NCBI RefSeq assembly: GCF_003012935.1
Contig: NZ_PUDR01000005.1
Span: 248,001 to 312,000 of the forward strand
Source: Pannonibacter carbonis
GTDB lineage: Bacteria > Pseudomonadota > Alphaproteobacteria > Rhizobiales > Stappiaceae
DNA length: 64,000 nt
Reading direction: 5' to 3'
Below the pieces are notes generated by a model, which was not told the DNA's origin, did no database searches, and was given only the letters and a program-made list of their open reading frames with translations. The position numbers and the translations under genes are program-made. This document shows positions 1 through 64,000 of the stretch, piece after piece (position 1 is the stretch's first letter; every line of letters begins with the position of its first letter).

Positions 1-466
1 GATGGGCGGCATCCTCCTTCACGATCAGGACGCCAAAGCTGGAGCCTTCGTTGATCGGCTTCAGCACATAAGGCGGCGGCAGCGGATGATCGCGGCCGAT
101 TTCGTGACGGTTGACCACCACATGGCGCGTCACCGGAACGCCGGCGGCGGCCATCACGGCCTTGGCCTTGACCTTGTTCATGGCCAGCGCCGACGCCATC
201 ACGCCGGAGTGGGTGTAGGGAATGCCGAGGATTTCCAGAACGCCCTGGATACAGCCATCCTCGCCGAACGGGCCATGCAGGGCATTGAAGGCGACATCAG
301 GACGCAGTTCAGCCAGGCGCGCAGCGATATTGCGGTCAACATCCACCCGGGAAACCTGAAAGCCCCGTGCCTCAAGGGCATCAGCGCATTCCTTGCCGGT
401 GGACAGGCTCACGGGCCGCTCATGCGCCCACCCACCCATCAGCACCGCTACATGTTTACCCGTCAT
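1..466 (-). CDS. ddl: D-alanine--D-alanine ligase, N-terminal part (cut by window edge)
   Basis: Cytoplasmic ATP-grasp ligase that joins two D-alanines for the peptidoglycan pentapeptide. Only the first 155 codons are in the window. The translation starts [20 protein letters not shown] and contains [18 protein letters not shown], the N-terminal Ddl signature, then [18 protein letters not shown] and the beginning of the ATP-grasp domain ([16 protein letters not shown]). The ATG at 466 is the natural start of the family. It lies at the downstream end of the mur/fts cluster, where ftsQ-ftsA-ftsZ normally follow, but a 466-bp gap separates it from murB, so it may have its own promoter. Identity is secure; the C-terminal ligase domain is not visible. 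Confidence 0.95.
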
Positions 467-932
467 TGCCGCGACTCACCCGAACACGTGTTTCCCGCCG
501 ACAATGCGCAGCAATTTGGTAAAGAATCGTTAACCAAGGCGTTAAGGATTGTGTTTACGAATGGGCGGGGCGGAGTGTTGCCGCGGCGCAACATTTTTTA
601 AGCCTGCGGTATGGAACAGGTGTCGTTCAGGTCGTGTGGATTGCTGTTCGTGCGCCGCATCTGGCCGCCTCGGTTACTGGGCTCCTGCCTATGCAGGAGC
701 GACGAAGGAGGGGTGGCGGTGGGAGCAGAGAAGATGCACTGGCAGCAAACTAACTCTCGTCGCTCCTGCGCAGGCAAGAGCCCAGTAGCCCCTGTGTGGA
801 TTGGTAATGCCAGCAAGTGTTTCTGCGTCCAGTACAGCGCGGGTTACCGACCGTGCGCGGAATCTGCCCGCCTCGGTTACTGGGCCCCTGCCTGCGCAGG
901 GGCGACGAGGGGAACGAACGCGGGCATATCCT
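467..932. repeat. murB-ddl intergenic region with three copies of a REP-like palindrome
   Basis: No gene is supported here. Three copies of a roughly 40-bp element occur at 667-708 and 870-910 (same orientation) and 756-790 (inverted). The shared core is CGGTTACTGGG followed by a hairpin of the type CCTGCNNNGCAGG and GCGACGA. Short reading frames across the area encode only translated repeat. Close to ddl, 530-545 reads TTAA-N8-TTAA, one base longer in spacing than a CtrA site. Confidence 0.8.
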
Positions 933-1886
933 TCAATCCAGGAACGGCGTGATGGCCTGGCCGGGGGTGAAGTCGCCGAGGCGTTTGATTTCCCATTCGA
1001 GGAGGATGCCGGAGGTTTCGCGGACGCGGCGGCGGACGGTTTCGCCGAGGAGCTCCAGATCGTGGGCGGTGGCGGTGCCTGTGTTGATCATGAAGTTGCA
1101 GTGCATCTCGGACATCTGTGCACCGCCGATGGTGAGGCCACGGCAGCCGGCGGCATCGATCACTTTCCAGGCGGAGGTGCCGTCCGGGTTCTTGAAGGTG
1201 GAGCCACCGGTCTTCTCGCGGATCGGCTGCGCCTTCTCGCGGTGGGCCGTGACGTCCGCCATCTCGGTGCGGATCTGCTCGACCGGGGCCGGGATGCCCT
1301 CGAACAGGGCGGAGGTGAAGATCAGGTCCTTCGGAGCACTGCAGTGGCGATAGGCATAGCCGAGATCAGCATTGCTGAGCACATGGCGTTCGCCCTTGCG
1401 GTCAAGCGCCGTGACCTCGACGACCCGGTCGCGGGTCTCGGCGCCATGAGCACCGGCGTTCATGCGCAGCGCGCCGCCGATGGCACCGGGAATGCCGGCG
1501 TAGAAGGCAAAGCCGCCGAGCCCGGCTTCAGCTGCAAATTCGGCCAGGCGCTTGTCAGGAACAGCCGCACCGGCCCGAATGCCCGTCTCGCCAACACGGT
1601 CGATGGCACCGAAGCCCTTGCCGGTGAGGCGGATGACAACGCCGTCAAAGCCGCCGTCGCGGATGAGGAGATTGGAGCCAAGGCCAATGACGAGCACCGG
1701 CACATCCGCCGGCAGCTGCTGCAGGAAGCTGGCAAGGTCGGCCTCATCGGCCGGCTGGAACAGCACGCTGGCCGGGCCGCCCGCGCGCAGCCAGGTGACG
1801 GCAGACAGCGGTGCATCGCTGGATACCCGGCCACGAATGCCGTGGATCGAGGCGCCGAGGCGGATCAGGAGATTATCCGAACTCAC
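933..1886 (-). CDS. murB: UDP-N-acetylenolpyruvoylglucosamine reductase MurB
   Basis: FAD- and NADPH-dependent reductase that turns UDP-GlcNAc-enolpyruvate into UDP-MurNAc in the cytoplasm. The FAD-binding motif [12 protein letters not shown], the [20 protein letters not shown] segment and the active-site stretch [13 protein letters not shown] are all present, and about 317 residues is normal length. The frame runs open upstream into murC, but I place the start at the GTG at 1886, whose GTGA overlaps the murC stop, a typical coupled junction; the extra upstream residues are Gly/Ala-rich and not MurB-like. It is the last gene of the compact mur run before the gap to ddl. Confidence 0.95.
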
Positions 1887-3301
1887 GCCTTGGCCCCCTG
1901 CCCCAGCGCCGCAAGCTGGCCCGGCAGCGCATGCGCCCACTGGGTGATGTTGCCCGCGCCCAGGCAGACAACATAATCGCCCGGCTGGGCAATGCCACCA
2001 ACGAGACCGGCGAGGGCTTCCGGGCCCTCCAGTGCCAGAACCGAACGGTGGCCATGGATCTTGAGGCCGCTGACCAGCGTGTCGCGGTTGACGCCCTCGA
2101 TGGGCTGCTCACCGGCCGCATAGACCGGGGCAACGATGACGGTGTCGGCATCGTTGAAGCAGGTGGAGAAGTCGTCAAACAGGCTGGCAAGGCGCGAATA
2201 GCGGTGCGGCTGTACGATGGCGATGACCTTGCCCTTCGCGGTGTCGCGGGCAGCCTTCAGCACGGCGCGGATTTCCACCGGGTGATGGCCATAGTCGTCG
2301 AAGATATCGACACCGTTCCAGGTGCCGGTATGGGTGAAGCGGCGCTTCACGCCGCCGAAGCCGGCAAGGCCCTTGCGGATGGCAGTCCCGGCGATGCCGA
2401 GCCGGTTGGCGACGGCAATGGCGGCGGTGGCGTTGGAGACGTTATGCAGGCCCGGCATCGGCAGGACGAGGTCGTCCAGGGCCTCGCTGGTGCCCGAGCG
2501 GCGGTTCTGGAAGCGGACGCTGAAATGCGCCTTGCCGCCTTCCATCCGCACATCGACGAAGCGGACATCTGCCTGTGGGTTAGTGCCATAGGTGACGATG
2601 CGCTTGTCCTCGATCTGGCCGACCAGCGACTGCACTTCCGGGTGATCGAGGCACATCACGGCAAAGCCGTAGAAGGGAACGTTCTCGACGAAGTTGCGGA
2701 ACGCGGCGCGCACGCCGGCGAAGTCGCCATAGTGATCGAGATGTTCGGGATCGATGTTGGTGACGACCGCGACATCGGCGGGCAGCTTGACGAAGGTGCC
2801 ATCGCTTTCGTCCGCCTCCACGACCATCCAGTCGCCGGCGCCCATGCGGGCATTGGTGCCATAGGCGTTGATGATGCCACCGTTGATGACGGTCGGGTCA
2901 AGCCCGCCGGCTTCCAGCAGCGCGGCGATCAGGGAAGTTGTCGTGGTCTTGCCATGGGTGCCGCCGATGGCCACCGACTGCTTGAACCGCATCAGCTCGG
3001 CCAGCATTTCGGCGCGGCGCACGACGGGGATCAGCTTTTCGCGGGCCGCGATCAGCTCCGGATTGTCGCGCTTGATGGCCGAGGACACGACCAGAACCTC
3101 GGCCGCGCCGAGGTTTTCGGCGGCATGGCCGATGAAGACCGGAATGCCCTTTTCGCGCAGGCGCTGAACGTTGGCGCTCTCGGACATGTCCGAGCCCTGG
3201 ACGGTGTAGCCGAGCATGTGCAGCACCTCGGCGATGCCGCTCATGCCAATCCCGCCAATGCCAACAAAATGCACCGGACCCAGTTCACGCGGCATCTTCA
3301 T
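1883..3301 (-). CDS. murC: UDP-N-acetylmuramate--L-alanine ligase MurC
   Basis: First amino-acid-adding Mur ligase; couples L-Ala to UDP-MurNAc with ATP. The N-terminal Rossmann motif [17 protein letters not shown] lies at about residues 11-27 and the ATP loop GTHGKTTTT at about 114-122. The reading frame continues upstream for 43 more codons, but those are the murG end read in another frame; the ATG at 3301 is preceded by AAAGGAG at good spacing and gives 472 residues, the family size. It is 13 bp downstream of murG and overlaps murB by four bases. Confidence 0.96.
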
Positions 3302-3314
3302 CGCCGGTCTCCTT

Positions 3315-4415
3315 TCACGACTTCGATTGCGCGGCCACCTGCTCGACCAGATCGGCAAGGCGCGCAACCGCGTCGGCCTTGCCCTGTCCGGCGGCGGCAC
3401 GGGCGGCAGCGGCAAGGGTTTCGGGTTCATCCATCAGGCTGCCGAGCCGGCCGGCCAGCGCCTGAGGTGTGAGGTTTTTCTGTTCAATCGGCCAGGCACC
3501 GCGAACGGCTTCCAGCACACGGGCGTTGGCGCTCTGGTCCTGGTCGAGCGCATGGGGCAGCGGCACGAGGATCGACGGGCGGCCGATCACGGCCAATTCG
3601 CTGACCGAGGACGCGCCGGAGCGGCACAGGATCAGGTGGGCGCTGGCGAGGCGCATCGGCAGATCGGTGAAGAAGGCGGCGAGTTCGGCTGAAACGCCAA
3701 GCTCCTCGTAGCGGGTCTTGACCCGGTCCAGATCCTCGGGCCGGCACTGCTGGACGAGGCGCAGACGGGCGCGCTTGCCGGCTGGCAGGAGGGCGAGTGC
3801 CTCCGGCATCAGGTCGGAGAAGAAGCGCGCGCCCTGCGAGCCGCCGAAGACGAGAAACTGGAACGGGCCATTTTCCTGCAGCGGCGGATAGGCAACGCGG
3901 GCCGCCTCGATGACCATCGGGCGCACGGGATTGCCGGTTTCCCGGGCCTTGGCGGCAATGGCCGGATCAAGGCCGGCGATGGGAACGCTGGTGGCGACCG
4001 CGTCAACGCCGCGTGCGAGCATCCGGTTGGCCCGGCCCATCACCGCATTGGCTTCGTGCAGGATGGAAGGCACGCGGGCAAGGCGCGCGGCGAGCATGGG
4101 CGGAAAGGTCGGATAGCCGCCAAAACCGACGACCACGGACGGCTTGACCCGGCGCACCACGCCGAGGGCCTGCAACGTGCCGCGGGCCAGACTGAAGATC
4201 GTCTTCAGGATGGCGACCGGCGACTTGGAGCGCAGGGTCTCCGAGGCGATGATGTGGACTTCGCGGGCCGGAAAGCGGCTGCCGTATTTGTCGGCGCGCT
4301 CGTCGGTGGCCAGATCCACGGTCCAGCCGCGGCGCACCAGTTCGCTTGCCAGCGCCTCGGCGGGAAACAGATGGCCGCCAGTGCCGCCGGCAGTGAGAAG
4401 GATGGTCTTGGTCAT
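3315..4415 (-). CDS. murG: Undecaprenyldiphospho-muramoylpentapeptide GlcNAc-transferase MurG
   Basis: GT28 enzyme on the inner face of the membrane that adds GlcNAc to lipid I to make lipid II. The N-terminus reads [22 protein letters not shown], with the GGTGGH donor and phosphate loop; [12 protein letters not shown] and the C-terminal [10 protein letters not shown] plus [17 protein letters not shown] give the UDP-GlcNAc-binding half. Length is 366 residues, normal. The start overlaps the ftsW stop (ATGA), so the gene is probably translationally coupled to ftsW. Confidence 0.96.
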
Positions 4416-5584
4416 CGGATACCCGGTTGCATCAGGCTGGATGGCGACACCCGCGAGACGATCACGCTTTCGCTGTGCACCGGACGCGGCTTGCGGCGGG
4501 ACAGCGCCAGGATGAAGCCGGCGGTGAGCGCGGTCGAGAACAGCGACGAGCCGCCGTAGGAGATGAACGGCAGCGTCATGCCCTTGGCCGGGATCAGGTT
4601 GAGGTTCACCATCAGGTTGATGGTCGCCTGCAGGCCGAACATGATGACCAGGCCCGAAGTGGCAAGGCGCGAGAAGGCGTCCTGGTCGCGGGCGGCGTTA
4701 CGCAGGCCGCGCAGCACGATGAAACTGAACAGCACCACCATCAGCATGCAGACGATGATGCCGAACTCCTCGGCCACGACAGAAAACACGAAGTCGGTAT
4801 GGCTGTCGGGCAGGATGCGCTTGACGATGCCCTCGCCCGGCCCCTTGCCGAACCAGCCGCCGGACAGGAACGCCTCGCGCGCCGTGTCGACCTGGAACGT
4901 GTCACCTGAACCGGGATCCAGAAAGCGGTTCACGCGCGATGTCACGTGCGGCAACAGGAAGTAGGCCGAGCTCATCCCGACAAGTCCGACGACTGCAAGG
5001 GCAATGATTGCAATCCAAGGCAAGCCGTTGATGAAGAACAGCGCCCCCCATCCCAGGGCCAGCAGCATGGTCTGACCGAAGTCCGGCTGTGCGATCAAGA
5101 GCATGGCGGCAACAGCAAAGATCAGCGCCGAGAACAGCGCGCCGGGAACTTCGCGGCGGCGGCCGCTTTCCGACAGGAGGAAGGCGACGATGACGACGAA
5201 GGCGGGTTTGAGGAACTCCGAAGGCTGCAGCGTCGTGAAGCCGAGATTGATCCAGCGACGCCCACCCTTGACCTCGACGCCGAGGAACAGCGTCGCCACC
5301 ATCATGGCAAGGGAACCGATGAGGAACAGAAGGGCCACGCGGCGGATGATGCGGGGCGACATCAGCGACAGGCCGATCATCATTGCGAGCGCCGGGAGCA
5401 GGAACACCGCCTGCCGCTTGACGAAATAGAAGCTCTCCACGCCGAGCCGCTCAGCCACGGGCGGGCTGGCGGCGAAGGACAAGACCACGCCGCCGATAGC
5501 AAGAAGCACAAAGGCAGCCAGAAGATAGTGATCAACCGTCCACAGCCATTCAGCCAGCGGACCACGATCGGCGCGCGAAACCAT
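4412..5584 (-). CDS. ftsW: Septal SEDS peptidoglycan polymerase FtsW
   Basis: Membrane glycosyltransferase that polymerises lipid II at the septum with its partner transpeptidase FtsI, also in this cluster. About ten hydrophobic segments are visible. The SEDS signatures KGGRRWINLGFTTLQPSEF (essential Glu/Ser loop) and the C-terminal NLIPAKGMTLPFISYGGSS are intact. Length is 390 residues. Its ATG shares one base with the murD stop (TGATG). The cytoplasmic tail is short and ends at a serine-rich stretch. Confidence 0.96.
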   Translation of the reverse strand: MVSRADRGPLAEWLWTVDHYLLAAFVLLAIGGVVLSFAASPPVAERLGVESFYFVKRQAVFLLPALAMMIGLSLMSPRIIRRVALLFLIGSLAMMVATLFLGVEVKGGRRWINLGFTTLQPSEFLKPAFVVIVAFLLSESGRRREVPGALFSALIFAVAAMLLIAQPDFGQTMLLALGWGALFFINGLPWIAIIALAVVGLVGMSSAYFLLPHVTSRVNRFLDPGSGDTFQVDTAREAFLSGGWFGKGPGEGIVKRILPDSHTDFVFSVVAEEFGIIVCMLMVVLFSFIVLRGLRNAARDQDAFSRLATSGLVIMFGLQATINLMVNLNLIPAKGMTLPFISYGGSSLFSTALTAGFILALSRRKPRPVHSESVIVSRVSPSSLMQPGIR

Positions 5585-6984
5585 CAGGCATTTCCTTCTG
5601 TCCCCGAGGCACGATCCAGCGCCTCGACAGCTGCGACAAACGCGTCCCCACGGACCTCAAAATTCGGATACTGGTCAAAGGACGCACAGGCTGGCGACAG
5701 CATGACGACCTTTTCAGGCGATGGATCATGGACCGCGTCCTCGGCGGCCCGTGCGACGGCGACGTCCATGGTGCCGCAGATTTCCACCTGTGCCTTGCCG
5801 GCGAGGGTCTGGGCAAAGGCTTCGGCAGCCTCGCCGATCAGATAGGCGCGGGCGATCCGGGGGAAGAACTCGGCCAGTGGCTCGATGCCGCCGGTTTTCG
5901 GCTTGCCACCGGCGATCCAGTAGATCCGCTTGTAGCTGGCCAGCGCCCAGGCGGCCGCATCGGCGTTGGTGGCCTTGCTGTCGTTGACGAAGAGCACGCC
6001 ATTGCGCCGCGCGATCACCTGCATGCGGTGCCTGAGACCCGGGAAGGTCTTCAGTGCGGCGGCGATCCGCTCCGGCGCATGGCCGAGATCCAGCAGCGCG
6101 GCGCAGGCGGCAGCGGCATTCTGAGCATTGTGGCGACCGCGCAGGGCGTCGATGCCGGTGAGATCAGCCAGACGGGTCTGGGTGCCAAGGTCAGCCATCA
6201 TCAGGCCCGTGCCGTCGCCATAGACGCCATCGGTCTGCGGCAGATGCCCGGAAATGCGGCGCACCCGCCGGCCAGCCAGTGCCAGCCGGTCCGCCATCGC
6301 AGCGCTCATCGGGTCATCCACGCCGATGACGGCGGAGCGGCTGCCGGCGACGAGGCGCTGCTTGATGGCGGCGTAGTTCTCCATGGTGCCGTGCCGGTCG
6401 AGATGATCCGGCGACAGGTTCATGTGAATGCCGACAGTGGGGTCAAGGCTGGGGGCCAGATCGATCTGGTAGGACGAGCACTCGACGACATAATGGCGAT
6501 GCGGCGCCAGCGGCTCGAGGTCCAGAACCGGCGTGCCGATGTTGCCGCCCATCTGCACATCGAGGCCGAGGCTGGCGAGCAGATGGGTGACGAGAGCGGT
6601 GGTCGTCGACTTGCCATTGGTGCCGGTGATGCAGATCAGGGGCGCATCCGGGCAGAGGCGGCGGCGTTCACGGGCGAAGAGTTCGATGTCGCCGATCACC
6701 TCGACACCGGCGTTGCGGGCAAGCTGGACGGTCCAGTGCGGCTCGGGATGGGTCAGCGGCACGCCAGGCGACAGTACGAGGGCCGATACGCTGCTCCAGT
6801 CGATCTGGCTGAGGTCCACCGCCGTCAAGCCTTGCGCCCGGGCCGCGTCGTTGCGGGCAGCGGTATCGTCAAAGGCGAGGACCTCGGCGCCGCCGGCCTT
6901 CAGCGCCAGAGCGCTGGACATGCCGGAGCCGCCGAGCCCGAAGAGGGCGACTGTCTGTCCGGCAAAACTGGTGATCGGGATCAT
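5584..6984 (-). CDS. murD: UDP-N-acetylmuramoyl-L-alanine--D-glutamate ligase MurD
   Basis: Second Mur ligase, adding D-Glu in the cytoplasm. The N-terminal dinucleotide-like motif [17 protein letters not shown], the ATP loop [18 protein letters not shown], the metal- and substrate-binding [20 protein letters not shown] and the C-terminal domain motif [17 protein letters not shown] are all present over 466 residues. It lies 7 bp after mraY and overlaps ftsW by one base. The order mraY-murD-ftsW is the conserved proteobacterial one. Confidence 0.96.
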
Positions 6985-6991
6985 CCGGGCC

Positions 6992-8077
6992 TCACCGCAG
7001 CTTCAAGGTGGCAAGGCCGATGAGGGCGAGAACCACGGCAATGATCCAGAAGCGGATCACGACCTGGGACTCGGTCCAGCCGAGATGCTCGAAATGGTGA
7101 TGGATCGGCGCCATGCGGAATACGCGCTTGCCGGTCAGCTTGAAGGACGCGACCTGCACGATCACCGAGACGGCTTCCAGCACAAACAGACCGCCGATGA
7201 TCGCGAGCACGATCTCGTGCTTGGTGGCGACCGCGACTGCGCCGATCATGCCGCCCAGCGACAGGGAACCGGTGTCGCCCATGAAGATGGCGGCAGGAGG
7301 CGCGTTGAACCAGAGGAAACCAAGCCCCGCGCCAATGACCGCACCGCAGAGCACGGCCAGTTCGCCGGTACCGGAGACGTGGTGGATTTGCAGATAGTCC
7401 GCAAAGACCGCATTGCCCGACAGATAGGCGATGATGGCGAAGGACCCGGCCGCGATCATCACCGGCACGATGGCGAGACCATCCAGGCCATCCGTCAGGT
7501 TCACGGCATTGCCGGCACCGACCATGACAAAGGCGGCAAAAGGGATGAAGACGATGCCAAGGTTCAGCAGCAGGTCCTTGAGAAAGGGGAAGGCAATGGA
7601 GGTGGCAAAGGGCCCGTTATCCAGCATCGTCACCGCAAAGGCGGCGGAGCCGGCGATCAGGAATTCGATGCCGAGCCGGGCGCGGCCCGAGAAGCCCTTG
7701 TGCGTCGCCTTGGTGACCTTGAGATAGTCGTCATAGAAGCCGATCAGGCCGAAACCAACGGTCACCCAGAGCACGATCCAGACATAAGGGTTGCGCAGGT
7801 CCGCCCACAGCAGCGTCGAGACAATCATGCCGGACAGGATCATCAGGCCGCCCATGGTGGGCGTGCCCTTCTTGGTCAGCAGATGGCTCTGCGGACCATC
7901 CTCGCGGATCGGCTGGCCCTTGCCCTGACGCAGTCGCAGGCTGGAGATGATCTTCGGCCCGAACAGGAACACGAAGACCAGCGCGGTCATGATGGCCGCG
8001 CCCGTGCGGAAGGTGATGTAGCGGAACACGTTGAGCGCAGACAACTGGCCGGAGAGTTCGCCGAGAAGATAGAACAT
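6992..8077 (-). CDS. mraY: Phospho-N-acetylmuramoyl-pentapeptide transferase MraY
   Basis: Integral membrane enzyme making lipid I from UDP-MurNAc-pentapeptide and undecaprenyl phosphate. The hallmark motifs are intact: [11 protein letters not shown] near residue 75, the catalytic [31 protein letters not shown] and the C-terminal [11 protein letters not shown] histidine cluster. Ten hydrophobic segments over 361 residues fit the family topology. It sits between murF (9 bp upstream) and murD. Confidence 0.97.
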
Positions 8078-8086
8078 GGGGAATCC

Positions 8087-9517
8087 TTAAACCGCTACGG
8101 TTTCATCCGCTGCCGCATAGTCCTGCTTGAGCGCTTCCACAAGGGGGCCCATCCGGCTGCCCAGAGATCCCTTGATCATGACGACATCTCCCGGCCGGAT
8201 ATCTTCGCGAAGTCGATCGAGAAGACCGGCGGATGTGTCTGCGTAGAGCCCGCGCTGGCCTGCCGGTAGACGCTGCCACAGTTCATGCATCATCGGACCG
8301 CAGCAATAAACGGCGTCGACCTTTGCGGCCGCGATCGGCTGGGCAAGCTCGGCATGCAGTGCCGGCGACGTCGCGCCCAGTTCCAGCATGTCGCCAAGAA
8401 CAGCGAGCCGGCGTCCGGGGACACTTACTTGCGCGTCCCCCAGAAGGCTGAGCGCCGCACGCATGGACGCCGGATTGGCGTTGTAGCTCTCGTCGATCAG
8501 AATGGCCGGTCCGCCAGCGAGCGTCAGACGGGTCTGGGCACCGCGTCCTTTTGGAGCGGAGAGTTCGGCGAGCGCCAGTCCTGCCAAGGCGAGATCCGCG
8601 CCCATTTCCACAATGGCGAGCAGGACCGCGAGGCTGTTCATGACGAAGTGCCGGCCCGGCGCGCCGATCTTGTAGGTGATCTCCTCTCCCAGGATGCGGG
8701 CCTGGACAACCGACGTTCCGGTCTGGGTGACGAGTTTAAGCAGTTTGCCATCCGCGCCGGCCGTCTCGCCAAAGGTGCGGATGGTCGGGACGCCGGCGGT
8801 CTTGGCAAGGAAGGTCAGGAGATCGAACTGGTCATTGTCGCGGTTGAGAATGGCCACACCGCCCGGCTCCAGTCCGGCGAAGATCTCTGCCTTCGCCTTG
8901 GCAATGCTCTCGACAGAATCGAAGAACTCGAGATGAACCGGCTGAACCGTGGTGATGATCGCGACATGCGGGCGGACCATCTGGACCAGAGGCGTGATCT
9001 CGCCGGCGTGGTTCATGCCGATCTCGAAGACACCGTAGTCGACATCCCTCGGCATGCGCGCCAGCGTCAGCGGCACGCCCCAGTGATTGTTGAACGAGGC
9101 GACAGAGGCATGGGTCTTGCCGACCCGCGTCAGGGCAAGGCGCAACGCCTCCTTGGTTCCGGTCTTGCCGACCGAGCCGGTAACCGCGACAATCCGTGCA
9201 TTGACGCGGGCACGGGCGGCGCGGCCAAGGCAGCGCAGGCCTTCCAGAACATCGTCCACCACCACGTAACGGCCATCGGCCGGCAGGCTGGCCAGGCGAT
9301 CACGCGCGACGAGGGCCAGCGATGCACCGGCCTTGAGAGCGGCCTCGACAAAGTCATGGCCATCGAACCTGTCGCCGGCAATGGCGATGAAGGCTTCGCC
9401 GGGCTGAAGCGTGCGGCTGTCGATGGAAACGCCAGTGATCGCCTCGGTGGGTGTGCCGACGACAGAACCGCTGACGGCAGTGGCAAATTCTTCAAGGGTC
9501 CAGAGCGGCAGGCTCAT
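8087..9517 (-). CDS. murF: UDP-N-acetylmuramoyl-tripeptide--D-alanyl-D-alanine ligase MurF
   Basis: Adds D-Ala-D-Ala, the product of Ddl at the end of this cluster, to the UDP-MurNAc-tripeptide. N-terminal Mur domain begins MSLPLWTLEEFATAVSG; the ATP loop is AVTGSVGKTGTKEALRLAL, followed by NHWGVPLTLARMP and the substrate motif DESYNANPASMRAAL. Length is 476 residues. The ATG overlaps the murE stop by four bases, as is usual for the murE-murF pair. Confidence 0.96.
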   Translation of the reverse strand: MSLPLWTLEEFATAVSGSVVGTPTEAITGVSIDSRTLQPGEAFIAIAGDRFDGHDFVEAALKAGASLALVARDRLASLPADGRYVVVDDVLEGLRCLGRAARARVNARIVAVTGSVGKTGTKEALRLALTRVGKTHASVASFNNHWGVPLTLARMPRDVDYGVFEIGMNHAGEITPLVQMVRPHVAIITTVQPVHLEFFDSVESIAKAKAEIFAGLEPGGVAILNRDNDQFDLLTFLAKTAGVPTIRTFGETAGADGKLLKLVTQTGTSVVQARILGEEITYKIGAPGRHFVMNSLAVLLAIVEMGADLALAGLALAELSAPKGRGAQTRLTLAGGPAILIDESYNANPASMRAALSLLGDAQVSVPGRRLAVLGDMLELGATSPALHAELAQPIAAAKVDAVYCCGPMMHELWQRLPAGQRGLYADTSAGLLDRLREDIRPGDVVMIKGSLGSRMGPLVEALKQDYAAADETVAV

Positions 9518-11007
9518 GCCGGGTCTCTCCTGTCGCGCGCGGCGTCAGGCACCGCATGGCCGAGCGCAGCGCGAACTGCGTCGTGGTCTGAAAAGGGCAA
9601 CACCGTGTCACCGACGATTTGGCCCGTTTCGTGGCCTTTGCCCGCAACACAAAGGACATCCCCGTCTTCCAGCATCGCCACAGCCCGTTCGATGGCTTCG
9701 TGACGATCACCAATTTCCAGCGCCCCAGGGGCCCCGGCGAGCATGGCCTTGCGGATCAGGGCGGGATCTTCGGTCCGAGGATTGTCGTCCGTGATGATGA
9801 CGACATCGGCACGGCGTGTGGCGACCTCACCCATGATCGGACGCTTGCCGGGATCGCGGTCCCCGCCGGCACCAACGACACAGACAAGACGGCCCTTGGT
9901 GAAGGGACGCAGTGCCGCCAGCGCATTGTCGAGCGCGTCCGGCTTGTGGGCATAGTCGACAAAGGCGAGCGCGCCGTTTTCCTTGTGGCCGACCAGTTCC
10001 AGCCGGCCCGGTGCGCCTTCAAGGTCTTCGAGCGCCCGCAGGACGGCACCCGGCTGCTCTCCGGCGGCGATGGCAAGGCCGGCGGCGATCAGGGCATTGG
10101 AGACCTGGAAGCGGCCGGCGAGCGGCAGCGACACCTTGTAATCGCCTCGCTCGGTGGCAATGGTCAGGACCTGGCTGAAGCCGCTGTGCTTCAGTCCGGT
10201 GAGGCGCAGGTCGACGCCGCGCTCGCCGACTGTCAGCAGCTTGAGGCCGCGCGCCTCACAGGCGGCGACCACGCGGTCGGCATACGGCTCCAGCGGATCG
10301 ACGACCGCGATGCCGCCGGCTGGCAACAGGTCGGTGAACAGGCGCAGCTTGGCGGCGAGATAGTCCTCGACCGTCGGATGGTAGTCCATGTGGTCCCGGC
10401 CAAGGTTGGTGAAGCCGGCGGCAGCCAGTTGCACGCCATCGAGGCGGAACTGGTCGAGCCCATGGCTTGAGGCTTCCATGGCCGCATGGGTGATGCCATC
10501 GGCGGCAAGGCGTGCGAGGTCCCGGTGCAGCGTCACCGGATCCGGCGTCGTCAGCCCGCCATAGCTCTTGCCGTTCGAGGTGATGGTTCCAAGGGTGCCG
10601 AGGCTGGCGGCTGCATGGCCGCAGCGCTCAAAGATCTGGCGGACAAAATGGGCGACGGAGGTCTTTCCGGCCGTTCCGGTGACCGCGACCATTGTGGCGG
10701 GTTGCGGAGCGTGGAAGCGCGCGGCCATTTGCGCCAGCGCAAGACGCGGGTTAGGGACCGCGAAAACCGGACCCGCCACCGCCTGCGCCGCCAGCAGCTC
10801 TGCCCCGGCTGCGTCCGTCACAACCGCGACCGCGCCCTCTGCGATGGCCCTGGCCGCAAACGTTGCGCCATGCACTTTGACGCCAGACAGGGCGAAAAAC
10901 AGAAAACCCGGACGGGCCGCGCGGCTGTCCGAGGTCAGGCCGGTGATCGTCAGATCAGAATAGGAGGCAAGACCGGCAAGGTCCGCCATCAGGTTGCTCA
11001 GATGCAT
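9514..11007 (-). CDS. murE: UDP-N-acetylmuramoyl-tripeptide synthetase MurE (meso-diaminopimelate type)
   Basis: Third Mur ligase. The ATP loop is AVTGTAGKTSVAHFV, followed by GLTTPDPVTLHRDLARLA and THAAMEASSHGLDQFR. The C-terminal stretch ITDDNPRTEDPALI carries the DNPR motif that selects meso-diaminopimelate over lysine, consistent with a Gram-negative wall. Length is 497 residues. An 89-bp gap separates it from ftsI, the widest gap inside the cluster, so a secondary promoter there is possible although I see no clear -35/-10 pair. Confidence 0.96.
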   Translation of the reverse strand: MHLSNLMADLAGLASYSDLTITGLTSDSRAARPGFLFFALSGVKVHGATFAARAIAEGAVAVVTDAAGAELLAAQAVAGPVFAVPNPRLALAQMAARFHAPQPATMVAVTGTAGKTSVAHFVRQIFERCGHAAASLGTLGTITSNGKSYGGLTTPDPVTLHRDLARLAADGITHAAMEASSHGLDQFRLDGVQLAAAGFTNLGRDHMDYHPTVEDYLAAKLRLFTDLLPAGGIAVVDPLEPYADRVVAACEARGLKLLTVGERGVDLRLTGLKHSGFSQVLTIATERGDYKVSLPLAGRFQVSNALIAAGLAIAAGEQPGAVLRALEDLEGAPGRLELVGHKENGALAFVDYAHKPDALDNALAALRPFTKGRLVCVVGAGGDRDPGKRPIMGEVATRRADVVIITDDNPRTEDPALIRKAMLAGAPGALEIGDRHEAIERAVAMLEDGDVLCVAGKGHETGQIVGDTVLPFSDHDAVRAALGHAVPDAARDRRDPA

Positions 11008-11096
11008 GTCATCCCAGGTTCGCTTGTGCGTCGTCGGATTCGGCGAGAGCGGGAAACTGGCTGCGACCCCATCCCGTATTCTCCCCGCAGCGGCCC

Positions 11097-12812
11097 TTAA
11101 TAGGCTATTTCGATCGTCTGTGTCCCTTCGGTAATTGGCCGGGGCATCACGCCCAGCATGGGAGCGGCACGACGAACGATATTTGCAACCATCGGGGCCG
11201 TGTTGAGACCGGCGGTCGCGGCCATCCCCTCCTTCTCAGGCTTGGGCTCATCCAGGACGACCAGAACCACATAGCGCGGATCGTCCATCGGGAATGCGGA
11301 CAGGAAGGAATTGCGGCGCTTGTTCGGATTGTAGCGTCCCTTCTCGACCTTCTCGGCCGTGCCGGTCTTGCCGCCGACCAGATAGCCGGGAACATCCGCC
11401 CGCCTGCCTGACCCGCTGATGACGTTGAGACGATAGAGATAACGCAGAGCCTGGCTGACCTTCGGCGGGATCACCTGACGCGCAAGGCTGTTTGCGGTGG
11501 CCTCGTCACGAGGCAGGAAGGTCGGCGGAATATAGCGGCCGCCATTGACCAGCGCCGCAGCCGCAACCGCCGTCTGCATCGGCGTCACCGAAATGCCATG
11601 ACCAAAGGACATGGTGATGGCAGCCAGTTCACCCCAGCGCTTGGGGACCTGGGGCGCGGCATTTTCGGGGAGTTCCGTCACCGTGCGCGAGGTAAAGCCT
11701 ATATCGCCAAAAAAGCGCTTCTGTTCCTCGATGCCTGTGGTCAGCATCATCTTGGCTGTGCCGATGTTCGAGGAATAGATGAAGATTTCCGGGACCGAGA
11801 GGATGCGCTTCTTGCCGTGGAAGTCGGAAATGGTTCGCCCGCCAGCCCGGATCGGGCGGGTGGCATCGAAGCTGTCGTACATGGAGACCTTGCCGGAGGC
11901 CAAGGCATTGGCCGTGGTAAAGCCCTTGAACACCGAACCCATTTCGAACGTACCGCCAGTGGCGCGGTTCATCCGGTCTGCTTCCAGCGCCTCGCCCCGG
12001 TTGTTCGGATCGTAGTCCGGCAGCGAGGCCATGGCGACGACTTCACCGGTGTTCACGTCAAGCACGATGCCAACGCCGGCAATGGCACGATAGCGCTCGA
12101 TGCCCTTTTGCAGTTCGTCACGCACGACATGCTGGACCCGCAGGTCAACCGCCAGCTTGACAGGTTCCATCGAGCGGTCCGAGGCGAAACCGAGCTTCTG
12201 CAAGTCGGCCAACCAGGCGTCATCGACGTATTTCTCGATGCCGGCGATACCCTGGTTGTCGATATTGACCGAGCCGACGATATGGGACGCAATCGGCCCG
12301 CCCGGATAAAAGCGCTGCTTCTCCCAGAGAAAGCCGATGCCCGGCAGGCCGAGGCGGTGGATTGCCTGATGCTGTGCCGGCGTGATCTCGCGCTTCAGCC
12401 AGATGAACCCGGCGCGACTGGACAGGCGTTTGCGCATGGTTTCGTTGTTCAGATCCGGGAAGACGCTGCCGATGCCCTCAAGCACTTCCTCGACATCCAG
12501 GATCTTGCGTGGCTCGGCATAGACCGAGGCGGTCTTGATATCGGTGGCCAGGATCTCGCTGTTGCGATCGACAAGATCTGGACGGGAGGCGGCGACCGCA
12601 TCCTGCGCCGATATGAACTCCTTGGTCGGCTGCTCTTCCATTTGCGCCAGCTGGGCAAGCCGGCCTGTAATGACGGAGAAGATCAGCGCGAAGACAACCA
12701 TGGACAGATAGACGCGCGAGCGGACGGTCCCGGTCGACACCGAGCCGTAGGTCGGCTTGGGTTGGCTGCGCTGGAACTGCAGGAAGGACAGAGGCTCGCT
12801 CGCCTGGCTCAT
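11097..12812 (-). CDS. ftsI: Septal transpeptidase FtsI (penicillin-binding protein 3)
   Basis: Class B PBP that cross-links septal peptidoglycan in the periplasm, partner of FtsW. One N-terminal membrane anchor (VYLSMVVFALIFSVITGRLA, near residue 40), a PBP dimerisation domain, and a transpeptidase domain with SVFK (catalytic Ser of SxxK), SSN (SxN) and KTGTAEK. The frame is open for 21 more codons upstream, but those lie in the ftsL end; the ATG at 12812 has TAAGGGC upstream and gives 571 residues starting MSQASEPLSFLQF. It follows ftsL by 10 bp. Confidence 0.95.
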   Translation of the reverse strand: MSQASEPLSFLQFQRSQPKPTYGSVSTGTVRSRVYLSMVVFALIFSVITGRLAQLAQMEEQPTKEFISAQDAVAASRPDLVDRNSEILATDIKTASVYAEPRKILDVEEVLEGIGSVFPDLNNETMRKRLSSRAGFIWLKREITPAQHQAIHRLGLPGIGFLWEKQRFYPGGPIASHIVGSVNIDNQGIAGIEKYVDDAWLADLQKLGFASDRSMEPVKLAVDLRVQHVVRDELQKGIERYRAIAGVGIVLDVNTGEVVAMASLPDYDPNNRGEALEADRMNRATGGTFEMGSVFKGFTTANALASGKVSMYDSFDATRPIRAGGRTISDFHGKKRILSVPEIFIYSSNIGTAKMMLTTGIEEQKRFFGDIGFTSRTVTELPENAAPQVPKRWGELAAITMSFGHGISVTPMQTAVAAAALVNGGRYIPPTFLPRDEATANSLARQVIPPKVSQALRYLYRLNVISGSGRRADVPGYLVGGKTGTAEKVEKGRYNPNKRRNSFLSAFPMDDPRYVVLVVLDEPKPEKEGMAATAGLNTAPMVANIVRRAAPMLGVMPRPITEGTQTIEIAY

Positions 12813-12822
12813 GGCTTTGCCC

Positions 12823-13206
12823 TTACTGGATGGTTGCGGTTGCAGCCGTGGTGGTGGCAACCGGGGCCGCAGCAAAACCGTCGATGAGGCTGTCGATACC
12901 GACAGGCTCCAGCATCACCGGCTTCACAGGCAGCGTATCGAGACTGACGATCTGCTTCGGCTCCAGCGGCTGCAGCTGAAGGAAGTCGCTGTAGCGCTCA
13001 ACCAGCCCCTGCAGTCGCTGCGGCTGGTTCAGGAGGCTCCATTCGGCCCGCAAAAGGCGGATGGCCTCGCGCTCATCCTCGATCTTGCGCTTGAGTTCAG
13101 CCACTCGCTCGGCCGAGCGCTCAGCTGCCATCTTCATGTCGAAGACGGTGGCAGCGCCGATCACGACGGCGATCACGAAGACAAGATTGAGATAGCGGCC
13201 AAGCAT
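12823..13206 (-). CDS. ftsL: Cell division protein FtsL-like
   Basis: Small bitopic divisome protein expected to bridge FtsB/FtsQ and activate FtsWI. 127 residues: a membrane segment at about residues 5-22 (YLNLVFVIAVVIGAATVF), then a charged heptad-like coiled coil (AAERVAELKRKIEDEREAIR) up to about residue 85, then a Thr/Ala/Val-rich tail. Sequence conservation in FtsL is low, so the call leans on topology and on the invariant place between rsmH and ftsI. Confidence 0.88.
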   Translation of the reverse strand: MLGRYLNLVFVIAVVIGAATVFDMKMAAERSAERVAELKRKIEDEREAIRLLRAEWSLLNQPQRLQGLVERYSDFLQLQPLEPKQIVSLDTLPVKPVMLEPVGIDSLIDGFAAAPVATTTAATATIQ

Positions 13207-13209
13207 TGC

Positions 13210-14250
13210 CTATCCTCCAAGTCCCTGGAATGCCGCCAGATGCGGCACGCCGATCGCGTGAATGTCGAGGCTGCGGGCCGGGGCCGTGGTGCGGCGGCCA
13301 GCGCGCAGGCGCGCCGAGCGCGCGCGCGGATTGACGGCCGTCTCGGCCTCGTCCGGCTCCTGGCCACCCTTGACCAGCAGTTCGAATGTCGCCGGCGGCA
13401 CGTCCTGCTCCGGCATGTGGCGCGAGCCGCCAGCCGTGACGCGGCAGCGGTCGGCAAAGAATTTCTTGACGATGCGGTCTTCGAGGCTGTGGAAGCTGAC
13501 GACCACCAGCCGGCCACCGGGACGCAGGACCGCCTCAGCCGCCGCAAGCACCTCGGCGGCCTGATGCAGCTCGCTGTTCACATAGATCCGCAGCGCCTGG
13601 AAGGTGCGTGTGGCCGGATGGATGTGCATCTTCTTCGGCGAACGGCCGACGACCTTCTCGATCAGCGCCGCCAGATCAGACGTCCGGGTGAACGGCTCCA
13701 GCTTGCGCCGGGCCTCGATGGCGCGGGAGACCTGACCGGCGCGCTTTTCCTCGCCAAGGAGGCCGATGATGCGGGTCAGGTCACGCGCCGGCAGCGTGTT
13801 GACCACATCGGCGGCGGAGGGACCCGCCTGTTCCATGCGCATGTCCAGCGGCCCGTCGCGCATGAAGGAAAAGCCGCGATCGGCTTCATCCAGCTGCATC
13901 GAGGAAACGCCGAGATCGAGCACGACGCCATCGACCGCCTCGACGCCGAGAGCCTCGATATGGGAGGCAAGATCGGCAAAGCGGCCCGGCACCAGACGAA
14001 GCGCGCCCTTGGCGGTGGCGACCAGCGCCTGACCGCCGGCAATCGCATCCGGATCGCGGTCGATGCCGATGACATGCGCCCCGGCCGCCAGCAGCGCCCG
14101 CGAATAGCCGCCAGCGCCAAAGGTGCCATCAACAATCAGCTCGCCGGGCTGAGCCGCCATGGCGGAAAGCACGGCGTCCAGTAGAACGGGAACATGGCGC
14201 ACGGGGGCGCCGGAGGCTTCGTCGATCACGGCTGAAAGATCATCCGTCAT
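13210..14250 (-). CDS. rsmH: 16S rRNA m4C1402 methyltransferase RsmH (MraW)
   Basis: SAM-dependent methyltransferase that modifies N4 of C1402 in 16S rRNA. Begins with [19 protein letters not shown] and the SAM motif [36 protein letters not shown] and [14 protein letters not shown] are family signatures, followed by [17 protein letters not shown]. Length is 346 residues. The start overlaps the mraZ stop by four bases. In front of HVPV there are about 20 less conserved residues, all after a proper ATG. Confidence 0.96.
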
Positions 14251-14693
14251 GCCGGACCTCCTGCCGTCAGCATGGCCAGCGCGCGCTTCTGCGCCTCGGC
14301 GCGATGGGCGCGGAACGCCTGCGGCTGCCAGAGCTGGAACTTGTAGCCCAAACCAACGAAGGCGACTTCATCGGTGATGCCGGTCTGCTCGCGGATCATG
14401 TCGCTCAACATCATGCGGCCCTCCGCGTCGACCTTCGGCGTCTCGCTGGCGCCGAACAGGGCAAAGGCCAGCGCATCATGGTCGGCAGACAGCTTGGCAA
14501 AGCCGGCAAGGCGGGTCTCGATCTCGCCAACAAGCGCATTGCCACCCGCATCAACTGCCGGAGCGTGGGGAGAGGCGATGCAGTACAGCCCCTCGAAACC
14601 ATCCCGCGCCAACACAGCCCGAAACGGCGCGGGAATGGACACGCGACCCTTCGAATCCAGCCGGTTGACAAAATGCGAGACGAAGCCGGCCAT
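14247..14693 (-). CDS. mraZ: Transcriptional regulator MraZ
   Basis: First gene of the dcw cluster; a ring-forming AbrB-like DNA-binding protein that represses its own operon in other bacteria. Two SpoVT/AbrB-type repeats are visible: [19 protein letters not shown] near the N-terminus and [19 protein letters not shown] in the second half, each with the DxxGR core. Length is 148 residues. The start has AAAGGGA upstream, and just before that lies a 16-bp perfect hairpin (14707-14722, CACGCC-AGAA-GGCGTG on the gene strand). A 10-bp periodic TGGGN array about 150-180 bp upstream is a likely autoregulatory site. Confidence 0.95.
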
Positions 14694-14839
14694 AATTCCC
14701 TTTCAACACGCCTTCTGGCGTGAGCCCCGAACCCTCGGAAATCACTGAATGAACTCAAATGACACTGCGTGCCGTCCCATGCCGGGGACATTCACGTGGC
14801 GCGGAAAACCGCGGTCCATCCATCATTTCCGGGTCATTA

Positions 14840-14874
14840 TGGGATACCATGGGATGGCATGGGCGTCAATGGAA
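14840..14874 (+). promoter_or_regulatory. Candidate MraZ operator: four TGGGN boxes at exact 10-bp period
   Basis: On the plus strand TGGGA starts at 14840 and 14850, TGGGC at 14860 and the decayed TGGAA at 14870, each separated by 5 bases. TGGGN repeats with 5-nt spacers are the known E. coli MraZ site. Here they read on the strand opposite to mraZ, about 150-180 bp from its start codon. The pattern is seen; its function is inferred. Confidence 0.6.
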
Positions 14875-14939
14875 TCACCCGCCATACAGCCCATGGCGTC
14901 CCGCAATGACACCGCCTGTCCCCAGAAACATCAGCAGGG

Positions 14940-14954
14940 TTAAGCGAGTGTTAC
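14940..14954. promoter_or_regulatory. Near-consensus CtrA site upstream of mraZ
   Basis: The bases read TTAA-N7-TTAC; on the mraZ strand this is GTAA-N7-TTAACC. One base deviates from the alphaproteobacterial CtrA full site TTAA-N7-TTAA. It is about 250 bp from the mraZ start, so a role in dcw control is possible but weakly supported. Confidence 0.3.
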
Positions 14955-15069
14955 CGGGGCTGAACTGGCAGGTCTGGGATCCATGTCGCAGAGCCGGTCT
15001 CAGCCGGCACGACAGGGCGAACCGGCGCCGGTCGGGCGGCGTGGCTTGAGCGAAGGAAGGGGAAAAGGT

Positions 15070-15494
15070 GTCAGTCGGCCTGTAAGCCGGGTTTTGTAAG
15101 GCAGGCCGGCGAACCGGCCCACGTAACGGCAATTCATCTGGGACGCCTGTTGCCAGACGCCTCGCGCAACCTACCCGGATGGCCGGCCTGGAAACCAACC
15201 CGGCGCCCTTGCGGGAACCTGCGCCATCCCTATTCGGTTTTGCTCCCGGTGGGGTTTACCGTGCCGCTTCCGTTACCGGTCGCGCGGTGGGCTCTTACCC
15301 CACCCTTTCACCCTTACCTCAGGCCCTGGTCCGCATCCGGGGACGCGGGGGACGAAGGCGGTTTGCTTTCTGTGGCACTTTCCCTGGGGTCGCCCCCGCC
15401 GGGTGTTACCCGGCACCGTGTCTCCTTGGAGCCCGGACTTTCCTCTCCCGCACCCTTTCGGGTCTCGCGGCAGCAGCCGTCCGGCCGACTGACC
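15070..15494 (-). ncRNA. rnpB: RNase P RNA (bacterial class A)
   Basis: Catalytic RNA of RNase P, which matures the 5' ends of tRNAs. On the minus strand the 5' conserved core GAGGAAAGTCCGGGCTCC is at 15445-15428, with CACAGAAAGC at about 15376-15367. The two ends pair as helix P1: GTCAGTCGGCC at 15493-15483 and GGCCGACTGAC at 15080-15070. Total length is about 425 nt, usual for alphaproteobacteria. The 3' end is followed by TTTTCCCC. The 5' end is only 30 bp from the DUF2339 gene stop. Confidence 0.95.
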
Positions 15495-15500
15495 CGCCCC

Positions 15501-15528
15501 CCTTACGGACGAAACGGAGCCGGGTCAA
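15501..15528 (-). promoter_or_regulatory. Candidate rnpB promoter overlapping the DUF2339 stop codon
   Basis: TTGACC (15528-15523) is followed after 16 bases by GTAAGG (15506-15501), which would put transcription start close to 15494, the inferred first base of RNase P RNA. The TGA stop of the upstream gene (15527-15525) lies inside the -35 hexamer. The -10 match is poor. Confidence 0.55.
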
Positions 15529-18335
15529 GGACGAGCGGTGTCATCGGCTGCAGGCGGCGGGGCCGGCAGCCGCAGGACAAGCCGCTGATAGGCAACGCCG
15601 ATCCCCATCAGCGTGAGGCCAAGACCGACGAAGGACAGCGCCCGCATGACACCTTCGAGCGAGGCCATGTCGATCAGGAATACCTTCAGCACCACGGCGG
15701 CAATGACCACGCCGGACAGCTTGCGCAGACCAAGCGAGGCACGCAGGAAGCCGAAGCCGAGCAGACCGACGCCGATCACCAGCCAGACCAGCGACGTGAC
15801 ATAGGTTTCCAGTTCGCTGACCGGGGCTGCATCGAGATAGTCCGGACTGAACGCCTGACGAATGGTGAGATTGACGAACCAGAAGCCAAGAAGGGCGGCA
15901 AAAAGCGCTGTGACCTGGACATAGCGGCGCGGGCGCACCGGGGCCGCGGCGACAGCCAGCACCGCGTAAAGCAGCGCCGGAAGCCCGTAGGCATAGGTCA
16001 CCCAGTTGAAGACACGTCCCGTCCCGACCGATTCACCCGTCATCAACGGATTGACCAGCGCGGCGAGGCTCATAGCGCCAAATCCCATGCCGGCGAGACT
16101 GACCGCCATGGCGCCCCAGGTAAGGACCGGAGACACCGTGTTGCGGCCGAGCCGGGTGAGACCGAGGGCAACCGCGCCGCCGATCAGCACCAGCACGGCG
16201 CTGGCCTGCAGTTCCATGCCATTGCCGGAGAAGCGGAAGACCGGATCCACGGCATGCAGCGCCAGCATGGCGAGGGCAAGAACGCCAAACAGGATCGCAA
16301 GCGCCTGGGTGCCCAGCGCCGGCAGGTCACGGGCGCGAAGGCTGAGGAGCACCGCCGCACCGGTCAGGCCAAGCGCTGGCAGGCCGTAACCCGGCAGCAA
16401 GGCATTGAACAGCGGCGTCGTCCCGAGCTGATCGCCGACGATGAAAGGATCCCACATCAGCCGGGCGGCATAGGGAAGGACGCTGAGCGGAACCAGCCAG
16501 CGCAGCGCCACAAGCCTGTGCCGTAGTCCGGTTGCCGCGACGATCAGGGGCAAGAGGCCCAGCGCGACCGTGAGCGCGGCCGAGCCAAGGCTGAAACAGG
16601 CGGCGAGCACGGCGAGGGTGAGGCCGGCAATGACCCAGCCGGCCAGGGCCGCCTCGCCGCCCGGAACAAAGGGCGCGGCTTGAGACGACTGGCGCCGACC
16701 GAAGCGGGCGGTGAAATGCTCGGCCATGGCAAGGCAGAGCAAGGCAAGGGACAAGGCGAGCAGACCGAAGCGCAGCGAAACCTGCCAGTCTTCAAGACGG
16801 ATCCAGGCGATGCCGACAAGGCCGACGACGCCTGCGAGCGCCGCGCCGGTGACAGGGCCACGCGCAGCCGACCGCAGCGAGGCGTAAAACGCCAACGCAA
16901 ACAGCACCAGGCCCTCGATGCCGATCAGCAGGCGGAATGTGGCGAGCCGTTCGGTCGCCTCCGCCGGCACTGGTGTGATCACCGCCGCCGCATCGCCCGT
17001 CAGCGTCATGCGGGTGAGGTCATCCAGCCTCAGGCCCTCGCCAAAGCCGAAGGCGAGCAGCAGCAGCACCAGGAGCGGCGCAATGACGGCATAGCGCAGC
17101 GCCGGTGCCTGACAGGCGAGTACGAACGGGACAAGCAACAGGCCAGCCTCGACCAGACTGAACCCCAGGCTAGTCGGGAACTGCAAGGTGAGGACGAGCG
17201 GCAGCAGGACGGTGGAGAGCGCAGCAGTGGCAACCCAGTCCACGGAAACCGGGAAGGCCGGGGCATTGCGGTGCAGGCGATAGACGAAGCCGGCGAGGAC
17301 AAGAGCCGTTGCCGCCAGCAGATAGAGCACCAGCGCCAGCCGGTCCCCCTGCCCGGCCGCAAAGCCGAACAGGAAGCCATAGGCGCAGAGCCCGGCGACG
17401 GCAAGGCCGGCGAGCCAGAGCCAGAACCGCGTGCGGCCGATACCGATGGCGGCTGCCGAGACGAATAGGACATAGGTCATGGCCGGCACAAGCGCTGGTT
17501 CGCGCGAGGACACCAGCAGCGGCACGGCGTAGCTGGCGGCGACGCCCAGCCCGGCCAGTGCCGGCCCGTGCAGCAGCGCCGCGAGCATCGTGAGTATTGC
17601 AACGGCCCCAAGCGCGACAAAGGCCGATGCCGGACCAAGCAAGCCGTAGAGCGCGTGGGCAGCATAAAGATCGGCAAACAGCGTCAGGCTGCCGGCGGCC
17701 GTCAGCGTTGCAGGAATGTTGGCTGTCTCAAAGCCTGGAACGGAGAAGACACTCGGCCAGCGCCGGGTGAACTCGCCCGCTGCCATCAGGCCAAGCCCGA
17801 GGATTGCCCCGAGAAGGATCCGCACCTCAGGACCGAAGAGATTGTTATCAATCGCGTATTTGACGAGGAACACGCCGCCGATGGCCAGCGCGATGCCCCC
17901 GGCCCAGACAGTCCACTTGCCGCCAATCTCGCGTTCCCGGTCGATGGCGGGTCTGGTCGATGGTTCCACCGGGTTTGCCTGCGGGGCCTCGTCGCGGCGT
18001 GGCAGATGGGCAAAGGGGCCGGACAGGGGCGCATCTGCATCGGGTTGCGGCAGGTCGGCAGCCTCAGCGGCGGCATATGCGGGGCTTCCGGTGGCTGCTT
18101 CCGCCGGTGTCTTGTCTTCAGGCGCGGCGGACAGAAAATAATCCTCCACCTCGCCATCGGGACCTGGAATGGTCTGCGCGACCGAGCGGACATCCAGCCC
18201 GGGCGTCAGCGCGCGTTCGAGCGTGGCAACGCGTCGCTTCAACTCACTGACCCGGAAATAAAGGATGATCGGCAGCACGAATGCAATGAAGCCGAGGCCC
18301 AGGCCGAGAATTGCAAGGGTAGCCAACTCGTCCAT
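15525..18335 (-). CDS. DUF2339 family polytopic membrane protein
   Basis: Very hydrophobic protein of 936 residues. One N-terminal membrane segment (LAILGLGLGFIAFVLPIILYF without its ends, about residues 6-27) and a short coiled-coil ELKRRVATLERAL are followed by an acidic and Pro/Ala-rich linker to about residue 120 (EVEDYFLSAAPEDKTPAEA). Then come REREIGGKWTVWAGGIALAI, the DUF2339 start, and some two dozen transmembrane helices to the end. The function of DUF2339 is unknown; the family is widespread in proteobacteria and the size is typical. It stands alone between rnpB and a long repeat-bearing gap. Confidence 0.85.
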   Translation of the reverse strand: MDELATLAILGLGLGFIAFVLPIILYFRVSELKRRVATLERALTPGLDVRSVAQTIPGPDGEVEDYFLSAAPEDKTPAEAATGSPAYAAAEAADLPQPDADAPLSGPFAHLPRRDEAPQANPVEPSTRPAIDREREIGGKWTVWAGGIALAIGGVFLVKYAIDNNLFGPEVRILLGAILGLGLMAAGEFTRRWPSVFSVPGFETANIPATLTAAGSLTLFADLYAAHALYGLLGPASAFVALGAVAILTMLAALLHGPALAGLGVAASYAVPLLVSSREPALVPAMTYVLFVSAAAIGIGRTRFWLWLAGLAVAGLCAYGFLFGFAAGQGDRLALVLYLLAATALVLAGFVYRLHRNAPAFPVSVDWVATAALSTVLLPLVLTLQFPTSLGFSLVEAGLLLVPFVLACQAPALRYAVIAPLLVLLLLAFGFGEGLRLDDLTRMTLTGDAAAVITPVPAEATERLATFRLLIGIEGLVLFALAFYASLRSAARGPVTGAALAGVVGLVGIAWIRLEDWQVSLRFGLLALSLALLCLAMAEHFTARFGRRQSSQAAPFVPGGEAALAGWVIAGLTLAVLAACFSLGSAALTVALGLLPLIVAATGLRHRLVALRWLVPLSVLPYAARLMWDPFIVGDQLGTTPLFNALLPGYGLPALGLTGAAVLLSLRARDLPALGTQALAILFGVLALAMLALHAVDPVFRFSGNGMELQASAVLVLIGGAVALGLTRLGRNTVSPVLTWGAMAVSLAGMGFGAMSLAALVNPLMTGESVGTGRVFNWVTYAYGLPALLYAVLAVAAAPVRPRRYVQVTALFAALLGFWFVNLTIRQAFSPDYLDAAPVSELETYVTSLVWLVIGVGLLGFGFLRASLGLRKLSGVVIAAVVLKVFLIDMASLEGVMRALSFVGLGLTLMGIGVAYQRLVLRLPAPPPAADDTARP

Positions 18336-18558
18336 GTCGTTCTCCTGATCCGGGCCTCAGGTGCAGGACACCCGCACTGCCAGAGTCCTACAGGATGCAG
18401 CAGCGCGATGCCATGGACGACGAGAGGGACAGTTATCTTCGTCATGCCATGACGGCAGGGGGGCGGGGGCCTGAACGACGGCCGGACCGAGGGGCGGCTC
18501 TGCAGCCGGATCAGGAAACCTGTGGCAGCGGATGTCACGCTCGGCTGAAATTTTCTTC
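18336..18558. other. Upstream region of DUF2339 gene, no gene seen
   Basis: Nothing coding. It should hold the DUF2339 promoter. The 13-bp palindrome GTCATGCCATGAC at 18441-18453, followed by GGCAGGGGGG, looks like a decayed relative of the paired palindromic element just to the right. Confidence 0.5.
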
Positions 18559-18707
18559 GTCATGCCATGGCTCGACCATGGCATCCATGCCGTGACCTGG
18601 CAGTCAGGCATCGGCATCCGCGTGGACGGCTGGTCGGGTGGCCTTTTTCGGGTCCGTGTAGGCTGAAAGGGAACGGCATGGATGCCATGATCAAGTCATG
18701 GCATGAC
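18559..18707. repeat. 149-bp palindromic element, copy 1
   Basis: Two 35-base arms, 18559-18593 and 18673-18707, are inverted repeats of each other except for a short central stretch (GCTCGAC versus ATCAAGT as written on the plus strand). Each arm is itself a hairpin, CATGCCATG-N7-CATGGCAT. Between the arms are 79 bases. Copy 2 begins 253 bp further on. Both ends read GTCATGCC/GGCATGAC. Confidence 0.85.
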
Positions 18708-18811
18708 GGCAGGGGGTATGGGGGCGATGTTGACGGCAGGGGGTACGGGGCCGGAACTCCTGTCGGACCGGGCAGAACAGCGGCAGCGCCATATACAGCA
18801 ACAGTTTCTTC

Positions 18812-18960
18812 GTCATGCCATGGCTCGACCATGGCATCCATGCCGTGACCTGCCGGCCCGGCACTGGCATCCATGTGGACGGCTGGTCGGGTGGCCTATT
18901 TCGGGTCCGTGCGGACCGAGAGGGAACGGCATGGATGCCATGATCAAGTCATGGCATGAC
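18812..18960. repeat. 149-bp palindromic element, copy 2
   Basis: Same architecture as copy 1: arms at 18812-18846 and 18926-18960 with the same two loop sequences. The interior is conserved at GGACGGCTGGTCGGGTGGCC and GGAACGGCATGGATGCC but diverged elsewhere. The stretch just after it (GGCGGGGGGGTACGGGGGCG) resembles the stretch after copy 1. No reading frame across either copy looks like a protein. Confidence 0.85.
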
Positions 18961-19005
18961 GGCGGGGGGGTACGGGGGCGATGTTGACGGCAGGGGGGCG
19001 GGTTG

Positions 19006-20529
19006 TCAGTCCGGCCCGGTTGCCGCATGACGCTGGCGGAGGTCGGTCTTGAGGACCTTGCCATAGGCGTTCTTGGGCAATTCGGCGACGAAGTGCCAGG
19101 CCTTTGGCCGCTTGAAACGGGCGAGCGCGGCTAGGCAGTGGGCGTCGAGATCGGAAACCGTGACGCCTGGATCAGCCACCACGAAAGCCACCACCACCTC
19201 GCCCCAGTCCGGGTCGGGAGCGCCGATGACCGAGACTTCCCGCACAGCCGGATGGGTGAGCAGCACCTCCTCGACCTCACGCGGATATATGTTGCTGCCG
19301 CCGGAGATGATCACGTCCTTGGAGCGGTCGGTGAGCGTCAGGAAGCCGTCGGGGGACAGGCGGCCGACGTCGCCGGTGTGCAGCCAGCCGCCGGCGAGGG
19401 TTTTGGCCGTTGCCTCCGGATTGTTCCAGTAGCCGGCCATGACGGGCGTGCCGCGAACCAGGATCTCGCCGTCCTCTCCCGGCCCGAGCGGTGCCCCGTC
19501 CGGACCGGCGATGCGCACCTCGACGCAGGAATGCGGCGTGCCGACGGAGCCAAGCCTTTCGCGCCAGGAAGGATGGCTGCGGTCTGCCACCAGATGGCGC
19601 GGCAAGGCGGTGATGGTCATCGGGCACTCGCCCTGGCCGTAGATCTGGACGAAGCGCGGCCCCATGACCGCCACGGCCTCCTCGATGTCGGCGACATACA
19701 TGGGCCCGCCGCCATAGACGATGGTGCGAAGGCCCTCGCCGGTGACGCCGTCGGCCTGGGCGCGCTCCACCAGCCGGCGCACCATGGTGGGGGCGGCGAA
19801 GAGGTGCAGGCTGCCGAAGGCCCGGCCCAGCGCCAGGATCTCCGCAGGCTCGAAGCCGCCGCTGTCCGGCACGACATGGCCGGCACCGCGAATGACATGC
19901 ATGAAGTTGTAGATGCCGGCGCCGTGGGACATCGGCGCGGCATAAAGGGCGGCGTCCTCGGGCCGGACCTCGTCGACATCGCAGAAGTAGCTGAGCGTCA
20001 TGGCCATCAGGTTGCCGTGGGTGATCATCACCCCCTTCGGCTTGCCGGTGGTGCCGGAGGTGTAGAACAGCCAGGCGAGATCATCGCGCCCGCGTGGCGC
20101 AGGGCTGGCATGGTCGTCATCGGCGGTCAGACCGAGATCAAGGCCGGCAAGCCGGGTGGCGGCTCCAGCCTCCAGGAGCGCGGCGGCAAGATCCGTGTCG
20201 CCCGGATCGGCGACAAGCATCAGGTCGGCACCGCTGTCGCGGGCAATGAAGGCCGCCTCGCGGACATGCAGCTTGTAATTGACCGGCACCATGGCAAGGC
20301 CCGCGTGCCAGCCGGCGTAGAGAAGCTCAAGGTAGGCCGGGCAGTTCTCGGTAAAGATCGCCACGCGCGCGCCGGGCTTGAGCCCTTCAACGGACCGCAG
20401 GTGAAAGGCGCGGCGGCGCACCCTTGCGGCAAAGGTGGCGTAGTTGGCGACAAGGCGGGTTCCCTGATAGAGCGCTGGCCGCTCCGGCATCACCCGGCCC
20501 GCGCGGGCCAGCCATTCGGCAACGTTCAT
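19006..20529 (-). CDS. Acyl-CoA synthetase / AMP-binding ligase
   Basis: ANL-superfamily enzyme that activates a carboxylic acid as acyl-AMP and then acyl-CoA. The phosphate loop LFYTSGTTGKPKGVMI is near residue 155, YGQGECPMTITALP replaces the usual YGxTE near 290, and GWLHTGDVGRLSPDGFL, DRSKDVIISGGSNIYPREVE and the C-terminal PKNAYGKVLKTDL (catalytic Lys) follow. Start set at the ATG at 20529 preceded by GGGGGAGGAGAC, giving 507 residues; a longer frame adds 13 Gly/Pro-rich residues. Substrate cannot be read; the divergent CoA-transferase suggests carboxylic acid catabolism. Confidence 0.88.
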   Translation of the reverse strand: MNVAEWLARAGRVMPERPALYQGTRLVANYATFAARVRRRAFHLRSVEGLKPGARVAIFTENCPAYLELLYAGWHAGLAMVPVNYKLHVREAAFIARDSGADLMLVADPGDTDLAAALLEAGAATRLAGLDLGLTADDDHASPAPRGRDDLAWLFYTSGTTGKPKGVMITHGNLMAMTLSYFCDVDEVRPEDAALYAAPMSHGAGIYNFMHVIRGAGHVVPDSGGFEPAEILALGRAFGSLHLFAAPTMVRRLVERAQADGVTGEGLRTIVYGGGPMYVADIEEAVAVMGPRFVQIYGQGECPMTITALPRHLVADRSHPSWRERLGSVGTPHSCVEVRIAGPDGAPLGPGEDGEILVRGTPVMAGYWNNPEATAKTLAGGWLHTGDVGRLSPDGFLTLTDRSKDVIISGGSNIYPREVEEVLLTHPAVREVSVIGAPDPDWGEVVVAFVVADPGVTVSDLDAHCLAALARFKRPKAWHFVAELPKNAYGKVLKTDLRQRHAATGPD

Positions 20530-20728
20530 GTCTCCTCCCCCGGGCTCTGGCGATTTTGTCCCAGACAAGCCCGGTTTGCCGCCGCTGGCAAGTCACTCGA
20601 AGGATGAGGCTAGGAGGTAGGACAGGAGATGCTGCGTCGCAAAAACTTCATTGGTTCAGCGGTTTGCAAAGCGGTAGCGTCCACGGGCTGCCGAAGGGGC
20701 AGCGGGCAGCAGGGAGCTGGCGCAACCC

Positions 20729-21382
20729 ATGAAACATGCGATCAAGGCCGAGGAAGCGGCCGCAATGGTTCCCGATGGCGCAAGCGTGCTGATCGGCGGT
20801 TTCATGGCCGTCGGATCGCCGCATCGCCTCATCGACGCTCTGGTGGCGCGCGGCGCGCGGGATCTCACCATCATCGCCAATGACACCGCCATGCCGGGCA
20901 AGGGCATCGGCAAGCTGATCAGTGCCGGCGCGGCGCGCAAGGTAATCGCCTCGCATATCGGCCTCAACCCGGAGACCCAGGCGCAGATGATCGCCGGGAC
21001 GCTGGAGGTGGAGCTGGTGCCGCAGGGCACGCTGGTGGAGCGGATCCGGGCCGGCGGCACCGGGCTCGGCGGCGTGCTGACGCCGACCGGCATCGGCACG
21101 CTGGTGGCCGAGGGCAAGGAGGTCATCGAAGTGGATGGCCGCCCCTTCCTGCTGGAGCGCCCGATCCATGCCGATGTGGCGCTGATTGCCTCGCGTCAGG
21201 CCGATTACGTCGGCAATCTCGACTATTCGCTGACCGCCCATAACTTCAACCCGATCATGGCGCTGGCCGCCACGCTGGTGATCGCCGAACCGCAGGTGAT
21301 CGTGCCCGTTGGCGTCATTCCGCCGGATGCGGTGAAGACCCCGGGCATTCTGGTTGATCACATTCTGGCACGGGAGGTCTGA
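20729..21382 (+). CDS. atoD: 3-oxoacid/acetate CoA-transferase, alpha subunit
   Basis: Family I CoA-transferase subunit A, 217 residues. The glycine-rich SVLIGGFMAVGSPHRLIDAL motif near residue 20 and the GVGTLVAEGKE-like segment (GIGTLVAEGKEVIEVDGRPF) are family marks. With the beta subunit it moves CoA between short-chain acids such as acetoacetate and acetyl-CoA or succinyl-CoA. The exact substrate pair is not determined by sequence. Three bases separate its stop from the beta-subunit gene. It is divergent from the acyl-CoA synthetase across 199 bp. Confidence 0.9.
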   Translation: MKHAIKAEEAAAMVPDGASVLIGGFMAVGSPHRLIDALVARGARDLTIIANDTAMPGKGIGKLISAGAARKVIASHIGLNPETQAQMIAGTLEVELVPQGTLVERIRAGGTGLGGVLTPTGIGTLVAEGKEVIEVDGRPFLLERPIHADVALIASRQADYVGNLDYSLTAHNFNPIMALAATLVIAEPQVIVPVGVIPPDAVKTPGILVDHILAREV

Positions 21383-21385
21383 GCC

Positions 21386-22051
21386 ATGGACGCCAAGGAA
21401 CTCATCGCCCGGCGCGTGGCGCTGGAGGTCAAGCCGAACACGCTGGTCAATCTCGGCATCGGCCTGCCCAGCCTTGTTGCCAATTTCCTGCCGAAGGACG
21501 TGCATGTGTTCTTCCAGGCGGAAAACGGCGTCATCGGCCTCGGCTCGCGGCCGGAGGAAGGCATGGAGGATCCGGACCTGACGGATGCCGGCGGCAGCTT
21601 TGTGACCGCCGTTCCGGGGGCCGCCTCCATCGACAGCGCCATGAGCTTCGGCCTGATCCGCGGCGGGCATCTCGACATGACCGTGCTGGGCGGCCTGCAG
21701 GTGGATGCGCGCGGCTATCTCGCCAACTGGATGGTGCCAGGCAAGATGGTGCCGGGGATGGGCGGGGCGATGGATCTCGTCGCCGGGGCGCGGCGCGTCG
21801 TGGTGGCGATGATCCACAGCGCCAAGGGCGAGCCGAAGCTGGTGACCGAATGCAGCCTGCCGCTGACCGCGATGCGCCGGGTGGATCTGGTCGTCACCGA
21901 CCTTGCCGTCATAGCACCGACCGACGCGGGCCTCGAACTGCGCGAACGGGCACCGGGGGTCGATGTTGACACGATCCTGGCGGCAACCGGCGCGCCGCTG
22001 ATCATCCCCGGCGGATCGGCCGGGACCGTGCCGGAAATGCGGCTGGCCTGA
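21386..22051 (+). CDS. atoA: 3-oxoacid/acetate CoA-transferase, beta subunit
   Basis: Subunit B carrying the catalytic glutamate: VFFQAENGVIGLG, Glu at about residue 46, forms the covalent glutamyl-CoA thioester. 221 residues, usual size. The start has GGGAGG upstream inside the end of the alpha-subunit gene. DLVAGARRVVVAMIHSAKGEPKLV and the C-terminal LAVI and GLELRERAPG regions match the family. Co-transcribed with the alpha subunit. Confidence 0.9.
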   Translation: MDAKELIARRVALEVKPNTLVNLGIGLPSLVANFLPKDVHVFFQAENGVIGLGSRPEEGMEDPDLTDAGGSFVTAVPGAASIDSAMSFGLIRGGHLDMTVLGGLQVDARGYLANWMVPGKMVPGMGGAMDLVAGARRVVVAMIHSAKGEPKLVTECSLPLTAMRRVDLVVTDLAVIAPTDAGLELRERAPGVDVDTILAATGAPLIIPGGSAGTVPEMRLA

Positions 22052-22065
22052 TCAGGATCGGGTCG

Positions 22066-23511
22066 TCAGAGACTGCGCAGGAGGTCATCGATGGCGGCCA
22101 CGCAGCGATCGATGTCCGCCTGCGTCGCGCTGGCGTAGCCGAGGATCAGCCCGCTTTCGCGCTCCGGCCCGAGATAGCTGGAGCTGAGCGCGGACGGGGC
22201 AAAGCCGCGCTTGTGAAGCGCGCCGGCCAGCCACTGATCGTCCACCGGCTCGTTGAAGCGCAGGGCAAGCTGGATGTTGCCGGTGGGCGGGGCGACGCGG
22301 ATGCGGTTGCCCAGCCGCGCCGTCAGTGCCGCATGCAGCGCATGGCCGCGCCCGGCATAGACCTCGCGCACGCGCTTGAGATGGGCACGGTGATGCCCTT
22401 CGCTCAAGAAATCGGCCAGCGCCGCCTGGACATGCGCATTTGCCTGGCGGCCGGTGTTGCGCAGCAGCAGGGTCAGCGGCCGCGCCATCGCTTCCGGCAC
22501 AACGCAATAGGCAATCCGCAAACCGGGCAAAAGGCTCTTGGAGAAGGTGCCGAGATAGATCACCTCGCCCTGGTCAGCCAGGCCCTGCAACGCGGCGATG
22601 GGCCGGCCCTCGAACAGGAACTCGCTGTCGTAGTCGTCTTCCAGGATCAGCGCCCCCGCCTGCCGCGCCGCCTCGATCAGGGCCAGGCGGCGGTCAAGGG
22701 TCATGCGGCCGCCGAGCGGGTAATGCTGCGACGGGGTGACATAGATGAGGCGCGGCGCGGGCGTGCCGGGCGCAAGGCGTGAGATATCGGCGCCGCGCTC
22801 GTCCACCGGCAGGGGATGCACGGTGAGGCCAGCCCCGAGAAACGCCGTGCGGGCACCGATGTAGCCCGGATTCTCGATCAGCGCGGCATCGTCCGGATCG
22901 GCGAAGGCCTGGGCAAGGGCGGAAAGGGCTGCCTGCATCGAGGAGACGATCACGATCTGTGACGGCGACGCCCGGACGCCGCGCTCGGCGGAGAGATAAT
23001 CGGCAAGCGCCTCGCGCAGCACGGGAAGACCGGCAGCCTCGTCGTAGAGGATGCCGGTGCGGAGCGACCTTGCGGCCCGGCGCAGGGCACGGCCCCAGAG
23101 TTCGGTCGGAAACAGGGCCGGATCCGGCAGGCCCGCCTGCAGCGCGCCGCGGCGGGTGATCCAGTCCGGGCCACGCGGATCGGTGGTCAGGCGCACGCCG
23201 CGCGCCGACAGGGCGACGGGGCGGGCCGCGGGCGTGGCAACTTTGTCCGAGCCCTCGGGCCGCACCGGACCGCTGATCCGGGGCGCGGCGCCGGGGCGGA
23301 CCTCGATGACGCCTTCGGCTGCCAGCAGCTCATAGGCGAGATTGACGGTGTTGCGCGACACCTCGAGAGCGTCGGACAGCTGCCGCGAGGACGGCAGGCG
23401 CAGACCCGCCTTCAGCGTGCCATCGAGCACGGCGACGCGCAGGGCAGCATAGATCTGCTGCGGCAGGCTGCGCGGCGATGTGCGATCGAGGGTGATCAGG
23501 GCGTCGAGCAA
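22066..23511 (-). CDS. MocR-family regulator (GntR winged helix fused to aminotransferase-like domain)
   Basis: N-terminal GntR winged helix (about residues 10-80; GLRLPSSRQLSDALEVSRNTV) joined to a fold-type I aminotransferase domain with the PLP lysine region YLGTFSKSLLPGLRIAY and LILEDDYDSEF. 481 residues. Such proteins use PLP as sensor cofactor. The frame starts at a TTG (23511) with GAGAGG six bases upstream; no in-frame ATG fits the family N-terminus. It is divergent from a PNPOx-fold gene, a common pairing for vitamin B6-linked MocR proteins, and its own region holds CTGG half-sites. Confidence 0.88.
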   Translation of the reverse strand: MLDALITLDRTSPRSLPQQIYAALRVAVLDGTLKAGLRLPSSRQLSDALEVSRNTVNLAYELLAAEGVIEVRPGAAPRISGPVRPEGSDKVATPAARPVALSARGVRLTTDPRGPDWITRRGALQAGLPDPALFPTELWGRALRRAARSLRTGILYDEAAGLPVLREALADYLSAERGVRASPSQIVIVSSMQAALSALAQAFADPDDAALIENPGYIGARTAFLGAGLTVHPLPVDERGADISRLAPGTPAPRLIYVTPSQHYPLGGRMTLDRRLALIEAARQAGALILEDDYDSEFLFEGRPIAALQGLADQGEVIYLGTFSKSLLPGLRIAYCVVPEAMARPLTLLLRNTGRQANAHVQAALADFLSEGHHRAHLKRVREVYAGRGHALHAALTARLGNRIRVAPPTGNIQLALRFNEPVDDQWLAGALHKRGFAPSALSSSYLGPERESGLILGYASATQADIDRCVAAIDDLLRSL

Positions 23512-23624
23512 CTGGACCTCTCATTTTGCGCAGGAGTGGCTCTGGCAAGGCTCCAGTCGATAGCACATCCTGATCACACGCGAAAAGCCCGCTTCGCTGA
23601 GGCCCAACCGGACAGACACCTGCC

Positions 23625-24296
23625 ATGAACGATATCGTTTTCGACCCGAAGTCCCTGCCCCGCCACGCCAGGATCCGCAACGGCCTGCGCGCCGACTACG
23701 ACCGGGATGCCGTCCATGCGGTGCTGGATGCCGGCATGGTCGGCCATGTCGGCTTCATCAGCGAGGACCGGCCCATGGTGATCCCGATGGCCTATGGCCG
23801 CGATGGCGAGACCATCTACATCCATGGGGCAAGCGCCGCGCGGATCGTCAAGGCGCTGCCGGAGGGCGCACCGGTGACGATGACGGTGACCATCATCGAC
23901 GGCCTCGTCGTCGCCCGTTCGGCGTTCCACAACTCGGTCAACTATCGTTCGGTGGTGGTGCACGGCCGTGCCCGGCCGGTGACGGAGCTGCAGGAGGCCG
24001 AAACCGCGCTGGCGGTCATCACCGATCACCTGCTGCCCGGCCGCTGGGCCGAAAGCCGCAAGATGACCGAAAAGGAACTGAAGGCCACAGGCATTGTCGC
24101 CATCGAGGTGGAACATGCCGCAGCCAAGCACCGGGCTGGCCCGCCCGTTGACGACAAGGACGATCTCGACCTGCCGATCTGGTCCGGCGTGGTCCCGGTC
24201 ATGACCGCCGTTGGCGTGCCCCTTGCCGACAGCACCACCCGCCCGGAGGTTCGCGTGCCGGCATCGCTGACAGCAAGCCGGCGCAAGTTCCTGTGA
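23625..24296 (+). CDS. Pyridoxamine 5'-phosphate oxidase-fold flavoprotein
   Basis: 223 residues with the split-barrel FMN-binding fold of the PNPOx-like superfamily: GHVGFISEDRPMVIPMAYGRDGE near residues 40-65, then IHGASAARI and VTVTIIDGLVVARSAFHNSVNYRSVVVHG. This subgroup is usually annotated as a general PNPOx-family protein and the substrate is unknown; it is distinct from true PdxH. Control by the divergent MocR regulator is inferred from position. Confidence 0.82.
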   Translation: MNDIVFDPKSLPRHARIRNGLRADYDRDAVHAVLDAGMVGHVGFISEDRPMVIPMAYGRDGETIYIHGASAARIVKALPEGAPVTMTVTIIDGLVVARSAFHNSVNYRSVVVHGRARPVTELQEAETALAVITDHLLPGRWAESRKMTEKELKATGIVAIEVEHAAAKHRAGPPVDDKDDLDLPIWSGVVPVMTAVGVPLADSTTRPEVRVPASLTASRRKFL

Positions 24297-24336
24297 GGAC
24301 ACGGGTTGGGTTAAAGGGCTGACAGGCCGGTTTCGC

Positions 24337-24435
24337 GCTGTCCCGGCCTTGTGCCGGGACCTGTCATGCGTCCGAACCACCTAGCCGCCTTTCTGCGATC
24401 ACACCTTACAGGTCCCGGCTCAAGGCCGGGACAGC
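24337..24435. repeat. Inverted pair of REP-like hairpins
   Basis: Arms 24337-24364 and 24408-24435 are 28-base inverted repeats with one mismatch; each arm is itself a hairpin, TCCCGGC-N5-GCCGGGA. It lies between the ends of two converging genes, the usual place for bacterial interspersed repeats. Confidence 0.8.
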
Positions 24436-24546
24436 ACGGTGAGACGTGCGTGTCAGCGTGCGTGCCCAAGTGGAGGATGTGCCAGAGTGGCTGCAGAGGG
24501 CTGGTTCGATAGCGGTGCAGAGGACCGGTGGCAGTCCCCCCGTCGA

Positions 24547-25227
24547 TCAGGCCGAGGCGAGGATGACCTTGACCTTGCCGCAGTAACGCTTGCTGACCGG
24601 GTTCATGCGCTTGGCAAAGTGGCCGGCGTTGTAGCGCAGGATGGTGCCGCAAGTGTCGCCCGAGGCGAGCTTGTGCGCGGCAGCAAGGTAACGCATGCCC
24701 CATTCCAGGTTGGTTGCTGGATCGTAGAGCGCCTTGACGGACCCCCGAAAGCCGAGACCGCGCGCGGTCGCCGGCTTGATCTGCATGAGCCCGACTTCAC
24801 CGGCACTGCCACGGGCGCCCGGGTTGTAATTGCTTTCCACACGGACGACGGCATGGGCCAGCGCGAGCGGAACACCGTGCTTGCGCGCGGCGGCGTCGAT
24901 CAGGTCCTTGAACCGGGCCTGCGAGGAACCTGCCGCTTTGGCCGTGACAGAGGCCTCAGGGCTCTTGCCCTTGCGCGGCATGAGCAGACCAGCGGCCACC
25001 GGCTCATCGACCGGGCGCCAGGCCGGACGCAGCAGGCCGGAATCATCCTCGACCAGCACTTCCCGCATCTCGGGCTTGTCCTTGCTCTTGCTGGCTTCGG
25101 CGCCCGGCTTGGGCAGCAGCACGCGGCCGCCACTGGCGAGACCTGGTGAGGCTGACGCAGCCAAAGAAATAAGAAGGGCAAAAAAGGCAAAAGCCACCCG
25201 GCGCAATGGTGTGCGCGATTGAGACAT
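24547..25227 (-). CDS. Lytic transglycosylase (SLT domain), exported
   Basis: Cleaves the MurNAc-GlcNAc glycan bond in the periplasm. A signal peptide is seen at residues 1-32 (VAFAFFALLISLAASASPG). After a basic low-complexity linker the SLT domain starts at about residue 103: AVVRVESNYNPGARGSAGEV puts the catalytic Glu at 131, then GLMQIKPATARGLGF and RYNAG near the end. 226 residues, a compact soluble type. The C-terminal cysteine pair (DTCGTI and RYCGKV) could form a disulfide. It lies in the same orientation as the amidase gene 334 bp upstream. Confidence 0.9.
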   Translation of the reverse strand: MSQSRTPLRRVAFAFFALLISLAASASPGLASGGRVLLPKPGAEASKSKDKPEMREVLVEDDSGLLRPAWRPVDEPVAAGLLMPRKGKSPEASVTAKAAGSSQARFKDLIDAAARKHGVPLALAHAVVRVESNYNPGARGSAGEVGLMQIKPATARGLGFRGSVKALYDPATNLEWGMRYLAAAHKLASGDTCGTILRYNAGHFAKRMNPVSKRYCGKVKVILASA

Positions 25228-25561
25228 GCGGTCAAACTCCGTCTTGTTGTTCTTTGTCAGCCATCGGCAAAAACGAGGCGCAGAGAAATGACGGCGACCT
25301 GGGGCCAGAATGGGCCCGGATCAATCACGAAATGTTACAGCTATTAACTCTATTACTACGAAATCACTGGCAATTTTTCGTCATTTTCTGCGAAGTTTGG
25401 CGAAAATCGGGCAATACTGTGACTTATTGCGGCAGGGATGAGGACAGCCTGAAACCCGCCTTTTTTGACTTCCGGAGATTTCAGGTTGCCGGTCTGACGC
25501 CAGGTACGTTGCGCTGCGCCGGAGCAGACAGACAGACGGGACAGATCGTCACGAGCGCACG
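25228..25561. other. Intergenic, no gene seen
   Basis: 334 bp between the amidase and lytic transglycosylase genes. The part 25320-25440 is AT-richer than its surroundings and probably holds the transglycosylase promoter. No hairpin followed by a T-run and no recognisable RNA. Confidence 0.4.
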
Positions 25562-26323
25562 TCAGCCAAGATCAGGCAGGCTCGTCAGCAGCGCATGCAG
25601 GGTCGCAATCGTCGAGGCGTCGGCGATGCCATCGACGCGCTCGGGCCGGAAATGACGCTGGAACGCGGTGACGACGGTCGTGGTTTGGGCGTCGTATTCG
25701 CCATTCACGGCGATGTTGTAGCCGTAGATTGCCAGCATGGACTGCAACGCCTCAATGGGCTGTCCGCTCTCCCCCTGCTGGAAGAAGCGTCCGCCGGTCA
25801 CCGGAACAGGCGGGACGAAATGGCCAATATCATGGGCAGCGAGACGGTCCCAGGGGAACAGTTCACCCGGATCTTCCTTCCGCTCGGGCGCGATGTCGGA
25901 GTGGGCAAGAACCCGCCAGGGCGTGATGCGGTGACGGGCGCAAATGTCAGCGCACAGCGCGATCACGGCTGCGATCTGGGCTTCGGGAAAGGGCCGATAG
26001 CCCCAGTTGTGGCCAGGGTTGACGATCTCGATGCCGATGGAACAGGAATTGATATCGGTGACACCCTTCCAGAACGACTTGCCCGCATGCCACGCCCGGC
26101 GGGCTTCCGGCACGCATTGCAGGATCGAGCCATCCTCCTCGACGAGGTAATGCGCCGAGACCTCGGCACGCGGATCGCACAGGCGCTGCAGCGCGCTGGT
26201 CCCGTCCTGCATGCCGGTGTAATGCAGCACCAGCATGTCGATGGTCGCCGCATCGCGCCGCTCATTGTGATTGGGAGAGGGATGCACCTTCGCGCTGACG
26301 CTGCAATCTGTCCGGACACTCAC
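25562..26323 (-). CDS. N-acetylmuramoyl-L-alanine amidase with peptidoglycan-binding domain
   Basis: Amidase_2 zinc hydrolase of the AmpD/AmiD type. DMLVLHYTGMQDGTSALQRL supplies the first zinc His (about residue 34), NSCSIGIEIVNPGHNWGY the mid motif and VLAHSDIAPERKEDPGELF the distal His and Asp. Residues 180-250 form a PG_binding_1 module (IEALQSMLAIYGYNIAVNGEYD). 253 residues, no clear signal peptide, so cytoplasmic muropeptide recycling is more likely than export. It starts at a GTG that overlaps the stop of the upstream DnaJ-like gene (GTGA), implying coupling. Confidence 0.9.
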   Translation of the reverse strand: MSVRTDCSVSAKVHPSPNHNERRDAATIDMLVLHYTGMQDGTSALQRLCDPRAEVSAHYLVEEDGSILQCVPEARRAWHAGKSFWKGVTDINSCSIGIEIVNPGHNWGYRPFPEAQIAAVIALCADICARHRITPWRVLAHSDIAPERKEDPGELFPWDRLAAHDIGHFVPPVPVTGGRFFQQGESGQPIEALQSMLAIYGYNIAVNGEYDAQTTTVVTAFQRHFRPERVDGIADASTIATLHALLTSLPDLG

Positions 26324-27012
26324 AGGCCACGCTCCGCATTGATCTGGGCATAGGCTGCATTGAGCGCAGCCAGCCGGTCATTGGCGATACGAACAAACTC
26401 TTCCGGGACACCCCGCGCGATCATCACATCCGGATGCGTCTCGCGGACTTCGCGGCGGTATTGCGCCTTGATGTCCTCGGGGCTGGCATCGGGAGAGATG
26501 CCGAGAACCGCATAGGGATTGCCGCGCTCGCGCACATGCCGGGCCAGCACCTTGGAAAACTCGCGCGCATCGAGGCCGAAAATCTCGCTGACCCGCTCCA
26601 GAAAGCTCAGCTCATCCTCATGCACGACCCCGTCCGCCTTGGCGATGTAGAACAGGCCATCGAGGATGTCGAGCAGGGTCTTGCGGTCATAAGGGAACAG
26701 GTCGGCCAGCTTCTTGGCGTAAGTCTCGAAGCCGGCGATGTCTTGCTTGGCGAGGTCGAACAGGCGGGCGACGTTGGCCTCCTCGCCGGCGGGCACTTCG
26801 AACAGGTCGCGGAAGGCCAGCACCTCATCGGTGGTCACCACCCCGTCCGCCTTGGCCATCTTGGCCGAAAGCGCAATCATCGCGACCGTGAAGCCGACGG
26901 AACTGGTGCCCTCCGGCCGCGCCAGAACGAGCTGCACCAGTCGGTCGATGAGCTGGGCCCCACCTGCGCCGATGGCAGACACGATGGCGCCGATGCTGCT
27001 CCAGATGTTCAA
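26320..27012 (-). CDS. TerB-like/DnaJ-domain protein (DjlA-like co-chaperone)
   Basis: A TerB-type helical domain (about residues 35-150: FTVAMIALSAKMAKADGVVT and DGLFYIAKADGVVHEDEL, two acidic metal-site-like repeats) is followed by a C-terminal J domain, NPYAVLGISPDASPEDIKAQ ... RREVRETHPDV. The J domain has HPD, as needed to stimulate DnaK. I start it at the TTG at 27012, giving 230 residues beginning (M)NIWSSIGAIVSAIG; GGAGCAGG precedes it and homologues begin with a similar M-x-IW. The frame stays open for about 400 codons further, but that is antisense to the GGDEF-EAL gene. Coupled to the amidase downstream. Confidence 0.82.
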   Translation of the reverse strand: MNIWSSIGAIVSAIGAGGAQLIDRLVQLVLARPEGTSSVGFTVAMIALSAKMAKADGVVTTDEVLAFRDLFEVPAGEEANVARLFDLAKQDIAGFETYAKKLADLFPYDRKTLLDILDGLFYIAKADGVVHEDELSFLERVSEIFGLDAREFSKVLARHVRERGNPYAVLGISPDASPEDIKAQYRREVRETHPDVMIARGVPEEFVRIANDRLAALNAAYAQINAERGL

Positions 27013-27201
27013 CCGCCTGCTCCATTCCTTCAGGGACGGACGCCTTCGCACAAGCACCGACCCGAACACCCATGGACTACAGGGACTTGCCGTTCCTTCG
27101 CAAGTCCCGGCCGTCACCGGACAGGCTGCATAAACTTGGCTGAAACCTCTCATGACTAAAGTGCCGCCAAACAGGACGTGAGAAAAGGCGATTTCCCGAC
27201 A

Positions 27202-29457
27202 ATGACCCAGCTTTCCCGCCGGCGGAATCTCGCCATGGTCGTTGCCCTCTTGCTCCTGACGACCCTGCTTGCCGCAGGGCTGTTTGCCAGCAACCGGCTG
27301 CTGGCGCGCTGGCTGGTTGTCCACAGCCTCGAATCGGCTCTTACAGGCTGGAGCCAGGTCTCCGTCGGGCTCGGCGGGACAACCGGGACGGATGATGCAT
27401 TGTCCGTGTCCGGCCTTGGCTTGCGGCTGACAACCCTGTCCGAGACCTATGCCCAGATCCCGCAGGACGCGGCCGCAAGCCCATTGCTCGAAAATGGCAC
27501 CGCCTATCTTGACCGCATTGCCAACGCAGCAACGGCGGAGATCGGTTCCGACAGCCTGCGGGCCCGGGCGCAGATCCTGTTCCCCGACATGATGGCCTGG
27601 TCGAGCGCTCGCGCGGCTGAAATGACGGCCCAGTTGCCAGAGGCGTTTCTGGTGCCGCCGGTGACGCAGCAGCAACTGACCGAAACATTCCTGCAGTTGC
27701 ACGAAGCCCGAACGCCGCGCCTCACCGTATTCCGCACCTGGTGGGGCGGGGTCGAGCCGCTGGCGATCATTGCAACGCCGCTGCGCCGCGCCGGTCACCT
27801 CTATGGCAGCGGTCTGTTGCTGCTGGATGTCTCTCCTGTAATCGCCTCGGCCAACCGGCTCGTGCTGACCGTCAGCGCCATCATGGCGACGCTGAGCGCT
27901 CTGTCCTTCTGTTCGGCGATCTTCGTCTTGTGGGTCCGGTTTCGCGATGTCGTGCGCACCAACCAGAATATCGAATTTCTCGCCCACCATGATCCGTTGA
28001 CCGGGCTGCCGAACCGCGCCGTCTTCAGCGCCAAGCTGAACGAAGCCCTGCGGCTTGCCCATGCCAAGGCAAGCAACATCGCCGTGGTGCTGATCGACGT
28101 CGACAAGTTCAAGGCCATCAATGACACCTACGGCCATGGCACCGGCGATGTGTTTCTGCAGATCATCGCCGACCGGCTGCGCTCGGTGTTCGGCCAGCAT
28201 CTGGTGGCGCGCCTGTCAGGCGACGAATTTGCGGTCATGGTCACAAGCCATTCCGACGTGGCGCGGATGACCAAGATGGCAGGCGACATGATCGCGGCAA
28301 CCAAGGCCCCTTGCGTCATCGACGGCATCGAGATCCAGATTTCGCTGTCGATGGGCCTGGCGCGCGCCAATGACGGCAGCTGGCGGGCCTCGCGTCTCCT
28401 GCACTGCGCCGACCTTGCACTGTACCGGGCCAAGCACTCGGGCCGTTCGACCTTCATCTGGTACAATCCGGAGATGGACGCCGAAGCCCAGCGCCGCAAG
28501 GAAATCGAGGCCGGTCTCATCAAGGCGCTGAAGTTCGATCAGTTCGAGCTGGTCTACCAGCCGCAGTTCTCCCTGCATGACAATCGCCTCAAGGCCTATG
28601 AGGCGCTGATCCGCTGGGAACATCCGACCAAGGGCACGATTGCACCCGATGTGTTCATTTCGGTTGCCGAGGACACCGGCCTCATCGAGGACATCGGCGA
28701 CTGGGTGCTGCGCCGCGCCTGCAAGGAAGCCGCTGCCTGGGACGACAAAAGCCTGCGCGTGGCAGTGAATTTCTCGGCCGCGCAGTTCCGGGCCGGCGAA
28801 ACGCAGAAGAAGGTGGCCAAGGCGATTGCCGAGTCCAGTATCGACCCGCGCCGGCTGGAAATCGAGATTACCGAAAGCCTGCTGATTGCCGACACCGAAG
28901 CCGTCGTCGAGACGCTTGAGGCGATCCATGCACTCGGCGTCACCATCGCCATGGACGACTTCGGCACGGGTTACTCGTCGCTCAGCTACCTGAGCCGGTT
29001 CCCGTTCGACAAGATCAAGATCGACCGCAGCTTCATCCGCAATCTGGGGCGCGACATCGGCACGGATGCCATCGTTACCTCGATCATCGGGCTCGGCCGG
29101 TCGCTGAATGTCGAAATCACGGCGGAGGGGGTCGAGAACCAGGACCAGGTGACGCTCCTGCGTGCTGCGGGCTGCGATCTGGTGCAGGGTTTCCTGTTCG
29201 GCCGGCCTGGCGCCGTGCGCCAGGGACAATCAACCATGAGCGCTGCCGAAGCGCCGCTGTCACGCGCCTTCTCGACCCCATCGGACAGCGAGACTGTTGC
29301 CGAGGACGCCGACGTACGTGAGTGGACGCTTGAGATTTCAGCGAAGACAACAGTGGTTGACGCCGATGACGCAGGCATCGCTTCAGATGGCACGATCCTG
29401 GCGCCGCTGCCGGAGACGGTCGACGAAGCACTGGCGAAAACATCCGCGCTGCAGTGA
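27202..29457 (+). CDS. Membrane-bound GGDEF-EAL cyclic-di-GMP protein
   Basis: 751 residues. Membrane segment near residues 8-30, a periplasmic sensor region with no recognised domain, a second segment near 225-250, then a GGDEF domain (HDPLTGLPNRAVF; signature RLSGDEFAVMV) and an EAL domain (YEALIRWEHP). EAL catalytic residues look complete: AVNFSAAQF, EITESLL, MDDFGTGYSS, KIKIDRSFI, AEGVEN, LVQGFLFGRP. The GGDEF core is SGDEF and no RxxD inhibitory site is seen five residues before it. A phosphodiesterase is the safer prediction. The tail after residue 680 is acidic and low complexity. Start: ATG at 27202; a GTG at 27178 is an alternative with no better ribosome site. Confidence 0.88.
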   Translation: MTQLSRRRNLAMVVALLLLTTLLAAGLFASNRLLARWLVVHSLESALTGWSQVSVGLGGTTGTDDALSVSGLGLRLTTLSETYAQIPQDAAASPLLENGTAYLDRIANAATAEIGSDSLRARAQILFPDMMAWSSARAAEMTAQLPEAFLVPPVTQQQLTETFLQLHEARTPRLTVFRTWWGGVEPLAIIATPLRRAGHLYGSGLLLLDVSPVIASANRLVLTVSAIMATLSALSFCSAIFVLWVRFRDVVRTNQNIEFLAHHDPLTGLPNRAVFSAKLNEALRLAHAKASNIAVVLIDVDKFKAINDTYGHGTGDVFLQIIADRLRSVFGQHLVARLSGDEFAVMVTSHSDVARMTKMAGDMIAATKAPCVIDGIEIQISLSMGLARANDGSWRASRLLHCADLALYRAKHSGRSTFIWYNPEMDAEAQRRKEIEAGLIKALKFDQFELVYQPQFSLHDNRLKAYEALIRWEHPTKGTIAPDVFISVAEDTGLIEDIGDWVLRRACKEAAAWDDKSLRVAVNFSAAQFRAGETQKKVAKAIAESSIDPRRLEIEITESLLIADTEAVVETLEAIHALGVTIAMDDFGTGYSSLSYLSRFPFDKIKIDRSFIRNLGRDIGTDAIVTSIIGLGRSLNVEITAEGVENQDQVTLLRAAGCDLVQGFLFGRPGAVRQGQSTMSAAEAPLSRAFSTPSDSETVAEDADVREWTLEISAKTTVVDADDAGIASDGTILAPLPETVDEALAKTSALQ

Positions 29458-29466
29458 CGTGACCGG

Positions 29467-29889
29467 TCAGCCGCCGTGCCTCGGGGCCTCGATCACCTGA
29501 CCATCCTCCTTGATGAAGGTGCCGATGGCCGGATTTGGTAGAATTTCCAGCACCACTTCCGACGGACGGCAAAGCCGTACGCCCTTCGGCGTTACGACCA
29601 GCGGCCGGTTGATCAGGATCGGATGCTGCATCATGGCATCCAGCAGGTGATCGTCACTCAGTCTCGGATCACCGAGGCCGAGTTCTGCATAGGGCGTACC
29701 CTTTTCGCGCAGCACCTGGCGGACCGAGAGACCAGCCCGGCGGATCAGGTCGACCAGCGCGCCCCGATCCGGCGGCGTCTGCAGATATTCGACGATGCGC
29801 GGCTCCTCGCCTGAGCGCCGGATCATCGCCAGCGTGTTGCGCGACGTGCCACAGGCCGGATTGTGGTAGATGGTGATGGTCAATTGCAA
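29467..29889 (-). CDS. arsC: Arsenate reductase ArsC (glutaredoxin-coupled type)
   Basis: Thioredoxin-fold cytoplasmic reductase of arsenate to arsenite. YHNPACGTSRNTLAMI places the catalytic Cys at residue 13; HPILINRPLVVTPKGVRLCRP is the conserved loop bearing the arsenate-contacting arginines. 140 residues, normal. No arsR, arsB or acr3 gene is adjacent, so it stands outside an ars operon; related ArsC-family proteins of unknown role cannot be excluded. Confidence 0.88.
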   Translation of the reverse strand: MQLTITIYHNPACGTSRNTLAMIRRSGEEPRIVEYLQTPPDRGALVDLIRRAGLSVRQVLREKGTPYAELGLGDPRLSDDHLLDAMMQHPILINRPLVVTPKGVRLCRPSEVVLEILPNPAIGTFIKEDGQVIEAPRHGG

Positions 29890-30013
29890 AGGCCTCCAGC
29901 GACCGGTTGCTCTCCAATCACAGGCCCTTAGCAGACAAGAACGTCAAACACGCTACAGTTCAGCCTGCCACGCCGACGCAACAGGCTGAAGAATGTGTGT
30001 TGCTGGCGGCGGA

Positions 30014-33625
<3,612 letters not shown>

Positions 33626-33720
33626 GCCATCCTCCCAAATGCAAAACCGGTTTCCCGGCGCGGCTTCCGTCGCCCGCAGCCGGGATTGTGAGGGGAGCGT
33701 AGCGCGACAAAAAGAATTTG

Positions 33721-33735
33721 TCGATAAAATATCGA
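33721..33735. promoter_or_regulatory. Perfect dyad, candidate operator of the MarR-type regulator
   Basis: TCGATA-AAA-TATCGA, a 15-bp perfect inverted repeat, lies in the AT-rich part of the 122-bp divergent region between the oxoprolinase and regulator genes, 12 bp before the regulator start. A role in controlling both genes is inferred. Confidence 0.5.
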
Positions 33736-33747
33736 TAAGATGCGATA

Positions 33748-34320
33748 ATGCGCAAATCAGACAGCGACACGGACCAGACCGCGATGACAGAGCAAGACGA
33801 CAAGCCCGACCTGCCGCCGATCGGCCCCATCGTATCGGCCTCGCACCTCGCCTCAGGCGCGATGCCGGCCCTGTCCGAGATCGAGTTTGCCGTCACGATG
33901 ATGGTCAACGCCTATCAGCGCTGGATGGTGCGCTGCATGGCGGCTGCCGGTGTTCCGGCCATGAGCCCGCTGGAAGTGCAGGTGCTGCATCAGGTCAATC
34001 ACCGGGGCCGCGAGAAGACGCTGGCGGATGTGTGCCTGGTGCTGAACATCGAAGATACACACACGGTGACGTATGCCCTGAAGAAGCTGGAACAGGGCGG
34101 ACTGATCGTCTCGGGCAAGCGCGGCAAGGAGAAAACGGTTTCCATCACAAGGGAAGGTGAACGGGCCTGCCTTGAGTATCGCAGATTGCGCGAAGCCCTA
34201 TTGGTGCAACCTGTGAAATCCATTGGCCTCGACGAGGCGGAACTTTCCCGTCTGGCGGCAGCATTGCGGACGATATCGGGCAACTATGAGCAGGCCGCAC
34301 GCGCCGCGGCTGCGATGTAA
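33748..34320 (+). CDS. MarR-type winged-helix regulator
   Basis: 190 residues. The winged helix covers about residues 70-150: [40 protein letters not shown] (recognition helix) and [20 protein letters not shown] (wing). The N-terminal part contains [20 protein letters not shown], a conserved-looking segment I cannot assign. Divergence from the oxoprolinase suggests it controls that gene. No strong ribosome site precedes the ATG at 33748; an ATG at 33784 (12 residues shorter) is possible. Confidence 0.82.
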
Positions 34321-34405
34321 ATCACTTATTTCAAAAACAAAATGTGATTATATGGGCTGTCCGCATGGCGCGGACAACGCGAGTATTCGCATTCAGGAGA
34401 TTAGA

Positions 34406-34738
34406 ATGAAGTTCGTCACCGTTGGGACCGCTGTGGCTCTTCTGATGGCAAGTGCCAGCCTCGCCTCTGCTGGCAGCTGGGTGTTCAACCTGGAGAACAA
34501 GTCCGAGGCGCATGTGACCTCGTTCCGTACCCAGGAAGATGGCAGCTGGAGCCAGAACTGGCTGCCGGAAAACGTCGCACCGGGCGAGACTTTCGACATG
34601 GACTTCGGGTCCGACGAAGGTGAGTGCACCGTTCGCACACGCATCGACTTCAGCGACAATACTTACGTCGATGCCGACATCAACTACTGCGAAAGCTCCG
34701 TGATCACGGTCCGCAACAAGGATGTCGTCTGGCGTTAA
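34406..34738 (+). CDS. Small secreted protein of unknown function
   Basis: 110 residues starting [20 protein letters not shown], a clean signal peptide with probable cleavage after ASAG. The mature part is acidic, about 88 residues, beta-prone and contains two cysteines ([11 protein letters not shown] and INYCESSV) that could pair in the periplasm. AGGAGA precedes the ATG; a longer open frame upstream is unsupported. A strong terminator follows 25 bp after the stop, so it is monocistronic. I do not recognise the family. Confidence 0.8.
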
Positions 34739-34762
34739 GCCACAGCATTCGTAAAAATAACA

Positions 34763-34796
34763 GGTTGGCGCAATACTTGCGCCGACCATTTTTTAT
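34763..34796 (+). terminator. Intrinsic terminator of the small secreted protein gene
   Basis: GGTTGGCGCAA-TAC-TTGCGCCGACC forms an 11-bp stem with one G-T wobble, followed by ATTTTTTATT. Confidence 0.88.
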
Positions 34797-35010
34797 TCAG
34801 GAGCACAAACATAAAATTAATCAAACGGGGCACGAACCATCAGCGAGGGGCAATTTCGATACAATTTTATTAATTAACTTGATCTATTATTTTCGCAGGA
34901 CGGAATATTTAAGAGGCAAAGCGCGTCCCGCTGTTCTGACCACCCGTAAAGGGCGATCAAACCGGGGCGCAAAAGGCTTTTTTTTATGCAGCCGATGGGA
35001 TTCAGACCAA
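34797..35010 (+). promoter_or_regulatory. Promoter and structured leader of the chemoreceptor gene
   Basis: AT-rich to 34910, then a GC-rich folded-looking segment. GCGTCCC (34923-34929) pairs with GGGGCGC (34964-34970); inside is CCC-GTAAA-GGG; after it come AAAAGGC and eight T residues (34978-34985), then TGCAGCCGATGGG just before the start codon. This could be an attenuator or riboswitch-like leader. The second half loosely recalls the c-di-GMP GEMM motif (GCAAA-GGC, GCAGCCG), but the first half does not fit well. Confidence 0.4.
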
Positions 35011-36768
35011 ATGAAAGACATCCTGCCGCAGCCACCCACACTGCGCTCCGTATCAGCCAAGATTCTCTCCATCGTTCTGTTCCTTGCCGGAGTGATGGTC
35101 ACCATTGCCACCGTCGGCCTTCTCCAGATGGCGTCCATCGGAGAGGAATTGACGGAAATCGCGGACCAGAACATTCCGCTCACCGCCACCGTCACAGATG
35201 TCACCGCGCACCAGCTCGAGCAGGCGGTGCTGATGGAGCGGATCCTGCGCATCGCGCAGATCCCCGGCGAAGTGAGTGAACTGGACAGCTACATCCGCAA
35301 GTTTGACCAGCTCAGCAAGAAGGTCGAGGGCGAGATCCTTGACGCCGAAGTAAAGGCGGAAGCCGCGCTCAAGGCCGCACCGGATGAGGACCATGCGCGC
35401 CGAGCCAATGAAATTCTAAGCAATCTCAAAGTGATCGAAAAAGAGCACAAGCTCTATGAACAGCACGCGGGCGAGGTAAAGGCCTTCATCAAGGCGGGGC
35501 AGATCACCGAAGCGACAGCGCTGGCGCGCAAGCTTGAAGAGGAGCAGGATCGTCTGGACACGGCGCTGATGGGCCTGATGAGCGACCTCAGTTCAGCGAC
35601 GGCACTGGCCGCGAAATCGGCGCACGAACACGAGACCGCCGGTCTCAACCTGCTAGTTACCGTGTCTATCGCCGGGATCGGGCTCGGTCTTGCCGTATCG
35701 GTCTATCTGGCAGTCTTCGGCATCAGCCGGCCACTTCGGACCGTAACCAATGCGCTCAACAGGCTTGCCGTCGATGACACATCCGTTGAAGTCAAGGTGA
35801 AGAACCGCGACGAGATTGGCCAGTTGGCCATTGCCTTTACCGCCTTCCGTGAAAAGCTCATCGAGATGAAACATCTGCAGGCGCAGATGCGCGAGGAAGA
35901 AAAGCGCATCGAAGCGGAAAAGCGCGCCGCGACCCTGCGGCTGGCTGACAATCTGGAGGCAACCGTCAAGCAGGTTGCGGACAGGATTGCGGATGCCATT
36001 CAGGAGCTTGAGCGCACAGCCAACCAGATGGCCCGCAATGCGGAAAACACTTCGGACCAGGCCGGGACGGTCGCTGCCGCTGCAGAACAGTCGACCGCAG
36101 GCGTGCAGTCCGTGGCAGGCGCCTCAGAAGAGCTTTCCGCCTCGATCCGCGAGATCAGCCGCCAGATCAGCAACGCCATGGCAGCGGCCTCGACAACCCG
36201 CAGCAGCGCGGACAAGTCCAGCACGACAGTCGAGGGGCTTGCGGTGTCGGCCAAGCGGATCGATGAAGTGGTGCGCCTCATCAACGACATTGCCGACCAG
36301 ACCAACCTGCTGGCGCTCAATGCCACGATTGAAGCCGCACGCGCCGGCGAGGCGGGCAAGGGATTTGCCGTCGTTGCTTCGGAAGTGAAGGCACTCGCCA
36401 ACCAGACCGGCAAGGCGACCGAGGACATCGGCAAGCAGATCGGCGAAATGCAGAACGGCTCGACGAACACGGCTCGGTCGATCGAAGATGTGGTTCGCTC
36501 CATCGGCAACATCAACGAGCAGATCACGGCGATTGCCTCGGCCATCGAGGAACAGAACGCCGTCACCTCCGAGATCGCCCGGAACGTCGCCGAAGTGGCG
36601 CAGGGGAGCCAGGAGATCACCCGGACCATCGTTCGGGTGCGCGAGAGTGCCGTCGATTCCAGCGCTGGTGCCCGTCAGGTCCTGTCGACGGTGGAAGACC
36701 TGACACAGCAGTCCGATACGCTGCGCCGCGAACTGGATGGCTTCCTCGCCAATGTCCGCGCGGCGTGA
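35011..36768 (+). CDS. Methyl-accepting chemotaxis protein
   Basis: 585-residue transmembrane chemoreceptor. TM1 at about residues 17-38 ([20 protein letters not shown]), a helical sensor region of about 170 residues with no named domain, TM2 at about 212-235, HAMP ([20 protein letters not shown]), then the signalling domain with the invariant hairpin tip [20 protein letters not shown] near residue 428 and [16 protein letters not shown]. No CheR-tethering pentapeptide is seen at the C-terminus. The ATG at 35011 gives the natural N-terminus; a longer in-frame extension runs through the previous terminator. No che genes are nearby. Confidence 0.9.
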
Positions 36769-36786
36769 GTGAGGCCAAGACAGGAT

Positions 36787-36968
36787 TAGGACCCCGGTCC
36801 TTGGACTGGGGTCCTAAAGGCAGCTGACAACCCGTCCATAGTCATCCCGGACGCAGCGAAGCGGAGATCCGGGACCGGAGAGTCAAGGTCTCTCCGGGAT
36901 GAACGGACTGAAATACAAAGACCTCGACTCTCCGGTCCCGGCTCGGCGCTGCGCTTGGCCGGGATGAC
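36787..36968. repeat. REP-like hairpins between chemoreceptor and HugZ genes
   Basis: A near-perfect stem at 36787-36816 (TAGGACCCC ... GGGGTCCTA, no T-run) is followed by a long inverted pair: GTCATCCCGG at 36841 with its partner CCGGGATGAC ending at 36968, and GGACCGGAGAGTC with GACTCTCCGGTCC inside. It lies between two convergent genes. Confidence 0.75.
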
Positions 36969-36981
36969 GCAGGATGCCGGG

Positions 36982-37761
36982 TTAGCCCGAAGTCACCTGT
37001 GTTGCCCTCGCCTTGCCGGCGAGGTCGACGAGGGCTGCGCGCAGGTCGCCCGGGGCGGTCAGCGGAGCATCGAACCAGAGACGGGCGCTGAGATCGCCGG
37101 CCTGAAGATCAAGCCCTTCCGGATCAAGACCGGCCAGACGCCAGGAGCCCTGCGGCGCCTTGCAGAGCACTTCGGCATAAAGCTTTACCGCTTCGGCGTG
37201 ATCCTCGTTCATGTGGCTGACGGCACCGGGCTCGAAGGCGACCAGCGCGGACCAGCTCTCCGGGTCAAGGATCAGGTCTGCCTGCGTCAGGGCATAGGCC
37301 TTGCCGAAACCGCCGTTGAGGCTCGCCCGTTCGACTTCCAGCCGGTAGAAGGCGAAATCGGGGAAATCGACGTAGAGTTCCGCCTTCGGGTGGCGGGCCA
37401 AGTAGCGGCGGCGCAGGCGGGCGTGTTCATCGCTGTCACGCGCCAGCTTGCGGGCAACGCTGAACAGCGTCATGCGCGGATGGGCGAGCGGATCGCCCTT
37501 GCCCGGCTCGCCCACCAGCAGCGAGCAACGGCTGTCGGCGGCAAGACCGGCGCTGTGGCCGGAGAGGTTCGAGGCGAGAATCACAGGCGTGCCGTCAAGG
37601 TCGCAGACCAGCGCAACGCGGCTGCAGAGCGGGTGACCGGTTTCCGGTTCAAGCACGGCAAGGGCGCCGAAGCGGGCAAGGCGCATCAGGCCTTTGGCCT
37701 GACGGCGGACGGCATCATCGACGTCCTGGAGGACATCCTTCTTCTTTGGCGTTTCGGCCAT
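36982..37761 (-). CDS. HugZ-family haem-related protein (PNPOx-like barrel + DUF2470)
   Basis: 259 residues. N-terminal split-barrel domain (about 15-150: ARFGALAVLEPETGHPLCSR, GTPVILASNLSGHSAGLAAD) and C-terminal DUF2470 domain with SHMNEDHAEAVKLYA near residue 180, where the histidine corresponds to the haem ligand region of HugZ/HutZ. Members either degrade haem or bind it; the second PNPOx-fold protein in this window (23.6 kb) belongs to another subgroup. No haem uptake genes are adjacent, so the role is inferred from fold only. Confidence 0.85.
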   Translation of the reverse strand: MAETPKKKDVLQDVDDAVRRQAKGLMRLARFGALAVLEPETGHPLCSRVALVCDLDGTPVILASNLSGHSAGLAADSRCSLLVGEPGKGDPLAHPRMTLFSVARKLARDSDEHARLRRRYLARHPKAELYVDFPDFAFYRLEVERASLNGGFGKAYALTQADLILDPESWSALVAFEPGAVSHMNEDHAEAVKLYAEVLCKAPQGSWRLAGLDPEGLDLQAGDLSARLWFDAPLTAPGDLRAALVDLAGKARATQVTSG

Positions 37762-37964
37762 CTGGTGTTCCTGTCAAACTGCACGTCTCCCTCGCGGCGA
37801 AGTCTATCGGCAAGCATCCGGGAATGCATCTCCACCTCTGCCGCACCCCCTGCTAAAATGAACGCCAGATGAACGGCGGTCTCAGAGTGCGTTCAGTGCG
37901 CATCTGCGAGATTGGCGACATCGAACGGGCGCCCTGTCGCCCCTTCCCTCACGGAGTAGAGATC

Positions 37965-38534
37965 ATGACCCGCATGACGCATCGCGCGCTTGCCCTTGCC
38001 CTCACCGCAGCCTTGCTGGTGCCGGTGGCAACTTCTGCCCAGGCCGGCGATGGCTGGGGCCCGCGCGGCGGAGAGCGCGGCTGGAACAGCGGCTGGGACC
38101 GCGATCATCGTCACCGCCCCCACAACCCGGACCGCTGGAAGAAGCGCGACAACACCGATGCGGCGATCGCAGCCGGCGTGATCGGCCTGGCCGCCGGCGC
38201 CATCCTGCTCGGCACGTTGGGCAACAGCAATTCCGCTCCCCCGCCGCCGGCCTATTATCCGCCGGCTCCGGCTTACGGTGGTCCGGTCTATGGCGGCCCT
38301 GCCTATGGCGGTCCCGTCTATGTCGGTCCGGCCTATGGGGCCGGCGTGCAGCCGATCCCGCAGCCCGGCGTGCCGGTGGATGATCGCCCGATCATTGCCC
38401 ATGGCAATGCTGGCGTCGGTTACCAGCCCTGGAGCCCGGCCTGGTATGACTACTGCCGCTCACGCTATCGCAGCTTCAACCCGCAGACCGGCACCTTCAC
38501 CACTTATTCCGGCGAGAAGCGCTTCTGCCAGTAA
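37965..38534 (+). CDS. BA14K-like secreted/outer surface protein
   Basis: 189 residues. Signal peptide at 1-27 (LALALTAALLVPVATSAQAG), a His/Arg/Trp-rich stretch, one glycine-alanine hydrophobic segment (AAGVIGLAAGAILLGTLG), then Pro/Tyr/Gly repeats of the type YGGPVYGGPAYGG, and a C-terminal BA14K motif WSPAWYDYCRSRYRSFNPQT ... FTTYSGEKRFCQ. BA14K proteins are typical of Hyphomicrobiales. The ATG at 37965 with GGAGTAGAGATC upstream is preferred over an extended frame. Confidence 0.82.
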   Translation: MTRMTHRALALALTAALLVPVATSAQAGDGWGPRGGERGWNSGWDRDHRHRPHNPDRWKKRDNTDAAIAAGVIGLAAGAILLGTLGNSNSAPPPPAYYPPAPAYGGPVYGGPAYGGPVYVGPAYGAGVQPIPQPGVPVDDRPIIAHGNAGVGYQPWSPAWYDYCRSRYRSFNPQTGTFTTYSGEKRFCQ

Positions 38535-38621
38535 GCGGCACGCTCACTGACTGAAAGAGTTAGTCTCTCCGCAGCCGGTCGTCCCCTGCCCTGCCCCGCA
38601 AGACCGGATGCGGACATGCGA

Positions 38622-38767
38622 AGGGCCGCCCCGAACAGGGCGGCCCAAGCTTGATAACGAACCTCGATCCTATTCACGTCATCCCGGTCAAGCGAAGCGC
38701 AGAGCCGGGATGACGGCAGACAGGCTTGTTCAGCAGGTTGGGGCGCCCCGAAAGGGCGGCCCTTTTG
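38622..38767. repeat. Hairpins and a single REP-like unit
   Basis: GGGCCGCCC-N6-GGGCGGCCC at 38623-38646, a REP-like unit GTCATCCCGG ... CCGGGATGAC at 38678-38714, and a second GC-rich hairpin near 38740-38766 followed by TTTT on the plus strand. They fill the space between two convergent genes and may end the BA14K transcript. Confidence 0.6.
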
Positions 38768-38802
38768 CCGTGAGCAACGAAGCGTCGAGGCACCAGTCAT
38801 CC

Positions 38803-40023
38803 TCAGTCGGCCATGGTCTCGATGGAGGCAAAGCCTTCAGGAGCGGCGCCGGCGACGAAGGGTTCGTCCACTTCCACGACCGTATCTGGATAGAAGCCGT
38901 TGAAATGGGTGCGCAGCGACAGGCTGTAGGCACCAATATGGCCGATCTCGATCCAGTCACCCGTATCGACGGTCTCGGGGAGCCAGAAGGGCCGTGACAG
39001 GATATCGACGCTGTCGCAGGTGGCCCCGCATACCTTGAACGGCACGATCTCGCCGGCGTTGCCGACACGGCGGCGGCGGGCAGGGTCCGGAATGAAGCGT
39101 GCCGGAAGCGTGATCTTGCCAGTCCAGCTGTCGGACAGGGACGCCCAGATGCCGTCGTTGATGTAAAGCCGCCGGCCTTTCTTCAAGAGCACCCGGACGA
39201 TGAGCGAGATGGATCTTGCGACGATGACGCGGCCGGGCTCGGCCACCAGGGGCTGCTTGTCAAAGCCCCACTCGGCAATGTCCTTGCGCAACTCGCTCAT
39301 CAAGTCGGCCAAGGCAGGCATCTGCGGGGTCTTGCGGCGCGGGTCATGTCCATAGACGGCCGGAAAGCCGCCGCCGACGTCAAGTTCGCAGATCTCGACC
39401 CCGGAGCGGGAGCGCACCCAGTCAGCCGAGGCAAGCGCCCGTTCGTAGGTTTCCGCATCCTCGATCTGGCTGCCGACATGGAAGCACAGGCCGCAGCGGA
39501 ATCCGATCCGGTCGATGCGTTGCAACAGTTCCACCGCATGGGCGGGCGCTGCGCCGAATTTTTTCGACAGCTCGTAGGCGGCATGGCCCTTGGTGGCGAG
39601 GCGGACGAACAGGGTGATGTCACCCGGGTTGATGTCGAGCGCACGCACGATGCGCAGGATCTTGGCGACCTCGTCCTCGTGATCGAGCGACAGGGTGCGG
39701 ATGCGATAGGTCTCGAGTGCCAGCCGGATGTCGGACTGGGCCTTGACCGGGTGCATGTAGAGCATTTCCGCAGTGGGGGCGACGTCGCGGACAGCGGCGA
39801 ACTCGGCTGGTGAGGCAACGTCGAAACAGTCGATCCCGGCCTCGGCCAAAGCCTTGAGAACAAAAGGTTCGCCGTTGGTCTTCACCGCGTAAGCGGTCTT
39901 GCCCGGAAAGGCAGCCATGAAGTTGCGCGCGTCTTCGGCCAGAACACTGGGCCGGAAGCAATAGACCGGCTGATCGGGGCGCAAGGCCAGGGCGGCATCA
40001 ACGGCAGTCCGGAATCGATCCAT
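38803..40023 (-). CDS. Type III PLP-dependent decarboxylase (ornithine/lysine decarboxylase family)
   Basis: Alanine-racemase-fold decarboxylase of 406 residues. KTAYAVKTNGEPF has the PLP lysine at about residue 48; FHVGSQIEDAETY and ELDVGGGFPAVYG bind the phosphate; VAEPGRVIVA, and CGATCDSVDIL with the catalytic Cys contributed across the dimer, are conserved. It should form putrescine or cadaverine; sequence alone does not choose between ornithine and lysine, or a related amino acid. The ATG at 40023 has AAGGA at eight bases; an ATG at 40032 lacks a usable site. The divergent LysE-type exporter could serve amino acid or polyamine balance. Confidence 0.88.
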   Translation of the reverse strand: MDRFRTAVDAALALRPDQPVYCFRPSVLAEDARNFMAAFPGKTAYAVKTNGEPFVLKALAEAGIDCFDVASPAEFAAVRDVAPTAEMLYMHPVKAQSDIRLALETYRIRTLSLDHEDEVAKILRIVRALDINPGDITLFVRLATKGHAAYELSKKFGAAPAHAVELLQRIDRIGFRCGLCFHVGSQIEDAETYERALASADWVRSRSGVEICELDVGGGFPAVYGHDPRRKTPQMPALADLMSELRKDIAEWGFDKQPLVAEPGRVIVARSISLIVRVLLKKGRRLYINDGIWASLSDSWTGKITLPARFIPDPARRRRVGNAGEIVPFKVCGATCDSVDILSRPFWLPETVDTGDWIEIGHIGAYSLSLRTHFNGFYPDTVVEVDEPFVAGAAPEGFASIETMAD

Positions 40024-40228
40024 CCGCGTCATCCTTGATTGAGAGGCCGGCCAGGTCGCGCGGCAGGCGCCACGTCCTCCAGAGCAGCCCGATTCCCGAT
40101 TGATATCAAGTCACCGCCGTCGCAACGGCATCACTGGCTTGTCGAACCTGAGGGTGGAATCATAACGGACTTGCGACACCTGCGGTTCCATGGCTCAGTT
40201 ATCCAACGTGACCTGCCGGAAAGCCTCC

Positions 40229-40864
40229 ATGACCATCGAACTCTACACCGCCTATGTGATCGCAACGCTCGTTGTGGTGGCAATCCCCGGCCCGACCGTG
40301 CTGCTGGTGATCAGCTACGCACTTGCCCACGGCCGCAAGGCATCGACGGCCTGCGTGCTGGGCGTGGCGCTGGGGGATGCCACATCGGCAACCGCCTCGC
40401 TGCTGGGGCTCGGAGCGATCCTGGCGACCTCGGCAACCGCCTTTTCCATCCTCAAGTGGCTGGGCGCGGCCTATCTGCTGTGGATCGGCATCAAGATGTG
40501 GCGCCAGCCCCCTGCCCCGCTTGAACTGGACAGCGAGGGCGAGGCAGCACTGGCGATGAACCCGCGCCGGGTGTTCTGGCACACCTATGTGGTGACCAGC
40601 CTCAACCCGAAAGGCATCGCGTTCTTTATTGCCTTTCTGCCGCACTTCATCGCGCCGCAGGCCCCGGTGGCCCCGCAGCTGCTGCTGCTCGGGATCACCT
40701 TCGTCGTGCTGGGAACACTCAATGCGGCTGTCTATGCCCTGACGGCCTCGGCGATCCGGACGAAGATCCGCAAGCCGGGGACGCTGAAGACGCTGAACCG
40801 GGTCGGAGGCAGTCTGCTGATCAGCGCGGCGGCCATGACAGCGGCGCTGCGCCGCGCCGCCTGA
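40229..40864 (+). CDS. LysE/RhtB-family amino acid exporter
   Basis: 211 residues with six hydrophobic helices. The N-terminus MTIELYTAYVIATLVVVAIP leads to PGPTVLLVISYALAHGRK, the family PGP motif. SLNPKGIAFFIAFLPHFI matches the second conserved region. ATG chosen at 40229 after GGAAAGCC; a 13-residue longer frame exists. Substrate unknown. Divergent from the PLP decarboxylase. Confidence 0.88.
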   Translation: MTIELYTAYVIATLVVVAIPGPTVLLVISYALAHGRKASTACVLGVALGDATSATASLLGLGAILATSATAFSILKWLGAAYLLWIGIKMWRQPPAPLELDSEGEAALAMNPRRVFWHTYVVTSLNPKGIAFFIAFLPHFIAPQAPVAPQLLLLGITFVVLGTLNAAVYALTASAIRTKIRKPGTLKTLNRVGGSLLISAAAMTAALRRAA

Positions 40865-40871
40865 GGCGTTG

Positions 40872-41549
40872 TCAGCGGCTGGCCGCCTGCTCCATCCCAT
40901 CCATGATCCGGTCGAGCGCCTTCTGGAACGCCCGACCGGCCGCCTGACGGCGAAACTCAGCGGCAAGCTGAACGGTCTGCGGAAATTCTCTCGGGTCCAG
41001 CTGGTCGGTCTCATCCAGCATGGCCTGTGACGCCGGGCGCAGCAGGCCGCCAGCCTCGGCGGCCGCTAGCCCCAGAACCGCAGCATACCAGCCGACGCAA
41101 TAGTCGACCCGGTCCTCCGCATTGAAGCCCGCATCGGCCAGCGCGACATAGACCATCTCGGCGTGGCGCACGTCGGCGGGCCCTGTCACCCAGAACCGCA
41201 GCAGCAGCGGGAAGGTTTGCGGATAGGCCAGAGCGAGGCGGCGGTACTGGAAGGCAAGGTTCTCCAGCCGGCTGCGCCAGGGGGTGGCCGGATCAACAGG
41301 AATGAGCTGCGCATTGAGCCGGTCGCCCATGGCCCGCTCCAGTTTTTCCTTCGACCCGAAGTGATATTGCACGGTCATCGGATCAAGCCCGAGGGACTGG
41401 GCCAGCCGGCGCAGGCTGAAGCCTTCAGCGCCCTCGCTCTCACGCAAGGCGATCGCTGCCTCCAGCACCGCATGCGGGTCAATTCCACGCGGGCCCTGAC
41501 GACCTTCACCACGCCCCTCGCCGCGACCTTCAGTGGGCTTTTTCGACAT
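40872..41549 (-). CDS. TetR-family repressor
   Basis: 225 residues. After a Gly/Arg/Glu-rich start (EGRGEGRGEGRQG) the TetR helix-turn-helix is at about residues 25-75: FSLRRLAQSLGLDPMTVQYH ... FGSKEKLERAM. The C-terminal ligand domain looks like the TetR_C family with ARALAYPQTFPLLLRF-like helices. It is divergent from an MFS transporter, the classic arrangement of an efflux repressor; two dyads lie in the space between. Confidence 0.88.
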   Translation of the reverse strand: MSKKPTEGRGEGRGEGRQGPRGIDPHAVLEAAIALRESEGAEGFSLRRLAQSLGLDPMTVQYHFGSKEKLERAMGDRLNAQLIPVDPATPWRSRLENLAFQYRRLALAYPQTFPLLLRFWVTGPADVRHAEMVYVALADAGFNAEDRVDYCVGWYAAVLGLAAAEAGGLLRPASQAMLDETDQLDPREFPQTVQLAAEFRRQAAGRAFQKALDRIMDGMEQAASR

Positions 41550-41570
41550 TGCAGAAATTTCCCCTTGCCA

Positions 41571-41608
41571 TTCCTACGCCGTAGAATTACATGTTCTGCA
41601 CTGTAGAA
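41571..41608. promoter_or_regulatory. Two candidate TetR operators
   Basis: Site 1 (41571-41586) is the imperfect palindrome TTCCTACGCCGTAGAA; site 2 (41594-41608) is TTCTGCACTGTAGAA. Their left ends are 23 bp apart, about two helical turns, and both share the TTCNNNC...GTAGAA ends. They lie between the TetR gene and the MFS gene. Confidence 0.55.
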
Positions 41609-41673
41609 ATCAAGCTGTCTTCGGCCAGGGCGCTCGTCCCTGGACGATCTTGCACATCTAAAGGAGACTTGCG

Positions 41674-42846
41674 ATGCGCAGCCTCGCCGCCAGACCCGAT
41701 GCAAAGGCCCTCGGCCTTGCCGCCGTGATTGGCTCGACCTTCTTCCTCGGCCTTGCCCATGGCATCGGCTATCCGCTGACCGCTGTCAGCTTCGAGCGCT
41801 GGGGCGCGCCGGGCTGGCTGACGGGCCTCGCCGCAGGCATGCCGGCGCTGGCCGCGCTGGTGCTGTTGCCCTTTGCCCCGCGCCTCGCCTTCCGCATCGG
41901 GCTGGTGCCGGCGATGGCGGGCGGCTGTGCCATTGGCCTCACCGGTTTCATCCTGATGCCCTTGATGCCGAGCGTCGAGGCGTGGCTGGTGCTGCGCTTC
42001 ATGATGGGTGTCGGGCTGCTGTTCCCCTGGCTGCTCGGCGAGACCTGGATCAACGCTGCGGCCGAAGAGGCAAGCCGGGGCCGGGTGCTGTCGCTTTACA
42101 CGGTGGCGCTGTTCGGCGGCTATGGCGCAGGCCCGGTGCTGCTCGGCCAGATCGGCACGGAAGGGCTGCAGCCCTTCATCGTCGCCGGGCTTGCCCTGTC
42201 ATTGGCCGTGCTGCCGCTGGTGGCGGCGGCCAGCCTTGCGCCGCGCATCGACGGGCACGCAGGCGGCAATCCTGCGGCTGTCGCGAAGCTGGTGCCGCTG
42301 GGCATGTCGGCAGCGCTCATCGCCGGCGTGCTGGAATACGCCTATATCGCCCTGCTGCCGAGCTTTGCCAGCCGGCTGGGGCTTGATGAAGCAACCGGCC
42401 TCGGGCTTGTGACGGCCTTCCTGTGGGGCGGGGTGACCTTGAGCTTCGGCTTTGGCTGGCTGGCCGACCGGATGAACCGGCCCAAGCTGATGCTGATGAT
42501 GCTGGTCGCCTTCCCGCTGGTGGCGCTGGTCTCGGGCCTTGCCACGGCGCTGCCGGGTGCGGCACTGGCGGCCACCTTCCTGCTCGGCGGCCTTGCCTGC
42601 GCCTTCTACACGCTGGGGCTTGCGATCCTTGGCGAACGGCTGCGCCCGGCTGATCTTGCCCCCGCGAATGCGGCCTTCCTGGTGCTCTATCAGGTTGGCA
42701 CGCTGGCCGCCCCTCCGGTCGCAGGCGCTGCCATGGACGCCGTCACGCCCTGGGGGTTCCTGATGGCGGTCATCGGCTTCGGGCTCGCAGGCCTTGCGAC
42801 CGCGCTGATGCTGTACCGGATCGAAAGCCGGCGCAAGACGGCATGA
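41674..42846 (+). CDS. Major facilitator superfamily transporter
   Basis: 390 residues, twelve hydrophobic segments, no large loops. FGFGWLADRMNRPKLMLMML between the halves is the MFS A-like motif of the second half. The N-terminal half resembles sugar or drug efflux YcaD-type carriers, which I cannot separate. AAAGGAGA lies eight bases before the ATG. Expected substrate is whatever the divergent TetR protein senses. Confidence 0.86.
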   Translation: MRSLAARPDAKALGLAAVIGSTFFLGLAHGIGYPLTAVSFERWGAPGWLTGLAAGMPALAALVLLPFAPRLAFRIGLVPAMAGGCAIGLTGFILMPLMPSVEAWLVLRFMMGVGLLFPWLLGETWINAAAEEASRGRVLSLYTVALFGGYGAGPVLLGQIGTEGLQPFIVAGLALSLAVLPLVAAASLAPRIDGHAGGNPAAVAKLVPLGMSAALIAGVLEYAYIALLPSFASRLGLDEATGLGLVTAFLWGGVTLSFGFGWLADRMNRPKLMLMMLVAFPLVALVSGLATALPGAALAATFLLGGLACAFYTLGLAILGERLRPADLAPANAAFLVLYQVGTLAAPPVAGAAMDAVTPWGFLMAVIGFGLAGLATALMLYRIESRRKTA

Positions 42847-42862
42847 AGCTGGAAACAAAAAA

Positions 42863-42885
42863 GGCCGCCACTCTGGCGGCCTTTT
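42863..42885 (+). terminator. Intrinsic terminator of the MFS gene
   Basis: GGCCGCCA-CTC-TGGCGGCC followed by TTTT; on the other strand an A-run gives a T-run too, so it may work both ways. Confidence 0.85.
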
Positions 42886-42920
42886 GCTTGATGACAAAGT
42901 TCGGGATTTCAACGTCTACC

Positions 42921-43110
42921 GTCATTCCGGACAAGGTAAGCGACAGCGAACCGCAGATCCGGAATCCAGCGCGTCTGTGCGAGCGCAAGCGAGCCCATAG
43001 ACAAGTCAACGCGATAGAACTTGCGGCCGACACGCATTGACGCGCTTCGCGCGGCTGATGTCTGGATCCCGGCTCGGCGCTTCGCTGTCGCTCAGCTTGG
43101 CCGGGATGAC
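42921..43110. repeat. Long interspersed repeat, copy A (190 bp)
   Basis: Starts GTCATTCCGGACAAGG and ends GGCCGGGATGAC. A second copy is at 61901-62113 in the same orientation, nearly identical in both outer thirds (GAGCGCAAGCGAGCCCAT and CTGATGTCTGGATCCCGGCT) and different in the middle. It lies between convergent genes. Confidence 0.85.
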
Positions 43111-43150
43111 GACGCTCAGGTCAGATCTGTCAGCCCTCAGGACAAGAGGT

Positions 43151-44221
43151 TCAAGATGCCTTACGGGTGCGGTCCTTGATCACGCTGAGGGCCCGGGTCG
43201 CTTCGCCGCGTTGGACCTTCGCATAGCGGGCGAAGGCGTCATTCAGGTCCTTGCTCGTCAGCTTCAACCGCTTGGTGCGCATCATGACGATGTTCTTGTA
43301 GGCGGTGTCGCTGACGCCATTGGCGCGGCAGAGGATGTTCAGCACCGTGTCTTCCGGATTGAACACCACGCGCGCGACAGATTCATGCGGCAACTCGCTG
43401 AGTTCGGCCAGCAACAGGGCAAGATCCACCGGCCGGTCGCCCTTGGTGAACTGGTTCACCGCATCATCGACCGGACGCCGGCGCGCCTTGACGTCGCGGA
43501 TCAGCATGTCGGCCTTGTTCTTGGCGCTGCCAAGATCGCGCACCTGAGCCTGGACCTCCTGCGCTGCGCGCTCGGCCAGCACGGCAACAAGCGTACCGTC
43601 GCCGCCCATCTCCTTCAGTCGCTCACGCAGTTCATCGGACAGGAACGACACAAGGCGGCGCGCGCCTTCCTCGGGGATATCACTGCGCCCGATCAGGGCC
43701 TCCTGGATCTGAGGATGCGCCCGTGCCTTTTCAACCAGCCGGTCAAACGTGTCGACCGTGAAACGCGCTTCCCCGTTGGCTGCCACCCGGGCCAGCACCG
43801 AAGTTGACCCCCGATCGACAATGACACTGGTGACTTCTGCATCCAGCGGACGGCGGTCGGCTATTGCTCCAAGATGATCCATCGAGCCGCTGGTCGCAAT
43901 CTCGACCAGATCCGGCGTGGTCAGGACTGGAGAACTCTCAAGAATGGACTGCGCGACGGAGATTTCATCCTGCGCCAGATGCATGGCGAGTTCACGCGGG
44001 GTGTTCGGATTTGCAGCGATCCGGACGGACAAGGCCATCCGCGCCTCTTCCTCGAGCTGGCCGATGACCTTGAGGACAATATCGCCGAACAGCAGGCTGA
44101 CATGATCCACCTGCTCCGGCTGGGCGGAGGCAAAAAGATCAGTCACGGCCTCGACGAGCGACCTGCGCCCACCCGACGTGCGATCATGAGCCAGCTCTGG
44201 GAGCTTGCTGAGACTGACCAT
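43151..44221 (-). CDS. DUF2336 protein 1
   Basis: 356 residues, all-helical, soluble. N-terminal part EAVTDLFASAQPEQVDHVSL with IVLKVIGQLEEEARMALSVR and HLAQDEISVAQSILESSPVL matches the DUF2336 domain, whose repeated helices resemble HEAT-type arrays. No catalytic motif. The domain is largely alphaproteobacterial and its function is unknown. It has a TTAA-N7-TTAA site 58 bp before its start, pointing to CtrA control. Confidence 0.85.
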   Translation of the reverse strand: MVSLSKLPELAHDRTSGGRRSLVEAVTDLFASAQPEQVDHVSLLFGDIVLKVIGQLEEEARMALSVRIAANPNTPRELAMHLAQDEISVAQSILESSPVLTTPDLVEIATSGSMDHLGAIADRRPLDAEVTSVIVDRGSTSVLARVAANGEARFTVDTFDRLVEKARAHPQIQEALIGRSDIPEEGARRLVSFLSDELRERLKEMGGDGTLVAVLAERAAQEVQAQVRDLGSAKNKADMLIRDVKARRRPVDDAVNQFTKGDRPVDLALLLAELSELPHESVARVVFNPEDTVLNILCRANGVSDTAYKNIVMMRTKRLKLTSKDLNDAFARYAKVQRGEATRALSVIKDRTRKAS

Positions 44222-44278
44222 TCCACCTCCCGGAACCCGGGTCTCCCTGTTATCGACCTAACCCTAGGGTGGATCTGG

Positions 44279-44293
44279 TTAATGCGTCATTAA
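44279..44293. promoter_or_regulatory. CtrA-type site TTAA-N7-TTAA
   Basis: TTAATGCGTCATTAA, embedded in a 17-bp perfect dyad GTTAATG-CGT-CATTAAC (44278-44294). It is 58 bp upstream of the DUF2336 start at 44221. The match to the alphaproteobacterial CtrA full site is exact; binding is inferred. Confidence 0.55.
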
Positions 44294-44630
44294 CACCTCG
44301 CCTGTTTCTCGACGTTTTTTCCAATATCACCAGTACAACGCAGAAATGGTCCAATGCGACAAAAGCGCCCTGTGACTTGTGGGAGAACTTTCCTGACTTA
44401 GTCTCTAAAAATTGCAACCGCAGCCGGGGGAATACAGTTAAATTGCTGTTCAAATTGAAAATTTTCGGGAGAAAGCAAACTGATATACCAGAATACTCCC
44501 TCAGCAGCTCAACAATCAGGACGCGTATCCGGCGCTCGATTGTGCGCCGCGGCAACTTTTCCGGTCGACACGGGCAGAAGCTTCGCTACATTAACGTTTG
44601 TGCAGGAAATGGACATCGGGAGGCCAGACT

Positions 44631-44714
44631 ATGTCGATCGTCCGTCATCTTGACGTCATCGCTGTGTGCGTGGCTTTTGTGTTCCTGGGAGCGATCATCA
44701 TCGGGTTGGTCTAG
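44631..44714 (+). CDS. 27-residue membrane peptide
   Basis: The translation MSIVRHLDVIAVCVAFVFLG AIIIGLV begins with a short basic head and then forms one hydrophobic helix of about 19 residues. GGGAGG lies eight bases before the ATG. There is no neighbour on the same strand close by, and the space before it is AT-richer. Such peptides usually sit in the inner membrane and bind a larger complex; no partner can be named here. It may be real because both the ribosome site and the hydrophobic pattern are good, but length alone allows chance. Confidence 0.5.
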   Translation: MSIVRHLDVIAVCVAFVFLGAIIIGLV

Positions 44715-45027
44715 GACAAACAGGGTGGACGTCATACCGATTGCAGGACCCCGGGAGAGGTCCGGAATACGGCGTCCGGCGAATGCGGGTGGCCTCTGGC
44801 CACACCGCGAGCCCGGTTAATCAGGCCCTGGGCACGTGCCAGGGTAACCAGTTCATGGGACAAGTGTTATTTTCGACCCGAACTGTGTCGCCTGGGGTCG
44901 GCACGGAACGCTAGTTGATTCGTGCATGGATGAACGCGACCGGGTTGCGGCAGAAGACTGCGACACCGTTGGTTCGCTTGACGACTGCGACACTCTCAAA
45001 CAGTCACCGAACTTTCCCAGGGTAGAA

Positions 45028-45066
45028 ACAGAATGGCCACCGCAGGTGCTGCGATGGCCATTCTGT
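45028..45066 (-). terminator. Terminator-like hairpin downstream of azoR
   Basis: An 18-bp stem with one mismatch and loop of three (ACAGAATGGCCA ... TGGCCATTCTGT), 41 bp after the azoR stop. On the azoR strand it is followed by only TTTCT, so efficiency is uncertain. Confidence 0.6.
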
Positions 45067-45106
45067 TTGGGCAACTCCTCAGGACGGCTTGTCGCCGTAG
45101 CCTTTC

Positions 45107-45715
45107 TCAAGCCGCCTTGGTGACCGCATCTTCGATGGCAGCGCGGGCTGCGGCGCGCTTGGCGTCGCCATCCATCATCAGCTGGTCAGCGGCAATCACG
45201 GTCACGTCGGTGATGCCGATGAAGGCGAGGACCTGCTTCAGGTAGGGCGTTGCGAAGTCGACGGGCGAATTGACCGGCACGCCGCCGGAGGCGACGACGA
45301 CATAGGCCTTCTTGCCCTTCAGCAGACCTTCCGGGCCATTTTCCGTATAGCGGAAGGTTTCGCGGGCGCGGGCAACGAGATCCACCCAGGCCTTGAGGCT
45401 GGCCGGGATGCCGAAATTGTAGATCGGCGCAGCAATGACGAGCACATCAGCCGCCTTGAGTTCGGCCACCAGCGTGTCGGACAGGGCCAGCTTCAGCTTC
45501 TGTTCGGAGCTGCGCTCAGCCGGATCGGTGAAGTTGGCGCCGACCCAGGCTTCGTCCACGACCGGCAGGCCGGCGGAGACGTCGCGGGTCAGGACGCGGG
45601 CCGACGGATGGGTGTCCAGAAGGCGGGTGACCAGCGTGTCGGTCAGCTCGCGGGTCATGGAACCGGCCTTGCGGGCCGAGGCGTCGATCTTGAGAATGGT
45701 CGGGGTGGCAGTCAT
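45107..45715 (-). CDS. azoR: FMN-dependent NADH-azoreductase
   Basis: Flavodoxin-fold quinone/azo reductase of 202 residues. ILKIDASARKAGSMTRELTD binds FMN phosphate, APIYNFGIPASLKAWVDLVA and YVVVASGGVPVNSP are family signatures. AGGAGATCAAATC precedes the ATG. In bacteria it mainly protects from quinones and thiol-reactive compounds. No regulator is adjacent; its promoter must lie in the 174 bp before metH's end. Confidence 0.92.
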   Translation of the reverse strand: MTATPTILKIDASARKAGSMTRELTDTLVTRLLDTHPSARVLTRDVSAGLPVVDEAWVGANFTDPAERSSEQKLKLALSDTLVAELKAADVLVIAAPIYNFGIPASLKAWVDLVARARETFRYTENGPEGLLKGKKAYVVVASGGVPVNSPVDFATPYLKQVLAFIGITDVTVIAADQLMMDGDAKRAAARAAIEDAVTKAA

Positions 45716-45889
45716 GATTTGATCTCCTGAAGAACCCTGACCGCGTCAGGTGTTCATATCGAGATCAATATAGACCGCCTGTTTCCGGTGACTATTCGCC
45801 GGATCGTGAACAGTGTGTTTGCGGCACCGCAACACGTGCCAGCCTAAAAGCGCAGGCGGACCCGGTGTCGGGCCCGCCTGACGCGAGGA

Positions 45890-49621
<3,732 letters not shown>

Positions 49622-49817
49622 GGGTGTGTTCCGGTTCCTGTCACGCAAAAGGTCCGGCGGACCGGACCTGACATTCAGTGGCGTCTGTCGCAGAGTATCG
49701 CATCCGCGCCTGACGTTTTTATGGGTGCTCCCGTCCCGATTGGGACGGGAGCGAGGCAGTCATCTCGTGCCAGATCTTCAGTAACGGGACGAAAGATGAG
49801 GCAAGATTTGGCGACTT

Positions 49818-50021
49818 CGGCCTCTCCGCCCCCCTCCCCCTCGTGGGGAGGGGTAAGGGGTGGGGGGAAGGGCCTATCGTTTTGGCGAGAACTCAATGAT
49901 CTCGAACGACAAGACGCCTCACCAGACCTTTCGCAGAAATGTGCATTCCAGTTAAGACGAGGCTCCGAGCCCCCCACCCCTCACCCCTCCCCACGAGGGG
50001 GAGGGGGGGCGGAGAGGCGAA
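49818..50021. repeat. Pair of roughly 50-base inverted repeats between metF and metH
   Basis: Arms at about 49818-49867 and 49969-50021, with inner GC-rich pieces CCTCCCCCTCGTGGGGAGGGG and GTGGGGGG, are near-identical inverted repeats separated by about 100 bp. Each arm forms its own hairpin. No riboswitch is recognised in this gap. Confidence 0.85.
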
Positions 50022-50032
50022 GCCCCTTGGCA

Positions 50033-50947
50033 TCAGGCCGCCTGGCGAGTGCCTTCGGCCTGGCCCATCCCCAGCATGTGGCAGATGGCGTAGGTCAGGT
50101 CAGCGCGGTTCATGGTGTAGAAATGAAAGTCGTTGATGCCGCGGTCGACCAGATCCATCACCTGTTCATAGGCAACCGCAGCGCCGACGAGCTTGCGCGT
50201 TTCGGCGTCCTCGTTGAGGCCGGAGAAGCGGCGGGCCAGCCAGTGCGGGATCGAGGTGCCGCACTTGGCCGAGAACACCATGGTCTGTTCGAAATTGTGG
50301 ATCGGCAGGATGCCCGGCACGACCGGGATCGAGAGACCGGCCTTGGCGATGCGCTCCAGGTAGCTCTCGAACAGGTCGTTGTCGAAGAAGTACTGGGTGA
50401 TGATGCGCGTCGCGCCAGCATCAACCTTGCGCTTCAGATTGTCGATCTCGACGCTCCAGTCGGCGCTTTCGGGATGGCGCTCCGGATAGCCGGAGACGGA
50501 AATCTCGAAATCACCGACGGCGCGGATGCCGGCGATCAGATCGCTGGCGTAGGCATAACCGTCGGCGCGCGGCAGGTAGCGAGCACCCAGGCCCTCCTGC
50601 GGGTCACCGCGCAGGGCCACGATGTGGCGCACGCCGATGTCCCAGTAATCCTGGATGACCGCATCGACTTCGCCGCGCGATGCACCGACGCAGGTCAGAT
50701 GGGCGGCCGGCAGCAGGTGGGTTTCCTTCAGCAGGCGTTCCACCGTGCGGTGGGTGCGCTCGCGCGTCGAGCCGCCGGCACCATAGGTGACGGAGACGAA
50801 GGACGGGTTCAGCGGAGCCAGCCGTTGAACGGTGGACCAGAGCGAGGCCTCCATCTTGTCGCTCTTCGGCGGGAAGAACTCGAAGGAGGCGGTGATCGGG
50901 GTGCGCTCGGCAAGGCGCGAACGACGGGCGAAAGTCGAGGCAGTCAT
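50033..50947 (-). CDS. metF: Methylenetetrahydrofolate reductase MetF
   Basis: FAD enzyme producing 5-methyl-THF for MetH. 304 residues of a TIM barrel: ITASFEFFPPKSDKME at the start, FVSVTYGAGGSTRERT, HLTCVGASRGEVDAVI, HIVALRGDPQEG and IITQYFFDNDLF. The ATG at 50947 comes two bases after the sahR stop, with GAGG in the end of sahR; a frame five codons longer overlaps sahR. Co-transcription with sahR is very likely. Confidence 0.95.
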   Translation of the reverse strand: MTASTFARRSRLAERTPITASFEFFPPKSDKMEASLWSTVQRLAPLNPSFVSVTYGAGGSTRERTHRTVERLLKETHLLPAAHLTCVGASRGEVDAVIQDYWDIGVRHIVALRGDPQEGLGARYLPRADGYAYASDLIAGIRAVGDFEISVSGYPERHPESADWSVEIDNLKRKVDAGATRIITQYFFDNDLFESYLERIAKAGLSIPVVPGILPIHNFEQTMVFSAKCGTSIPHWLARRFSGLNEDAETRKLVGAAVAYEQVMDLVDRGINDFHFYTMNRADLTYAICHMLGMGQAEGTRQAA

Positions 50948-50948
50948 G

Positions 50949-51959
50949 TTACGCGACCTCACGGGTTAGATCGACGAGCGGAAGATCGGTGACGATGCGC
51001 GGATCGCGCGCCAGCCACAGGGTGACGGTAAGCTGCGACCCGTCAGCGGCAGCTGGCGACAGGTCGGTGACGAGTTCGACATCAAGATCCAGTGCCTCGA
51101 GCCAGCGGGCCATCTGCTCGCGCGAGAAGCCGAGGCGGCGGTGGGCGTGGCCCTCGCGCAGGAACTCGAGGTCATGCGGGGCGAAGTCGACAATGATCAG
51201 ACGTCCGCCAGGACGCAGGGCACGCGCAGCCTCGGCCAGCGCGCGGGCCGGGTCATCGAGGAAGTGGAGCACCTGGTGGACGGCGACGACATCGAAGGAG
51301 GCCGGCGGCACATTCAGCGCGTAGATATCGCCATGGCGGACCTGCGCCCGCGACAGGCCGAGCTCGGCGAGCTTGGCCCGGGCAACCGTCAGCATGTCAT
51401 GCGAGGCATCAACGCCCAGCGCCGAGGTGTAGCGGTCCGAAAACAGCTCCAGCAGCCGCCCGGTGCCGGTGCCCAGATCGAGGAAGGAATGGAACGGCCG
51501 GTCGCCGAGGGCGCGCAGCATCGCCGCTTCCACATCGCTCTCGGCGATATGCAGCGAGCGCTCCTTGTCCCAGTCGCGCGCCTTGGCGGCGAAGTAGGCC
51601 GCAGCCTCCTCAGCCTTGGCACGGCGCAGGGCATCGAAGCGGCTGGCATCGGCGGTCAGCACCGGATCGGCCGGCAGGAGACGGGCAACGAGGTCGCGGG
51701 CAAGATCGCCGGCCGCGTCTTCCGCCAGCCGGTAGAACACCCAGGACCCTTCCGGATAACGGCGCACGAGACCGGCCTCGGCGAGCAGCTTCAGGTGACG
51801 CGAGATGCGCGGCTGGCTCTGGCCGAGAATGGCGGTCGCGTCCTTCACCGTCAGTTCGCTGCGGGCAAGGAGGGCCAGCAGCCGCAGACGGCTCGGCTCC
51901 CCCGCAGCCCTGAGGCCGGAGAGAAGATCGTCGATTGCAAGGTATTGGGGCTCGCTCAT
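50949..51959 (-). CDS. sahR: SahR: ArsR-type repressor fused to SAM-methyltransferase-like sensor
   Basis: 336 residues. ArsR winged helix at about 10-100 (EPSRLRLLALLARSELTVKD, SQPRISRHLKLLAEAGLVRR) with no metal-binding cysteine motif, then a class I methyltransferase domain from about 150 (SFLDLGTGTGRLLELF, VDFAPHDLEFLREGHAHRRL). Known SahR proteins have exactly this layout, repress the SAM cycle genes and release DNA on binding S-adenosylhomocysteine. Here it is followed by metF and metH. The ATG at 51959 is chosen because the 18-bp palindrome lies directly upstream; a longer frame would read through it. Confidence 0.88.
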   Translation of the reverse strand: MSEPQYLAIDDLLSGLRAAGEPSRLRLLALLARSELTVKDATAILGQSQPRISRHLKLLAEAGLVRRYPEGSWVFYRLAEDAAGDLARDLVARLLPADPVLTADASRFDALRRAKAEEAAAYFAAKARDWDKERSLHIAESDVEAAMLRALGDRPFHSFLDLGTGTGRLLELFSDRYTSALGVDASHDMLTVARAKLAELGLSRAQVRHGDIYALNVPPASFDVVAVHQVLHFLDDPARALAEAARALRPGGRLIIVDFAPHDLEFLREGHAHRRLGFSREQMARWLEALDLDVELVTDLSPAAADGSQLTVTLWLARDPRIVTDLPLVDLTREVA

Positions 51960-51980
51960 GCCGCTCACGTGACTAGCTGA

Positions 51981-51998
51981 TATAAAGATATCTTTATA
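51981..51998. promoter_or_regulatory. SahR operator candidate, perfect 18-bp palindrome
   Basis: TATAAAGATATCTTTATA is fully symmetric and lies 21 bp before the sahR ATG in an AT-rich stretch, where a promoter for sahR-metF would be. I see no second copy before metH. Confidence 0.75.
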
Positions 51999-52457
51999 CG
52001 AGATCAAAGCTCGACGCAAGCCACCATGTCTTGCAGGCGCGCCGATGGCAACGCCGCAACGTTCAAGTGGTTGAGAAGAGCTTAATGCGAGCTGGCAGGT
52101 CGGGCTCACCCCGATGCTGCAGCGCATCACAGGCAACTTAAACGGAATCCCTCAAGCGATTCTTATGACTCGTTCTTTTCCACCTTGTTGAAGTTGAGGA
52201 TGGAGACGAGCCCGAGGGGCCGGCGTTGCAGCTGACCGGGAACTTGAGGCCCGCAGCTGCCGTGCCACCTGAGGAAAAGCGCCGGGTTCCGGGTCACTGC
52301 CCGGATAGCGAGGGCACAGAGCGATGATTCTCTGCATGAAGCAGCTCATCCGGCGAGGGGCCCGAGGGGCCGCATCACCGGATGGCGCGAAGTGATTCTG
52401 AAGATTCGGCTTTTCACCGCCACCTCATCCGGCGGATCAGGCCTGCCTCACCCTGCC
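51999..52457. other. Intergenic, no gene seen
   Basis: About 460 bp between the GH64-like gene end and sahR upstream region. CCCGAGGGGCCG occurs twice (near 52212 and 52359) and CATCCGGCG two times, but no stable repeat unit or known RNA is recognised. No cobalamin-riboswitch B12 box. Confidence 0.4.
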
Positions 52458-53912
52458 TCAGAGGGGCACGGGGCCGGGATAAGCCGGCGGCGTGGCGCCG
52501 GAGATCCAGGCAAGATCGGCCGGCCAGGCATAGACCGTGCCGGTCGGATCCCAGGCGCCAAGGGCTGTGAGACTGGTCCCGGCATCGACCTGACCGTCGC
52601 GGACCCAGATGAAATGGTCGGGCCCGAGGCCAGCAAAGACCATCTTCGTCCAGTCCGGCAGGGCGGGCAGGAAGCCGCCGAAGGCACCGGAGGCATTGGC
52701 GGGATAGACCCAGTTGCCGATGCGGATCGGCCCGAGCGCACCACTGCCGGCACCGATGCCGAACTGATAGGTGCCTGTCGCGGGCTGGTTGGCGGCGCTG
52801 CCAGCAGGGTCAGCGGAATAGCCCTCGGCCATCGACTGGGACAGGACGGAGACGACGATCGGCTCGGAGGGATCAGCGGTGACGAGCACCTTCAGGTTCT
52901 CGTCGGCATAGGGGTAGCCATAGGAGTTGCTGCCCGCATGGATAACCTTTGCGTAAGAGTTGCCGTAGCCGGTAGCAAAGGGCACCTGCCCTGCGAACTG
53001 GGTGCTGTCGTTGGGCCCTGCCGTGGTGAAGTAGCCCTCGTTGAGGCCGATCATCAGATTGCGGAACAGCGAGTTGGTGATGACCTGCTGCGCCGGATCG
53101 CCGAACGGATCATTCGCGGCTGTCCGGTTCTGTGGATAGATCTGGCCGTTGAAGGTGAGCGTGCCGCCGTCGCAGCGGTAGATGATGGCGCTGGTGAGGT
53201 TCGCGGCCGTGATCTGCAACGTGTCGCCCGCCGCACTGGTGAGGCTGACCACCGGATCGAAGGCGTTGCCGGCGGCAAGGAACGACCCGGACATGGTGAG
53301 CGCCGCACCACCAGCCGGGGTGTCGGATGTCAGCATAAGCGGCGCGCTCGCATTGGTCAGGACATCGACGTAGGGATCGAAGGGACGGTAGGCCTGCGGC
53401 GCGATGGTCGGACCGGCGATCATCGGCTGCCCTGTCCAGGCCTTCAGGACGGCCGTGAGGCCGGGAGGGCCAGGCACCAGCGCGGAGGTCTGGACTTTGG
53501 TGATCAACGTCGAGACAGGCGTCTTGAAGCCGAGGGAAAAGGGCGACCCGCCCGTCAGCGTGCCCGCGACACTCAGGGGCAGCGCCAGCAGGTCGACGTT
53601 GGACAGGTTGAGCCAGACGCCTTCATCGTCCTGCGTGCGGGTCAACTCGATCCAGCCATAGCAGGACGAGCCATAGGGCACCGGCGGATTGGGAAAGGGT
53701 TCCAGCCCGACATAAAGCCGGCCGCTGGTGATGGTGGTGAAGCTGATTTCTGCCCCGGGAATGTCGGACAGGGCCGTCACCGTGTTCGCGGCGATCTTGC
53801 CAAGGCCGGTGACATCGTCGGCGGTCAGGAGCACGTACAGGGCGGACTTGCGGTCGGTGACGGGGCGAAGATCAACGAGCGACAAGGTGATGCTGGCAAG
53901 CGGCGCGGCCAT
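52458..53912 (-). CDS. GH64 / thaumatin-like beta-1,3-glucanase family protein (probable)
   Basis: 484 residues. The first third contains YGWIELTRTQDDEGVWLNLS and NVDLLALPLSVAGTL, which fit the N-terminal barrel of GH64 proteins (IEFTY ... WANISYVDFVGLPL type). Later come PFDPYVDVL, TNSLFRNLMIGLNEGYFTT and SYAKVIHAGSNSYGYPYADE, the last matching the GH64 ending (YAK...YGFPYDDV). Catalytic residues cannot be placed with certainty. There is no signal peptide (MAAPLASITLSLVDLRPVTD), unusual for a secreted glucanase. ATG at 53912 with AGGAGA upstream. No neighbour helps. Confidence 0.6.
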   Translation of the reverse strand: MAAPLASITLSLVDLRPVTDRKSALYVLLTADDVTGLGKIAANTVTALSDIPGAEISFTTITSGRLYVGLEPFPNPPVPYGSSCYGWIELTRTQDDEGVWLNLSNVDLLALPLSVAGTLTGGSPFSLGFKTPVSTLITKVQTSALVPGPPGLTAVLKAWTGQPMIAGPTIAPQAYRPFDPYVDVLTNASAPLMLTSDTPAGGAALTMSGSFLAAGNAFDPVVSLTSAAGDTLQITAANLTSAIIYRCDGGTLTFNGQIYPQNRTAANDPFGDPAQQVITNSLFRNLMIGLNEGYFTTAGPNDSTQFAGQVPFATGYGNSYAKVIHAGSNSYGYPYADENLKVLVTADPSEPIVVSVLSQSMAEGYSADPAGSAANQPATGTYQFGIGAGSGALGPIRIGNWVYPANASGAFGGFLPALPDWTKMVFAGLGPDHFIWVRDGQVDAGTSLTALGAWDPTGTVYAWPADLAWISGATPPAYPGPVPL

Positions 53913-54042
53913 GGCGGCGGTCTCCTGATGCGGTGGCACTGTCCGTTGGACGCCGGCGCTGACCGGATGTGATGACAGGGCTGCACTGGCCGCTCTCCCA
54001 TCCGCGCGCTATAGCTTGGCTAAGAGACAGGAGACCAGCCGC

Positions 54043-54675
54043 ATGGCAGATGACGCAAAAACCGAGCGTGAACATGGATTCCCGGAAGGGCTCGTCCGCA
54101 CACCCGGACGCCGGATCAAGGGGACGGTCGAGCGCGTGCTGGCGACGCTCACGCCAACCGACTTCCTGACCCAGGACGTGGAGACCCTGCCGCTGGCATT
54201 CGAGGGCATTGCGGGTGGCCGCCACGCCGGCTTTACCCGCCGCTCGGGCGGGCGCGAGCCGTGGTATCCGCGTGGCACGGAGATGGCGAACGAGCGCCAG
54301 ATCTCGCTGCTGTCGGTCGAAGAGCTGGAGATCGTCGCCAGCCGCATGGAGCTGCCGCGCGTTGACGTGGCCTGGATCGGCGGCAACATCCTCGTCTCCG
54401 GCATCCCGCATTTCTCGCTGGTGCCGCCGCGCACGCGGCTGGTGTTCGAGAGTGGCGCAGTGCTGCGCGTGGACGGCGACAATGTGCCGTGCCGGATTGC
54501 CGGCAAGGGCATCGCCGAGCACTACCCGGACCGGGAGGGCCTGGATCTCCTTTTCCCGCAAAAGGCACGCAACCGGCGCGGATTGGTTGCCTTTGTCGAG
54601 AAGCCGGGCATCATCCGTCCGGGCGAGCTTGTGACGGCCCATATCCCTGAACACTGGCTGTATCCGAAGGCGTGA
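54043..54675 (+). CDS. MOSC-domain protein
   Basis: 210 residues. MOSC domains bind molybdenum cofactor-related sulfur through a conserved Cys; here RVDGDNVPCRIAGKGIAEHY has the candidate Cys and NRRGLVAFVEKPGIIRPGEL is the typical C-terminal MOSC segment. Reaction unknown; YiiM/YuaD-like relatives reduce or transfer sulfur to N-hydroxylated compounds. Start set at the ATG at 54043 after AGGAGACCAGCC. A RidA gene follows 26 bp later, so the two may be co-transcribed. Confidence 0.82.
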   Translation: MADDAKTEREHGFPEGLVRTPGRRIKGTVERVLATLTPTDFLTQDVETLPLAFEGIAGGRHAGFTRRSGGREPWYPRGTEMANERQISLLSVEELEIVASRMELPRVDVAWIGGNILVSGIPHFSLVPPRTRLVFESGAVLRVDGDNVPCRIAGKGIAEHYPDREGLDLLFPQKARNRRGLVAFVEKPGIIRPGELVTAHIPEHWLYPKA

Positions 54676-54701
54676 GCCAGGACAGCCGCGAAAGGACCGA
54701 G

Positions 54702-55094
54702 ATGCTTCCGATCCACCACATGATCCCGGGCGGCCCGCGTCCGGTCGCCCCGTTCTCCCATGCGGTCGAGGCCGATGGCTGGGTGTTTGTCACGGGCCAG
54801 ATGCCGACCGATCCCAATGCGCCGGACGCGCCATTGCCGGAAGGCGTGGCCGCCCAGACCGCGCGGGTGATGGAGAACCTCAAACTGGTTCTGGCCGGAG
54901 TAGGTCTCGGCCTCGAGCACGTGACGATGGCCCGCGTCTACCTGACCGAATTCGAGCGCGACTACGCGGCGATGAACGAGACCTACCGCGACTTCTTCAT
55001 CCCCGGCCGCTTGCCGGCCCGCACCTGCATTGGCGTGACGGGACTTGCGGTCGGCGCACTGGTCGAGATCGACCTGATCGCGCGCAGGCCCTGA
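54702..55094 (+). CDS. RidA/YjgF-family protein
   Basis: 130 residues of the Rid fold: GPRPVAPFSHAVEADGWVFV, TGQMPTDP, AAQTARVMENLKLVLAGVGL and ARTCIGVTGLAVGALVEIDL, where the Arg of PARTCIGV is the catalytic imine/enamine-hydrolysing residue. Homologues clear reactive 2-aminoacrylate. The ATG at 54702 has AAAGGACCGAG before it; a GTG at 54672 overlaps the MOSC stop but adds residues foreign to the family. Confidence 0.88.
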   Translation: MLPIHHMIPGGPRPVAPFSHAVEADGWVFVTGQMPTDPNAPDAPLPEGVAAQTARVMENLKLVLAGVGLGLEHVTMARVYLTEFERDYAAMNETYRDFFIPGRLPARTCIGVTGLAVGALVEIDLIARRP

Positions 55095-55257
55095 GCGCCC
55101 GGCTCCGCAAACAGCACAGCCCTGTGGCGGCCCTGTGACGGCCTGACGCGGGGCATCGCGCCGCAGTGACCTCGTGGGCTTCAGCAGTCATCTACGCAGT
55201 AGCGCGTAAGCAGTTTCCCTGCCGCGCCTGTGTTCGCTCTGACCCCCGAGGCCCCTC

Positions 55258-55515
55258 ATGTCCGCCCTTGCAACTGCTTCCAGCCGCAAGACCCCGCCGA
55301 TCCTGCTGCTGCGCATCCTGATGCTCGTGCCGGTGTTCAACCTGTTCCTGCGCGAGGCCATTCATGGCTCGGATGAGGACCGGCTCTGGTTTGCCTTCAA
55401 CATGGCGGTGCTCTGGCTGCTGGCAATTGCCGCCTTCGGCTATCCCGCCATCATCCTTCCGGCCCTCGGGCTGGTGGCCATGGCCTTCCTTTGGATCCTG
55501 GAGACCGTGCGCTGA
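55258..55515 (+). CDS. Small membrane protein of unknown function
   Basis: 85 residues with two or three hydrophobic helices (ILLLRILMLVPVFNLFL, AVLWLLAIAAFGYPAIILPA and LGLVAMAFLWILE) and the loop REAIHGSDEDRLWFA. GAGG lies just before the ATG. No family recognised; 163 bp separate it from ridA. Confidence 0.6.
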   Translation: MSALATASSRKTPPILLLRILMLVPVFNLFLREAIHGSDEDRLWFAFNMAVLWLLAIAAFGYPAIILPALGLVAMAFLWILETVR

Positions 55516-55534
55516 GGCTTTGCCGGCAGGCGGC

Positions 55535-55873
55535 TCAATCGCCCGTCAGGCCAACTGACTGATCTTCCCCATCGTCCTCGCCGATGCGGCGCGCGCAGCC
55601 CCAGTCCTCGAACACCTCGTTCATGGCCGGGGCCACAAAAAAGCGTGCCGCATCGCGGTCATAGCCATCATCCAGTAACAGGTCGTAATCGGTGTGGGTG
55701 TGGCGCACGTGGCTGGCGAGGCCCTGCCAGACCGCAATCGAAACCGGCAGATGCCGCAGGTGTCCCGCCTGCGCCGCCTCAAGCACCGCTCCCGCATCCA
55801 GCATCGGAATGCGGGGCGCCATCGCCCTCAGGGTCTTGCGCAAGTCCTGCTGCCGCTTTGTGCCTGGCGCCAC
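55535..55873 (-). CDS. DUF2293 protein
   Basis: About 112 residues from the GTG at 55873: (M)APGTKRQQDLRKTLRAMAPR, then AGHLRHLPVSIAVWQGLASH and VRHTHTDYDLLLDDGYDRDA, which match the DUF2293 core. The rest of the open frame upstream (to 56044) is Gly/Arg/Cys-rich and not family-like, but an ATG within it cannot be ruled out. Function unknown. It converges on the small membrane protein gene. Confidence 0.7.
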   Translation of the reverse strand: MAPGTKRQQDLRKTLRAMAPRIPMLDAGAVLEAAQAGHLRHLPVSIAVWQGLASHVRHTHTDYDLLLDDGYDRDAARFFVAPAMNEVFEDWGCARRIGEDDGEDQSVGLTGD

Positions 55874-56097
55874 TGCTGTCTCTGCCCCTGCCCGTATCAA
55901 GCCTTGAAGATAGCACAAGGCTCTTCGCCGCGCCCTCCCCTGCCCGGCTCTCAGGCCACTCATCACCCAGTACATCACGCCGCAGGGCATCGGGAAGCCG
56001 TGTCCGCCGCCTGGCCGCAAAGGGCCACTGCGGGCGCAAGGCAAAGGGCGACAGGGACAGCAGCAGCCGGGACAGGATGGTCATCGCACACCTCGAT

Positions 56098-56155
56098 AAA
56101 GAAAGCGATTTCTTTCTTAATTGGAGCGCCCGAATATGAAAAGAGAAAACTTTCT
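56098..56155. promoter_or_regulatory. Two AGAAA/TTTCT dyads before the SufR-like gene
   Basis: Site 1 at 56098-56115 is AAAGAAA-GCGA-TTTCTTT; site 2 at 56144-56155 is AGAAA-AC-TTTCT. Both are perfect inverted repeats, in an AT-rich promoter zone 30-90 bp before the start. Autoregulatory operators are inferred. Confidence 0.5.
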
Positions 56156-56185
56156 ATATCTTGGGTGTCGTGCTACAAATCCGGC

Positions 56186-56818
56186 ATGTCCGATCGTACC
56201 CGCACCCGATTGCTGAATGCCCTGAAGGGGTCAGGCCCGCAGACCGCCGCCGAGCTTGCGACAGCGCTGGCCGTGACGCCCGTGGCTGTCCGCCAGCACC
56301 TCGATGGCCTGGCCAGCGAGCAGCTGGTCGATTTCGAGGATCAGAAGGGCTCCGTTGGCCGGCCGCGCCGGGTCTGGGCGCTGACGGCAGCAGGACATGC
56401 CCGTTTTCCCGATAATCATTCGACCCTGGTCGCAGGATTGCTGGGCGGCTTGCGCCAGCTTTATGGCGAAGAGGCGCTGGACCGGCTGATCGGCTTGCGT
56501 GAACAGGAAAGCGAAGCGCTGTACCGGGCCGCCCTGAACGACGCCCCGGACCTGCCAAGCCGCCTGCAGCGCCTGGCCGAGTTGCGCAGCCGCGAAGGCT
56601 ACATGGCCGAAGTCGAGGCCGAGAGCGATGGCAGCTGGCTCTTCATCGAGAACCATTGCTCGATCTGCGCGGCGGCAACAGCCTGCCAGGGCTTTTGCCG
56701 GTCGGAACTGGCGCTGTTCCGAAAGGTCGTTGGCCCGGACGCCGCCATTGAGCGCTGCGAGCATCTCCTGTCCGGCGACCGCCGCTGTGTCTATCGGGTC
56801 ACTCAGCTCGCAGCCTGA
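56186..56818 (+). CDS. SufR-like Fe-S-type transcriptional regulator
   Basis: 210 residues. Winged helix at about residues 5-70 (ELATALAVTPVAVRQHLDGL ... VGRPRRVWALTAAG). The C-terminal third has six cysteines, at about 158, 161, 167, 171, 191 and 201 (ENHCSICAAATACQGFCRSE and IERCEHLLSGDRRCVYRV), as in regulators that hold an Fe-S cluster or metal. SufR represses suf genes in cyanobacteria, but no suf gene is near. A longer frame upstream is not supported. It converges with oxyR, 3 bp between stops. Confidence 0.78.
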   Translation: MSDRTRTRLLNALKGSGPQTAAELATALAVTPVAVRQHLDGLASEQLVDFEDQKGSVGRPRRVWALTAAGHARFPDNHSTLVAGLLGGLRQLYGEEALDRLIGLREQESEALYRAALNDAPDLPSRLQRLAELRSREGYMAEVEAESDGSWLFIENHCSICAAATACQGFCRSELALFRKVVGPDAAIERCEHLLSGDRRCVYRVTQLAA

Positions 56819-56821
56819 GAC

Positions 56822-57751
56822 CTAAGCGCCCGGCGCATCCAGATCCGGCACAGCGACCCCAAGATCACCGAGTGTCGCGGCGAATGTCTCCCGCAGCGTC
56901 TCGAAGTCCTGCCGGCGCGGCGATGATTTACGCCACACCAGCCCCACCATGCGCGCAGGCTGGGGGTCGGAAAAACGCAGCAGGGCCACCCGGTCATCGC
57001 GCACCTCGACATCGGCGCAGATCTCGGGCAGGAGCGTCACGCCATATCCGGCAGCGACCATCTGCATGACAGTCGCCAGACTGGTCGCGCCAAAGGCAGA
57101 GCGACGACCACCGACAACCGCCTGGCAATAGTTCAGCGCCTGGTCCCGCAGGCAGTGCCCCTCCTCCAGCAGCAACAGATCCTGCTGGCGGATATCATCG
57201 ACACTGACCCGCAGCCGTTCATCGAGGTCAGGCCGATTGTGCACGGCAAGCAGGAACCTGTCCTGGAACAGGGGCAAGACAGCCAGATCGGGCTGCGAAA
57301 CCGGGAGCGCCACGATGACCACATCCAGGTCGCCGTCCCCAAGTTCAGCCAGCAACTGATCCGTCAGCGTTTCGCGCAAAGTCAGTTGCAGGTCGGGATG
57401 ACTGGCCTGCAGCACCGGAAGCACGCGCGGCAGCAGATAAGGCGCAATTGACGGGATGATGCCCAAGCGCAGCGGACCACTGAGCGGTCGCCCCCGATGT
57501 CTGGCGTAATCCGCAAGATCGCGCACATCCGACAGGATCCGCCGGGCCCGGCGCAGCACTTCCTCTCCGTCCGCCGTCAGACGCACCGCCCCGCTGCGCC
57601 GTTCGACCAGGGCAAGGCCAAGTTCCAGTTCGAGGTCCCGGATCTGCATCGACAATGCCGGTTGCGATACGGACACAGCTTCCGCCGCCCGGCGGAAGTG
57701 ACGGTGCGTGGCCAGGGCATCGAGATAGCGCAATTGGCGAAGTGACAGCAT
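56822..57751 (-). CDS. oxyR: Hydrogen-peroxide-sensing LysR regulator OxyR
   Basis: 309 residues. LysR helix-turn-helix at about 15-40 (HFRRAAEAVSVSQPALSMQI). The regulatory domain has LLLLEEGHCLRDQALNYC with cysteines at about 200 and 209, the spacing of E. coli Cys199/Cys208 that forms the peroxide-sensing disulfide. ATG at 57751; a TTG seven codons upstream is unlikely. No catalase or peroxiredoxin gene is adjacent. A TTTGAT-N11-ATCAAA dyad overlaps the start codon region. Confidence 0.9.
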   Translation of the reverse strand: MLSLRQLRYLDALATHRHFRRAAEAVSVSQPALSMQIRDLELELGLALVERRSGAVRLTADGEEVLRRARRILSDVRDLADYARHRGRPLSGPLRLGIIPSIAPYLLPRVLPVLQASHPDLQLTLRETLTDQLLAELGDGDLDVVIVALPVSQPDLAVLPLFQDRFLLAVHNRPDLDERLRVSVDDIRQQDLLLLEEGHCLRDQALNYCQAVVGGRRSAFGATSLATVMQMVAAGYGVTLLPEICADVEVRDDRVALLRFSDPQPARMVGLVWRKSSPRRQDFETLRETFAATLGDLGVAVPDLDAPGA

Positions 57752-57773
57752 TTGATAAGAATATCTGATCAAA
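57751..57773. promoter_or_regulatory. LysR-type T-N11-A dyad at the oxyR start
   Basis: TTTGAT-N11-ATCAAA, 23 bp, perfect inverted ends. A second dyad, ATCCGAT-N8-ATCGGAT, follows at 57785-57806. Both could serve oxyR autoregulation or a divergent promoter. Confidence 0.5.
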
Positions 57774-57826
57774 GAAACAAATCAATCCGATTGGACCTGA
57801 TCGGATGCTGCGGGCATGTTAGTGCC

Positions 57827-57989
57827 AGTTCGCTTGGCCCCAATGGCGCAAGCCAGATGCGTCCAAGCAGGCTCCTCGCATGTTTCTACCGACAGGGCCC
57901 CGCCCTGCGTGATGCCAAATCTGCCGGTAACCATGTTTCCATTTTGATGCCCGACTTCGGGGGCGATCTGCGGATCGCCCCTCTTTTTT
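57827..57989 (+). ncRNA. Possible small RNA divergent from oxyR
   Basis: A plus-strand terminator at 57960-57989 has no coding gene upstream of it. TTGGAC (57791-57796) with CATGTT 18 bases later would start a transcript near 57827, about 160 nt long. Reading frames inside are short and lack ribosome sites. The position recalls OxyS beside oxyR in enterobacteria, but no sequence similarity is claimed. Confidence 0.35.
57960..57989 (+). terminator. Strong intrinsic terminator between oxyR and DUF2336 gene
   Basis: GGGGCGATC-TGCG-GATCGCCCC, nine base pairs, followed by TCTTTTTT on the plus strand only. Confidence 0.88.
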
Positions 57990-58218
57990 GGGCCAGGTCA
58001 GGCCCGCGCAGGCCCCGCCGCCCGTTCGAGAAATGGCTCCAGATTGGCGCAAGTCTCCCATCTTACCGAAGCAGAACAACCAAAATCTGGAGACATACTC
58101 GATAAAAATTGAACAAAATATCGATCAAAGAAGTATAAGTTCAACGCATACAGATTTTTCTTATCTTTAAAACTGCCCACTAGAAGGGTCACATGTCCAA
58201 AGGGCCGGGTGATTTCGA
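57990..58218. other. Upstream region of DUF2336 gene 2, no gene seen
   Basis: GC-rich to 58080, then AT-rich to 58170 (GATAAAAATTGAACAAAAT), which should contain the promoter of the DUF2336 gene. No CtrA-type site here. Confidence 0.45.
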
Positions 58219-59304
58219 ATGGTGGAAGCTTATAAGACTGAGCTCGTGAATTTTCAGGATCTATCAAGTGAAACAAGTGCAGATAGACGAGCGGAACTAG
58301 CCCGCCATGTCGCCGTGCTGTTTTCGTTAACTTCAGAGAAATGCACGGACGAACAGGTCGACATCTACGACTCCGTCCTGCTGCGTCTGGTTGACATGGT
58401 GGAAACCGAAGTGCGCCGTTTCGTCGCCGAACGGCTATCGGAACTGCGCCGGGGACCGGAACGCACCATCCGCCAGTTGGCGAGCGACGAGATCGACGTG
58501 GCAGAGCTGATCCTGCGCCGGTCCCATGTCTTGCGGGATCGTGACCTGGTCGACATTGCCGATGTGCAGAGCAATGCGCACCGGCTTGCCATTGCCCAGC
58601 GCGAGATGTTGTCGGAAGAAGTCACCGACGTGCTGGTGAAACGCGGAGATATCCGGGTGAAACGCCGGGTGGCCGCCAATCAGGGCGCGACATTCTCTCC
58701 TGCAGGCATGGCCGGACTGCTGGAGGCCGCGTCTTCGGACCAGCCCCTGCAACTCGCCCTCAGCGACCGCACGGATCTGGCCGAAGACCAGATCCAGGAA
58801 CTCGTCTCGGTGGCCACCGAAGCTGTGCGCCTGAAACTGGCCGGCACTGCTGCTGCGGCTGATGCCGAGAAACTGCCGCAGGCCGCCAGCATAGCCGCCC
58901 AGCGGATGTCCAACGACTACTGGCTGAGCCGTTATGACTTCGAGACCGCACGCGGCCGGGTCATGACCATGGCCCGTGATGGCCGCCTGACCGAGGCGAC
59001 CTTGCGCTGGTTTGCTGCCGATGATCGTTTTGCCGAGGCGGTTGTGGCCTTTGCCTGCCTGACCCGCATCGGCCTGCACGAGGCCAGCCACTGGATGGTC
59101 CGGCTCGATGTCGATCCCTTCCTGACCGTCGCCAAGGCACATGGCTTTACACCGCTGACCGTGGCAACCTTGCTCAAGGTCGGCCCTTGGCGGCACCGGC
59201 TGTCGGTTCAGGCCCGCGCCATGGCCCTGGCCCAGTATGAGGCAATGCGCCCGGACGAAGCCCGCCAGAAGCTGGCGCATTGGGATGACATGGTCACCCA
59301 CTGA
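58219..59304 (+). CDS. DUF2336 protein 2
   Basis: 361 residues, helical and soluble, related in plan to the protein at 43.2 kb: DSVLLRLVDMVETEVRRFVA, RQLASDEIDVAELILRRSHV and KRGDIRVKRRVAANQGATFS match DUF2336. The last 120 residues (EATLRWFAADDRFAEAVVAF, HRLSVQARAMALAQYEAM) differ from protein 1. Function unknown. Followed by an intrinsic terminator, so monocistronic. Confidence 0.82.
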   Translation: MVEAYKTELVNFQDLSSETSADRRAELARHVAVLFSLTSEKCTDEQVDIYDSVLLRLVDMVETEVRRFVAERLSELRRGPERTIRQLASDEIDVAELILRRSHVLRDRDLVDIADVQSNAHRLAIAQREMLSEEVTDVLVKRGDIRVKRRVAANQGATFSPAGMAGLLEAASSDQPLQLALSDRTDLAEDQIQELVSVATEAVRLKLAGTAAAADAEKLPQAASIAAQRMSNDYWLSRYDFETARGRVMTMARDGRLTEATLRWFAADDRFAEAVVAFACLTRIGLHEASHWMVRLDVDPFLTVAKAHGFTPLTVATLLKVGPWRHRLSVQARAMALAQYEAMRPDEARQKLAHWDDMVTH

Positions 59305-59376
59305 TGCCAGGCAGATGGGGACCGCGGCCCATGGCCGGCCCAACCAGTGAAAAGCTGTGCAGCCTCTGAATCTCGT

Positions 59377-59412
59377 AAGGCCCCTCTGCCCCTCGGCACA
59401 GGGGCCTTTTTC
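59377..59412 (+). terminator. Intrinsic terminator of DUF2336 gene 2
   Basis: AAGGCCCCT ... AGGGGCCTT (9 bp) followed by TTTTCC, 73 bp after the stop. Confidence 0.85.
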
Positions 59413-59528
59413 CGCACATCTGACGCAGGTGAAGCCAGCCCGTGTTCGCCGCAGCAGGCCGGCGGCCAACTTGTCACCCAGCACCATTTCCGCTTTTATG
59501 CCGCGTGGTTACAAGGGGGCGCGACGCA

Positions 59529-61880
59529 ATGATCGATCTGGTTCAGGCAAAGGGTACGCAGGCTGGCCGGCCACATAGCAGTCCCAGCTTGTTTTGCAGC
59601 CTTTGCTGGCGCGGCATCCTCACCCTCCTGCTCCTCCTCAGCCTCGCCGCCCTGCCTGCCCGGGCGCAGAACCAGCAACCACCCGCCGATGCAGCGGGCA
59701 TCACCGCCGTGCCGCAGCAGCCCGTCGCCTATGACATTTCGGCCTACGACCAGTTGTCCAAGGACATGGGCCAGACCATGACCGAGACGTTCCAGTTGCG
59801 CGGCGCGGTGCAGCGGATCCTGGCCGAATTGCCGGAGTTGCCGGCCAGCATCATTGCGACCCTGCAAACCAAGTCCCCGGATGGCAGCCTCGGCTGGCTT
59901 TGGGGTGCCGTTCTCGTCACGCTGGCTGCCATTCTTGCCGGAACTGGCACAAAACTGATTTTCCGCCGGTGGGCCAAGGCGGTCTATCTCGCCCGCTTTG
60001 CCCGGCAACCCGAGACAAGGACCGAGAAGATTGCCTTTCTTCTCGGCCGGGGTGTCGTCATGGGCCTCGAGATCATCACATTCCTGCTAGCCGCATGGCT
60101 GGTTGCGGTGATGCTGCATGAGGACACGGAGGCCGCACGGATCACCGTCATGACCGGCCTGTCCGCCTATACGACGTGGCTTGCAGCGCGTTTGATCTTT
60201 TTCAACGTCCTTGCACCTGACTCCGCGCATCACCGGATGCTTGCCCTCAGCGATCAGGCAGCAAATGGTCTCTACAATGCGATCAGGGCCGGTGTGGGCA
60301 TCTCCATCCTTCTGTTGGCGATCTGCCTGTGGATGTCGCGGCTCGGCCTCGATCCGGACGCCCACAAACTCGCCCTTGTCGGCTCGGCGGCATTCTCCAC
60401 GCTCGTTCTGTCGGCCATTGCGGTCCTGTGGCGCAAGGATGTCGCAGGCGCCATCCTGGGCGCGGAGCAGACAGAGCCTGTTGCGCTGGTGCAGTTCATA
60501 GCCCGGATCTGGCATGTGCTGGCCATCCTCTATTTCGTCTTCGCCTTCGGCATGTCTTCCGTCCGCATCCTGCTCGATCAACCTTTTGCCATCGGATTGG
60601 TGGCAGCACCGGTGCAATCACTGATCGCGGCATTGGTCCTTTATGCGCTTCTCCTCCTGGTGATCGACCGCCTGCTTCCACGCCTCGACACCCGGCGGGC
60701 CCAGGCCGCACTCGTGAGTGACATCGAGCGCAGTGCCGCAAACTCCGGAGAGGCACGCGACGAGGCCGCGAACGCGTCCCAGGCCGAGGCCGAAGCGCTT
60801 GAAAACGAAGCCGCCCGTGCGCCTTACCGCGAGTTGCTGGACCATGGTGCCGGTGTGCTGACACTTGTGTTCTCTGCCTGGCTGCTGCTGCAGGCCTGGG
60901 GAATTTCGATCCAGGATAAAAGTTCGATCATCGGCAACACGGTTGAGATCGCGATTGTCGGCTTTCTCGGCTACATGGCTTACCAGGCCGTCGAGATCGC
61001 GGTGGCCCAGGCCATGCGGCGTCAAAAGCCGCCCGGAGATGCCCATGATGGCGCCGAGATCGAAATCGGCGGCCAGGGCGACTCGCGCCTGTCGACGCTG
61101 CTGCCAATCTTCCGCAACTTTCTGCTGATCACCATCGTGGTGATCTCCGGCATGCTGATCCTGTCGCAGATGGGCATCGACATCGCGCCGCTGTTTGCCG
61201 GCGCCGGTGTTGTCGGCCTTGCCATCGGCTTCGGGGCGCAGACCCTGATCCGGGACATTTTCTCCGGCGCCTTCTATCTGATCGACGACGCCTTCCGCAA
61301 AGGCGAGTACATCGATATCGGCGGTGCCAAGGGCACGGTGGAAAAGATCTCGATCCGCTCCATGCAACTACGCCACCATCGCGGGGCGCTGACCACGGTG
61401 CCCTTCGGCGAGATCAAGCATGTGCAGAACTACTCGCGCGACTGGGCCATAATGAAGCTCGCCTTCCGTGTCACCTATGACACGGACACCGAAAAGATGC
61501 GCAAGATCATCAAGAAGTTCGGCCAGGAGCTGCTGGATGACCCTTACTACGGGCCAATGTTCCTCGATCCGCTGAAGTCACAGGGCATCCTGTCGATGGA
61601 GGACAGCGCGATGATCGCCCGCGTGAAGTTCATGTCAAAGCCCGGCAAGCAGTTCGAACTGCGCAAGGTGATCTATGCCGGCCTACAGGATCTGTTCGAG
61701 AAGAACGGCATCCACTTCGCCCACCGCGAGGTGACCGTGCGTGTGGCCACCGAAGATGGCCACGTGATCCACAACCCGACACCAGCGCAGATCGCTGCTG
61801 CCGGCGCAGCCGTGCTGGGCAGCCTGGACGGGGCGACCGGGCCGGATGGCGCCCCCGCGCCGGGACAGCCGGCGCAGTGA
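59529..61880 (+). CDS. MscS-family mechanosensitive channel, large type
   Basis: 783 residues. Signal peptide at about 20-45 (LTLLLLLSLAALPARAQ), a periplasmic region with a helical amphipathic part, about seven more membrane helices, then the MscS core: the pore helix APLFAGAGVVGLAIGFGAQT, LIRDIFSGAFYLIDDAFRKG, YIDIGGAKGTVEKISIRSMQ and PFGEIKHVQNYSRDW (beta domain). Between TM segments there is an acidic Ala/Glu-rich insert (about residues 395-430). Probably a pressure-release valve in the inner membrane. The ATG at 59529 is preferred; a longer frame has no ribosome site. Confidence 0.88.
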   Translation: MIDLVQAKGTQAGRPHSSPSLFCSLCWRGILTLLLLLSLAALPARAQNQQPPADAAGITAVPQQPVAYDISAYDQLSKDMGQTMTETFQLRGAVQRILAELPELPASIIATLQTKSPDGSLGWLWGAVLVTLAAILAGTGTKLIFRRWAKAVYLARFARQPETRTEKIAFLLGRGVVMGLEIITFLLAAWLVAVMLHEDTEAARITVMTGLSAYTTWLAARLIFFNVLAPDSAHHRMLALSDQAANGLYNAIRAGVGISILLLAICLWMSRLGLDPDAHKLALVGSAAFSTLVLSAIAVLWRKDVAGAILGAEQTEPVALVQFIARIWHVLAILYFVFAFGMSSVRILLDQPFAIGLVAAPVQSLIAALVLYALLLLVIDRLLPRLDTRRAQAALVSDIERSAANSGEARDEAANASQAEAEALENEAARAPYRELLDHGAGVLTLVFSAWLLLQAWGISIQDKSSIIGNTVEIAIVGFLGYMAYQAVEIAVAQAMRRQKPPGDAHDGAEIEIGGQGDSRLSTLLPIFRNFLLITIVVISGMLILSQMGIDIAPLFAGAGVVGLAIGFGAQTLIRDIFSGAFYLIDDAFRKGEYIDIGGAKGTVEKISIRSMQLRHHRGALTTVPFGEIKHVQNYSRDWAIMKLAFRVTYDTDTEKMRKIIKKFGQELLDDPYYGPMFLDPLKSQGILSMEDSAMIARVKFMSKPGKQFELRKVIYAGLQDLFEKNGIHFAHREVTVRVATEDGHVIHNPTPAQIAAAGAAVLGSLDGATGPDGAPAPGQPAQ

Positions 61881-61900
61881 TCGGGCTCCGGCCTTTACAC

Positions 61901-62113
61901 GTCATTCCGGACAAGGCGAGCGAAAGCGAGCCGCAGATCCGGGGCCTGTCCCGGGCCTGACCCGGGATCCAGCGCATCTGTGCGAGCGCAAGCGAGCCCA
62001 TTGCCAGATCATTCCGACACGGCTCGCGCCTGATCCCGTGTGTCGCGCTTCGCGCGGCTGATGTCTGGATCCCGGCTCGGCGCTTCGCTTTCGCTCAGCT
62101 TGGCCGGGATGAC
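61901..62113. repeat. Long interspersed repeat, copy B (213 bp)
   Basis: Second copy of the element at 42921-43110, in the same orientation and again between convergent genes (the MscS gene and ettA). The middle holds an insertion of the GGGCCTGTCCCGGGCCTGAC type absent from copy A. Confidence 0.85.
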
Positions 62114-62138
62114 GATGGAGAGTATGCAGCCAGTCAAA

Positions 62139-62168
62139 AAAATCCCCGGGGCATGCCCCGGGGATTTT
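62139..62168 (-). terminator. Intrinsic terminator of ettA
   Basis: A 30-bp perfect palindrome, AAAATCCCCGGGGCA and its reverse complement, followed on the ettA strand by a run of T residues. It is 17 bp after the stop codon. Confidence 0.9.
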
Positions 62169-62184
62169 GTTTTACCGTGAGGCC

Positions 62185-63837
62185 TCAGCGGGTCAGCGGC
62201 TTGTACTTGATGCGGCGCGGGTCGGCTGCATGGGCGCCGAGGCGGCGGACCTTGTCCTTCTCGTAGTCCTCGAAGTTGCCCTCGAACCATTCCACATGGC
62301 TGTCGCCCTCGAAGGCGAGCATGTGGGTGGCCAGACGGTCGAGGAACATACGGTCGTGCGAGATGACCACGGCGCAGCCGGCGTAGTTTTCCAGCGCGTC
62401 TTCGAGTGCGGCCAGCGTTTCGGTGTCCAGATCGTTGGTCGGTTCGTCAAGCAGCAGCACGTTGGCACCCTGCTTCAGAACCTTGGCCAGATGCACGCGG
62501 TTGCGCTGACCTCCGGAGAGATCGCCGACCTTGGCCTGCTGCGCCGGGCCCTTGAAGTTGAAGGACGAGCAGTAGGCGCGCGAGTTGATTTCCTTGTCGT
62601 CGAGGTAGATCACCTCGGCGCCGCCAGAAATTTCCTCCCAGACGTTGTTGGTCGGGTTCAACGCATCACGCGACTGGTCGACATAGCCAAGGCGCACGCT
62701 ATCGCCAACGATGATCTCGCCCGAGTCCGGCTTTTCCTGGCCGGTCAGCATGCGGAACAGGGTCGACTTGCCGGCACCGTTCGGACCGATGACGCCGACG
62801 ATGCCGCCGCGCGGCAGCTTGAACGACAGGTTGTCGATCAGCAGGCGGTCGCCAAAGCCCTTCGAGACGTTCTTCAGCTCGATGACGTTGGCACCAAGGC
62901 GCTCGCCGACCGGGATCATGATCTGCTCGATCGACGGAATGCGCTCTTCCTGCGCGGACAGCAGATCCTCATAGGCCTTGATACGGGCCTTGGACTTGGT
63001 CTGGCGACCCTTCGGCGACATGCCCATCCACTCGCGCTCGCGGGCGATGGCGCGACTGCGCGCCATGTCCTCGCGGCCTTCCTGGACCATGCGCTTGGTC
63101 TTCTTCTCCAGATAGACCGAGTAATTGCCCTCGTAGGGGATGCCCTGACCGCGGTCCAGCTCGAGAATCCAGCCGGTGACGTTGTCAAGGAAGTAGCGGT
63201 CGTGGGTGATGATCAGCACCGAGCCATTGAACTCGCGCAGGTGACGCTCCAGCCAATGGACGGTTTCGGCGTCCAGATGGTTGGTCGGTTCGTCAAGCAG
63301 CAGCAGGTCCGGCTCGGACAGGAGCAGCTTGCAGAGTGCAACGCGGCGGCGCTCACCACCCGAGAGGTTGTCGACCGGGCTGTCCGACGGCGGGCAGCGC
63401 AGGGCTTCCATCGCCATCTCGACCTTGCTCTCGAGGTTCCACAGGTCCTCGGCGTCGATGATGTCCTGCAGCTTGGCGCCTTCCTCGGCCGTCTCGTCCG
63501 AATAGTTCATCATCAGCTCGTTGTAACGGTCGATGATCGCCTGCTTGTGCGCGACGCCTTCCATGACGTTCTCAAGAACAGTCTTGGTATTGTCGAGTTG
63601 AGGTTCCTGCGCCAGATAGCCGACTTTGGCGCCTTCGGCAGCCCAGGCCTCACCGGTGTAATCGGTGTCGAGGCCGGCCATGATCTTCAGCAGGGTCGAC
63701 TTACCGGCACCGTTCGGACCGAGGATACCGATCTTGGCGTCCGGGTAGAACGACAGGTGGATGTTGTCGAGAACCTTCTTGCCGCCCGTGTAGGACTTGG
63801 AAAGGCCATGCATGTGGTAGATGAACTGGCGCGCCAT
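62185..63837 (-). CDS. ettA: Energy-dependent translational throttle EttA (ABC-F)
   Basis: Ribosome-associated ABC-F ATPase of 550 residues that gates the first translation elongation step by ADP/ATP ratio. Two ABC domains: Walker A GILGPNGAGKSTLLKIMAGL and GVIGPNGAGKSTLFRMLTGQ, signatures LSGGERRRVALCKLLL and LSGGQRNRVHLAKVL, Walker B LLLLDEPTNHLD and VLLLDEPTNDLD. The arm domain (PIPYEGNYSVYLEKKTKRM region) and inter-domain linker follow EttA rather than Uup. ATG at 63837 gives MARQFIYHMHGLSKSYTGGK; an extended frame is rejected. Confidence 0.95.
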   Translation of the reverse strand: MARQFIYHMHGLSKSYTGGKKVLDNIHLSFYPDAKIGILGPNGAGKSTLLKIMAGLDTDYTGEAWAAEGAKVGYLAQEPQLDNTKTVLENVMEGVAHKQAIIDRYNELMMNYSDETAEEGAKLQDIIDAEDLWNLESKVEMAMEALRCPPSDSPVDNLSGGERRRVALCKLLLSEPDLLLLDEPTNHLDAETVHWLERHLREFNGSVLIITHDRYFLDNVTGWILELDRGQGIPYEGNYSVYLEKKTKRMVQEGREDMARSRAIAREREWMGMSPKGRQTKSKARIKAYEDLLSAQEERIPSIEQIMIPVGERLGANVIELKNVSKGFGDRLLIDNLSFKLPRGGIVGVIGPNGAGKSTLFRMLTGQEKPDSGEIIVGDSVRLGYVDQSRDALNPTNNVWEEISGGAEVIYLDDKEINSRAYCSSFNFKGPAQQAKVGDLSGGQRNRVHLAKVLKQGANVLLLDEPTNDLDTETLAALEDALENYAGCAVVISHDRMFLDRLATHMLAFEGDSHVEWFEGNFEDYEKDKVRRLGAHAADPRRIKYKPLTR

Positions 63838-63932
63838 GGGGCCTCGCGTCTCCGTGCTTGAAGGGGAATCCGGGGATCTTTGGAGCGCACTATTACGGGA
63901 GATTGTCGCGCCGGGCAATGGGCGTGGCGCAC

Positions 63933-64000
63933 CTACCCCAGCCAGTCCTTCAGCCCGTACCACCAGTAGGCGGCCTGGAGGTAGTGGCGGCGCAGGGGGG
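63933..64000 (-). CDS. Unidentified protein, last 21 codons (cut by window edge)
   Basis: On the minus strand the frame ends PLRRHYLQAAYWWYGLKDWL G followed by TAG. It is in phase with the window edge, tryptophan-rich and too short to assign. It lies 96 bp upstream of the ettA start in the same direction, so the two could be co-transcribed. Confidence 0.5.
   Translation of the reverse strand, partial: PLRRHYLQAAYWWYGLKDWLG

Follow-up and report, generated by a model that had tools for sequence, protein, structure and literature searches.

What are the paired palindromic repeats that lie between two genes of Pannonibacter carbonis, and which enzyme might have made and spread them? The window, by which we mean the whole stretch of 64,000 nucleotides analysed (contig NZ_PUDR01000005.1, positions 248,001 to 312,000), carries at 18440-18961 an array of three tandem units, namely two intact REP dimers and one collapsed remnant, in the intergenic region between two minus-strand genes, one for an AMP-binding enzyme and one for a DUF2339 protein. 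The array and its neighbours comprise the following features:

15525..18335, minus strand: gene for a DUF2339 membrane protein (PF10101, E 3.3e-90), with the array upstream of its start
18440..18454, no strand: remnant of a collapsed REP dimer, CGTCATGCCATGACG, in which the left tag runs directly into the right one and the interior is gone
18558..18591, plus strand: REP arm A of dimer 1, CGTC + stem ATGCCATGG + loop CTCGA + CCA + TGCC
18675..18708, minus strand: REP arm B of dimer 1, CGTC + stem ATGCCATGA + loop CTTGA + CCA + TGCC
18558..18708, no strand: head-to-head REP heterodimer 1, tags outward, 151 bp, one long hairpin on folding
18811..18844, plus strand: REP arm A of dimer 2
18928..18961, minus strand: REP arm B of dimer 2
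18811..18961, no strand: head-to-head REP heterodimer 2, 151 bp, 91% identical to the first copy over 165 nt at a spacing of 253
19006..20568, minus strand: gene for an AMP-binding enzyme, acyl-CoA synthetase-like (PF00501, E 2.9e-71, and PF13193)

In each intact dimer, two 34-nt arms face each other in inverted orientation, tags outermost. The arms follow one formula, CGTC, a 9-bp stem ATGCCATG(G/A), a 5-nt loop (CTCGA or CTTGA) and then CCA, and the difference between arms A and B is confined to the loop region (G-CTCGA-C versus A-CTTGA-T), giving the rule R-CTYGA-Y with a closing pair that changes from G-C to A-T between the arms. Folded as DNA, single arms formed the 9-bp stem and 5-nt loop (in dimer 1, -9.8 kcal/mol, z -2.76, for arm A and -8.9 kcal/mol, z -3.27, for arm B), and as RNA the whole dimer folded into a single long hairpin (-102.1 kcal/mol, z -10.2). 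The pattern CATGCCATG-N7-CATGGCAT, with up to 3 mismatches, had 8 strand matches in the window, all within the array; the same pattern in 100 shuffles averaged 0.54 matches, with 4 as the largest number. The initial annotation had described two copies of a 149-bp element repeated every 253 bp, whose arms were each a hairpin of their own, paired with one another over 35 bases end to end and had loops that differed between arms and were identical between copies. The repetition and its period, the hairpins and the loops (GCTCGAC and ACTTGAT, the latter written there as ATCAAGT) were all borne out. The copies measure 151 bp from tag to tag, and the pairing of the arms is nearly end to end but misfits at the loop, the 46-nt arms being 85% complementary. 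The count of two overlooked the collapsed unit, which we recognised from two repeat families (D2 and D3), an inverted repeat (I7) and alignment with Pannonibacter sp. SL95, where the corresponding intergenic region holds a single intact dimer whose start matches the position of the remnant. Elsewhere in the window, at 678-907, three GC-rich CGTC-...-CCA hairpins of another stem type (GCTCCTGC/GCCCCTGC) lie within 230 bp.

CGTC REPs have been described as having an unpaired CGTC tag (with TGTC or CCTC as alternatives), an 8-9 bp stem starting with AT, a 4-5 nt loop and a CCA tail (PMC3733652; Di Nocera, De Gregorio, Rocco 2013). According to the same source they occur mainly in Alphaproteobacteria and chiefly in head-to-head pairs, in which the two units often differ, large clusters being rare; they have no adjoining transposase and "apparently lack a dedicated transposase"; the family includes RPE-4 and RPE-6 of Rickettsia, and the CGTC-1 elements of Neisseria are equated with dRS3. 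In the window, the CGTC lay outside the stem in all four arms, the stem had 9 bp (ATGCCATGG or its A variant), the loop 5 nt (CTCGA/CTTGA) and the tail was CCA, the 9/5 lengths fitting families 3 and 4 as given in that description (PMC3733652). The units were head-to-head heterodimers at loci of this genome and of SL95, they were intergenic in the window and present at 51 exact sites in the genome, and the genome had no match to PF01797, a search that covers the Y1 transposase family. It is thus near certain that the element is a CGTC-tagged REP array. By itself such an element is ordinary; it adds a new member to a known repeat family, in a host group absent from the main text of PMC3733652.

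The initial annotation had proposed a repeated, hairpin-forming, BIME-like non-autonomous element, a proposal that its many copies confirmed, and had thought it unlike ordinary REP units, a view contradicted by the stem, loop, CCA tail and heterodimer pairing of the published CGTC REPs (PMC3733652). It had also called the element RAYT-like. That a RAYT, i.e. a Y1 transposase, should have mobilised these REPs or REPINs is extremely improbable: there is a general likeness in the palindromes, the head-to-head pairs and the BIME-like clusters, against which stand a tag that is CGTC and not GTAG, and the want of a Y1_Tnp (PF01797) match in 13 of the 14 dimer-bearing genomes (among them G000, the genome of the window, G001-G004, G016 and G027), the remaining one (G030) having a single weak match with a stop inside.

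The hairpin pattern, again with up to 3 mismatches, matched this genome 67 times on the forward and 62 times on the reverse strand (0 and 0 for the reversed control), a near-palindrome of this kind usually being counted on both strands. The exact arm gave 52 strand hits at the 51 sites, 4 of these in the window, so the repeat is more than a local duplication, and the lack of other copies that would have refuted the initial annotation did not come about. Dimer matches were found in 14 of 61 genomes searched, and an exact-pattern scan of a contig database hit 78 stretches in records of Pannonibacter, Roseibium and Labrenzia. At the loci of this genome and of SL95 the units run plus then minus, about 101-116 bp apart with few exceptions, in arrays of up to 10 units, and most dimers combine one A and one B loop (L081/L108 being an exception). 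The other clusters of this genome were given a rough ORF check, and overlaps there are with unverified ORFs. The feature is therefore a tandem array of CGTC REP head-to-head heterodimers, one of which an internal deletion has collapsed, and such dimers abound in the genome.

Twelve of the 15 loci in this genome aligned with REP loci of SL95, with differing numbers of dimers. At one locus (L071) the SL95 sequence has collapsed between short repeats inside the arms; we had considered it as an empty site and rejected this, the apparent gap being a collapsed dimer. This collapse and the differing dimer numbers make local gain and loss of dimers clear. Tag-to-tag palindromes at L078 (2885-2915) and, in SL95, at L165 are likewise collapsed dimers, a form accounted for by deletion between short direct repeats in the two arms. 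Two contigs of the window's genome (C3 and C7, at their first bases; L072 and L073) end in REP clusters that align to one SL95 locus (L136), so the assembly probably broke at a REP array. In addition, the flanks of an SL95 dimer that adjoins tRNA-like sequence (L194) lie about 9 kb apart in the window's genome (G000:C18:23992-33481; L079, L206), which suggests an island at that site. No exact insertion site could be fixed between the Pannonibacter species, the intergenic DNA being too diverged.

Some of these data would also suit an ordinary REP function, in which the repeats, as 3' mRNA stabilisers, terminators or sites for gyrase or another protein, would be selected and locally multiplied, any nuclease nearby being incidental. 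The array lies 45 bp past the stop of the AMP-binding gene, its RNA fold is very stable (the z-score given above), and the loci shared with SL95 vary in place by whole dimers; an Rfam search, which returned no family match, speaks against it, as do two further sets of observations described below.

The search for a linked transposase, proposed in the initial annotation and made here with PF01797, found none, and in relatives it is a GIY-YIG nuclease gene that is linked instead. SL95 has an array of three dimers with a small GIY-YIG gene next to it, and at the orthologous site the window's genome lacks both. In R. aggregatum (L102/L238) a REP-gene-REP block has one stem type on both sides, and R. 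suaedae (L094) and R. litorale (L363) each carry two such blocks in tandem. The encoded proteins have about 97 aa and one GIY-YIG domain (PF01541, E 4e-16, over residues 5-77 of 97). Five aligned cognates share core residues including Y8, Y19-T-G, R28, E66 and N85 (numbering of P0001), which we take to be the catalytic set. The closest solved chain was 1zg2, a UPF0213 protein; the predicted structure (pLDDT 75.7; best Foldseek match E 0.004, TM 0.43) was used only as agreement with the Pfam call. Compared with its relatives, the SL95 gene beside the array stops early at an in-frame stop (L192, about 966-968, on G003:C3). Genes of the same branch, hereafter the cognate branch, are present in G002, SL95 itself (G003), G004, G016, G027, G030 and G033. 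In the window's genome we found only two small GIY-YIG genes (L223, L251) and a UvrC-length ORF, neither small gene being of the cognate branch or near a REP.

We quantified this neighbourhood starting from the genes. The genes were identified independently of REPs, by searching 37 family and 96 class genomes for PF01541, and their surroundings were scanned for generic CGTC hairpins, near meaning within 300 bp and far beyond 500 bp; the rules for a hairpin were fixed once the first examples had been seen, and for the scans of named replicons and of orientation they took in one more tag and one more tail. In the family, 50 hairpins fell in 39.5 kb near GIY-YIG genes (1.27/kb, at 25 of 66 loci) versus 12 in 83.3 kb far from them (0.144/kb); in the class (Alphaproteobacteria) the figures were 12 in 16.8 kb (0.71/kb, at 6 of 28 loci) versus 4 in 53.0 kb (0.075/kb). 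As a control, ParE genes of the same 37 genomes had a near hairpin in 1 of 29 cases (a single hairpin in the 17.4 kb near, none in the 58.0 kb far), and this hairpin starts with GT, not AT. UvrC loci, centred on the locus and not on gene ends, had near hairpins in 0 of 20 cases and none in their whole 63.9 kb. The difference from ParE was significant for the family (Fisher, p 2e-4) and marginal for the class (p 0.046). Left out of these counts were two repeat fetches of places already included (L237, L276), three partial matches in ORFs of 299-341 aa (L273-L275), one ParE locus under 3 kb and L314, whose gene was not located.

The association extended to named replicons. A tblastn search of plasmid records gave 33 records, and among 14 examined of the 30 listed, near-identical strains being passed over, 11 had CGTC REPs within 300 bp of the gene, in alpha-, beta- and gammaproteobacteria, with 25 hairpins in 8.4 kb near versus 5 in 250 kb from five of these records. 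They include Neisseria gonorrhoeae, where the gene sits inside an array of CGTC-ATTCCCGC hairpins (L381, a record labelled as a plasmid, of 2.17 Mb), and the gammaproteobacteria Aeromonas caviae and Photobacterium; the records of Planktothrix, Novosphingobium aromaticivorans and Spirosoma had no CGTC REP within 300 bp. Across the 37 family genomes, dimers occurred in 7 of 8 genomes with the cognate branch versus 5 of 29 without it (p = 5e-4, relatedness not controlled). Class-wide, the density of the pattern correlated with the number of GIY-YIG genes in 95 genomes (Spearman 0.39, p 9e-5), a correlation that is weak because the pattern also catches non-palindromic coding matches and because relatedness is uncontrolled. 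Some genomes had many CGTC...ATCCA matches and no GIY-YIG gene at E <= 1e-9 (50 matches in G153, for example). Another CGTC...ATCCA repeat, AT-rich and with no clear 8-bp stem, occurs in G086 as at least 15 identical copies of CGTCATTTTAATGGATTGATGATTATCCA.

Taken together, the genomic association of CGTC REPs with GIY-YIG genes is strong. A chance neighbourhood, with REPs and small GIY-YIG genes gathering in the same accessory intergenic DNA, would agree with the hairpin density that is still raised 0.5-1.5 kb from the genes (the family's 0.144/kb); we consider it very unlikely in view of ParE, another small accessory gene with next to no hairpins around it, of the REP-free GIY-YIG branches in the same genomes and of the match between REP and nuclease types, both of which emerged from a tree of the nucleases.

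This tree comprised 94 GIY-YIG genes, 32 with REPs and 62, unselected like the rest, with no REP within 300 bp; it has few columns and many unresolved forks, and loci first reached through REPs (L094, L363, L362, L366, L356, L371) were left out of it. In the cognate branch, the closest to the SL95 gene (support 99), 7 of 8 genes were REP-associated, the other (L230) having no REP nearby; two other PF01541 branches from the same genomes had 0 of 15 and 0 of 10 REP-associated rows. Thus CGTC REPs cluster around one branch of small single-domain GIY-YIG genes, in relatives and in distant Proteobacteria. When the loop class (4 nt versus at least 5 nt) was mapped on the 32 REP-associated genes, 3 changes sufficed, compared with a mean of 10.4 and a minimum of 6 in 1000 shuffles, none of which was as low as 3. 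Beyond the CCA tail, the sequence was CCATGCCGT-like in the cognate branch and CCAGTA-like in another; the window dimers end CCATGCCGTnnCCT-like, as the cassettes do, and dimers and cassettes have similar sequence beyond the hairpin (CCATGCCGTnnCCTnTC-like). REP type therefore goes with nuclease type. In addition, a tag-out REP stood upstream at a constant 40-43 bp in all four cognate-branch rows having one (L238, L216, L221, L207), a spacing also seen in six cassettes chosen through their REPs.

These regularities bear on the possibility that the GIY-YIG gene is a parasite, a homing-type nuclease that inserts into REP arrays, with the REPs spreading otherwise (by recombination, slippage or some other enzyme). 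It would agree with genes that lie inside a head-to-head dimer at some loci and between whole dimers at others, with tandem arrays in which the gene is one more spacer (L094, L363) and with the existence of a REP-rich genome that has no cognate gene, that of the window. Counting against it are the loop class of the REPs and the sequence past the hairpin, both of which follow the nuclease branch, and the constant upstream spacing in the cognate branch; we consider it unlikely. Orientation was less regular than spacing: the nearest REP was tag-outward in 24 of 38 (p 0.14) and 10 of 15 cases (p 0.30), a weak and non-significant excess, since the genes are of two kinds, those within a dimer and those between dimers. 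Genes with REPs on two sides stood in a simple head-to-head bracket in 4 of 12 and 4 of 6 cases, and a rule that the gene always lies inside a head-to-head dimer, which we had considered, is not supported by the nearest-REP orientation.

Whole blocks were also present at some sites and absent from others. Azospirillum lipoferum 4B carries a dimer, the gene and another dimer in the interval from sufB to sufC; in A. oryzae, A. ramasamyi, Azospirillum sp. B510, A. argentinense and A. thermophilum this interval is short and contains neither REP nor gene. A block was found in two Shinella replicons and was absent from two, and at another locus (L103) it was found in G187 and G185 and absent from G184, G189 and G171. 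No exact junction or target duplication was resolved at the sites compared, the flanks being too diverged, so that gain by transposition and loss can be separated by parsimony only. An ordinary REP function accounts neither for this presence and absence of whole blocks nor for the enrichment near GIY-YIG genes across alpha-, beta- and gammaproteobacteria, which makes it distinctly unlikely.

The explanation that best accommodates these data, and one that we regard as probable, is that nuclease and REPs form a mobile unit, of which the window dimers would be non-autonomous, MITE-like derivatives; judged from sequence comparison, the putative mobilising role of the nuclease has the balance of likelihood on its side. 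The nuclease would nick or cut REP hairpins or cruciforms; repair from another copy, or strand slippage, would then spread the dimers and multiply them in tandem in trans, and unequal pairing of short direct repeats in the arms would collapse them. The genome of the window would have lost the cognate gene, or never had it, and since it has none, its copies may be relics, or may be kept only by tandem duplication and deletion. More generally, there is an even chance, in our estimation, that the CGTC REPs, one of the two large REP super-families and including dRS3, are miniature mobile DNA driven by small GIY-YIG nucleases and not by transposases, REP-nuclease-REP being the autonomous form and scattered dimers the non-autonomous one.

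The question of which enzyme makes CGTC REPs was explicitly left unanswered in 2013 (PMC3733652) and has stood since. The nuclease is a candidate with a known catalytic fold, and a literature search of open-licence papers, bioRxiv excluded, found no paper linking CGTC REPs to a GIY-YIG nuclease. If the proposal is true, there are in bacteria two independent enzyme solutions for REP-type miniature elements, this being the second, and a role emerges for many genes whose only annotation is "GIY-YIG nuclease family protein". What makes the window array valuable is the candidate enzyme to which it points, one for the CGTC super-family as a whole.

Compared with known systems, the window-type repeats share with published CGTC REPs the tag, the AT-starting 9-bp stem, the 5-nt loop, the CCA, the intergenic head-to-head heterodimers and the lack of an adjoining transposase; they differ in their large clusters, in an additional conserved TGCCGTnnCCT beyond the tail and in the link to a GIY-YIG gene, of which we found no mention in PMC3733652. 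The nuclease shares the catalytic GIY-YIG domain with GIY-YIG homing endonucleases and with small UPF0213-like proteins (PF01541). In contrast to the homing endonucleases, we saw no second DNA-binding domain and no intron or intein, and it is REP hairpins that flank the gene; similarity to a group I intron endonuclease model was weak and below the model cut-off. Like MITEs, the dimers are short, terminally inverted and apparently derived from a longer gene-bearing element, whereas here no target duplication was resolved and there is no DDE transposase. BIMEs and REPINs with their RAYT (REPtrons) combine a GTAG tag with an HUH Y1 transposase, in place of the CGTC tag and GIY-YIG nuclease found here; they too have alternating REPs in arrays, and likewise an enzyme gene bracketed by the repeats on which it would act, with enzyme-less dimers as derivatives.
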